38,866 nt of DNA from Anaeromyxobacter soli. Its GTDB lineage: Bacteria; Myxococcota; Myxococcia; Myxococcales; Anaeromyxobacteraceae. The notes beneath the pieces were generated by a model that saw only the letters and a program-made list of their open reading frames with translations, had not been told where the DNA came from and made no database searches. Location of the stretch: NCBI RefSeq assembly GCF_022808855.1, contig NZ_JAKZLF010000040.1, positions 1 through 38,866 of the forward strand, written 5' to 3'. This document shows, one piece after another, positions 1 to 38,866 of the stretch. A program made the translations under genes and the position numbers. Position 1 is the stretch's first letter. The number at the start of each line of letters is the position of its first letter.

Positions 1-1
1 C

Positions 2-490
2 CCGTCTCCCGCCCCGGGAGCCGCCCCGCAACCCGCCCCCATTCAACAAGGGAACACGGGAACACTGAACACGCAAAAGCAGCCGTCGCCGTCGCCTGCG
101 GCTCCGGCGCGCCCGGGGCGGCGCGCGACGCGAGGCGGCGAGCCGGACTCACGTCACCGCCTGCTGCAGGAACAGCTCGAAGCCAGCTTCCGCGAGCTGT
201 GCGGCGGAACCTACGGGTTCCAGGGTGGTCGAGACGCGAAGGCGATCGCCGAGCTGCTGCGGCTCTCCGGCGGCGAGCTCGGCGAAGTCGACCGCCGGTG
301 GCGCGTCGGTCTTGGTGAAGTCGGCTTCCGCCGATGCGACACGATTCACGAGCTCGCGCGGAAGTGGAACGCCTACACGGCGAAGCGCCCAGCGCTGGGT
401 ATCCGCGACATCCGCGTCGGAGTGGGGATCCCGTCAAAGGCCGACGCTTTCCAGGAGGGCGAGTGTGAGCTCCGCTACCACAACCGGTGA
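2..490 (+). CDS. Phage-type replication/DNA-binding protein, C-terminal part (5' end outside window)
   Basis: An open frame runs from the left edge to a TGA at 488-490 with no start codon needed, so the gene begins upstream of the window. The first ~50 visible residues are a Pro/Ala/Gln-rich linker. They are followed by a folded-looking tail that begins near LLQEQLEASFRELCGG and contains an AKAIAELLRLSGGELGEVDR helix pair, an RRWRVGL stretch and WNAY. This layout (disordered linker, then a small helical tail with conserved Trp) resembles the C-terminus of phage replication-initiation or helix-turn-helix proteins; the assignment is by resemblance only. Its last 26 bases overlap the next gene, as is usual in compact phage modules. 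Confidence 0.55.
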   Translation, partial: PSPAPGAAPQPAPIQQGNTGTLNTQKQPSPSPAAPARPGRRATRGGEPDSRHRLLQEQLEASFRELCGGTYGFQGGRDAKAIAELLRLSGGELGEVDRRWRVGLGEVGFRRCDTIHELARKWNAYTAKRPALGIRDIRVGVGIPSKADAFQEGECELRYHNR

Positions 491-689
491 GCACACCGAG
501 ACGCGCGCCGCGCTCGAGCGCATCCGCGCGATCACCGCCCGCGCCGCGCAGGCGGCCGCCGCAGCGGCGATCACGCCCGACCCGCACCCGACCCCCTCAC
601 GCCCTGCCGATCGCGCGGCAGAGGCGAAACCTGCACGGGGAGCGCCGCGCCACTGGAGCGAGCTCAACCGCGACGACGTTAGCGCTTAG
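465..689 (+). CDS. Small phage hypothetical protein, Ala/Pro-rich
   Basis: A 74-residue product from GTG 465, overlapping the end of the preceding gene. Helical N-terminal half (TRAALERIRAITARAAQAAA), then a Pro/Arg-rich linker and a short acidic/Trp tail (HWSELNRDDVSA). The codon pattern fits real coding and the next gene follows after 18 nt. I do not recognise the family. By position it could be an accessory replication protein. Confidence 0.45.
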   Translation: MSSATTTGEHTETRAALERIRAITARAAQAAAAAAITPDPHPTPSRPADRAAEAKPARGAPRHWSELNRDDVSA

Positions 690-707
690 CGCGACGGAGG
701 AACGACG

Positions 708-905
708 ATGGGGATCCACATCCTTCCCGCAACCCGGTCGGTCGTAGCCACCCAGCGGCGCAAGACGGACCGCCAGCGCGAACGGGAGCGCAGCCGTTGG
801 CAGCAGAAGCGCGAGCGCAGCGTTCCCTCGCCGCCACCGCGTCCGGATCGACCCGACAAGAACCAGGGTCGGAGAGGCGTGACCTCTGGTGCCACGCTCC
901 GATGA
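708..905 (+). CDS. Small basic phage hypothetical protein
   Basis: A 65-residue, strongly basic product. ATG 708 is preceded by a good ribosome-binding site (GGAGG, 7 nt upstream). The composition (Arg/Gln/Glu-rich middle, RQREREREERS-like) suggests a charged helix or a nucleic-acid-binding tail rather than an enzyme. The stop overlaps the next ATG (ATGA at 902-905), pointing to translational coupling. No family recognised. Confidence 0.4.
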   Translation: MGIHILPATRSVVATQRRKTDRQRERERSRWQQKRERSVPSPPPRPDRPDKNQGRRGVTSGATLR

Positions 906-1069
906 GCGATACGCGGGATTGGGCGGCGGAACGACGGCGCTTTCACGCATTTCGCGACCACGCCCGAGAGGCGGAAACGACGTGGACACAACGGAAGACG
1001 ACGGCCAGGGCGGCGAAAAAAACACGCGGAGGCGCTACCGGCGGCGCCTCGCGACCGCGCAGAACGTGA
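902..1069 (+). CDS. Small phage hypothetical protein, coupled to upstream gene
   Basis: A 55-residue product starting in an ATGA overlap. The first half (RDWAAERRRFHAFRDHAREA) resembles the short Trp/Phe motif found at the C-terminus of phage replication proteins; the second half is basic and low-complexity. From 982 on, it overlaps a different frame that appears to be the better coding sequence, so the true 3' part is uncertain. Confidence 0.3.
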   Translation: MSDTRDWAAERRRFHAFRDHAREAETTWTQRKTTARAAKKTRGGATGGASRPRRT

Positions 1070-1257
1070 AGGCCGCGCTCCGGGACCTCTACGCGCTCCT
1101 CGAGGGGAACGAGATCGAGGTGAAGCGCGCCCGGGCGATGGCGCACGTGCTGCACGTTCTCGTCACCGTGATCGCCAACGCGGACATCGAGTCGCGGCTC
1201 GTGGCGCTCGAGGCGGCGTCCGAGCGCGGCCGGGAGGAGCGGAGGCTCTCGTCGTGA
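982..1257 (+). CDS. Phage hypothetical helical protein
   Basis: A 91-residue product from GTG 982. After a basic start it is clearly amphipathic-helical (NVKAALRDLYALLEGNEIEV, then an ARAMAHVLHVLVTVIANADI segment and an ESRLVALEAASERGREER helix). This pattern fits small phage regulatory or terminase-small-subunit-like proteins, but no specific family is recognised. It ends in a GTGA overlap with the next gene (1254-1257), so it belongs to the same coupled series. Confidence 0.5.
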   Translation: MDTTEDDGQGGEKNTRRRYRRRLATAQNVKAALRDLYALLEGNEIEVKRARAMAHVLHVLVTVIANADIESRLVALEAASERGREERRLSS

Positions 1258-1547
1258 GCCCGCCGCGGACGCACGCCAGCCGCGTCGCAAAGCTCGAGGC
1301 GAGTCGCCCGGCTCGCTCGTCCTCGCTCCTGCCGTTCATGACGGACGCCGAGCTCGACGAGCTCGAGGCAATCCTCGGGGGCGAGGGCGAAGACGTTTGC
1401 GCCCACTGCGGCGCGCACAACTGCGCCGCCATGCCGCGGCGCCGGCGGCCGCGCGTGGCGCCGCTGACGGAGCAGGAGACTCGGCGCGCCCAGGAGCTCC
1501 TCGCCGGCGCCGAGGCGCGGCGAGCCGAGGCGGAGGCGCGCCGTTGA
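1254..1547 (+). CDS. Phage hypothetical protein with acidic motif and Cys/His pair
   Basis: A 97-residue product from GTG 1254, coupled through a GTGA overlap. Contains a TDAELDELEAILGGEG helix followed by CAHCGAHNC, a possible metal-binding Cys/His cluster, and an Arg/Ala/Glu-rich C-terminal helix. Function unknown. The Cys/His cluster together with a charged helix suggests a small regulator. The stop overlaps the next start (TTGA, 1544-1547). Confidence 0.5.
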   Translation: MSPPRTHASRVAKLEASRPARSSSLLPFMTDAELDELEAILGGEGEDVCAHCGAHNCAAMPRRRRPRVAPLTEQETRRAQELLAGAEARRAEAEARR

Positions 1548-2035
1548 GCCACCTCCCTCGCACTCGCGCCGGCGCGCTGACGACGCTTCGCGAGCTCGCC
1601 GCGTATCACGAGGCAGGGCACGCCGTCGCCGCGCTCGCTACCGGCTGCGAACTCGGGGCTATGACGGTCGGCCCGCACGGCGGAGGACTCACACGGTTCC
1701 GTCCTCCACGAGATGTACCGGCGGCGCGGTCGCGCCGGGACGCGGTCCTGCGCCATCTCGCCGGGGCAGCCGGTGAGGCAGTCGTCGTCGGCCTCGGTTC
1801 GCTGAGCTTCGCGGAAGTCGATGCCCGGTGCGGCGGCGCGGCAACGGACTTCGCGGCCGCGCGTCGCGCCTGCGGACCGGGAGGGGAGCTGAGCTTCCTT
1901 ACCTGGAGGTGGCCCAGGACAGTCGACCTGCTCGTCCGCCGGTGGACCGCCGTTGAGGCGCTCGCGAGCGTTCTCCGGACGGAAGGCGCGATCGAGGGGT
2001 CACGCGCATCGGCGATCGTGGAGCGAGCGAGATGA
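1544..2035 (+). CDS. Small metalloprotease-like protein with M41/FtsH-type HEAGH motif
   Basis: A 163-residue product, start TTG 1544 overlapping the previous stop. Near the N-terminus an AAYHEAGHAVAALATG segment (His22, Glu23, His26) matches the zinc motif of the FtsH (M41) peptidase domain, where the two His bind Zn and the Glu is catalytic. No AAA+ ATPase domain is present and there is no membrane segment, so if active it would be a stand-alone soluble protease. Length fits the protease domain alone. It sits in the phage gene series and ends in an ATGA overlap with the sigma-like gene. The HEAGH motif is seen directly; activity is inferred. Confidence 0.6.
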   Translation: MSHLPRTRAGALTTLRELAAYHEAGHAVAALATGCELGAMTVGPHGGGLTRFRPPRDVPAARSRRDAVLRHLAGAAGEAVVVGLGSLSFAEVDARCGGAATDFAAARRACGPGGELSFLTWRWPRTVDLLVRRWTAVEALASVLRTEGAIEGSRASAIVERAR

Positions 2036-2386
2036 CGCGCAGAGAGTGCGCGGCGCTGCCGCGGCCGTGCCCGCGGACGAGCTGCCGCTACCACCTGCTC
2101 CCCGAGGTACGCGGAGCGAGGCTCGAGGAACTCGTCGAGACGTGCGCGCTCGACGTCGCAGATCGCGGCGGCGCGACGCTGCAGGAGATCCCAGGCGCTT
2201 CGCCTGACGCGCGAGCGCGTCCGACAGATCGAGGCGCGGGGCCTGCGGAAGCTGCGCGGCGACGCCGCCGGTGCGCTCGAGGAGTTCCGCCCGCCGCCGC
2301 TCCCGGAGCGCGTCAACGAGACGACGAGCACGCAGACGGAGACGCAGCGCCCCGCCGGGGACGCCCGATCGACCCCGTCCAGCTGA
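2032..2386 (+). pseudogene. Sigma-70 region 4-like DNA-binding regulator (frameshifted)
   Basis: Begins at ATG 2032 with the Cys-containing start RECAALPRPCPRTSCRYHL and an ETCALDVADRGGATLQEI helix, as in small delta-proteobacterial regulators related to sigma factor region 4. After the codon ending at 2190 the homology continues in the +1 frame (from 2192) with ALRLTRERVRQIEARGLRKL, the classic region 4.2 recognition helix of RpoD-type sigma factors, and this frame stops at 2384-2386. Read without the shift, the product instead runs to 2403 with a low-complexity tail. The alignment gap at 2190/2192 suggests about two bases are missing relative to relatives. Decay, a sequencing error or programmed slippage are all possible. 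Confidence 0.6.
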
Positions 2387-2392
2387 CGCCAG

Positions 2393-2683
2393 TTATCGGC
2401 TGAGCGGCGGCTGACCCGTGCTGCGCCGCTGCTCCGCGATCTCGATGAGCTCGCCGATGCGCGTGCAGCCGTGCAGCGGCGGGCCCGAGCCCGTCGCGCG
2501 ATCGAGCAGCGTGAGCAGCTCCCCGAGCTCGTCCGCGGTGAGCCACCCGACGGCCGCGAACCACCGGCCTTCGGTCGGCGCCGCCTCCGTCGGAGGGGCG
2601 ATCCCGTTCGCGACTGCGGTGAGCGCTGCGAGCCTGCGGGAAAGGTGCTCGGCGGCGAGCGCCTTGATCGGTTCGAGGCACAT
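2393..2683 (-). CDS. Phage hypothetical protein (minus strand)
   Basis: A 96-residue product from ATG 2683 (a GTG at 2692 would add three residues). The sequence alternates plausible helices (EPIKALAAEHLSRRLAALTA, then LTADELGELLTLLDRATG and CTRIGELIEIAEQ) and lacks the Arg/Ser-rich character of antisense shadows here. It is convergent with the sigma-like gene and divergent from the coiled-coil gene. The 10-bp block GCGATACGTG lies on its own strand directly in front of the start, so it may be regulated with the rightward genes. Family unknown. Confidence 0.5.
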   Translation of the reverse strand: MCLEPIKALAAEHLSRRLAALTAVANGIAPPTEAAPTEGRWFAAVGWLTADELGELLTLLDRATGSGPPLHGCTRIGELIEIAEQRRSTGQPPLSR

Positions 2684-2689
2684 GCCCCG

Positions 2690-2735
2690 CACGTATCGCG
2701 TGCGGCTTCCGGCGCGCAGCCCTGGGCGATACGTG
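2690..2735. repeat. Inverted repeat CACGTATCGC / GCGATACGTG between divergent genes
   Basis: A perfect 10-bp inverted repeat: CACGTATCGC at 2690-2699 and GCGATACGTG at 2726-2735, 26 nt apart, centred between the divergent starts at 2683 and 2758. A third copy of the same 10-mer is at 4029-4038. The arrangement suggests a shared operator or two divergent promoters of one class. Confidence 0.55.
2706..2733 (+). promoter_or_regulatory. Repeated phage promoter-like element, copy 1
   Basis: CTTCCG (2706-2711), a 16-bp spacer, then GATACG (2728-2733), continuing as GTG. About 26 of 32 positions in this block match the copy at 4009-4036. It lies 25-50 nt upstream of the coiled-coil gene. It does not match the sigma-70 -35 consensus, so a phage-specific activator or sigma may use it. 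Confidence 0.5.
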
Positions 2736-2757
2736 GGACGCCATGGAGGACGCGTAC

Positions 2758-3359
2758 ATGGCGAAGAACCCGATCAGCACAGCAGAGAAGAACTTGGCGG
2801 CGGCGCGCGCGGACCTCGAGCGCGCAGCGGCGGCGCACGATCGCGAGGCCCAGCGCCTCGCCGAGACGAACGCCGAGATCGAACGGCTCGGGGGCGAGGT
2901 CCGCGAGACGGACCCCGACGACAACGCCGCGTTCGCGAAGCTCGTCGCCGAGCGCGACGCCGCGCGCGGGCGCAGGGAGGCGCTCGAGCTGCGCGTCGAG
3001 AAGGCCGCCGCCGCGCTCGGGCGCGCGAGGGACAACGCGGCGCGCGCGGAGCGCGACATCAAGCGCTGCAGGTCGCGGACCTGGACGAGCAGCTCCAGGC
3101 GAAAGACGCGGCGGTCACGGCGGAGGTGGAGGAGTTCTACCGCCGGATCCGGTCGCGAATCGGCGAGGCTCGAAAGCTCGCCGAGGCGGCGAACAGGATC
3201 GAGGCGGCGATGGGCCGGTCGCGCGCGTGGGCCGATCGCGCTCGCGGATCGCGCTGGGCGGGGGTCACCGCGAACAAGGGCCTGTTCCGGGTGATCCCGG
3301 GCGTGCTCCCCGACGAGATCCCGGATCGGGAGTACCTGCCCGCTGTGGCGGAGGAGTGA
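2758..3359 (+). pseudogene. Phage coiled-coil protein (frameshifted)
   Basis: ATG 2758 has a strong GGAGG 8 nt upstream (an ATG at 2743 also exists). The first ~100 residues are a long charged coiled coil (AEKNLAAARADLERAAAAHD, then RDAARGRREALELRVEKAAA). At about 3063 the frame must move by -1: the coiled coil continues as ALQVADLDEQLQAKDAAVTA and EVEEFYRRIRSRIGEARKLA, ending in a DREYLPAVAEE tail at 3359. Without the shift the product becomes Arg/Ser-rich and stops at 3294. One missing G at AAG-CGC would explain it. The stop overlaps the next ATG (TGATG). By position it may be a structural scaffold or tail-associated protein; no family recognised. Confidence 0.5.
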
Positions 3360-3844
3360 TGGCGATGACGAGAACCGAGATCGAAACGATCGCCCGTCGG
3401 GAGCTCGGCGCGGACGCCAGGCTCGACGGCGTCGACGACCGCCAGGTGATCCGGAGCGTTCTCGCCCGCGTCGTTCCGACCCTGGACACCGTCGGGGCGA
3501 GCGACGCGTACCTGGACGCCGCTCTTCGGGCCGCTGTCGACCGGCACGACGCGACCGCGCCGAGTGCCCCTGCGGGCGCTGAGGCGGCGCGGGCGCGCAT
3601 GATCCTGGACGCGGAGAATGCGTGGCGGTCCGACGCCGCGGTGGTGACGCGCCACGATGCGGAGCGCGACGCCACGCACCGCGCGGCGCGCGAGCGGCTC
3701 TGCGCGGTCGCAGCGACGCGCCGCGGCGGCGGACCCGCCACGGATGCCGAGAAGGCTCGCGAGCAGGCGCGCCGCGACGCCGAGGACGCGTGGAAGACGC
3801 CGCTCGCGTGCTCCGCCTACGCGGTCCCGAACGACGAGGAGTAG
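3359..3844 (+). CDS. Phage hypothetical helical protein
   Basis: A 161-residue product from ATG 3359, overlapping the previous stop. The first half has regular helices (TRTEIETIARRELGADARLD, then VIRSVLARVVPTLDTVGASD), the rest is charged helix (ARARMILDAENAWRSDAAVV and a second EKAREQARRDAEDAWKTPL helix). Ends with an acidic tail. The pattern matches small phage structural or connector-adjacent hypotheticals, but I cannot name a family. It is the last gene before a gap holding two promoter-like repeats and a terminator. Confidence 0.5.
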   Translation: MAMTRTEIETIARRELGADARLDGVDDRQVIRSVLARVVPTLDTVGASDAYLDAALRAAVDRHDATAPSAPAGAEAARARMILDAENAWRSDAAVVTRHDAERDATHRAARERLCAVAATRRGGGPATDAEKAREQARRDAEDAWKTPLACSAYAVPNDEE

Positions 3845-3851
3845 CGGGCCG

Positions 3852-3880
3852 CTTCCGCTCGGCAAGCGCCGGGTGATACC
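3852..3880 (+). promoter_or_regulatory. Repeated phage promoter-like element, copy 2
   Basis: CTTCCG (3852-3857), a 17-bp spacer ending GGGT, then GATACC (3875-3880). Same hexamers and similar spacing as copies 1 and 3, but less conserved downstream. Lies just after the stop at 3844. Confidence 0.4.
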
Positions 3881-3961
3881 CGAGGATTGCCGACGCGGAG
3901 GGTCCACCATCCCCCTGCGCCGGCCCCGCGCTCGGGGCGGGCTCGGGAGCGCGTTCCTCCG

Positions 3962-3995
3962 GGGCGGGCCGTCGCAAGGCGGCCCGCCCTTCTTC
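3962..3995 (+). terminator. Rho-independent terminator
   Basis: GGGCGGGCCG and CGGCCCGCCC form a 10-bp stem around an 8-nt TCGCAAGG loop, followed by TTCTTC. It would end transcription of the upstream phage gene series, ahead of the third promoter-like repeat. Confidence 0.75.
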
Positions 3996-4008
3996 ATCGG
4001 AGCACAGC

Positions 4009-4036
4009 CTTCCGTCGCGCGCGCCCGGGCGATACG
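4009..4036 (+). promoter_or_regulatory. Repeated phage promoter-like element, copy 3
   Basis: CTTCCG (4009-4014), a 16-bp spacer, GATACG (4031-4036), again followed by TG. It sits between a terminator and the tail-fibre-like gene (ATG 4084), as expected for that gene's promoter. Confidence 0.55.
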
Positions 4037-4083
4037 TGCCGGTCTACGACGCCGGCATGCTCGCCGGCGCGAGGAGCTGACAA

Positions 4084-4749
4084 ATGGTGAAACCGACCAA
4101 CGCCGCCCGCTGGGCAGAGGCACTCGACGGAACCCCTTCCGCGGACATCGTGGAGCCGAACGGTGCCCAGAAGGACGCGGGCTGGGCTGCGAACCAGGCC
4201 CCGCCGGCCAGCTACTTCAACTGGTGGCAGTGGGCGGTCTACCAGTGGATCAAGTGGCTGCGCGACTCCGCGCTCGTGCTGCTGGACGCGGCGCAGACCT
4301 TCACCGCGAAGCAGACCTTCCAGGCGGGGCTCGCGACGCCGCTCGCGCCCGCGGCCGGCGACGACGTAGCGAACAAGGCGTACGTCGACGGCGGCGACTC
4401 CGCGGCGACCGCGTTCGCGGCGTCGCTGCGGCGCATCTTCGCCTGGGCCACGCTCGGCACGAGCGACGTGAACGCTGGCGCCTGCTCGGTCTACGATGGC
4501 GACGGGATCACAGCGACGAACACCGAGACGGCGATCTCGGTGACGTTCTCGACGCCCATGCCCGACACGGACTACGCCGTGCTCGTCCAGTGCGAGAACG
4601 CGTGGTTCGTCCAGCGCGTCACGAACAAGACGGTGAACGGGTTCACGATCGGCGCCGGACCGCGGTGGGACGGGTCCACGTGGGTCGCGCCGGTGCTCAC
4701 GGTCGGGTACGCGTTCTCCATCGCGGTGGTCCGGAACCCGATCGCGTAG
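4084..4749 (+). CDS. Phage tail fibre / tail-associated protein
   Basis: A 221-residue product. The N-terminal part has the short Trp-rich segment NWWQWAVYQWIKWL typical of phage tail-fibre or baseplate-linked proteins, then an ALVLLDAAQTFTAKQTFQAG segment and NKAYVDGGDSAA, the 'tail-fibre repeat' style also seen in trimerising phage fibres. The C-terminal ~110 residues are beta-rich (ETAISVTFSTPMPDTDYAVL, NKTVNGFTIGAGPRW), like a fibre head domain. Start ATG 4084 follows GAGGAG with ~8 nt spacing. It has its own upstream promoter-like repeat. After it the phage module stops abruptly and unrelated minus-strand cargo begins. Receptor-binding or virion role inferred from the family. Confidence 0.7.
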   Translation: MVKPTNAARWAEALDGTPSADIVEPNGAQKDAGWAANQAPPASYFNWWQWAVYQWIKWLRDSALVLLDAAQTFTAKQTFQAGLATPLAPAAGDDVANKAYVDGGDSAATAFAASLRRIFAWATLGTSDVNAGACSVYDGDGITATNTETAISVTFSTPMPDTDYAVLVQCENAWFVQRVTNKTVNGFTIGAGPRWDGSTWVAPVLTVGYAFSIAVVRNPIA

Positions 4750-4967
4750 AGCACCGCCGCGCCGGGAGATCGTCGCGGCGGCGCAGGCGACGGGCGTGCG
4801 GTGCCGTCAGCGGAACGGGGTGTTCGCCGAGGCGTCAGCGCGACGCTCGGTCTCGTGACGAGAATGAGTGCGCCGCATGCACGCGGCGCCTCGGTCCGGA
4901 AGCCTACTACCGCGAGAACATGGTGCCGGCGCGCTCCCCTGCCTGCGGCTCGGGAACAGGTCGATCT
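4750..4967. other. Gap between tail-fibre gene and ATPase cargo; possible gene relic
   Basis: No gene with a usable start. On the plus strand a short open stretch from about 4766 (EIVAAAQATGVRCRQRNGVF, stop near 4858) reads like the end of a protein but has no start codon. It may be the remains of a tail-assembly gene displaced by the cargo insertion. Confidence 0.3.
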
Positions 4968-6239
4968 TCACCGCCCTTCGTCGAGCCGACCAGACCACCT
5001 CAAGTAGAAGAGAAGATATGGGTTGGGCATGTCGAGGTTCTGCTCATCCCAGTCCATGACGCGGTCTTGGGGCGACTTCTCGTCCGCAATCCTCGTCATG
5101 TGGGTCAGAGTTCCGATGATACTGGACCCGCTGGGCGCATCGCCGTGGCAGAGCTGCGCCGTGCGGCGAACGACCTCGTCGTACTTGAAGGACAGCTGCG
5201 GCGGGTCCAACGCCACGGCCTTGAGGACCGCTCGATACACGTCTCCGGTCGAGCCATCGTGGAATGTGTACGTCTTCCGCTCCGTGCCGCGTGTCCTCGG
5301 GCCATCCAACAGCGCGCTCACGAGGGACCGGAAGTCCGTTACGAGGGCAGCGCGCTTGCAGATGCGGACGAGTCGCTCAGGTGACTCCGGGTATTCCGCA
5401 GTGTCGTGAAGCTCCTCTTCCACGCCGAGCTCGAAGCACGCGTTGAGGCAGATGACCTGCATCAGCTGCGGCGAGCCGGCAGATTCAGCCGCGAACCGCG
5501 CGATAGATGCATCGTCGAGCTTCACCTTCAGTTTCCCGAAGCCCACCTGCGCGATCGACATCAGGTCGCTGGGCGACCAATACGACTGATCCAACGACAA
5601 CAACCGCCCCCGGAGCTCAGGATTCGCGCGGACGACGTCGTCCGCACGGTAGGGCACGGATGCAGTAATGATACGGATGCCCGCCGCCGCGGCTTCCTTG
5701 ATCTGCCTCGCGGCGTCGCCCTGGACCGTTCGCTCGATGTAGTGGAAGTCGTCGAGGAGGACGACGAAGCTGCTTCCGGCGATCTCCTTCGCAACCTGCT
5801 GGAGTCCGCGCCGACGGTACGTCTCCTGCCGCGACCGCTCGTGCGACGCGCCCACGGACGCCGAACCCCCCGCCTCTCCTTGCGCAACGAACGGGATGCC
5901 CGCTTTCCCCTTGGCCTCGGCGCTCACCTCTCCTGAAACCCCCGTCGTTCGAGCGCGCGCCACTTCGTCGGGTACGCCCATCCAATCCAAGGCGCGGTCC
6001 CAGATTTCGTCCGCACGAGAGATTCCCGCCCCAAACACCGGGATCAGGTTCTCGCGCCCGACGACCTTCTCGATGAGAACGCTCTTGCCCGACTTCGAAG
6101 GACCGGAAACGGAGATGACCTGCTTCGGCACCTCTAGGTATTGAGCGAGCCGCTGCTCCAGCGTCTCAGCCGGACGCGCCACGTACGTGTGCGTCGGGAA
6201 GTCGTTGGGAGTGAAGACCTCAGTCGCTCGAAGCGCCAC
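4968..6239 (-). CDS. ATP-binding protein (AAA/STAND-like), putative defence ATPase
   Basis: About 423 residues. Start chosen at GTG 6239 because GGAGG lies 4-5 nt in front of it; ATG 6290 would add 17 residues but lacks a ribosome-binding site. Walker A is GPSKSGKS (about residues 46-53), Walker B is FVVLLDDFHYIE, and a sensor-like IITASVPYR follows. The rest is helical and ends in a winged-helix-like region with MPNPYLLFYLRWSG. This architecture (short N-terminal segment, single P-loop domain, C-terminal helical/wHTH part) is typical of stand-alone STAND-like ATPases in bacterial accessory regions. No effector domain is visible. Its upstream same-strand neighbour is the three-repeat small protein; base composition is lower in GC than the phage genes. 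ATPase assignment is firm, defence role inferred. Confidence 0.75.
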   Translation of the reverse strand: MALRATEVFTPNDFPTHTYVARPAETLEQRLAQYLEVPKQVISVSGPSKSGKSVLIEKVVGRENLIPVFGAGISRADEIWDRALDWMGVPDEVARARTTGVSGEVSAEAKGKAGIPFVAQGEAGGSASVGASHERSRQETYRRRGLQQVAKEIAGSSFVVLLDDFHYIERTVQGDAARQIKEAAAAGIRIITASVPYRADDVVRANPELRGRLLSLDQSYWSPSDLMSIAQVGFGKLKVKLDDASIARFAAESAGSPQLMQVICLNACFELGVEEELHDTAEYPESPERLVRICKRAALVTDFRSLVSALLDGPRTRGTERKTYTFHDGSTGDVYRAVLKAVALDPPQLSFKYDEVVRRTAQLCHGDAPSGSSIIGTLTHMTRIADEKSPQDRVMDWDEQNLDMPNPYLLFYLRWSGRLDEGR

Positions 6240-6386
6240 GTAACCTCCGGTGGAGAAGCGGCGAGGATACCGCGTTTCGCCGCGGAACATTTTCGATGGG
6301 GCGTCGTAATCCGGGCCGGGCGCGTGGCGTGATGATGACCTCTCGCCCGCGCCGTCCTTGACGTGCTCCTCCCCGTCGGGCGCCGC

Positions 6387-6614
6387 TCAGTCCTCCAGGA
6401 TCACGTGTCCCTTGCCTGCTGCGGCGAGTCGCGCCAGGTCGTCGACCGAATACATCTTCAGGCCCGTGATCGTGACACTCCCGCCACCGCGGCCTGCGGC
6501 AGCTGCGAGGCGCGCCAGATCATCAACGGCGCGCCTGCTACCATCAATCCTGAACCCGCCCCCGGCGGCAGCAATCCTCGCCAGGTCATCTATCGTCAAC
6601 AGTGCCAGTGCCAT
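6387..6614 (-). CDS. Small protein of three DDLARLAAAG repeats
   Basis: A 75-residue product built almost entirely of three repeats of about 23-26 residues: TIDDLARIAAAGGGFRIDG, VDDLARLAAAAGRGGGSVTI and VDDLARLAAAGKGHVILED. Each has a predicted short helix (DDLARLAAA) then a Gly turn and a beta strand, suggesting a small alpha/beta solenoid. ATG 6614 is preceded by AGGGGG at good spacing, and a TATACG -10-like hexamer lies 19 nt further up. It is transcribed toward the ATPase gene on the same strand, likely as one operon. No enzyme motif; possibly a sensor, adaptor or ATPase partner. Function unknown. Confidence 0.65.
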   Translation of the reverse strand: MALALLTIDDLARIAAAGGGFRIDGSRRAVDDLARLAAAAGRGGGSVTITGLKMYSVDDLARLAAAGKGHVILED

Positions 6615-6632
6615 CTATTTGCCCCCTGAGTC

Positions 6633-6638
6633 CGTATA
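6633..6638 (-). promoter_or_regulatory. -10-like element for the repeat-protein/ATPase operon
   Basis: TATACG on the minus strand, about 18 nt upstream of ATG 6614. No convincing -35 hexamer at 16-18 bp, so support is from the -10 and position only. Confidence 0.35.
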
Positions 6639-6691
6639 GCGCATGGCACTGACAGTACTTCATCGTCCGCCCAGATGGTGAACGCGCGCAC

Positions 6692-6720
6692 GTGACCTTC
6701 ATGGCATCGAGAGGTAGTCT
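6692..6720 (+). promoter_or_regulatory. Sigma-70-type promoter, leaderless with ATG 6727
   Basis: GTGACC (6692-6697), exactly 17 bp, then TAGTCT (6715-6720). The start codon is 6 nt after the -10, so the transcript would begin at or next to the ATG. Confidence 0.55.
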
Positions 6721-6726
6721 CGCGCC

Positions 6727-6927
6727 ATGCCCGACGACTTGATGCCTGCCATGCGTGACCTGCTGAACCAGTTCTCGCAGGTGTCGCGTGACAGCTTCTC
6801 TCACCGGCGCGGATCAAGCGAGGCGCGCGAGTATGCGGACCAGATCGAGCGGGGCTACGGCAGCGACGCCGACGCTCGCGTGCGACGCGAGATCGCGCTG
6901 ATCTGCGCCTGGCTGCGGAACCCCTAG
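6727..6927 (+). CDS. Small hypothetical protein
   Basis: A 66-residue, charged, mainly helical product (DDLMPAMRDLLNQFSQVSRD, then a second DARVRREIALICAWLRNP helix). It has a well-formed promoter whose -10 ends 6 nt before the ATG and no ribosome-binding site, consistent with a leaderless message. Divergent from the repeat-protein/ATPase operon. No family recognised; size and placement would suit a regulator or antitoxin-like protein. Confidence 0.5.
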   Translation: MPDDLMPAMRDLLNQFSQVSRDSFSHRRGSSEAREYADQIERGYGSDADARVRREIALICAWLRNP

Positions 6928-7421
6928 ACGGCCACGGATGGCGGCGCCTTTTCGCCCTCCGCCGCGTCGTACTGGACGTGCGCCGCGTCCCGCCTGGCAC
7001 GCCCATGGCGCCTCGGATCACGCGCGAGGCTCCGTGGGCGTAGGTCGAGACGGCGTTCGCCGATCTCGCGAACGGCATGGGTCACCACGGGGCGACAGGG
7101 GCCGCGCTGCCGAACGCGTGGCCGCGCGGCCCGCGCGTGGATCGTCATGCGCGCGGCGGACCCCAGGGCTGAGGCTTCGCGGCGACTGCCATTGGCGGCC
7201 GTGTGTTCTCCTCGATGTCCATCACGACTCGGAGCACGAGCGCCGTCATCGGGCCGGGCGATTTAACGGTGCGACTGTCGCGCTGACGCCTCGCTCGTCC
7301 TGCAAGTGCGGCCTGGAGCGGGCTCCGGAAGATGCGTGGAGGCGATGCGGCGGGGCCGCCGATCGTCTCGGCCACCGCTGATCGCTGACGGATCGTGGAT
7401 GCGGCGCGGCCTCGTCGCTGT
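6928..7421. other. Gap without a supportable gene
   Basis: About 490 nt. Open frames here are Arg/Ser-rich shadows. On the minus strand two fragments look faintly coding in different frames (one ends RRDAAHVQYDAAEGEKAPPS near 6924; a 34-codon one from ATG 7247 contains DIEENTRPPM). They could be relics of a degraded gene. No terminator or clear promoter seen. Confidence 0.3.
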
Positions 7422-8408
7422 CTACCGAAGCGAGGAGGGCGGCTGGATTCCGCGGTCTGCGGCCGCGTCCCAGAAATCGGTCTCATGGACGATCGCGAGC
7501 GAGGCTCCGTTGCGGCGAAGCTGCATCGCCGCTTCGACCTTCCGGCCGTAGCACGAGAATGCCCACGAAAGGCTGCGCTCGGCAGCGACGATCAGGTAGT
7601 CGAGATCCTTCACGACTCGCGGATGCGGAATCCCGCCGAGTCGTGCGACGACCGATTCGATCTGCCGACGGGAGGCGCGGGGAGAGCTTCCCGTTATGCA
7701 AAATCGCTTCTCTTGGAACGTGATCTCCGGTTGCGATGCGCAGATCCCGAAGCGAATGAGTGTCTCGTCGAACGGCGTCTCGAGCACGAGATCACTCGTA
7801 GAGTCAAGGAACCCCTGAGTGAACGCCACCAGGAATTCGTGCTCCTGGGCGTCGATGCGCCTGTCAGCGAGTACGTGCGTGACGACGCTGTCGATCTCGT
7901 CATACGGCCACGTGCCCTTCAGGTTCTCCGCATTCTCGAGCCACTCGCTGAGGCCACTCAGTTCTACGTCGTTGACGACGCCATCGGCACCGATCCCCGC
8001 GAGAAGCCCGTGGAGCCGCTGCATGTCTGCGGTTGCGACCGAGTAGAACGCCGACGGACTTCTCAGCAGCTCGCAGAAATGCAGGATATCTGCGCGCTCT
8101 TCGTCGTCCAGCATGCCGTCGGAGACTGCCTCGCGGACGCGGTCACGAGCCTCGCGGAAGAGGCTGCCGTCGGGTCTGTTCCGTTCCCGTAAGCACCACC
8201 GGTTGAGAGCCATCGCCTCTGCGGCGACGATCCGTCCATCAAGAGCGATGCCGCGAATGAGCCCTTCGAGCTCGTTCACGTCTCGCTCGCGATCCTGGCG
8301 GACACTGAACTTGAGGAAGTCGCGAGAGTCGTACTTGAGGGCGTGGTCGGAGTCGTTCACGAGTCGAGCGTAGCCCCGCGGAACACGTCTGCGCTTGCCC
8401 CCGATCAT
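7422..8408 (-). CDS. TerB-like domain plus BRCT domain protein
   Basis: A 328-residue protein. Residues ~45-195 consist of repeated helical segments with acidic Asp/Gly turns (GIALDGRIVAAEAMALN, SDGMLDDEERADIL, GADGVVNDVELSGL, LADRRIDAQEHEFL), the pattern of tellurite-resistance TerB-like domains. Residues ~234-312 form a BRCT domain like that at the end of NAD-dependent DNA ligase (RFCITGSSPRASRRQIE, VVKDLDYLIVAAE, SWAFSCYGRKVEAA). Start ATG 8408; GTG 8360 is an alternative. BRCT domains bind DNA ends or phosphopeptides; TerB-like domains occur in stress and phage-response proteins. Stand-alone cargo between two cassettes. A role in DNA-damage sensing or defence is inferred. Confidence 0.7.
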   Translation of the reverse strand: MIGGKRRRVPRGYARLVNDSDHALKYDSRDFLKFSVRQDRERDVNELEGLIRGIALDGRIVAAEAMALNRWCLRERNRPDGSLFREARDRVREAVSDGMLDDEERADILHFCELLRSPSAFYSVATADMQRLHGLLAGIGADGVVNDVELSGLSEWLENAENLKGTWPYDEIDSVVTHVLADRRIDAQEHEFLVAFTQGFLDSTSDLVLETPFDETLIRFGICASQPEITFQEKRFCITGSSPRASRRQIESVVARLGGIPHPRVVKDLDYLIVAAERSLSWAFSCYGRKVEAAMQLRRNGASLAIVHETDFWDAAADRGIQPPSSLR

Positions 8409-8493
8409 CCCCGCACCAAACCGCCGCTCAGGGCGACGTGACGCCGCACCCGCTCCGTGGGCGTCGAGGACGCCGCCCGCCCGCCCCGTTCTG

Positions 8494-8551
8494 GTGACAC
8501 TCGCCGCTTGTCTCGGCGCTGACGCGTGTCATCGCGTCGGCGGTGTGTCAC
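8494..8551. promoter_or_regulatory. GTGACAC / GTGTCAC inverted repeat upstream of recombinase promoter
   Basis: GTGACAC at 8494-8500, its reverse complement GTGTCAC at 8545-8551, and a partial GTGTCA copy at 8526-8531, in the gap between the BRCT gene and the recombinase operon. Candidate operator. Confidence 0.25.
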
Positions 8552-8617
8552 GGGGACGTGCGTCCTGATGACGGGCAAGCCCACCGAAGCGCCTCCGGCA
8601 GCGTGGGGGGCGGGGTG

Positions 8618-8646
8618 TTGACGTTCGGCCCGCTTGCCACTAGCCT
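8618..8646 (+). promoter_or_regulatory. Sigma-70 promoter of the recombinase operon
   Basis: TTGACG (8618-8623), 17 bp, TAGCCT (8641-8646). Close to consensus with ideal spacing, 52 nt upstream of the first ATG (8698). Confidence 0.75.
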
Positions 8647-8678
8647 ACTGGATAGCCAGTTACCCGGAATGTCGGGTA
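8647..8678. promoter_or_regulatory. Two small palindromes just after the -10 (candidate operator)
   Basis: ACTGG-ATAG-CCAGT at 8647-8660 and TACCCG-GAATGT-CGGGTA at 8661-8678 lie back to back across the expected transcription start. The first palindrome overlaps a segment that recurs upstream of the RHH gene (10167), so the RHH protein or an XRE repressor may bind here. Confidence 0.45.
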
Positions 8679-8697
8679 GCCGGCGCCGGAGGCAGCG

Positions 8698-8926
8698 ATG
8701 GCTAAGGGGTTCAGCGAGTTCCGGGCGGAGGCGGCGGCGTTCGTGGCGGCATACGGCCGGCGCGCCCGAGCACGTGATCGTGCGCGGCGCGGCCTTCACC
8801 GCCGTCCTCGACGGCGCCGCCCTCGCCTGGCGGGTGAACGTGGGCGGCGTGTGGGTCGGCCCCTTCACGAGCCTGGCGCTCGCGTTCGGCTGCCCCCGGG
8901 CCGCGAAGCTCGGGGAGGCAGCGTGA
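8698..8926 (+). pseudogene. Small protein upstream of recombinase (apparent frameshift)
   Basis: ATG 8698 has GGAGG at good spacing and starts MAKGFSEFRAEAAAFVAAYG, but after about 20 codons this frame turns Arg-rich. The +1 frame takes over with EHVIVRGAAFTAVLDGAALA and WRVNVGGVWVGPFTSLALAF, ending at TGA 8924-8926 in a GTGA overlap with the recombinase. Together they would give a ~76-residue protein. A single-base change near 8755-8765 is the simplest explanation. Function unknown; the coupling to the recombinase suggests a recombination accessory protein. Confidence 0.45.
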
Positions 8927-9657
8927 TCCGCGCCGTCGGCTACATCCGTGTCTCGACCGACGGCCAGGCGGAGGAGGGCGTGTCGCTCGAGGCGCAACGC
9001 GCGAAGCTGCAGGCGTTCGCCGTTGCGTCCGACCTGGGACTTGTCGCGATCCGCGAGGACGCTGGGGTGTCGGCGAAGACGCTCGCCCGGCCCGGCCTAC
9101 AGGCGGCGCTCGCAGACCTGCGCGAAGGCCGCGCCGACGCGCTGCTCGTCACGAAGCTCGACCGGCTCACCCGGTCCGTGCGCGACCTGGGGTCACTCGT
9201 GGAGGCGTACTTCGCGGCCCGCTTCTCACTCCTCTCGATCGCGGACTCCGTCGACACGCGGACCGCCGGCGGGCGGCTCGTTCTTCACGTCCTCGCGAGC
9301 GTGAGTCAGTGGGAGCGCGAGGCCATCGGCGAACGGACTCGGGACGCGCTTGCGCACCTGAAGGCAAAGGGCGTCCGAATCGGCGGCGAGGCGCTCGGGT
9401 GGCGGCGCACGACGGAGACGGACGCCGAGGGGCGACGGGTCTGGACCCCGGACCTCCAGGAGCAGGCGACCGCGCAGCGCATCCGCGAGCTGCGCGACGC
9501 GGGCCGCTCGCTGCGACACATCTGCGTGGTACTCGTCGCCGAGGGGCGCCCCACGAAACGCGGCGGCCGCTGGCAGCCGCAAACCGTCGCGCAGGTCCTG
9601 GCGCGGCACAACCCGACCCCGGCGGCGCCGGCGGTCGATCCAAGGAGAGCAGCATGA
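8923..9657 (+). CDS. Serine recombinase (resolvase/invertase family)
   Basis: A 244-residue protein from GTG 8923. Residues 1-140 are a resolvase domain: GYIRVSTDGQAEEGVSLEAQ with catalytic Ser11, the DALLVTKLDRLTRSVRDL motif and GGRLVLHVLASVSQWEREAI with the conserved Glu-Arg. A C-terminal ~95 residues (GWRRTTETDAEG... IRELRDAGRSLRHICVVLVA ... WQPQTVAQVLAR) form a short recombinase/HTH domain, far smaller than in large serine integrases. It acts on site-specific DNA exchange, probably inversion or resolution within the element, since a separate tyrosine integrase is present. Coupled to the genes before (GTGA) and after (ATGA). Confidence 0.9.
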   Translation: MIRAVGYIRVSTDGQAEEGVSLEAQRAKLQAFAVASDLGLVAIREDAGVSAKTLARPGLQAALADLREGRADALLVTKLDRLTRSVRDLGSLVEAYFAARFSLLSIADSVDTRTAGGRLVLHVLASVSQWEREAIGERTRDALAHLKAKGVRIGGEALGWRRTTETDAEGRRVWTPDLQEQATAQRIRELRDAGRSLRHICVVLVAEGRPTKRGGRWQPQTVAQVLARHNPTPAAPAVDPRRAA

Positions 9658-10136
9658 CCACGAAGACGACCCCCACTCCCGAGACCTGGGCCGCCGCGCG
9701 GCGCGACTTCCACCGAGACCCCGACACGCGGCCCCGGGCGCTCGGGAAGCTGGCGCGCGCGCACGGGCTCCGACTCGCCGAGCTGCGGGAGCGGATCGAG
9801 CGGGACCGCTGGGATCTGGAGGTCCGACAGGCGGCCGCCGCGCGCCGGGCCTCGGACAACGCGCGTCGGCTCGCACGCGGGAGGCGCCACGCGCTTCGCG
9901 AGATCGAGAAGCTGACGCCGCTGCTCCGCAAGGACCCCACGGACCCGCGCACGTTGCGCGCCGTCGCTCTGGCCGCGTTCCAGGCCGGCCGCATCTTGAC
10001 AGCGCTCTACGGCGTGGGGGCGAACCTGGCCGAGGACCGCCGGGACCAGGTGCTCGCTCAGCGGGGCGCCCCGGTCTCGTACCAGCACCCTTGGGGCGGG
10101 CTCCCCGCGAGGCGCCGCGCGTCGTGGGCGAGCTAG
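9654..10136 (+). CDS. Helix-turn-helix protein, terminase-small-subunit-like
   Basis: A 160-residue product starting in an ATGA overlap with the recombinase. N-terminal ~60 residues (TWAAARRDFHRDPDTRPRAL, then KLARAHGLRLAELRERIERD) resemble the HTH of phage small terminase subunits or homeodomain-like DNA-binding proteins. The rest is a long basic helix and a helical LRAVALAAFQAGRILTALYG segment. DNA binding is likely; the precise role (packaging, recombination accessory) is not determinable. Confidence 0.5.
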   Translation: MTTKTTPTPETWAAARRDFHRDPDTRPRALGKLARAHGLRLAELRERIERDRWDLEVRQAAAARRASDNARRLARGRRHALREIEKLTPLLRKDPTDPRTLRAVALAAFQAGRILTALYGVGANLAEDRRDQVLAQRGAPVSYQHPWGGLPARRRASWAS

Positions 10137-10164
10137 CGCGCGGACGTCCGCGTCGGGGCGGCAT

Positions 10165-10183
10165 GCTAGCCTACTGGGATGCC
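10165..10183 (+). promoter_or_regulatory. TAGCCT -10 and shared motif before the RHH gene
   Basis: TAGCCT (10167-10172) lies 6 nt before ATG 10179, giving an essentially leaderless message. The block CTAGCCTACTGGGATGCC is nearly the same as CTAGCCTACTGGATAGCC at 8640-8657 in the recombinase promoter. No clear -35 seen. Confidence 0.45.
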
Positions 10184-10454
10184 GATGAAGCGAGTGAAGA
10201 AGGCGAGCGTGAAGCGAACCGAACAGGAGCGGAGCGCGGCTGAGGAGGTGCGGCCGCGCTCGCCGCTCTATCGGGGATTCGTCAAGACTATGTTCTCGCT
10301 GGAGCCGTCGCAGCTCGAGAGCCTGCGCGTCGAGGCGAAGAAGATCGCGGACGAGGACCCGGACGTGATCGCCGGGCGCAAGACAGCGAGGCCTGACGCG
10401 AGCGCCCTCGTCCGCGAGGCCATCGACGAATGGCTCGAGAAGCGGAGTCGGTGA
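10179..10454 (+). CDS. Ribbon-helix-helix (Arc/CopG-like) protein
   Basis: A 91-residue, Lys/Arg-rich product. The middle-to-end part KTMFSLEPSQLESLRVEAKK and ASALVREAIDEWLEKR has the strand-helix-helix pattern of RHH repressors. ATG 10179 or 10185 could start it; no ribosome-binding site, consistent with the close -10. The start region carries the motif shared with the recombinase promoter, so autoregulation and control of the recombinase operon is a reasonable inference. Next gene begins 2 nt after its stop. Confidence 0.6.
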   Translation: MPMKRVKKASVKRTEQERSAAEEVRPRSPLYRGFVKTMFSLEPSQLESLRVEAKKIADEDPDVIAGRKTARPDASALVREAIDEWLEKRSR

Positions 10455-10455
10455 G

Positions 10456-11076
10456 GTGGCGTGGGGTCTCGAGAAGTGGGCGCAGCTCGGTGATGCCGTC
10501 GGGGGGCTCGCAACCCTAGGTGGCCTCGTGTTCGCCGTCGTCAGCGTGAACCGCTGGCGCAGGGAGCGCCTCGACGAGAGGCGTGCAGAGGCCGCCGGGC
10601 GGGCGTACGTAGCGCTGAGCCGCGCGTGTGACTCGCTCGCGTTCTGGGCGGATGGTTGCGCGGCGTTCCTCGTGAGCCACCGCTCGGACCGCCCCTTTGC
10701 GGGTGAGGACTTCGCGCTATATCGGTCGCACAACGAACTGGGCCAGAGGAGCTCCCGCGAGGCGCTGAACGATCTGCGCCAGCTTGTGGAGTCCAGCTCG
10801 GTGTACCTGGACGAGCCCGAATTGAAGCTGCTGTTGGAAGCCGAGCCGATCTGGCAGGCGCTCCGCACCGATGCGGCACCGGTCGGCGCGACTGACAAGC
10901 GGCTGAGTGACCCGATCATCGACAAGATGTGCGCGCGGTTCGACGGGTACGCAGCGAATGCTCGCGCACTACTCGACCGAGGCTCCGTCCTGCGAGACGT
11001 CGGGCGGTACCGGATCGCCCGTCGATCTCGCACTCGGCGGAGCAGCGCAGCGGAACGTGAGGAGGGGATGACGTGA
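10456..11076 (+). CDS. Membrane-anchored protein, first of a tandem paralogue pair
   Basis: A 206-residue product from GTG 10456. One N-terminal membrane segment (AVGGLATLGGLVFAVVSVNR) is followed by the charged RWRRERLDERRAEAAG helix and a cytoplasmic helical domain. The next gene has the same layout and the shared motif GxVFAVxSVxRWRxExxDERR, so they are diverged duplicates. Located between the RHH gene and AbiTii protein; ends in a coupled overlap with the second paralogue (11073-11076). Unrecognised family; membrane-linked sensor or effector role in a defence cassette is inferred from context only. Confidence 0.55.
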   Translation: MAWGLEKWAQLGDAVGGLATLGGLVFAVVSVNRWRRERLDERRAEAAGRAYVALSRACDSLAFWADGCAAFLVSHRSDRPFAGEDFALYRSHNELGQRSSREALNDLRQLVESSSVYLDEPELKLLLEAEPIWQALRTDAAPVGATDKRLSDPIIDKMCARFDGYAANARALLDRGSVLRDVGRYRIARRSRTRRSSAAEREEGMT

Positions 11077-11747
11077 CCCTGCTGCGGGATGCGGCGGCAA
11101 CCGCCGTGAACGCGGTTCGCGCGCTGGTGGACCTCGTATCGAGCGACGCCGGCGCGAACGTCGCCACTGTCGCCGGCGTCCTGTTCGCGGTTTTCAGCGT
11201 TCAGCGTTGGCGCGTCGAGAAGAGGGACGAGCGCCGCGGCGAGGCGGCCGCTGAAGCTCTCGGGGGGCTGCTGATGTTCTGCGACAAGCTCGGCGACTGG
11301 ATTTCGATGATCGAGATCGCCGTCCGCCCGGTCGCCGGGCCGCCCTCCGATGACCGCACTGCCCTGATCGCTGAGACGGCGCGGCTCCTACGCGTCGCCC
11401 GAACGGAGATCGAGGCGTATCGCGAGGGGCTCCACGAGGCCGCCAGGCGAGCCCGCGCGTACCTGGTCCCTCTAGAGATTGAGTCGCTGAACGCGGCCTA
11501 TGGGATCTACAGCCAGATCTCTTTCCGGCTGGACGCGGAGCCCGAGCTGCGCGCAGCCGGTGGCGGATCACCCGACGAGCGATTTCGGAGGAACGTCGCA
11601 GAGCTCCGGGAAGCGCGCGGCCGTATCCAGGCACGTGGCGAGGAGACCCTCCGACGGATCGCTCGTCACGAGGACTCGACCCTCGTCGCGCGCATTCGAG
11701 CTCGTCTGCGGCGGCGGGAGACACTGAACAAGGCGTTTCGCCTGTGA
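11073..11747 (+). CDS. Membrane-anchored protein, second of a tandem paralogue pair
   Basis: A 224-residue product from GTG 11073, overlapping the upstream stop. N-terminal amphipathic helix, then a membrane segment (NVATVAGVLFAVFSVQRWRV) and the RWRVEKRDERRGEAAAEA helix shared with the upstream gene, followed by a cytoplasmic helical domain with a Arg-rich C-terminal helix. The membrane segment lies ~30 residues further from the N-terminus than in its paralogue. Function unknown; same cassette as AbiTii. Confidence 0.55.
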   Translation: MTLLRDAAATAVNAVRALVDLVSSDAGANVATVAGVLFAVFSVQRWRVEKRDERRGEAAAEALGGLLMFCDKLGDWISMIEIAVRPVAGPPSDDRTALIAETARLLRVARTEIEAYREGLHEAARRARAYLVPLEIESLNAAYGIYSQISFRLDAEPELRAAGGGSPDERFRRNVAELREARGRIQARGEETLRRIARHEDSTLVARIRARLRRRETLNKAFRL

Positions 11748-11759
11748 GCCGAACGGCTC
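11746..11759 (+). terminator. Short hairpin at the stop codon (possible weak terminator)
   Basis: GAGCCG-AA-CGGCTC, a 6-bp stem with a 2-nt loop overlapping the stop of the second paralogue, 20 nt before the AbiTii gene. No T-run follows, so an attenuator or mRNA-stability element is as likely as a terminator. Confidence 0.3.
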
Positions 11760-11779
11760 GCTGACAACGGGGACTCGAA

Positions 11780-12709
11780 ATGCCTTCACTACTCGAGCAA
11801 CTGCAGCGGGAAGCGCTCGATTCATCCACCTCCGTCGCGAGCCTCCTTCGCAAATTGAAGGTCGCGGCCGTGATGCTCGAGAAGGAGGACGCTGTAACTT
11901 GGGTCGATCATGAGCTCAGCGGGTATCCGGAGGACGCGGAACTCCCCGCGTATCGCGTCATCAGGGGGAGGCCGCAATTCTTGAATCCGATGGTCGGGTG
12001 GTGCCCCCTCATGGTCAACGACTCCCATGGTCGCGAGCTGATGTCTAGGCACCGGGCACGGCAACGCATCTCCGAACTCGAAGAACTCGCGCGTCAGTCC
12101 GCCTCGGAAGGCGGATTGGTGGTTCCGTACCCTAGCGCCCTGATTCAGGACATCGAGCGGAGCGTTGGGTTCGAGATCGGTGGAGCCGGCGTCGCCGTCG
12201 AGAGAAGTACCGTCGTCGGGATTCTCGACGCAGTTCGCACACGCGCGCTCGATTGGGCTCTCGCACTGTGGAGGGCCGGCGTGCGGGGTGAGGAATCAGG
12301 GTCGTTCTCACGCGGCGACCGAGAGGCCGCGTCGACCGTGATGTACAACGTCGTAGTCGGCGGGCCCTTCACTGGCAACGTCGGGTCGGTAAGCGGCGGC
12401 GCGACGGTTCATGCGACGCATGTCGGCCCCGCAACCGTCGAAACCCTTACGCAGCTCGCCAGCCAGATCGAACAGCACGCGGGCGAGATGAGCTTGTCCG
12501 AACCGGAACGTGGACGGCTCGAGCGCGACGTCGCTGAACTGCGCCAAGAGATCAGGCGGCCGGCGCCCGATGTCTCCGTGCTCGGGCGCGTTCTCAGCAG
12601 CATCCGTGCGATCGCGGAGAACGCGGCGGGCGGTCTTATCGCCTCCGGGATTCTGCACGTGATGGCGAGACCGGAGATCGCCGCGCTGATCCAGCGCGTC
12701 GGGCAGTAA
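11780..12709 (+). CDS. AbiTii-family protein (abortive-infection domain)
   Basis: A 309-residue protein. The N-terminal ~50 residues LLEQLQREALDSSTSVASLL then RKLKVAAVMLEKEDAVTWVDHELSGY match the AbiTii domain, known from abortive-infection and other phage-resistance loci. Residues ~195-215 contain a VVVGGPFTGNVGSVSGGATV beta-turn segment frequent in this family, then a helical C-terminus and a hydrophobic end segment (AAGGLIASGILHVM). ATG 11780 follows GGGGA. It ends the RHH-paralogue pair-AbiTii series; the two membrane-anchored paralogues upstream are likely functional partners. The family is recognised; the mechanism is unknown. Confidence 0.75.
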   Translation: MPSLLEQLQREALDSSTSVASLLRKLKVAAVMLEKEDAVTWVDHELSGYPEDAELPAYRVIRGRPQFLNPMVGWCPLMVNDSHGRELMSRHRARQRISELEELARQSASEGGLVVPYPSALIQDIERSVGFEIGGAGVAVERSTVVGILDAVRTRALDWALALWRAGVRGEESGSFSRGDREAASTVMYNVVVGGPFTGNVGSVSGGATVHATHVGPATVETLTQLASQIEQHAGEMSLSEPERGRLERDVAELRQEIRRPAPDVSVLGRVLSSIRAIAENAAGGLIASGILHVMARPEIAALIQRVGQ

Positions 12710-12817
12710 ACGGCGGCTGGCACAGGAAGAGGCGTGAGGAGCAGGGCCCCGCGTTCGTCGACGAGAACGAGCGCATGCCGATCGAGAGCGGGTCGCGAGC
12801 AACGAGGAGCCGTAACG

Positions 12818-13333
12818 ATGGCAGGCGCAACGTACTTCCTGACCGGCACTCATACGCGCGTGCTCGTGAAGCGCGAGGGCGGCCGTGTGCACGAGCTCGC
12901 CGACGGCGCATGGGTCGAGACAGACCGCTACTTGGGCACCGGCGCGACGCCGATCCCAGCCAGGAGCGCCGAGCGCTTCATCGCCACGCGCACGCGGGCG
13001 GCATCGAGCCAGCTGCCGCCATCGCCGCAGCACGAGGCCCCCGCGCGCGCGTCGGGCGGGCTTGTGCTCTACGGCGCCGCAGCGCGCCGCATGCTGGCGT
13101 TTGCTGCCGCGTCCAGGCGCGGCGAGTTCGGCGCGGAGCTGCAGGAGCTCGGCGAGGAGATCCTGTCGTTCGTCGAGGCGGACGCCGAGCGCCGTGACCT
13201 CCAGCGTGCGCGTCGCGGGCAGCTGGCGCTGCCGAACGTCCTCGCGGGGCGCTGCTACCCGACGCTCCCCAGGTGGCGGCTTCGGCGGCCGTCTCCGACA
13301 ACGCGCAACGGATCGGAATTGCTCGCTTCTTAA
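12818..13333 (+). CDS. Hypothetical protein of the integration module
   Basis: A 171-residue product from ATG 12818, with GAGGAG 7-8 nt upstream. N-terminal ~50 residues are beta-like (ATYFLTGTHTRVLVKREGGR); a helical part follows (ARRMLAFAAASRRGEFGAEL, then QELGEEILSFVEADAERRDL) and the last 40 residues are Arg/Pro/Ser-rich and less convincing. No family recognised. Short gap on either side; sits just before the repressor-integrase operon. Confidence 0.4.
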   Translation: MAGATYFLTGTHTRVLVKREGGRVHELADGAWVETDRYLGTGATPIPARSAERFIATRTRAASSQLPPSPQHEAPARASGGLVLYGAAARRMLAFAAASRRGEFGAELQELGEEILSFVEADAERRDLQRARRGQLALPNVLAGRCYPTLPRWRLRRPSPTTRNGSELLAS

Positions 13334-13375
13334 GGGAATATGCGTCCGTACTTGACGCGTAAGTGCCGGTAATCG

Positions 13376-13404
13376 TTGACGTTTCGGTTGTTGGGCGGCA
13401 AAGT
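13376..13404 (+). promoter_or_regulatory. Candidate promoter of the repressor-integrase operon
   Basis: TTGACG (13376-13381), 17 bp, then CAAAGT (13399-13404), only 7 nt before ATG 13412; no ribosome-binding site, so a leaderless start is plausible. A second TTGACG is at 13352-13357, 24 bp upstream, and may be an operator half or a competing promoter. Confidence 0.4.
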
Positions 13405-13411
13405 TGGCAAC

Positions 13412-13624
13412 ATGAATAACGCTAACGCTACGCCTGACGCCCTGAGCCCGCTGCGCGCCGCGAGGCTCCGCGCCGGCATGAGCATGGAGCAGCTCGCCGT
13501 GAAGGCGGGCATCGGGCGCGCGACGTTGTACTGGGCTGAGAAGGCTCCACAGCGAATGTCCGACCGGACCGCGCGCGCCGTCGCGAAGGTCCTTCGCGTC
13601 AGCGTCGAGGAGCTCCGGCCGTGA
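13412..13624 (+). CDS. XRE-family (Cro/CI-like) repressor
   Basis: A 70-residue HTH protein. LRAARLRAGMSMEQLAVKAG, then GRATLYWAEKAPQRMSDRTA and VAKVLRVSVEELRP, is a complete XRE HTH with no extra domain. ATG 13412 is chosen over the in-frame codon at 13376, whose residues before it are not HTH-like. Stop and next start overlap (GTGA, 13621-13624). As first gene of the operon that ends in the integrase, it probably controls excision/integration genes. Confidence 0.8.
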   Translation: MNNANATPDALSPLRAARLRAGMSMEQLAVKAGIGRATLYWAEKAPQRMSDRTARAVAKVLRVSVEELRP

Positions 13625-13827
13625 TCGCCCTCCCGATCGACCCGCGCGCGCTGACGGCTCACGGTCTGACGCCGCGGGACCTTACGCACGCGCCCCCCGG
13701 CACCGTGGTCATCGTTCTCGACGGGACCGCGCTGCGCGTCACCGCCGAGGGCGCGCTGGATCCCGTAGTCTCGTTCGGCTTCCGGTCGATCGCCAGCGAC
13801 CCGGCGGCGTCGCGGAGGGCAGCATGA
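13621..13827 (+). CDS. Small ORF between repressor and excisionase
   Basis: A 68-residue product coupled on both sides by 4-nt overlaps (GTGA, ATGA). A short beta-rich stretch GTVVIVLDGTALRVTAEG stands out. No family recognised. The tight coupling supports translation. Confidence 0.45.
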   Translation: MIALPIDPRALTAHGLTPRDLTHAPPGTVVIVLDGTALRVTAEGALDPVVSFGFRSIASDPAASRRAA

Positions 13828-14207
13828 GCCCCGAGGCCGTGCTCGGTCCATCCCTAGCAGGAGCCGTGCGCGAGATCGTGCGCCAGGAGCTCGCCGCGCG
13901 CGGCGCCGCGGCTCCGACGTCGCCGGCGACGCCGGAGCTGATCTCGCCGGAGGAGGCGGCGCGCCGGTTCAAGGGGCGGCCCTCCGCGGACACGATCCGG
14001 AGTCTCATCCATCGCGGCCTCGTCAAACGTCGTGTCGTCAGCGAGGTCCGAGACGGGGGGCGTCCGAGCTACCTCGTGACCGTCGACGAGGTCCTCGTCG
14101 CGCTCGAGGCGAGCGGCAAGGCGGCGTCGGAGACCGAGCCGGTGGACCTCGAGGCCGCCCGGGCCCGAGCGCGCGAGCGCGCGGGGAAGACGAGGGGAGG
14201 GCGGTAG
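13824..14207 (+). CDS. Excisionase-like helix-turn-helix protein
   Basis: A 127-residue product from ATG 13824. After a helical N-terminus (AGAVREIVRQELAARGAAAP), a winged-HTH stretch ISPEEAARRFKGRPSADTIR then HRGLVKRRVV and SYLVTVDEVLVALEA follows the pattern of MerR-like/excisionase DNA-binding domains. The C-terminal helix is charged. Two bases separate it from the integrase, so it is the likely directionality factor. Family resemblance, not a definite match. Confidence 0.6.
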   Translation: MSPEAVLGPSLAGAVREIVRQELAARGAAAPTSPATPELISPEEAARRFKGRPSADTIRSLIHRGLVKRRVVSEVRDGGRPSYLVTVDEVLVALEASGKAASETEPVDLEAARARARERAGKTRGGR

Positions 14208-14209
14208 CG

Positions 14210-15485
14210 ATGGCGTGGCTCAGGAAGCGCGGCCGCGTGTTCTACGTCGAGTTCATCGTCCGCGGCCGGAAGCACCCGAAGCGCGTGAGTACGGGCACGG
14301 CGAGGCGGCGCGAGGCGGAGGCGTTCCTCGAGGAATGGGAGCGCATCCACCCCGCCGGCGAAAACGTCGCGCGCGCCCCGAGCGCGCCCACCGTCGAGAG
14401 CTGGGGCCGGGACTGGAACGACGCGCGGAAGGCGCGCGAGATCCTCGACTGGGTCCACGAGCTCGGGCACCTCGAGAACCACGTCTTCCCCGAGCTCGGC
14501 GCGCTTCGGCTGACCGAGGTGACGAAGGCCCGGATGCTCGCGTGGATCGCGGACCTCGCGAAGAAGCGCGGGCGCTACGGGGAGCGCATCGCGCCGGCGA
14601 GCGTGCGGAAGGTCGCCGCCACGTGCCGGGCGCTGTTCCGCGAGGCCGCGAAACGGGACCTCATCCCGGTGACCCCGTGCGTGTGGACCCGCGGGGACTT
14701 CCCGCGGAGCGTGACCGTGTCGCGCACGCGCGAGGGCGGGCTCACCGCGGACCAAGTCGGGCTGCTCATCGGCGACCCGACCATCCCCGAGGACAGGCGC
14801 GTTCTGTACGCGCTCGAGATCCTCACCGGCATGAGAACCGGCGAGGCCGCCGCGCGGCGCTGGCGCGACTGGGATCCGGCATTCCAGGGCGACCTCGGCC
14901 GGCTCGTCGTCGGCACCTCGTACAATACGCGCCACGCGATCGAGAAGACGACGAAGACGGACATCGAGAAGTGGGTTCCCGTGCATCCCGTGCTCGCCGA
15001 GCTGCTGCGGCTCTGGAGGGCCGCCGGCTGGGCGAGGATGTTCGGCCGCGCGCCCGGGCCGGAGGACCTCATCGTGCCGGCCGCGAAGGGCGGGCCGCGG
15101 AATAACGGCATGTCGCACCGCCTGTGGTGGGCGGACCTGAAGGCGCTCGAGCTGCCGCGCCAGCGGCACTACCAGACGCGCGCCACGTTCCGCTCGCTCG
15201 CGCTCGCCGGCGGCGCGGTCGAGAAGGACCTCGACCGGATCACGCATCCGAGCCCGAAGACCGCGAGCGACGTCTACGACCGTCCGGCGCTCCTCTGGCC
15301 TCGCCTCTGCGCTGCCGTCCGGTGCATCGTGGTGGAGCCGCGCAGCGCCGCCGCCGCGCCCGGGCGGCTGCTGGTCGTCGCGGGCGGGAACGGGTACAGC
15401 GAGACGGGTACACCGCCGGAGCCGGACGACGGCGGATCGCCGAAAGTGCCAGGCGACGCGCGGGGTTCGGCCGACTCGGGATTGA
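14210..15485 (+). CDS. int: Tyrosine-family integrase, frame open into tRNA-Sec and beyond
   Basis: Begins at ATG 14210. N-terminal arm-binding region (FYVEFIVRGRKHPKRVSTGT), central core-binding helices, then the catalytic domain: box I TGMRTGEAAARRW (Arg209), box II HYQTRATFRSL (His320, Arg324), THPSPKTASDVYDRP with His346 and the nucleophile Tyr356. All catalytic positions are present. Normal integrases stop about 20-30 residues after the Tyr; here no in-frame stop occurs before the tRNA-Sec gene at 15486. The frame reads antisense through the tRNA (AEQGNRTPQQ) and on to 17590 in host DNA. The end given here is the element boundary, not a stop codon. Its attachment site is evidently the tRNA 3' end. 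Confidence 0.85.
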
Positions 15486-15581
15486 CGGCAGAGCAGGGGA
15501 ATCGAACCCCCCAACAGCGCCTCTCAGCACCATCCACCGGTTTTGAAGACCGGGCCCGGCACCAGCCTAGGACGCTCTGCC
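15486..15581 (-). tRNA. selC: tRNA-Sec (anticodon UCA)
   Basis: A 96-nt tRNA with an 8-bp acceptor stem (GGCAGAGC at the 5' end, GCTCTGCC at the 3' end, discriminator G, no encoded CCA), anticodon TCA (complement of 15544-15546) in a CTTCAAA loop, a long extra arm and a GGTTCGATTCC T-arm. The 8-bp acceptor and long variable arm are typical of selenocysteine tRNA. The 3' end directly abuts the integrase end of the element, so this is the attachment site and it has been kept intact. Confidence 0.93.
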
Positions 15582-15590
15582 GCGCAAGGG

Positions 15591-15617
15591 TTTATGCGCA
15601 GCGCCCGGCACCGTCAA
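15591..15617 (-). promoter_or_regulatory. Promoter of the tRNA-Sec gene
   Basis: On the minus strand TTGACG (15617-15612), 15 bp, CATAAA (15596-15591), or ATAAAC with 16 bp. It would start transcription a few bases before the tRNA 5' end. Confidence 0.55.
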
Positions 15618-15682
15618 GCGGCGGCACCGCGGCGAAGCGCGCGGGCGCCGCGGAGCATGAGGCCTCTGTCCCGCGAGCGGGC

Positions 15683-17335
15683 CTACTTCGACGCCTTGGA
15701 CACGCGCGACGGGCGGTCGCCGGCGAGGGGCGCGCCGTGCTCGTCGCCCCAGGGCGACAGGCGGGTCGCGGCGGTGCGCTCGTGCGGCATCGCGGCGCGC
15801 GGCGAGCGGAAGTACTGCATCGGCGAGTAGAAGACCAGGTTCGACGCGCGGCTCGTGTAGATGCACGCGTAGTTCTCGATCTGCTCGGCGAAGCGGGAGT
15901 TCTCGTGGCCCTCCTTGAAGGTGAGCCCCCAGTACGGGTTGAAGCCCTCCTCGACCGCGCGCTCCAGCTCGCGCACGCGATCGTCCGCGTCCCGGCGCGC
16001 GCGGCGGAGCACCTCGAGCTCGGCCTTGTCGCGCCGCCGCGTCGCCTCGAGCCGCTCGCGCTCCGCAGGATCGCCCACGCGATCGAGGCGCCGGTCGAGC
16101 GCGTTCAGGGCCGAGCGGTGCACCGCGACCTCGTCCTCGATGCGGACGCGCAGGGCCTCGAGCCGCGCCATCTCGGCGAGCGCGTCCTGGTTCTTCTCGA
16201 GCCAGGCGAGCTCGGCCTCGAGCTCCTCGACGACCATGCAGGTGCGCCAGAGGGAGCTCTTCTTCGAGCGCAGGATGTCGCCGTAGATGTGGTCACCGAC
16301 GTAGAGGATCCGGTCCCCGCCGATGCCGATGAGCCGCTCCAGCGTGGGGAGATCGCCCCCCTCGTACCAGCGACCGCGCTCGATGGAGGTCGCCTCGCCG
16401 GCGCGCGCGCCGTCCGGCGCGAGCGCGTACAGCGGCCGGCGCTCGGAGAAGAAGGCGGGCTTCGCCGCGCCGGTCACCACCGCGTCGAAGTAGTTCCGCC
16501 AGCTCGGGTACTCGGGGAGGACGTCGTCGAGGACGTAGGACATCACGGCGTCGGTGTAGTCCCAGAGCGAGTTCGTGAGGAGGAAGAGCTTCTTCCCGCC
16601 GGAGCGGAGCTTGTGGAGCGCGGGGCCGAGCTCGGGGTCCTTCACGAGGTAGCGCGGGAGGTCCTTCTTCACCTCCGCCTTGAGCGTGCCGTCGCGGTGC
16701 ACCGTGTCGATGGACTCGCGGATGTCCTGCCAGAGCTTCTCGTAGTCGATCGTCTGCCCCTCGCCCTCCAGGTGCTCGATGATCCCGGCGAACAGGCTCG
16801 CCTCGGGCAGCGCGAAGAGCGTGTCGATCCAGGCGAAGCGCGGGGAGGAGAGGTGGACCTTCTCGTCGCGGTAGAGGCGGCGGAGCTCCTCGTGTGGCAG
16901 GGGGCGGCGCCCGTGGTAGCAGCGGCCCACGTGGTTGTGCCGGTCCATCTTGAAGATGTTGCCGTGCAGCTTGTCCATCACGAGCCCGCGGATGACGAAG
17001 GCGGGGTCGTACTGGAGGACGCCGAGCTGCTGCGGGTAGCCGCGCGCGGAGATCATGCGCGCGAGCGTCATCCCGAACGCGAGCTCCTCGAGCCGCTGCA
17101 GGTGGTACATCGCGAGCGTGTAGTCCATGTCGAAGCCGACGGCCTCGATCTTGTCCATCCGGAGGTTCCGGTTGACGAAGACCTGGCGTGCGCGCGGCAC
17201 CTCGCGGTGACCGACGTGCGGCGTGGTGAGCAGCGACAGGAGCTCGGGCGCCTCGTACGCGCGCCCTGCGGTCGGTGTGGCGGGCGCGGCGTGCCCGACG
17301 GCGCCGGCCGGGACGCCCCCTCTGGCGGTTGGCAT
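15683..17335 (-). CDS. HAD-IG family 5'-nucleotidase (purine nucleotidase type)
   Basis: A 550-residue protein from ATG 17335 (a TTG at 17374 is the only earlier option). The HAD signature VGFDMDYTLAMYHLQRL gives the two catalytic Asp. Further segments (FVIRGLVMDKLHGNIFKMDR, LFLLTNSLWDYTDAVMSYVL, RILYVGDHIYGDILRSKKSS) follow the order of the HAD superfamily subgroup related to cytosolic purine 5'-nucleotidase NT5C2, which dephosphorylates IMP and GMP. The C-terminal third has a charged coiled region (EKNQDALAEMARLEALRVRI). Length fits the family. It reads toward tRNA-Sec and is the first full chromosomal gene beyond the element. Confidence 0.85.
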   Translation of the reverse strand: MPTARGGVPAGAVGHAAPATPTAGRAYEAPELLSLLTTPHVGHREVPRARQVFVNRNLRMDKIEAVGFDMDYTLAMYHLQRLEELAFGMTLARMISARGYPQQLGVLQYDPAFVIRGLVMDKLHGNIFKMDRHNHVGRCYHGRRPLPHEELRRLYRDEKVHLSSPRFAWIDTLFALPEASLFAGIIEHLEGEGQTIDYEKLWQDIRESIDTVHRDGTLKAEVKKDLPRYLVKDPELGPALHKLRSGGKKLFLLTNSLWDYTDAVMSYVLDDVLPEYPSWRNYFDAVVTGAAKPAFFSERRPLYALAPDGARAGEATSIERGRWYEGGDLPTLERLIGIGGDRILYVGDHIYGDILRSKKSSLWRTCMVVEELEAELAWLEKNQDALAEMARLEALRVRIEDEVAVHRSALNALDRRLDRVGDPAERERLEATRRRDKAELEVLRRARRDADDRVRELERAVEEGFNPYWGLTFKEGHENSRFAEQIENYACIYTSRASNLVFYSPMQYFRSPRAAMPHERTAATRLSPWGDEHGAPLAGDRPSRVSKASK

Positions 17336-17472
17336 GTCAGAGGCCGTGATAACCCGCCCGGCGCACCGGCTCAACGATCGTGCGGGCGGATGCTCGCGGC
17401 GCCGAGGCGGCGGGCGGCAGGCCCGCCGGGAAAGTTGACCGGGGTGGCGTGCGTGGCACGCTCGCGCACACC

Positions 17473-17691
17473 GTGCCGAGGCGCCTCACCCTCACCGAGC
17501 TCGCCGCCCGCATCGAGCAGCTCGAGGATCGCATCGCCCGGCTCGAGGCCGGACGCGCTCCCCCGGGCGATGGTCGCGCCGCGCGCGTGAAGCGCACCCG
17601 CGAGGTGAAGCGCTGCCCGGGCTGCGGCCTCCCGCTGCGGCGGCGCGCCGGGCGCTGCGCGAGCTGCGGGCGGCCGCTCGACTCGCTCTAG
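17473..17691 (+). CDS. Small zinc-ribbon protein
   Basis: About 72 residues from GTG 17473 (an upstream GTG is possible). An N-terminal helical segment (LTLTELAARIEQLEDRIARL) is followed by CPGCGLPLRRRAGRCASCGR, two CxxC pairs of a zinc ribbon. Divergent in direction from the HAD gene. Unknown function, possibly nucleic-acid binding. Confidence 0.5.
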   Translation: MPRRLTLTELAARIEQLEDRIARLEAGRAPPGDGRAARVKRTREVKRCPGCGLPLRRRAGRCASCGRPLDSL

Positions 17692-17701
17692 CCGCTCGAG
17701 G

Positions 17702-17947
17702 CTACTCGTCCGCGACCATCCGTGACGCCGGAACGCCGAGCGCCCGCGCGATGGCGACCACGGTGGTGTAGGGCGGGTTGCGGCCGCCGCGCTCGATGAG
17801 GCTCACGTACGCGACCGACAGGTCGAGCGCCTCGGCGAGCGCCTCCTGCGTGAGGCCGCGGCTGCGGCGCTCTTCTCGTACGCGCTCTCCGAGCCGCCGC
17901 AGCTCTTCGCGGCGGGGGTCACGCTGTGGCTTGTTCTTGCTGGCCAT
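17702..17947 (-). CDS. XRE-family transcriptional regulator
   Basis: An 81-residue HTH protein: LRRLGERVREERRSRGLTQE, ALAEALDLSVAYVSLIERGG, TTVVAIARALGVPASRM is a complete XRE domain preceded by a basic start. ATG 17947. Single-domain, so dimerisation or ligand binding must rest in the HTH itself. It faces away from the M16 protease operon across a ~240-nt gap and may regulate itself. Confidence 0.85.
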   Translation of the reverse strand: MASKNKPQRDPRREELRRLGERVREERRSRGLTQEALAEALDLSVAYVSLIERGGRNPPYTTVVAIARALGVPASRMVADE

Positions 17948-18186
17948 GCTCCGCGCGCTCTCCTGGGTGGAGGGAATACTAACGACTCGGCCTAGCGAAA
18001 AGGACCGACTCCTTTAGGGCGAGATGGCCCTCGCGATCCACGGACCATGCGTCCAGCCTCCACACGAGGGGGGTGCGGCACCTTCCCGGCGGGGGCTCCA
18101 CTCACAGCAACATCCGAGAATCGCCCCGCTTCCCCGGCCGCGCGCATGGACGCTGAGTCGCCCCGCGGCTATGTTCGCGCGCGCAC

Positions 18187-19473
18187 ATGGCGACCCCTCC
18201 CGCGCACACGGGCGTCCTCGACCTCGATCAGGTGAGGGCGCACACGCTCCCGAACGGCCTCCGCGTCCGGCTCCTGCAGGATCGGAGCGCGCCGACGCTC
18301 AGCTATTACACGTTCTTCCAGGTCGGCTCGCGCAACGAGCGGCTCGGCACGACCGGCATCAGCCACCTCTTCGAGCACATGATGTTCAACGGGGCGGCCA
18401 AGTACGGGCCTAAGGAGTTCGACCGCGTCCTCGAGTCGCGCGGCGGTCACTCGAACGCCTACACCTCGAACGACGTCACCGCGTACTACGAGGACTTCGC
18501 GCCCGACGCGCTCGAGACCGTCATCGACCTCGAGGCGGACCGGATGCGCTCGCTCCGGCTCACGACCGACTCGCTGGAGCAGGAGCGCGAGGTCGTGAAG
18601 GAGGAGCGCCGGCTGCGCACGGAGAACTCGATCTTCGGGCTCATGGAGGAGCAGCTCGAGTCGCTCGTCTTCCTCGCCCACCCGTACCGCTGGCCGGTGA
18701 TCGGCTGGATGGACGACATCGAGCGGATCACCCGCGACGACTGCGAGGCGTTCTTCCGGACCTACTACGCCCCGAACAACGCGGCGGTGTACGTCGTCGG
18801 CGACATGGACCCCGACGCGACGCTCGCGCTGCTCGAGCGCCACTACGCGGACATCCCCGCGGGCCCGCGGCCCGCCCCGGTCCCGCAGGGCGAGCCGCCC
18901 CAGCGCGGCGAGCGCCGCGCCGTCGTGCGCTATCCGGCGCAGGCACCCGCGCTCCTCGCCGGCTGGCGGGGGCCCGCGGCCCGCAGCCCGGACTCGGCCG
19001 CGCTCGACGTCCTGCAGGTGTGCCTCGCCGTGGGCGAGTCCTCGCGGCTCCGCCGCCGCCTCGTGCAGGACGAGGAGGTCGCGGTGTCGGTGTCGATCGG
19101 CTGGGGCTGGCGCATCGACCCGGGGGTGTTCCTCGCCTTCGCGGAGCTCACGCCCAAGGTGAAGAGCGCCCGGGCGGAGGCGATGCTCTGGGAGGAGCTC
19201 GATCGCGCCGCGTCGAAGGGGGTCTCGAGCGCGGAGGTGCGCCGGGCGCAGGCGCTGCTCCGCAGCTCGGTCCTGCACGAGCTCGCGACGCACCACGGGG
19301 TCGCGCACGCGCTCGGGCAGGCCGAGGCGCTCCTCGGCGACTGGCGCGAGGCGGGACGCGCGCTCGAGCACTACGCGGCGGTCGGCCCGCGCGACGTCAA
19401 GCGGGTGGCCGCCGAGTACCTGGATCCCTCCCGGCGGAGCGTCGTCGCGCTCGATCCCGAGGTGCAGCGGTGA
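18187..19473 (+). CDS. M16 zinc protease, active subunit
   Basis: A 428-residue M16 (pitrilysin/insulinase-type) peptidase with inverted zinc motif: ISHLFEHMMFNG, HxxEH at residues 60-64, and the downstream Glu region VVKEERRLRTE. Contains the two M16 half-domains and the expected AHPYRWPVIGWM segment. ATG 18187 lies about 11 nt after a TATGTT hexamer (18170-18175), with no good ribosome-binding site. Coupled by a GTGA overlap to an M16 homologue that lacks the motif, so a heterodimer is likely. No signal peptide seen, so it may act in the cytoplasm or be exported by an unrecognised route. Confidence 0.9.
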   Translation: MATPPAHTGVLDLDQVRAHTLPNGLRVRLLQDRSAPTLSYYTFFQVGSRNERLGTTGISHLFEHMMFNGAAKYGPKEFDRVLESRGGHSNAYTSNDVTAYYEDFAPDALETVIDLEADRMRSLRLTTDSLEQEREVVKEERRLRTENSIFGLMEEQLESLVFLAHPYRWPVIGWMDDIERITRDDCEAFFRTYYAPNNAAVYVVGDMDPDATLALLERHYADIPAGPRPAPVPQGEPPQRGERRAVVRYPAQAPALLAGWRGPAARSPDSAALDVLQVCLAVGESSRLRRRLVQDEEVAVSVSIGWGWRIDPGVFLAFAELTPKVKSARAEAMLWEELDRAASKGVSSAEVRRAQALLRSSVLHELATHHGVAHALGQAEALLGDWREAGRALEHYAAVGPRDVKRVAAEYLDPSRRSVVALDPEVQR

Positions 19474-20789
19474 GCGCCCCCATCGCCCTACCGCCCATCC
19501 ACCGCGAGACCCTGCCGAGCGGGCTCTCCGTCGTCGTCGCCCAGCGGCCGGGGGTGCCGCTCGCGGCGGTGCGGCTCGTGCTGCGCGGCGGCTCGTCGCT
19601 CGACCCTGCGCGTCGCAGCGGCCTCGCCCACCTCGTCGCCCTGGCTGCGCGGCGCGGGACGCGGCGCCGCACCGGTCCCGAGATCGACCTCGCCGTCGAG
19701 TCGCTCGGCGCGGAGCTCGGCGCGGGGGTGGACGAGGACGCGACCTACTTCGGCCTCTCGGCGCCGGTCGAGGAGCTCCCGCGCTGCATGGACATCCTCG
19801 CCGACGTGGCGACCCACCCCGTGTTCCCGCCTGCCGAGGTGAAGCGGCTGAAGCGGCGCGAGGTCGCCGCGCTCGCCCATGACCTCGACGAGCCGTCGGT
19901 GGTCGCCGATCGCGCGATGCTCTCCGCCGCCTTCGGCGATCACCCCTACGGCCACTCGCCCGAGGGGCGCGTCCGCGATCTCACCCAGGCGACCCGGGCC
20001 GACGTGGCCGGCTTCCACGCGCGCCACTACCGGCCCTCCGAGGCGATCCTCGTGGTCGTCGGCAAGGTGGAGCTCGCGGAGGTGCTCGCGCTCGTGCGGC
20101 GGCGCTTCGGCGCCTGGCGCGGGCCCGAGGGCGCGGAGCCGCCGGTGCGCGCGCCGGCGCCGCCGGAGACGCGGGTCCTGGTGGTGGACAAGCCGGACGT
20201 CACGCAGTCGCAGGTGCGCATCGCCTCCGCGGGGTTCCCGCGCAAGAGCCCGGACTACGTCCCCGGGATCGTGGCGAGCGCCCTGCTCGGCGGGGGCTTC
20301 ACCTCGCGTCTCATGGAGGCGATCCGCGTGAACCGCGGCCTCTCCTACGGGGTGCGCAGCCGGTTCGCGACGAGCGCGTCGGGCGGAGTCTTCTTCATCT
20401 CCACCTTCACGAAGGTCGAGACCACCGGCGAGATCGTGCAGGTCGCGCTCGACGAGACGGCGCGCTTCTGCGAGGAGGGGCCGGCGGCCGAGGAGCTGGA
20501 GCGCACGAAGAGCTATCTCTGCGGGCTCTTCCCGCTCTCCCTCGAGACGCACGACCAACTCGCCGAGAAGCTCGCGGATCTCGCGCTCTTCGATCTCCCG
20601 GACGACGACATCCGGCTGTTCCGGGATCGCGTCCGCGCGATCGGGGCGGACGAGTGCCGCCTCGCGGCCCGCCGCTACTTCCCGCTCGAGCGGCGGGTGG
20701 TGGTGGCCGTCGGCCCGGCGAAGGCGATCGCCCCGGCGCTGGAGCGGTTCGGGCCGGTGTCGGTCGTCCCCGCGAGGAAGATGGTGTGA
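19470..20789 (+). CDS. M16 peptidase-like protein, inactive subunit
   Basis: A 439-residue protein from GTG 19470. It has the same two M16 half-domains (TLPSGLSVVVAQRPGVPLAA, DKPDVTQSQVRIASAGFPRK, LLGGGFTSRLMEAIRVNRGL) but at the zinc site reads GLAHLVALAARRGT, with Val-Ala-Leu in place of xxEH, so zinc binding and the catalytic Glu are missing. An active/inactive pair is normal for bacterial M16 heterodimers, where the inactive half shapes the chamber. The C-terminal half (RSRFATSASGGVFFISTFTK) is intact. It overlaps the pseudouridine synthase gene by 4 nt. Confidence 0.88.
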   Translation: MSAPIALPPIHRETLPSGLSVVVAQRPGVPLAAVRLVLRGGSSLDPARRSGLAHLVALAARRGTRRRTGPEIDLAVESLGAELGAGVDEDATYFGLSAPVEELPRCMDILADVATHPVFPPAEVKRLKRREVAALAHDLDEPSVVADRAMLSAAFGDHPYGHSPEGRVRDLTQATRADVAGFHARHYRPSEAILVVVGKVELAEVLALVRRRFGAWRGPEGAEPPVRAPAPPETRVLVVDKPDVTQSQVRIASAGFPRKSPDYVPGIVASALLGGGFTSRLMEAIRVNRGLSYGVRSRFATSASGGVFFISTFTKVETTGEIVQVALDETARFCEEGPAAEELERTKSYLCGLFPLSLETHDQLAEKLADLALFDLPDDDIRLFRDRVRAIGADECRLAARRYFPLERRVVVAVGPAKAIAPALERFGPVSVVPARKMV

Positions 20790-21496
20790 GCGGTGAAGGA
20801 GGAGGGATCCGCGTCCTCCACTCGGACGCGGCGCTGCTCGCGGTGGACAAGCCGGCCGGGCGCATCGTCATCCCCGGTCGCGGGGGCGACGAGCGCAGCC
20901 TGCGCGAGGAGCTGGAGGCCGAGCACGGGAGGCTCTGGGTCGTGCACCGGCTCGATCGCGGCACGACCGGCGTGCTCGTCTTCGCGCGCACCGCCGAGGC
21001 GCACCGCACGCTGAACCTCGCGTTCGACCGGGGCGAGCCGCGCAAGCGCTACGTCGCGCTCGTGCGCGGTACGCCGCCCGAGGAGGCGCGCCTCGACGCG
21101 GCCATCGCGCCGGCGCGCCGGGGACGCATGCGCCCCGCCCGGCCGGGCGACGCCCGCGGCAAGGCCGCGCTGACGGTGGTCCGGCTGCTCGAGGCCTTCC
21201 CGCCGAGGCCCTGGGCGGGCGGCGCGCTCGCGCTCGTGGAGGCGCTGCCGGAGACCGGGCGCACGCACCAGATCCGGGTTCACCTCATGCACGCCGGCTT
21301 CCCGCTCGCAATGGACCCGGACTACGGCGACGAGGGCCCGCTCCTCGGGCCGGACGCGCGGCTGCTCCTCGCGCGGACCCCGCTCCACGCGGCGCGGCTC
21401 GAGCTCCGCCACCCCGCGACCGGCGCCCCGCTCGTGCTCGAGGCGCCGCTGCCCGACGACATGGCCGGGGCGATCGCGGCGCTGCGGGCGGGGTGA
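20786..21496 (+). CDS. RluA-family RNA pseudouridine synthase
   Basis: A 236-residue enzyme from GTG 20786. The VVHRLDRGTTGVLVFARTAE motif contains the catalytic Asp of the RluA family; AVDKPAGRIVIPGRGG and ETGRTHQIRVHLMHAGFPLA are the expected flanking motifs. There is no N-terminal S4 RNA-binding domain, so it resembles the shorter RluA/RluC-like forms. Isomerises uridine in rRNA or tRNA; the target cannot be read from sequence. Third gene of a coupled operon with the M16 pair. Confidence 0.9.
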   Translation: MSGEGGGIRVLHSDAALLAVDKPAGRIVIPGRGGDERSLREELEAEHGRLWVVHRLDRGTTGVLVFARTAEAHRTLNLAFDRGEPRKRYVALVRGTPPEEARLDAAIAPARRGRMRPARPGDARGKAALTVVRLLEAFPPRPWAGGALALVEALPETGRTHQIRVHLMHAGFPLAMDPDYGDEGPLLGPDARLLLARTPLHAARLELRHPATGAPLVLEAPLPDDMAGAIAALRAG

Positions 21497-21505
21497 GGCC
21501 GCGGG

Positions 21506-21916
21506 CTATGCCCGCCCGTGGACGAGCAGCTTCACGTCCGAGCGGAACGTGACCTCGATCTTGCCAGCGTCGCGGATGGCCGAGACGAAGCCGCGGCCGA
21601 ACGTGGGGTGGTCCACCACGTCGTTCACGAGGTAGGTGCGCTTCGGCGAGTAGGGCTGCGCGGTGGAGAGGTCCTTGCCGGCGAGGAGGTCCTCGAAGGC
21701 GACGACCGCCGCCTTCTCTCGCGCCGGGCGCTCCGCCCGCGCGCCCGCGGGGCGAGGGGCCGGGCGGCCGGGCGGATCGCGGTAGCGGTGCACGCCGTGG
21801 CAGGTGTTGCACTCGACCTTCACAGGCCTGCCCGACACCACCGCGTGCACGGTGTGCGCGAGCATGAGCTGGCACTTCGTGCAGAACGCATCGACCTCGC
21901 CGCCGACCTTGACCAT
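21506..21916 (-). CDS. Zinc-ribbon protein with C-terminal beta domain
   Basis: A 136-residue product from ATG 21916. FCTKCQLMLAHTVHAVV then ECNTCHGVHRYRDP gives a zinc ribbon of two CxxC pairs. A Pro/Arg-rich linker follows, then a beta-rich region (VVDHPTFGRGFVSAIRDAGK, EVTFRSDVKLLVHGR) like an SH3-type or CarD-like fold. Conserved in appearance in myxobacteria; role unknown, RNA-polymerase or RNA binding possible. Convergent with the pseudouridine synthase and divergent from mlaE. Confidence 0.6.
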   Translation of the reverse strand: MVKVGGEVDAFCTKCQLMLAHTVHAVVSGRPVKVECNTCHGVHRYRDPPGRPAPRPAGARAERPAREKAAVVAFEDLLAGKDLSTAQPYSPKRTYLVNDVVDHPTFGRGFVSAIRDAGKIEVTFRSDVKLLVHGRA

Positions 21917-22007
21917 GGGGCGCGCGAGTATAGCGATGGGCCGCCGGCCCGCAACCCGCCTCCGGGAAAGCGGCGCAGCGCTCGCCGCCATGCGATAGTG
22001 CGCGCCG

Positions 22008-22760
22008 ATGGAACGCCTGAAGGCCGCCCTCGAGGACTTCGGCCGGATGCTCCTCTTCGCGGTCGAGATGGTCGCGTGGATCTTCCGGCCGCCGTTCCGG
22101 CCCGAGCTCGTGCTCGCCCAGATGGCGTTCATCGGGGTGGGCTCCGCCTTCATCGTCGGCGTCACCGGCACCTTCTCCGGGATGGTGTTCGCGCTGCAGA
22201 TGAACTTCGCGATGAAGCAGTTCGCCGCCGAGGGCTACGTCGGGGGCTCGGTCGCCTTCTCCCTCGCCCGCGAGCTCTCGCCCGTGTTCACCGCGCTCAT
22301 GGTCACCGGCCGCGCGGGCAGCGCCATCGCGACCGAGCTCGGCACCATGCGCGTCACCGAGCAGCTCGACGCCATGGAGTCGATGGCGGTGAACCCCATC
22401 CAGTACCTGGTCGTGCCGCGGGTGATCGCGTCCCTGCTCATGTTCCCGGTGCTCACCATGCTCTTCAACGCGCTCGGCTACGCCGGCGGGTTCGTGATGG
22501 GCGTGTACGTCGCGCGGATCCCCATCGGTCCGTACCTCGCCCACACCCAGGAGTTCATGAACGTGAGCGACATCCTCCACGGCCTGCTCAAGGCGGTGGT
22601 GTTCGGGCTCATCGTCTCGGTCATCACCACCTGGCGCGGCTACGCCGCGACCGGCGGCGCGAAGGGAGTGGGGGAGGGGACGACCCGCGGCGTCGTCGCG
22701 AGCTCCATCTTCATCCTGCTCGCCGACTACGCGATCACCTTCGTCTCGGTGGGGACCTGA
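22008..22760 (+). CDS. mlaE: MlaE-type ABC transporter permease
   Basis: A 250-residue inner-membrane protein of the MlaE family. VTGTFSGMVFALQMNFAMKQ, LARELSPVFTALMVTGRAGS and ELGTMRVTEQLDAMESMAVN are its signature segments, the last two holding the EQ-loop that contacts the ATPase. About five membrane segments. It forms the phospholipid transporter core with MlaF and MlaD. ATG 22008 lies 8 nt after GATAGT (21994-21999). First gene of the mlaE-mlaF-mlaD operon; start of mlaF follows after 3 nt. Confidence 0.93.
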   Translation: MERLKAALEDFGRMLLFAVEMVAWIFRPPFRPELVLAQMAFIGVGSAFIVGVTGTFSGMVFALQMNFAMKQFAAEGYVGGSVAFSLARELSPVFTALMVTGRAGSAIATELGTMRVTEQLDAMESMAVNPIQYLVVPRVIASLLMFPVLTMLFNALGYAGGFVMGVYVARIPIGPYLAHTQEFMNVSDILHGLLKAVVFGLIVSVITTWRGYAATGGAKGVGEGTTRGVVASSIFILLADYAITFVSVGT

Positions 22761-22763
22761 GCC

Positions 22764-23531
22764 GTGATCGAGGTCCGCGATCTCTGGAAGTCGTTCGGCG
22801 ACAACCACGTCCTGAAGGGGATCACGCTCACGATCCCCGAGGGGCAGACGTACGTGGTCCTCGGCGGCTCCGGGTCCGGCAAGACCGTCCTCATGAAGCA
22901 CGTCATCGGGCTGCTCAAGCCCGACCGCGGCTCGGTGCACGTCGGCGGGCGCGAGATCTCCGCCCTCCACGGGAAGGCGCTCACCGAGGCGCGCCAGCTC
23001 TTCGGGATGGTGTTCCAGGGCGCCGCGCTCTTCGACTCGATGACGGTGTACGAGAACGTGGCCTTCCCGCTCACGGAGAAGCGGCGCGGGGAGCGGGTCC
23101 ACCCGGACGAGGTGCGCCGACGGGTGATCGAGAAGCTGCGCGTCGTCGATCTCGGCGAGGAGGTCCTCCCGCGCTGGCCGTCCGAGCTGTCCGGCGGCAT
23201 GCGCAAGCGCGTGGCGCTCGCGCGCGCGCTCGTCTCCGACCCGCAGGTGGTGCTCTACGACGAGCCGACCACCGGCCTCGATCCCATCACCACCGACTAC
23301 GTGGACGGCATGATCCTCAACGCGAAGCGGGCGCTCGGGATCACGAGCATGGTCATCTCCCATGACATCGCGAGCGCCTTCAAGGTGGCCGACCGCCTCG
23401 CGGTGCTCTACGATGGGCATCTCGCCGCCGAGGGGACCCCCGCAGAGGTGCGGGAGAGCAAGGACCCATACGTGCAGCGGTTCCTCTCGATGTGGTTCGA
23501 GAAGCAGGCCTCCGAGGACCGATCCGCTTGA
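22764..23531 (+). CDS. mlaF: MlaF-type ABC transporter ATPase
   Basis: A 255-residue ATPase from GTG 22764. Walker A GGSGSGKTVLMKHVIG, Q-loop region FGMVFQGAALFDSMTVYENV, signature LSGGMRKRVALARAL, Walker B VVLYDEPTTGLDP and a switch His (VISHD) are all intact. It powers lipid transport through MlaE, with MlaD in the periplasm. The stop overlaps the mlaD start (TTGA). Length matches MlaF. Confidence 0.95.
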   Translation: MIEVRDLWKSFGDNHVLKGITLTIPEGQTYVVLGGSGSGKTVLMKHVIGLLKPDRGSVHVGGREISALHGKALTEARQLFGMVFQGAALFDSMTVYENVAFPLTEKRRGERVHPDEVRRRVIEKLRVVDLGEEVLPRWPSELSGGMRKRVALARALVSDPQVVLYDEPTTGLDPITTDYVDGMILNAKRALGITSMVISHDIASAFKVADRLAVLYDGHLAAEGTPAEVRESKDPYVQRFLSMWFEKQASEDRSA

Positions 23532-25249
23532 AGCCGGGAGTCAACAGGGCGCTCGCCGTAGGCATCCTCGCCGCCGTCACCGGCATCGCGTTCCTCGTCG
23601 CGCTCACCTTCTTCCGCAAGGGCGGCTTCTCCGACCGTGACAGCTACGTCGTGTACGCGTACTTCCGCGACGCGACCGGCCTCACCTGGAAGAGCCGCGT
23701 GCAGATCGCCGGCATCCAGATCGGCGAGGTGGACGGGATCCGGCTGGAGGGCGCCCGCGCGCGCCTCGAGATCCGGGTCAAGAACGACATCGAGCTGCAC
23801 GCCGACGCGTGCCTCACGAAGACCTACCCCTCGGCCCTGCTCCCCGACGCCATCCTCGAGGCGACGCCGGGCACGGAGGCGACGCCGCTCCTCCGGGACC
23901 TCCCCGAGGAGAAGCGCGAGATCGCGTGCGCGCGGGCGGCGGCCACGACCCAGGAGCTCATGGACGCCATGGCGAAGATCGCCATCGACGTCCAGGCCAT
24001 CACCGGCGACCTCGCCAAGACGGTCAACGGCAACCAGGGGAGCCTGCGCGAGATCATCGAGAACCTCGCCCGCATCACCCGCGAGGTGGACCAGGTCGTC
24101 GCCGAGAACGGTCAGACGCTCGCGCAGATCCTCCAGAACACGCGCGACTTCACCGGCGACATCTCCGAGATCGCCGGCCGCGACAAGGACCGGATCCACA
24201 ACATCGCGCGCAACGTCGAGGATCTCACCGCGCGCCTCAACACGGTCCTCGCGAGCGTCCAGGACATCATCGACCCGCAGGGCGCCGGCCGCGGCGTGCC
24301 GGGAGCCCGGGGTGAGCCGGGCGCGCCGGGCACGCCGGGGGTCGCTGGAGCGCCGGGGGCGGCGGGCGCTCCGGGCGCTCCGGGCGGGACGCTGCTCACC
24401 CCCGAGCAGCGCGCGGTCGCGCAGGCGGAGATCGGCGGCGTGCGCCAGGCCGTGGACCGGCTGAACGGGAGCCTCGGCAAGCTCGACTCGATGCTCGACA
24501 AGGTCAACGAGGGGAAGAGCCCGGCGGGCAAGCTCCTCGTGGACGAGCGCCTGGGCCGCAAGATGGGCGAAGCGGTCGAGGGGGTCAGCGACTACGTCGA
24601 CCGGCTCGTGAAGCTGCAGGTGCAGCTCCAGCTCCGCTCGGAGTGGCTGCTCAACCAGACCGTCTCCGAGGGGCGTCCGGGCTCCAAGATCTACTTCGGC
24701 GCGCGGCTCATGCCGCGGCCCGACAAGTACTACCTCATCGAGCTGGTCTCCGATCCACGCGGCGTGAACACCGTGACGACCGAGACGATCACCACCCGGC
24801 CGCCGGGCTCGAACGTCGAGAGCACGACGCTCGTCACGCGCACGCTGAACGAGGAGAAGCTCTCGGTGTCGCTGGAGCTCGCGAAGCGCTACGGGCCCGT
24901 CACCTTCCGCGCCGGCATCATCGAGGGCTCCGGCGGCGTCGGCTCGGACCTGCACCTCCTCCAGGACGCGCTGCAGCTGTCGGTGAACATGTACCAGTTC
25001 TCCCGACCCGGCCGCTCCGTGTACCCGCGCGCCAAGATCTGGGCGAACTACCACTTCTTCCAGCACTTCTACGTCACGAGCGGCGTCGACGACTTCCTGA
25101 ACCAGTGGGAGACCGGCAAGTACCCCGGCGGCCGGAGCTTCAACGTCGGCACGGACGTCTTCTTCGGCGGCGGGCTCTACTTCACGGACGACGACATCAA
25201 GACGCTCCTCGGCGCCGGGCTCGGCAGCGCGGCGAGCGCGGCGCCCTAA
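23528..25249 (+). CDS. mlaD: MCE-domain (MlaD-like) lipid-transfer protein with collagen-like insert and C-terminal beta region
   Basis: A 573-residue protein from TTG 23528 (coupled to mlaF), three times the size of classic MlaD. One N-terminal membrane segment (RALAVGILAAVTGIAFLVAL), MCE domain at about 40-115 (YFRDATGLTWKSRVQIAGIQ, GEVDGIRLEGARARLEI), long helical part (150-250, NVEDLTARLNTVLASVQDII), 11 Gly-X-Y triplets (256-288, coded by 24293-24391), a second helical part, then from ~385 a beta-rich C-terminus (KIYFGARLMPRPDKYYLIEL, PRAKIWANYHFFQHFYVTSG) like an outer-membrane barrel. It could span from inner to outer membrane and carry lipids. Architecture is seen; the spanning role is inferred. 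Confidence 0.88.
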   Translation: MKPGVNRALAVGILAAVTGIAFLVALTFFRKGGFSDRDSYVVYAYFRDATGLTWKSRVQIAGIQIGEVDGIRLEGARARLEIRVKNDIELHADACLTKTYPSALLPDAILEATPGTEATPLLRDLPEEKREIACARAAATTQELMDAMAKIAIDVQAITGDLAKTVNGNQGSLREIIENLARITREVDQVVAENGQTLAQILQNTRDFTGDISEIAGRDKDRIHNIARNVEDLTARLNTVLASVQDIIDPQGAGRGVPGARGEPGAPGTPGVAGAPGAAGAPGAPGGTLLTPEQRAVAQAEIGGVRQAVDRLNGSLGKLDSMLDKVNEGKSPAGKLLVDERLGRKMGEAVEGVSDYVDRLVKLQVQLQLRSEWLLNQTVSEGRPGSKIYFGARLMPRPDKYYLIELVSDPRGVNTVTTETITTRPPGSNVESTTLVTRTLNEEKLSVSLELAKRYGPVTFRAGIIEGSGGVGSDLHLLQDALQLSVNMYQFSRPGRSVYPRAKIWANYHFFQHFYVTSGVDDFLNQWETGKYPGGRSFNVGTDVFFGGGLYFTDDDIKTLLGAGLGSAASAAP

Positions 25250-25254
25250 ACGAC

Positions 25255-25285
25255 CGCCGCGAGCGGCTTCGCCGCTTCCGCGGCG
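25255..25285. terminator. Bulged hairpin between convergent genes
   Basis: CGCCGCG and CGCGGCG enclose a GCGGC-TTC-GCCGC inner stem with an A/T pair and a two-base bulge. Very stable and located between mlaD and the convergent lipoprotein gene, so likely a bidirectional terminator, though no T-run follows. Confidence 0.45.
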
Positions 25286-25353
25286 TCGCCCCGGCGGGCT
25301 CGCGTCGCTCGCCTGTTCGCGAATCATGGCGGACGTTTAGGCGCCGCTTCCCT

Positions 25354-26334
25354 TCAGCGGCCCGGCACCTGGCGCTCGAGCCACGCCTCGCCGCCGCGGC
25401 CGTCGCGCAGGACGACCCACATCGTGAACGGCCCCGCGGGCGCCTCGAACTCCACCGCGTCGCCCGTGGCGTTCCCCACCCCCGTGAACTCCGGGAACCG
25501 GCCCGCGGTCACGTACCACTGCCAGTCGAGCGACTCGAAGAACCCCATGCGCGTCCCGTCGGGCGCGCACTGATAGTAAGGCGGGTCCGCCGCGCCCGGG
25601 TCCGCCCGGGCGCAGAGCACGCCCCGCCCCTCCGGGAAGGACGCGGCGCAGAGGCCGTCCCCCCCGCACGCCGCCCCGCCGCACGCGGAGGCGTCCTGGC
25701 ACGGCACCAGGACCGGCACGCCCTCGCCGCACGGCACGTCCTCGGTCGGTACCCGGCGGACCGTCAGCGGCACCGGGTTCGAGTTCGTGACGTAGGCGCC
25801 GGCGGGGTCGGTCCCCGCGATCTCGCTCCCGGGCGTGAGCCGGACGCGCTTCACCGCCACCTCGCGCTCCGCGCCCGCGTCCGCGACGACCAGCACCGGG
25901 AGCTCGAGGTAGAGCCGGCAGGCGAGCGCGGGCTCCGCCTCGGCGCGCGCGATGAGCCGGTCGAACGCGCCGGCGACCTCCGGCACCTGCACCTCGATCG
26001 CGCTGCCCTCGCCGAGCGCGATCACTCCCGGCGCGGCGAGGAGCCGATCCACGTCGCGCAGCGCCTCCGGGTCGAGGCAGGGCGGGAGCGCCTCCGTGCC
26101 GTCGGGGATGCAGGTCGCCCAGCGGATGCGCAGCGGCGCGCGGCCGAGCGGGTTCGCGACGAGCGCGGTGAGCCGCACGGTGTCGCCCAGCCGGGCGTCG
26201 GCCGCGAGGCTCCCCGCCACCTGCGAGCGGACCGCGAGGATGCGCAGGTCGGCGACGAGGTACTGCGGCGGGAAGCCGGTGTTGCAGGCGGAGAGGGCGA
26301 GCGCGGCGGCCGCGGCGAGCCTTGAGAAGGGCAT
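25354..26334 (-). CDS. Lipoprotein downstream of TonB receptor
   Basis: A 326-residue protein from ATG 26334, 7 nt after the receptor stop, with GGTGA at good spacing. Signal peptide with lipobox ALALSAC (lipid-modified Cys17). Two beta-rich halves; the second carries many Cys (CGEGVPVLVPCQDASACGGA, CGGDGLCAASFPEG), suggesting disulfides, and ends in a compact beta domain (YYQCAPDGTRMGFFESLDWQ). Probably sits on the outer membrane next to the receptor and shares its ligand. Family unknown. Confidence 0.75.
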   Translation of the reverse strand: MPFSRLAAAAALALSACNTGFPPQYLVADLRILAVRSQVAGSLAADARLGDTVRLTALVANPLGRAPLRIRWATCIPDGTEALPPCLDPEALRDVDRLLAAPGVIALGEGSAIEVQVPEVAGAFDRLIARAEAEPALACRLYLELPVLVVADAGAEREVAVKRVRLTPGSEIAGTDPAGAYVTNSNPVPLTVRRVPTEDVPCGEGVPVLVPCQDASACGGAACGGDGLCAASFPEGRGVLCARADPGAADPPYYQCAPDGTRMGFFESLDWQWYVTAGRFPEFTGVGNATGDAVEFEAPAGPFTMWVVLRDGRGGEAWLERQVPGR

Positions 26335-26339
26335 CGGGG

Positions 26340-28922
26340 TCACCATTCGGCGCGCAGCCCGAGGGCAGGCAGGACGGGGACGGAGGGGATCGCCACCGTC
26401 TCCGAGCAGTCGTAGCTCGGGAAGCGGAACTCGGCGTTCTCGCGGTTCGTGACGTTCTGCACGTCGACGTACACGGACATCATCCAGGAGCGGAACACGA
26501 AGCGCTTGTCGAGTCGAGCGTCCGCCTGGAAGAACCCCGGCAGGCGTCGGGAGTACCGGCTCGGGCCGGGGATGCACTGGTAGCGCCCCGAGTCGGCGTC
26601 GTACACGCTGCCCTCGAACGGCGTGTAGGGATTGCCGCTCACGCCGCGCACGCGCGTGCCGAGGATCCAGTCGCCGCGCAGCCGGTAGGAGAGCACGAGC
26701 GCGAGGATGTGGCGCTGGTCGAGCGGGAAGGGGTGCCACTCCGGGTACGACGGCATGGTCGGGTCGTCGCGGCGATCCGAGCGCGACCACGTGTACGAGA
26801 GCCAGCCGAACAGGCCCCGCGCGAGCTCGCGGCGGAGCAGCACCTCGATCCCGAGCGCCCGGCCTCGGCCGCCGTTCGAGAGCTGCTCGAGGTTGCCGGC
26901 GGCGTCGGTGGCCCGCGTAGGCACGACGAGATCCCGGAGCCGCTTGTAGAAGCCGGTGAGCTCGAGGCGCGCCGACCACGGCAGCGCCTGGCGGGCGCCC
27001 AGCGAGAGGTGGAGCCCGTGCTGCGCGCCGAGGTTCGGGTTGCCGAAGGTCTCGGTCAGATCCTGCACCTGGGGCGCGGAGCCGAACAGCCCGGCCGCCG
27101 CGGTGAGCGTCGTGCCCTCGCGGAGGTCGTAGAACGCCGAGAGGCGCGGATCGAGCCACGTCTTGCGCCCGCGCAGCCGCGAGTCGCCGTCGAGCCGCAC
27201 CCCCGCGACGAGCCGCAGCCGCGCCGTGGCGCGGAGGTCCGCCTCGACGTAGCCGGCCGGCGCGAGCCAGGAGCCGCGCGTGCTCTCGCCGACGGTCGCC
27301 TCGGGCCGCTCCTGGCCCTGCTGGTCGATCGAGCCGGGGGCGTTCATGGGCGGCGCGTAGATGGAGTAGTCGAACGACCGGAGGATGGCGTCGACGCCGG
27401 CCTCCAGGGTGAGCCGCTCCGAGACGCGCCAGGTGAGGGCGTCGCGCAGGGTGAGCGAGCGGAGCTCGGAGAGGACGCCGAAGTTCGAGGACTGCAGCAC
27501 GTCGAAGCTGTCGCGCCCCAGCGCGACGACGAGATCGTTGCGCGCCGGCCCGATCGCCCGCCGCCAGCGCGCGCCGACCCGGTGGAAGACCGTGGAGAGG
27601 TAGAAGGTGGGCCGGCCGGACGACTCGCCGCGGTCGACGAACTCGAGCTTGTCGTCCGAGCCGTAGCCGAGGAGCGACAGGGTGCCGCCCAGGAGCGGGT
27701 GCGAGTACTTCGCCTGATAGTCCCAGTACCGCGGCGCGACGCGGAGCTCGCTCGCGGTGTCCGGGGCCACGCGCGGCAGGACGACGGCGAGGACGGCGTC
27801 CACCCAGCTGCGCCGGACGGCGAGGAACCCGGTCCCGCCCGCGACCGGCCCCTCGAGCTCCACGCGACCGTCGAACACGTCGAGCTGCGCCGAGCCGTGG
27901 AAGGCGTCGCGCCCCTCGCGCGTGCGCAGGTCGACGGTGCCGCCCAGCGCGCGGCCGTAGCGCGTCGCGAAGTTGCCGGGGAGGAACTCGAGGGACTCGA
28001 TCACGTCGGAGGAGACGACCGAGGTGATGCCGCCGAAGTGGAAGAGCAGGGGGACCGGGATGCCGTCGAGGTAGACGTTCGTCTCGGTGGGCTCCGAGCC
28101 GCGCACCACGAGCAGCCCGATCCCGAACGGGCTGCGCGCCACGCCCGGCAGGTTCTGGAGGACCTTGAGCGTGTCGCCCTGCGTCCCGGCGATGGTCCGG
28201 ATCTCCTCGACCTCGAGCGTGTGGACGCTCACCTCGCGCCGCGGCCGCTCGCCGCGCACCACCGCCTCGTAGGGATCGTAGCTCCGGCGCGAGAGCCGGT
28301 ACTCCACCTCCAGGCGCTTCCCGGCCTCGATCGTCTCCGTGACGGTGAAGGTCTCGTGCTCCGGCGAGACGATGCGCACCGGGGCCGGGCCGGGCGCGAC
28401 GCCGCGCACCGAGAAGCGGCCGTCCGCGTCCGTCTCGGTCGCGACGCCCCCCACGTCGATCGAGGCGCCCGCGACAGGGGTGCGGGTCCCGCGCTCGATG
28501 ACGCGGCCGGCGAGCACCACGGGCGACTCGGCCGGCGGGGGCGGCGTCGCGCGCCGGAGGACGAAGTCGTAGCGGTAGGCGATCTCGACCGGCGCGGGCT
28601 TGCCGTCGATCTCGGCGGGCCGGAAGCGGAACTGCTGCACGGCGTGCAGCGCCGCGGGGGCGAAGCCCGGGTGCGGCCCGGGGTCGACCACCACCGCCTG
28701 GTGCACCTCGCCGTGCACGTCGATGACGATCGAGAGCTCCACCGAGCCCTCGATCCCGGCGGCCTCGGCGTCGGGCGGGTACTCGGCGGGGACGAACGCG
28801 ATGAGCTCGGGCGCGCGCGTGAGCACGCCCGCCTCGGGGGCCTCCTCGGGGGCCGGCGCCGTCCGGGCCGCGGACGGGAAGGCCGCGAGGACCGCTCCGA
28901 GGAGTAGCGCGTGAATCCTCAT
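26340..28922 (-). CDS. TonB-dependent receptor with N-terminal TonB-like and carboxypeptidase-regulatory-like domains
   Basis: An 860-residue outer-membrane receptor. After a signal peptide, residues ~40-125 are a TonB C-terminal domain (GIEGSVELSIVIDVHGEVHQ, AALHAVQQFRFRPAEIDGKP), residues ~135-215 a carboxypeptidase-regulatory-like beta domain (VVLAGRVIERGTRTPVAGAS), then the plug (LKVLQNLPGVARSPFGIGLL, VRGSEPTETNVYLDGIPVPL) and a large beta barrel ending in a C-terminal aromatic strand. Substrate unknown; no cobalamin or siderophore locus next to it. Lipoprotein follows 6 nt downstream. The fused TonB domain is unusual, since it normally belongs to the energy transducer. Confidence 0.9.
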   Translation of the reverse strand: MRIHALLLGAVLAAFPSAARTAPAPEEAPEAGVLTRAPELIAFVPAEYPPDAEAAGIEGSVELSIVIDVHGEVHQAVVVDPGPHPGFAPAALHAVQQFRFRPAEIDGKPAPVEIAYRYDFVLRRATPPPPAESPVVLAGRVIERGTRTPVAGASIDVGGVATETDADGRFSVRGVAPGPAPVRIVSPEHETFTVTETIEAGKRLEVEYRLSRRSYDPYEAVVRGERPRREVSVHTLEVEEIRTIAGTQGDTLKVLQNLPGVARSPFGIGLLVVRGSEPTETNVYLDGIPVPLLFHFGGITSVVSSDVIESLEFLPGNFATRYGRALGGTVDLRTREGRDAFHGSAQLDVFDGRVELEGPVAGGTGFLAVRRSWVDAVLAVVLPRVAPDTASELRVAPRYWDYQAKYSHPLLGGTLSLLGYGSDDKLEFVDRGESSGRPTFYLSTVFHRVGARWRRAIGPARNDLVVALGRDSFDVLQSSNFGVLSELRSLTLRDALTWRVSERLTLEAGVDAILRSFDYSIYAPPMNAPGSIDQQGQERPEATVGESTRGSWLAPAGYVEADLRATARLRLVAGVRLDGDSRLRGRKTWLDPRLSAFYDLREGTTLTAAAGLFGSAPQVQDLTETFGNPNLGAQHGLHLSLGARQALPWSARLELTGFYKRLRDLVVPTRATDAAGNLEQLSNGGRGRALGIEVLLRRELARGLFGWLSYTWSRSDRRDDPTMPSYPEWHPFPLDQRHILALVLSYRLRGDWILGTRVRGVSGNPYTPFEGSVYDADSGRYQCIPGPSRYSRRLPGFFQADARLDKRFVFRSWMMSVYVDVQNVTNRENAEFRFPSYDCSETVAIPSVPVLPALGLRAEW

Positions 28923-28962
28923 CGAGGCGCGTGGATCTTACGGTCTGGCGCCGAGGGGCGCC

Positions 28963-28968
28963 TATACT
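28963..28968 (+). promoter_or_regulatory. TATACT -10 element of tlpA-like gene
   Basis: A near-perfect -10 hexamer 10 nt before ATG 28979; no clear -35. Predicts a very short or no leader. Confidence 0.5.
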
Positions 28969-28978
28969 TTCCAGGCCC

Positions 28979-29494
28979 ATGCGGAACTGGCTGAAGCTCC
29001 TCATCGTCGCGGTCACCGCCGTCGTCGTCACGCAGCTCCTGCTGCGCGGAGCGGGGTCGTCCCGCGGCTCCGGCGAGCTCGCGCCGCCGCTGGTCCTGCC
29101 CGACCTGCAGGGGCGTCCGGTCGACGTCGCCGCGCTGCGCGGGAAGGTGGTCGCGGTGAACTTCTGGGCCACCTGGTGCGGACCCTGCCGGGAGGAGATC
29201 CCCCAGTTCGCAGAGGTCTGGCGCGCGCACCGCGGCCGCTGCTTCGAGATCCTGGGCGTCGCGGAGGAGTCCGCGCGCGAGGACGTCCTGCGCGCCGCGC
29301 CCCAGATCCCGTATCCGATCCTGGTGGACGAGCGCGCCCAGGCGCTCGAGCCGTGGAGCGTGCGGGGCTACCCGCGCACCTACGTCCTCGACGCGGAGGG
29401 GAAGGTGCGGCACGTCTTCGAGGGCGGGATGGCGGGCGCCGAGCTCGAGGAGGCGATCCGTCCGCTCCTGCCGGCGAGCTGTCCGGGCTCTTGA
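28979..29494 (+). CDS. TlpA-like membrane-anchored thioredoxin-fold protein
   Basis: A 171-residue protein. N-terminal signal anchor (LKLLIVAVTAVVVTQLLL), then a thioredoxin fold with NFWATWCGPCREEIPQF, redox-active CGPC, and the cis-Pro region YPRTYVLDAEGKVRHVF. TlpA/ResA-type proteins reduce disulfides in the cell envelope, often for cytochrome c maturation. No cytochrome genes adjacent here. It starts close after a TATACT hexamer and is divergent from the TonB receptor. Confidence 0.88.
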   Translation: MRNWLKLLIVAVTAVVVTQLLLRGAGSSRGSGELAPPLVLPDLQGRPVDVAALRGKVVAVNFWATWCGPCREEIPQFAEVWRAHRGRCFEILGVAEESAREDVLRAAPQIPYPILVDERAQALEPWSVRGYPRTYVLDAEGKVRHVFEGGMAGAELEEAIRPLLPASCPGS

Positions 29495-29590
29495 GTGCGC
29501 TGGCCCGGGCGACCGACGCCGCGAGGGCGGGCGGCCGGGCGGGCACGGATCGAGATGCACGGCGCCCGGCGCTCGCGGTAGATCTCGGGC

Positions 29591-29791
29591 GTGCCGCGCG
29601 CCTGCCCGATCTGTGGAAAGCCCGTCCTACCTCGCACCGAGAACCGCGCGTTCCCGTTCTGCTCGGCCCGCTGCCGGCTGCTGGATCTCGGCAAGTGGCT
29701 CGGCGAGGACTACCGCATCCCCGGGCCGCGTCCCGGCGACGGCGTCGAGGCGCCGGAGTCGCCGCAGGAGCCCGAGGGGGACGACGCGTGA
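29591..29791 (+). CDS. yacG: DNA gyrase inhibitor YacG
   Basis: A 66-residue zinc protein from GTG 29591. CPICGKPVLPRTENRAFPFC then SARCRLLDLGKWLGEDYRIP carries the four Cys and the conserved D-L-G-W-x-x-E-Y pattern of YacG (DUF329). In E. coli YacG binds and inhibits gyrase. The acidic tail (PESPQEPEGDDA) is variable in the family. Stop overlaps the next start (GTGA). Confidence 0.9.
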   Translation: MPRACPICGKPVLPRTENRAFPFCSARCRLLDLGKWLGEDYRIPGPRPGDGVEAPESPQEPEGDDA

Positions 29792-30729
29792 AGCCGGTGC
29801 TCTACCTCGTCCGCGCCCTGCCGGGCGGGGAGCTCGCGCCGCTGCGCGAGCTCTTCGACATCCGCGGCGGCGCGCCTCGCCCGCCGCCCCGCGAGCGGCT
29901 CGTCGAGGAGGCACGCGACGCGGTGGTGCTCGTGCCGACCTACCTCGACCGCGTGGACGCCGCCCTCCTGGACGCGCTCCCGGCGCTCCGGCACGTCGCC
30001 TCCTACGGCGTGGGCGTCAACCACCTCGACCTCGAGGCCTGCCGCCGGCGCGGCGTGCTCGTCACGAACACGCCCGGGGTCGTGACCGACGCCACCGCCG
30101 ACCAGGCCATGGCGCTGCTCCTCGCGGCCGCGCGCCGCGTCGTCGAGGCGGACCGGATCGTCCGGTCCGGCGGCTGGACCGAGGCCGACCCGAGCTGGAT
30201 GCTCGGGACCGAGGTGACCGGCAAGACGGTCGGCGTCATCGGCTTCGGCCGCATCGGCCAGGCGTTCGCTCGCCGCGCGCGCGGGTTCGAGCTGCGCGTG
30301 CTCTACGCGAGCCCCCGCGAGGCCGGCGTCCCGTGGGCGGAGCGCGTCTCGCTCGACCGGCTGCTCGCGGAGAGCGACTTCGTCTCCCTCCACGTGCCGC
30401 TCACGCCGGACTCCCGCGAGCTCCTCTCGCGCGAGCGCATCGCGCGCCTCAAGCCCGGCGCCATCGTCGTGAACACCGCGCGTGGCGGCGTGCTCGACGA
30501 CGCTGCGCTCGCCGAGGCGCTCGCCGCCGGCCGGGTGGGGGCGGCGGGGATCGACGTCTTCCCGGACGAGCCGCGCGTGCCCGAGGCGTACCTGCGCCTG
30601 CCGAACGTCGTGCTCACCCCCCACCTCGGCTCCGGAACGCGCGAGACGCGCGCGGCGATGGCACGGCGGGTCCTCGAGGACGTGGCCCGCGTCGCGCGCG
30701 GCGATCCGCCGCTGTACCCGGTGCCCTGA
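29788..30729 (+). CDS. D-2-hydroxyacid dehydrogenase (glyoxylate/hydroxypyruvate reductase-like)
   Basis: A 313-residue NAD(P)-dependent dehydrogenase from GTG 29788. NAD-binding GKTVGVIGFGRIGQAFARRA, catalytic Arg in VVNTARGGVLDDAAL, Glu in DVFPDEPRVP and His in LTPHLGSGTRETR are all present. No ACT or regulatory domain, so it is of the shorter type that acts on glyoxylate, hydroxypyruvate or related 2-oxoacids rather than a typical SerA. Exact substrate not determinable. Coupled to yacG. Confidence 0.9.
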   Translation: MKPVLYLVRALPGGELAPLRELFDIRGGAPRPPPRERLVEEARDAVVLVPTYLDRVDAALLDALPALRHVASYGVGVNHLDLEACRRRGVLVTNTPGVVTDATADQAMALLLAAARRVVEADRIVRSGGWTEADPSWMLGTEVTGKTVGVIGFGRIGQAFARRARGFELRVLYASPREAGVPWAERVSLDRLLAESDFVSLHVPLTPDSRELLSRERIARLKPGAIVVNTARGGVLDDAALAEALAAGRVGAAGIDVFPDEPRVPEAYLRLPNVVLTPHLGSGTRETRAAMARRVLEDVARVARGDPPLYPVP

Positions 30730-30874
30730 TGGTCGCGGCCGGGAGGAGCGAGACTTCGGCCCCTGGCCGGGGTGCCGCCCGCGTGGTATCACCGCCCACC
30801 CGCGGCGCCGCCGGAGTGACCGGAGGGCAGCACGCGTCGCGCTCGCGGCGCAGCCGCGCCTGGGAGGAGCTCGC

Positions 30875-31942
30875 GTGAGACGCATCGTGCAGGCGCTCGT
30901 GGGGATCGCGATCTCCGGGGCGGCGCTCTGGCTCACGCTGCGCGGCAAGGACGTGGCCGCGATCGCGCAGGAGATCCGCGTCGCGGACTACCGTTACCTC
31001 GCGCCGTACGTGCTCATCCTCGTCGGCATCCACCTCGCCCGGACGGTGCGCTGGGGGCTCCTGCTCGAGCCGGTCGCGAAGCTGCCCTTCTCGAAGCTCA
31101 ACGCCGTGTCGGCGGTCGGGTTCATGGCGCTCGTGGTGCTGCCGTTCCGGCTCGGCGAGTTCGCCCGCCCATACCTCGTCGCCGAGCGCCCGCGCCTCCG
31201 CGTCTCGTCCGCGCTCTCCTCGGTCGTGGTCGAGCGCGTGGTGGACGGGGTGTTCACCGGCCTCCTGCTCGTCGTGTCGCTCCTCGCCGTGCCGGACGGC
31301 ACGCCCGGCGTGCGGCTCCTCAGGACGGCCGGCGTGGTCGTGTCGCTCGCGTTCCTCGCGCTGCTCGCGTTCCTCGTCGGCGCCTACCGGAACCGCGTGC
31401 TCGCGGTGCGCTTCTCCGAGGCGCTCCTCCGGCCGTTCTCGCCCCGCCTCGCGGCGCGCGCGTCCGGGATGCTCGACGCGTTCATCCACGGGCTGCGGCT
31501 CGTGCCGAGCCGGCGCAAGCTCGCGCTCTTCCTCCTGCTGACCGCCGGCTACTGGGGCCTGAACGCCTGGGGGATGGCGCTCCTCGCCCGCGGGTTCGGG
31601 TTCCAGCTCGGCGCCGTCGAGGCCTGCACGATCCTCGGCGTCCTCGTCGTCGGCGTCATGATTCCCGCCGGCCCCGGGATGATCGGCACGTTCCAGGGCG
31701 CGATCGTCCTCGGGCTCTCGCTCTTCGCGTCACGCGAGGCGGTGGCCACGCGCGGCGTCGCGTTCGCGAACGTGATCTGGGCGGTGCAGCTCGCGCAGCA
31801 GGTCGCGCTCGGGCTCTTCTTCCTCTTCTCGCGCCACATCCAGCTCGGGCGACTCTTCGCCGCGCCGGGCGCGATCGAGACGGGCCTCGAGGCCGAGGAG
31901 GCGGAGTACCGCGGCGAGCCCGGAGCGGCCTCGCGGGACTAG
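30875..31942 (+). CDS. YbhN/LPG-synthase-type membrane protein
   Basis: A 355-residue polytopic membrane protein from GTG 30875, with GGAGG upstream. Multiple membrane segments (IVQALVGIAISGAALWLTL, VSAVGFMALVVLPFRLGEF, VVVSLAFLALLAFLVGAY, NAWGMALLARGFGFQLGAVE). VLPFRLGEFARPYLVAERPR and IPAGPGMIGTFQGAIVLGLS are family signatures of the lysylphosphatidylglycerol synthase-type membrane domain (YbhN/UPF0104). It lacks the soluble aminoacyl-transferase domain, so it is not an MprF-like synthase. Lipid flipping or glycolipid work is suggested by the family. Its stop overlaps the convergent micro-gene. Confidence 0.85.
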   Translation: MRRIVQALVGIAISGAALWLTLRGKDVAAIAQEIRVADYRYLAPYVLILVGIHLARTVRWGLLLEPVAKLPFSKLNAVSAVGFMALVVLPFRLGEFARPYLVAERPRLRVSSALSSVVVERVVDGVFTGLLLVVSLLAVPDGTPGVRLLRTAGVVVSLAFLALLAFLVGAYRNRVLAVRFSEALLRPFSPRLAARASGMLDAFIHGLRLVPSRRKLALFLLLTAGYWGLNAWGMALLARGFGFQLGAVEACTILGVLVVGVMIPAGPGMIGTFQGAIVLGLSLFASREAVATRGVAFANVIWAVQLAQQVALGLFFLFSRHIQLGRLFAAPGAIETGLEAEEAEYRGEPGAASRD

Positions 31943-32100
31943 GCGATCGCGGCGGCGACCTGCTCGCGCGCGACCTTCACCCGCTCGAGCACCTCGGACA
32001 GCTCGCCGAGGAACGACGCGTCCACTGCGGCGTCGATCTCCTCCACGAGCTCGTCGATGAGGGAGGGCGACTCGTCGTCGAAGGGAAAGAGCTCCAGCAT
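31939..32100 (-). CDS. Acidic micro-protein, second of an overlapping pair
   Basis: A 53-residue, strongly acidic helical product (MLELFPFDDESPSLIDELVE, then SFLGELSEVLERVKVAREQV). ATG 32100 overlaps the upstream stop (TGATG), and GGAGG lies 7 nt in front, inside the upstream gene. The 3' end overlaps the convergent membrane-protein gene's stop by 4 nt. Clean reading frame and ribosome-binding site support translation. Unknown function; could be the antidote or partner of the basic upstream protein. Confidence 0.55.
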   Translation of the reverse strand: MLELFPFDDESPSLIDELVEEIDAAVDASFLGELSEVLERVKVAREQVAAAIA

Positions 32101-32276
32101 CACATCTCCTCCTCGAGCCAGCGGAGCAGGGCTTCCTTGATGCGGTCGGCCGGGCGCCGCGGAGGTCGTGGCGCCTGACGGGGTGGGTTCTCGGGGACCT
32201 TGAGCGGAAGCTCGCGCGGGGTGAACTCCTGCGTCCGCGTCGAGATCGAAGCCTGGGACGACTGCACCTTCCCCAT
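32100..32276 (-). CDS. Basic micro-protein, first of an overlapping pair
   Basis: A 58-residue product from ATG 32276, preceded by GGAGG at 7-nt spacing. The front is Ser/Thr/Gln-rich (GKVQSSQASISTRTQEF), the middle Pro/Arg-rich (PENPPRQAPRPPRRPADRI) and the end a short helix (KEALLRWLEEEM). An upstream start would add a low-complexity stretch without ribosome-binding site. No family recognised. Coupled to the acidic micro-protein. Confidence 0.5.
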   Translation of the reverse strand: MGKVQSSQASISTRTQEFTPRELPLKVPENPPRQAPRPPRRPADRIKEALLRWLEEEM

Positions 32277-32672
32277 CCGAAATCCTCCGATATCGCCCAG
32301 CCGTATCCGTGTACCACGGGGAAGGCCGCGAGCAAGAATCCAGGCTCGCAGCCCAGGCGTGGGTCGGACGACGGAGGTGGTTATCACACCCGTCTGACGT
32401 TGTCTGTCCGGACCGAGGTCACCGCGCGCGGGCGGCGCCGGCGCCTGCTGCGACCCCCGGCGCGCGCTCACGCGCAGCCTCGCCCGTCGGCTTCCTCGGC
32501 GGCGCGCCCTGGATCGCGCGCTTCGCCGTCACCGCCCCTGCCGACCACCGCGTGCCGTTCACCGTGGGTGCGCTGCTCACCCTGCGTGTCGGTCTCGAGC
32601 AGCGCGCGAGGTGTTCGACGGTAGGCGCGCTGCTCATTGATATCGCATCCACTTTGAGCAAAGCTGCCGAGC
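32277..32672. other. Gap before the secreted-protein gene; possible gene relic
   Basis: About 396 nt without a supportable gene. On the plus strand an open stretch near 32480-32640 (VGFLGGAPWIARFAVTAPAD, then VPFTVGALLTLRVGLEQRA) reads like protein but has no start and runs on into a poor sequence; it may be a relic. No strong promoter seen. Confidence 0.3.
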
Positions 32673-33803
32673 ATGACGCGCACTCACCGTCGCGCACGTG
32701 CTCTGCTTACCGGCACCGCGCTGGTCACCTCCCTTCTCGCCCCGCGGAACGCAACCGCATGCTCATCGAGCGACCCCGGGTGCTGGGGTCGGCTGGCTCC
32801 CGCGGAAGGCGAGACGATCCCGGCGAACGCCCCTGCGCTCACCATGCGTGCCATCGGTGGCGGCGTGACGGTCCACCGCGCCGATGGGTCGCCGGTGCCG
32901 GCAGATCACGAGACCTCGCTCGACGGCTACTCCCTGGTGGTGCGACCGCACTCACCGTGGATTGCGGGCGAACGCTACACCGTGCGGCTCAGCTCGATGT
33001 GCTCGTCCGGACCGGGGCCGTGCCGGGAGTCCTCGTTCACGGCGACAGCCGCTGCGGCGGTTCCCGAGCGAATCGACGGCTTCTCGCTCGCCAACACCGG
33101 ACACGGGAACGTGAAGGCAGGGGATCCCGGGCAGTGTGCGCAGGAAATCACGGCCGCGTGGGCCGCGTTTCGACTCGAGCCCGGAACCCTGTCGCCGTGG
33201 CTGCGCGTCACCGCCTGGGAGCTGTCGGTGGACGGGATGCGATGGGCAATCGAGGAGGCAGGAGCCGTAGGAGCCGATGGGCTCCTCGAGCCCGGCTCGA
33301 GCTACACCCCCGTGGAGCGCCGTCGAATTCTCCTCGTGCATGCGAGCTGCGGCGGGTTGACGAGTGCGGACCGCGGCCTGACGACCGGACGCCATCCCGC
33401 CGTGCTCTCCGCGCAGATTGCTGGCGGAGCGAAGATCGTCTCACCCATCGTGGACTTCGAGCTCGCCTGCAACGGGGGCATCGAAGATCCTCCGCCGGTA
33501 GTGGGCGCCGCGCGGCCGCTGCTCGATTCAGCGCCGCTGTGCGCAGAAAACGTATCCACCGGTGGAGACACGGGCGGCGCCACGCCCGGCACTGCGACGG
33601 ATCCCGTCCGCTCCACAAGCGGCTGCTCCAGCGCCGGCGGCACGCCGGCCGTTTGGATGCTGCTCGCACTCGGAGTGATCGCGCTCGGTCGGGGCTCTCG
33701 ACACGCACCGGCCTTCGTGAAGGCTCGCCGCCCGCCAGTCACGCCGCGGACCGGCGGCGACGATGAGCACGCGTCGAGTGTCGGCGATTCGGGGACTTGC
33801 TGA
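32673..33803 (+). CDS. Secreted protein with MYXO-CTERM-like sorting signal
   Basis: A 376-residue protein with signal peptide (ALLTGTALVTSLLAPRNATA), a beta-rich N-terminal domain of Ig-like pattern (RLAPAEGETIPANAPALTMR, GERYTVRLSSMCSSGPGPC) and many Cys. Near the C-terminus SGCSSAGGTPAVWMLLALGV then IALGRGSR matches the MYXO-CTERM anchor: Gly-Cys, hydrophobic stretch, basic end. In the family the protein normally stops right after the basic residues; here ~32 more residues follow. Base composition is a little lower in GC than its neighbours. Surface protein of unknown function. Confidence 0.65.
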   Translation: MTRTHRRARALLTGTALVTSLLAPRNATACSSSDPGCWGRLAPAEGETIPANAPALTMRAIGGGVTVHRADGSPVPADHETSLDGYSLVVRPHSPWIAGERYTVRLSSMCSSGPGPCRESSFTATAAAAVPERIDGFSLANTGHGNVKAGDPGQCAQEITAAWAAFRLEPGTLSPWLRVTAWELSVDGMRWAIEEAGAVGADGLLEPGSSYTPVERRRILLVHASCGGLTSADRGLTTGRHPAVLSAQIAGGAKIVSPIVDFELACNGGIEDPPPVVGAARPLLDSAPLCAENVSTGGDTGGATPGTATDPVRSTSGCSSAGGTPAVWMLLALGVIALGRGSRHAPAFVKARRPPVTPRTGGDDEHASSVGDSGTC

Positions 33804-33916
33804 GGACGCGCGTCGACGCTCATTCAAATCGCGGCTGATCGACCGAGCCCGTGGCACGACGCGCAGGCCGCCGGTCCCGGCTTCCACGTTGGGGTCTGTC
33901 CCCGACTCACCCCGGG

Positions 33917-33946
33917 AAAAACAGAGGCCGCCTCGGAAGGCGGCCT
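33917..33946 (-). terminator. Rho-independent terminator of tRNA-Met
   Basis: On the minus strand an 8-bp stem AGGCCGCC / GGCGGCCT with a 6-nt loop is followed by TCTGTTTTT. It lies 9 nt past the tRNA 3' end. Confidence 0.85.
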
Positions 33947-33954
33947 TGGAGGAG

Positions 33955-34028
33955 TGGTGAGGGAGAGAATCGAACTCTCGACCTAGGGATTATGAGACCC
34001 TCGCTCTAGCCGACTGAGCTACCTCACC
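33955..34028 (-). tRNA. tRNA-Met (elongator, anticodon CAU)
   Basis: A 74-nt tRNA: acceptor GGTGAGG / CCTCACC, D-arm TAGCTCAGTCGGCTAGAGC, anticodon loop CTCATAA (CAT at 33992-33994), T-arm GAGAGTTCGATTCTCTC, discriminator A, no encoded CCA. Matches elongator tRNA-Met; an Ile2 tRNA with modified C is less likely given the CTCATAAT loop. Confidence 0.9.
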
Positions 34029-34050
34029 GAGAGGCTTTCGAGAACGCGGG

Positions 34051-34079
34051 TTTATAGGGCCTCGCGCGCGAGCGGTCAA
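34051..34079 (-). promoter_or_regulatory. Promoter of tRNA-Met
   Basis: Minus strand TTGACC (34079-34074), 17 bp, TATAAA (34056-34051): a near-consensus sigma-70 promoter 22 nt before the tRNA. Confidence 0.85.
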
Positions 34080-34148
34080 GCGTGTACGGCGGGCGGGGAG
34101 AGGCTGCGGAACGGCGGAGAGGCCGCGCCACCTGCTACCATCCGGGTC

Positions 34149-35015
34149 ATGCGCCCCCTCGCCATCCTGACGCTCCTCGCCGCCAGTGCCTGCGCCGCCC
34201 CGAGCTTCGTCGCGAACACCGGGCGCGTCGCGCCGAAGGGTGCGTTCCGCGCCGGCTTCGGCTCGGGCTACCAGGTGAACACCCAGGCCGCCGCGATCGT
34301 CCGGGACGGGCGGGACCTCGCCGAGAACCTGCGCTCCAAGGCGACGGCTTGCCCGGACGGCAGCGGCTCGTGCTGGAACGCCGCCGACGTGGAGCCGGTC
34401 GTGGACGCCGCGTTCCGGTTCGCGCTCGTGGCCCCGCTCTCGTCGCACACGGAGGTGTCCGCGCGCTACGGCTTCGCGCCCGGCTTCGACGGCGGGATTC
34501 ACTGGGGCCCGGACTCGAAGGGCCTCGACCTCGGCTGGCAGGCGTTCGGCCCGCGCGACCCTGGGACCGACGGCTGGGCCGGGACGCTGCTCGCCGGCTG
34601 GGGAACGCGCGACCTCGGCACCTTCGGCGACGTCATCGAGAACGTCCTGCACGGCGACGCGGGGCTCACGGACTTCCAGCTCGCGTTCGTCGCCGGTCGC
34701 CAGTGGCGCGAGATCGCCCACACCTACGTCGGGGCGCGCTACACGCTCACGCGCTGGAAGGTCCAGGTCATCCCCGATCTCCCGATCGTCTACGACGGCG
34801 GCGCCGCGCAGGAGCGGCTGCTCGGGACGGACTCGACCGGCTTCGTGCACACGACGGGCGGCGTCTTCGGCGGCGCGCTCGGCTACAAGCACGTCTTCGT
34901 CGGCGCAGAGCTGAACCTCCTCTACACGGCGGGGAAGGCCGACGTGTTCTTCAAGGAGCGCGATCTCGGCGCGTTCGGCGTGATGCCGGCGGTCTACATC
35001 TACGGTCAGTACTGA
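34149..35015 (+). CDS. Outer-membrane lipoprotein, beta-rich
   Basis: A 288-residue product. Signal peptide with lipobox LAASAC (Cys15). The rest alternates short beta segments with Gly/aromatic turns ([80 protein letters not shown]), ending [11 protein letters not shown] with a terminal aromatic, like a small barrel or porin. Starts 8 nt after TACCAT. Function unknown. Confidence 0.65.
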
Positions 35016-35167
35016 CGCGCCCCGCCAGCAGCCGGTTGCCTGCTGCGGCTCCCGTCTCCGGGCCTCGGCGGGGCACCGCGCCCCCTCGCGACGGGCCGCC
35101 CCGCCGGATCCCCTGCGTCGCTTCCGGGCAGGGGATAGAAGTCCGGGGCACCGCGCACGGAGGGGAC

Positions 35168-36934
<1,767 letters not shown>

Positions 36935-37029
36935 CCGCCGGCCGGGCCGGCTGGGTCGCGCCGTCGAGTCGAGCGGTCTTCATCCCGGCGGGTCGCTCGG
37001 GTGGCGAAACGCCGCGGAGTTGCGGTACA

Positions 37030-37044
37030 CCAGCGGAGCGCTGG
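37030..37044 (+). promoter_or_regulatory. Hairpin CCAGCG-GAG-CGCTGG before small mutase subunit
   Basis: A 6-bp palindrome with 3-nt loop, 30 nt upstream of ATG 37075 in the 140-nt gap between the two mutase subunits. Could be an operator or a mRNA element. Confidence 0.3.
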
Positions 37045-37074
37045 AACTGTCGTCATTTCAACGGAGACGAAGGC

Positions 37075-37497
37075 ATGAGCCCCGCGAAAGAGCGTCCCCT
37101 CCGCATCGTCGTCGCGAAGCCCGGCCTGGACGGTCACGACCGCGGCGCCAAGATCATCGCCCGCGCGCTGCGCGACGCCGGCTTCGAGGTCATCTACACC
37201 GGCCTGCATCAGACGCCGGAGATGATCGTCGCCGCCGCCATCCAGGAGGACGCGGACGCGATCGGCCTCTCCATCATGTCCGGCGCGCACATGACGCTCT
37301 TCCCCGCGGTGGTCGAGCTCCTCGGGGAGAAGGACGCGAAGGACGTCGTGGTCTTCGGAGGCGGGATCATCCCGCAGGACGACGTGCCCAAGCTGAAGGA
37401 GAAGGGCGTCGCCGAGGTGTTCCTGCCCGGCTCGCCGACGCAGGGCATCATCGACTGGATCCGGGCGAACATCCGCCCGCGCGTCGCGGCCGCCTAG
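37075..37497 (+). CDS. Cobalamin-binding small subunit of acyl-CoA mutase
   Basis: A 140-residue B12-binding domain. [20 protein letters not shown] contains DxHxxG, whose His coordinates cobalt; [20 protein letters not shown] and [20 protein letters not shown] are the other fold motifs. It pairs with the large subunit at 35168 as in split isobutyryl-CoA mutases (IcmB-like, ~136 residues). No MeaB/MeaI-type GTPase is seen in the window. Confidence 0.92.
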
Positions 37498-37546
37498 CGG
37501 CGCACGATCCCTGCCTGCGCCGGGCGGACTCGTCGCTTCGCTGCTC

Positions 37547-37568
37547 GGCGTACCGGAAGCAGTACGCC
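37547..37568. terminator. Hairpin between convergent mutase and moaA genes
   Basis: GGCGTAC / GTACGCC, 7-bp stem with an 8-nt loop, in the 134-nt gap between convergent genes. Probably a bidirectional terminator or REP-like unit; no T-run. Confidence 0.4.
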
Positions 37569-37631
37569 TGCGCTGCTCCGCTCCTCTTGCGCCCGGCTCG
37601 GCGACGGGCTCGTGCGCCTCGCGGCTTTCGG

Positions 37632-38639
37632 CTAACCGCCCGAGCCGATCATCGGCAGGAGCCCCGCGCCGCCCTTCGGCATCTCGTGGCGCTCGCCCTT
37701 CGCAAGGAGCGCCGTCCGCACCGCCCGGGCGATCTCCTCGTCGGAGGCGCCGGAGCGGACGAGCTCGCGCAGGGGCACGCGGTCCCGGCCGCCCAGGCAG
37801 GCGCGCAGGGAGCCGTCCGCGCCGACCCGCACGCGGTTGCAGCCGTCGCAGAAGTTCTCGGTCATGGCGCCGATGAAGCCCACGAGGCCGTGCACCGGCG
37901 CGCCGCCGACGTCCGAGGTGCCGCGCATGTGGTAGGCGGGCCCCCAGCCGCGCGTCGCGTCCGGCTCGAGGCGGATGCCCTGCGCCTCGAGGAGGCGCTT
38001 CACCTCCGAGGTCGGCACGGGCTTCCCCGGCCCGAACGGCATGAGCTCGATGAAGCGGGCGGTCGCGCCGAAGCGCCAGGCGAAGCGCGCGAGGTTCCCG
38101 AGCTCGTCCTCGTTCTCGTCGCGGACCACGACCACGTTCAGCTTCACCGAGTCGAACCCGGCGCGGAACGCGGCCTCGATGCCGGAGACGATCCGCTCGA
38201 GCGTCGCGGCGCGGCCGGAGATTCGCTGGAGCTTCGCCGGATCGAGCGTGTCGAGCGAGACGTTGAGGCGGGACACGCCCGCGTCGCGCAGCAGGGTCGC
38301 GTGCGTCGCGAGGGCGTGGCCGTTGGTCGTGAGGGCGATCTCCTCGATGCCGGGCGTCGCCTTCACGTCGCGCACGATGTCGAGGAGCTCGCGGCGGAGC
38401 GTCGGCTCGCCGCCGGTGAGCCGCACGCGCCGGATGCCGAGCTTCGCGAACACCCCCACCACGCGCGCGAGCTCGGGCCGCGAGAGGGGGTCCTCCTGCC
38501 GGTCCGGCCCCATCGGCGCGCAGTAGGAGCAGCGGAAGTTGCAGCGGTCGGTGAGGGACAGCCGCAGGTACTGGATCTTGCGCCCCTGTCCGTCGACGAG
38601 GGGCCCGCTCACCGGCAACGCGTTGACGGGCTCGGACAC
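37632..38639 (-). CDS. moaA: GTP 3',8-cyclase MoaA
   Basis: A 335-residue radical-SAM enzyme of molybdenum cofactor biosynthesis. SAM-cluster motif TDRCNFRCSYCAPMG; RLTGGEPTLRRELL and VSLDTLDPAKLQRISG follow; the second cluster is FCDGCNRVRVGADGSLRACL. The C-terminus ends GSGG, like the GG tail of MoaA. GTG 38639 is chosen because a TATAAG hexamer (38651-38646) would overlap any upstream part of the gene and place transcription start at this codon; ATG 38675 (347 residues) is the alternative. No other moa gene adjacent. Confidence 0.92.
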   Translation of the reverse strand: MSEPVNALPVSGPLVDGQGRKIQYLRLSLTDRCNFRCSYCAPMGPDRQEDPLSRPELARVVGVFAKLGIRRVRLTGGEPTLRRELLDIVRDVKATPGIEEIALTTNGHALATHATLLRDAGVSRLNVSLDTLDPAKLQRISGRAATLERIVSGIEAAFRAGFDSVKLNVVVVRDENEDELGNLARFAWRFGATARFIELMPFGPGKPVPTSEVKRLLEAQGIRLEPDATRGWGPAYHMRGTSDVGGAPVHGLVGFIGAMTENFCDGCNRVRVGADGSLRACLGGRDRVPLRELVRSGASDEEIARAVRTALLAKGERHEMPKGGAGLLPMIGSGG

Positions 38640-38645
38640 GCGCCC

Positions 38646-38651
38646 CTTATA
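38646..38651 (-). promoter_or_regulatory. TATAAG -10 element of moaA
   Basis: TATAAG on the minus strand, 6 nt before GTG 38639, implying a leaderless message. -35 weak. Confidence 0.45.
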
Positions 38652-38730
38652 CCCGATAAGCGCGGTCCAGATCATCCGGTGGTGACGGCGGCCAGCGGCG
38701 GGGCAGGGCGCAGTTCCGGTGATCCGTGGG

Positions 38731-38866
38731 AGGGCCCCGCGCGAAGCGCGGGAGGGGCGAAGCCCCTCCGGCGGGGAACGGTCGCGAACCCGCGAAGCGG
38801 GCGCGACCGTTCACGGGCCCCGCCGAGCAGGGGTGGGGCCCCGACGACGGCGGCCAGCCGTCGGCG
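38731..38866. repeat. Cluster of nested hairpins with GAA loops
   Basis: Three stems with GAA loops follow each other: CCCGCGC-GAA-GCGCGGG (38736-38752), AGGGGC-GAA-GCCCCT (38753-38767) and a 15-bp bulged stem whose outer arm is AACGGTCGCG / CGCGACCGTT around CCCGC-GAA-GCGGG (38777-38811). An outer pair CGGCGGGG / CCCCGCCG (38769-38776, 38818-38825) encloses the last one, and another GACGGC / GCCGTC palindrome follows at ~38847. No gene; a REP-like or structural intergenic element, cut by the window edge. Confidence 0.7.

Follow-up and report, generated by a model that had tools for sequence, protein, structure and literature searches.

The attachment site attP of phage Mx8 lies in int, the integrase gene, and integration gives int a new 3' end, with the activity of the enzyme changed, not abolished (PMC6070905). 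A recombination site within the integrase gene is also found in the archaeal SSV-type 'suicidal' integrases, in which the catalytic part is split off and the enzyme is lost (PMC8371274). In the integration-dependent immunity of BPs, attP likewise lies within a coding sequence and integration changes the C-terminus of the product, there a repressor, whose viral form carries an ssrA-like degradation tag (PMC4557955).

The locus described here is located in a stretch of 38,866 nucleotides of the Anaeromyxobacter soli genome, further called the window, and its arrangement is that of Mx8 and Mx9, with attP inside int. The first interpretation of this DNA, made from the letters alone (the sequence-only reading), had proposed the class of systems in which the attachment site lies within a phage gene and integration alters its product; the class was right and its closest case is the Mx8 integrase, which is also the best match among isolated-phage records (35% identity over 74%, E 7e-28). 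With the Mx8 Int/IntX system (PMC6070905; D86464, NC_003085) the locus shares a homologous integrase with attP inside int, a core resembling the 3' part of a tRNA and situated in the int frame ~50 codons after the catalytic domain, ~100 tail codons beyond it, a small HTH-like gene just upstream of int, and paired repeats flanking the core. It differs from Mx8 in its tRNA-Sec target, in size (an element of ~16 kb versus a phage of 49.5 kb), in a different tail, in the accidental host extension of 694 residues, in an upstream gene with no significant BLASTP match to Uoi (E 0.098), and in that the element is known from its sequence alone. A suicidal integrase of the SSV type, in which integration parts the catalytic domain from the N-terminal portion, was ruled out, since every catalytic residue is encoded ahead of the core; the tail alone would be exchanged, with the catalytic domain remaining in one piece.

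The integrase frame and the two ends of the element

In the ORF listing of the window the int frame (14210-17590, plus strand) is open for 1126 codons; it has no stop inside the element, including the stretch between the catalytic part and the attachment site, and reads tRNA-Sec and the adjoining 5'-nucleotidase gene antisense, exactly as the sequence-only reading had described it, with Tyr356 indeed a catalytic residue. The element-encoded part (Table 1) matches the PHROG_1 integrase profile (E 2.5e-33) and is 33-47% identical to Mx8 Int and three congeners in the family alignment. Arg209, Lys249, Arg324, His346, and Tyr356 are invariant in that alignment, while the HxxR box has Tyr in place of the first His, with a His adjacent; the conservation of the catalytic domain reaches only to ~residue 376. 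A search for terminator-like sites between int and selC gave none. The tRNA-Sec gene (selC) is the attB target, restored by the element, and locus comparison showed the 5'-nucleotidase gene to be kept beside it in congeners.

The core is a 22-bp copy of the 3' end of tRNA-Sec. No second copy is present within the window, which is the entire contig C35, the element running off its end. The attachment-region search gave one strong second match in the same genome, on contig C37, identical over all 22 bp and in the same orientation. To the left of this copy, C37:20000-26163 shows synteny with the left-hand selC flank of four congeners (G001, G002, G003, and G005), while to the right there are 641 bp of the element, core included, and then the contig ends. 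The two ends of the element thus sit on separate contigs without sequence overlap, and the break probably arose because an ORF crosses a proline-rich stretch there. The C37 part of this presumably split gene has weak PHROG replication matches; if the ORF at the C37 end continues at position 2 of the window, the element would be ~16.1 kb long plus a small gap. Judging by the sequence, an integrated element of ~16 kb has its attR end in the window, and its int contains its own attachment site.

Table 1. Features of the window (positions are those of the window unless a contig is given)
Feature	Position	Strand	Remarks
Probable continuation of the replication-initiator-like gene begun on C37	2..490	+	frames at two contig ends; break in proline-rich repeat
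Small putative HTH gene, possible excisionase	13824..14207	+	2 bp upstream of int; position of Mx8 uoi
int, element-encoded part	14210..15484	+	core-binding and catalytic domains (to ~residue 376), low-complexity linker
P-arm repeat 1, ACGGGTACA, putative integrase arm site	15390..15398	+	inside int
P-arm repeat 2, ACGGGTACA, putative integrase arm site	15404..15412	+	inside int
attR core, 22 bp, ACGGCAGAGCAGGGGAATCGAA	15485..15506	+	inside int frame; exact copy at G000:C37:35834-35855
tRNA-Sec (selC)	15486-15581	-	ARAGORN; Rfam RF01852, 75.4 bits
Host-encoded extension of int frame, integrated state	15507..17590	+	accidental antisense frame
HAD-type 5'-nucleotidase, host gene adjoining selC	15683-17374	-	PF05761, E 7e-163

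Circular forms and related elements in Myxococcia

The circular form was built in silico by joining 14210-15484 of the window to C37 from position 35834 onward, the expected junction being ...GACTCGGGATTG-ACGGCAGAGCAGGGGAATCGAA-GGCGCGAGGGCAC... In the reconstructed circle int stays in frame for 95 more codons and then meets a TGA, giving an integrase of 520 residues whose last 95 codons are the far end of the element; the earlier suggestion that the circle completes the integrase from the other end of the element is borne out by this junction. The core lies inside the int frame at both of its copies, and the stop of the circular int overlaps a TTG, a possible start of the gene weakly resembling a replication initiator. 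It had also been suggested that the stability of the integrase could be controlled, with a degradation tag as the thing to compare, and this is not supported, as inspection by eye of the reconstructed circular-form integrases revealed no degron-like C-terminus shared among them. Immunity of the BPs type was rejected as a model for the same reason and because attP lies here in int, not in a repressor gene.

Of the 147 genomes of the class that were surveyed, 35 carry Mx8-type integrases. Three congeneric elements could be mapped at both ends in two complete genomes, one at tRNA-Sec (12,797 bp) and one at tRNA-Val (12,326 bp) in G002, and one at tRNA-Val (11,615 bp) in G001; eight more, at tRNA-Asp, tRNA-Glu, and presumed tmRNA sites, bring the set to 12 with that of the window. 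No convincing second core was found in G006, G036, G137, G017, G052, G027, and others, mostly on short contigs, and these stand outside the 12. The int frame crosses the core in all 12 mapped elements and in each reconstructed circle it stays open and coding, for 82-128 codons if the count begins with the core; when integrated, the other 11 have it open for 9-42 codons from the same point. The element at selC of G002 is among them: in the integrated state its int leaves in a different frame from that of the window, with a stop after 20 codons.

The arrangement is not obligatory for the integrase family, because six relatives stop before any attachment site. Three of these are among the 31 chromosomal relatives adjacent to a tRNA or tmRNA-like site, the other 28 running into the site, and three are viral contigs (L123, L124, and L128) with an early stop in int. 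An early stop at the same place in related intact elements, named by the sequence-only reading as an observation that would speak against it, is absent from the 12 elements with two mapped ends but does occur in the family. Integrases with a stop of their own are scattered in the tree of 39 integrases (four changes, at least three of them forced by well-supported branches), which means that they do not form one clade. In two free viral contigs, L126 and L127, int includes a T-loop-like core and there is no tRNA, a layout as expected of the free phage form. Matches in the search for viral contigs were obtained with an alignment as the query, a single protein having given none.

Some further loci are of note. 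In L120 (G008:C68:16001-36000, reverse strand) two copies of the same selC core, at 11002 and 19123, lie 8.1 kb apart; the stretch, which contains transposase-like ORFs, belongs to a genome without an Mx8-type integrase and probably represents the remains of an element that used this site. L067 (G032), from another genus, has an interrupted Mx8-type integrase beside tRNA-Sec, apparently a third, decayed selC element. In L069 (G026), with no tRNA nearby, a T-loop-like core lies in the int frame and the long tail ends in an excisionase-like HTH sequence; this may be a free form to which a regulator has been fused.

The element-encoded and the host-encoded tail

It is conceivable that the integrase is complete by ~residue 376, its frame overlapping the attachment site owing to their proximity and to the scarcity of stops in GC-rich DNA, and that neither tail matters. 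The limit of conservation of the catalytic domain and the six relatives mentioned above are in keeping with this, as is the length that GC-rich frames reach by chance, since some elements have, beyond the core, another frame that is just as open. However, in a frame test comprising 13 cases, the 12 elements and Mx8, the int frame was open beyond the core for 73-117 codons in every case, with means of 28 and 37 codons for the two alternative frames (Wilcoxon p = 0.0001), whatever the phase of the core; this phase relative to int varies among the elements, so it is not the sequence of the core that dictates the int frame. The pooled G+C content of the tails at the three codon positions (0.77/0.60/0.79) is coding-like, the Int annotated in Mx8 (D86464) includes its own tail, and the tails are homologous within groups, one comprising Mx8 with G068 and G070 (z 13-16), another the presumed tmRNA group, and a third an Anaeromyxobacter-like group; that of the window is weakly similar to one other tail only, from G070 (z 4.6). 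Irrelevance of both tails is in consequence considered unlikely, and there is evidence in these sequences suggesting that the tail is under selection across the Mx8-type elements.

The AlphaFold model of full-length Mx8 Int (mean pLDDT 68, tail ~50-69) has a catalytic domain folded to ~residue 367, an unstructured segment of residues 375-484, which includes the position of the core (~411-421), and then helices of modest confidence. The core falls in an unstructured linker in this model; the catalytic domain would not be broken by an exchange there.

Paired repeats, inverted between the arms and embedded in coding sequence, flank the core and resemble arm sites of the integrase. ACGGGTACA is present in two copies in direct order in the P arm and in two inverted copies in the P' arm (C37:35975-35991), the latter inside the tail of the circular-form int, all four copies lying within the circular gene. 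The observed paired-repeat score was reached by none of 200 shuffles in the window, in G082b, and in G038 each, and in a looser test of the window repeats by 20 of 5000. G082b and G038 show the same layout with different sequences, one arm having a spaced pair and the opposite arm an inverted pair with 8 bp between its members; it is less clear in G101 and others, and three elements examined have no paired inverted repeat pattern.

The explanation that we regard, as a whole, as very probable is an element with attP inside int, whose tail is exchanged on integration, with a regulation resembling that of Mx8. In the circle int would run through the 22-bp core and give 520 residues, comprising the catalytic domain, a core-carrying flexible linker, and the element-encoded tail, whose DNA also carries the P'-arm repeats. 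Integration into selC would cut int at the core, with the catalytic domain kept intact and the tail replaced by whatever the host locus encodes antisense; the replication-like gene next after int in the circle would then no longer follow it. The phage form of Mx8 Int reportedly favours integration. By analogy, the tailed form would favour integration and the tail-swapped form would be altered in activity, the product of the reaction modifying its own enzyme, reversibly on excision; it is from Mx8 that we infer regulation by tail exchange in the element of the window.

The unusual length of the host-encoded tail, 694 residues beyond the core or 701 codons counted from the core start, is accidental, because the codons that give an antisense stop are rare in the host genes and the nearest relative has no long frame. 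TTA, CTA, and TCA are the only such codons in this register; the nucleotidase frame contains none of them, they make up 12 of the 19,769 codons of local host genes, and a gene of 563 codons would be free of them with a probability of ~0.71. In six of seven congeners the frame of the window, followed through selC, ends 92-172 codons past the T-loop, in the nearest, L078, whose locus is 94% identical, after 139 codons; only at the selC locus of G001 does it stay open to the end of the locus, for at least 527 codons. A functional read-through of 1126 residues, in which the host-encoded 694 would have a regulatory role in the lysogen or act there as a fusion domain, could be read from the frame being open over its whole length and from that of G001, but the closures in the other six congeners, the expected openness, and the different frame in which int of the G002 selC element leaves make it very improbable. 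The sequence-only reading was correct in seeing the long host part as helped by GC-rich bias and the missing stop as real, the frame crossing the core in each of the mapped elements. That a sequencing or assembly error, or decay, introduced a frameshift just after Tyr356 and removed a genuine nearby stop is hardly credible in spite of the window being a draft contig and some relatives stopping just after the conserved LCRAV helix, given the same open frame in independent single-contig genomes (G001, G002, G068, G023, and G101) and the coding-like tail in which the circular form ends.

An attP site inside int, as in Mx8 and Mx9, could pass for an oddity of two phages. Several families are now seen to have it, in 12 mapped elements that occupy various tRNA genes and presumed tmRNA sites, and there is evidence that the Mx8-type arrangement is widespread in myxobacterial relatives. 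These elements, together with the apparent selection on the tail and the embedded arm-type repeats, make the class testable comparatively. More tentatively, the exchangeable tail may be a conserved regulatory module across Myxococcia, in which the tail, the P'-arm sites, and a replication-type gene are coupled in the circle, and integration would switch the direction of the integrase and uncouple the replication genes; if this is true, Mx8 would be no special case but one instance of a general self-recording switch that works in one step. For annotation it should be kept in mind that prophage integrases of this group have C-termini made of host sequence, and that only the excised form reveals the true protein.

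Neighbouring genes and probable cargo

The putative HTH gene preceding int has a MerR-like match (PHROG_2474, E 0.0025). A tail-fibre-like gene (4084-4749; PHROG_2126, E 5e-8) is present in the window, and a scan of a few other genes revealed no further phage structural gene, so a prophage remnant or a satellite may be what the element is. Apart from the tyrosine integrase, the same element encodes a serine recombinase with a resolvase and a recombinase domain (8698-9657). Upstream of the integrase region lies an AbiTii-domain gene (11780-12709; PF18864, E 5e-42), likely anti-phage cargo of the element. Two minus-strand genes, 4968-6290 and 7422-8408, whose products are ATPase-like in one case and weakly BRCT-matching in the other, are located in a lower-(G+C) stretch and possibly represent more cargo or defence.
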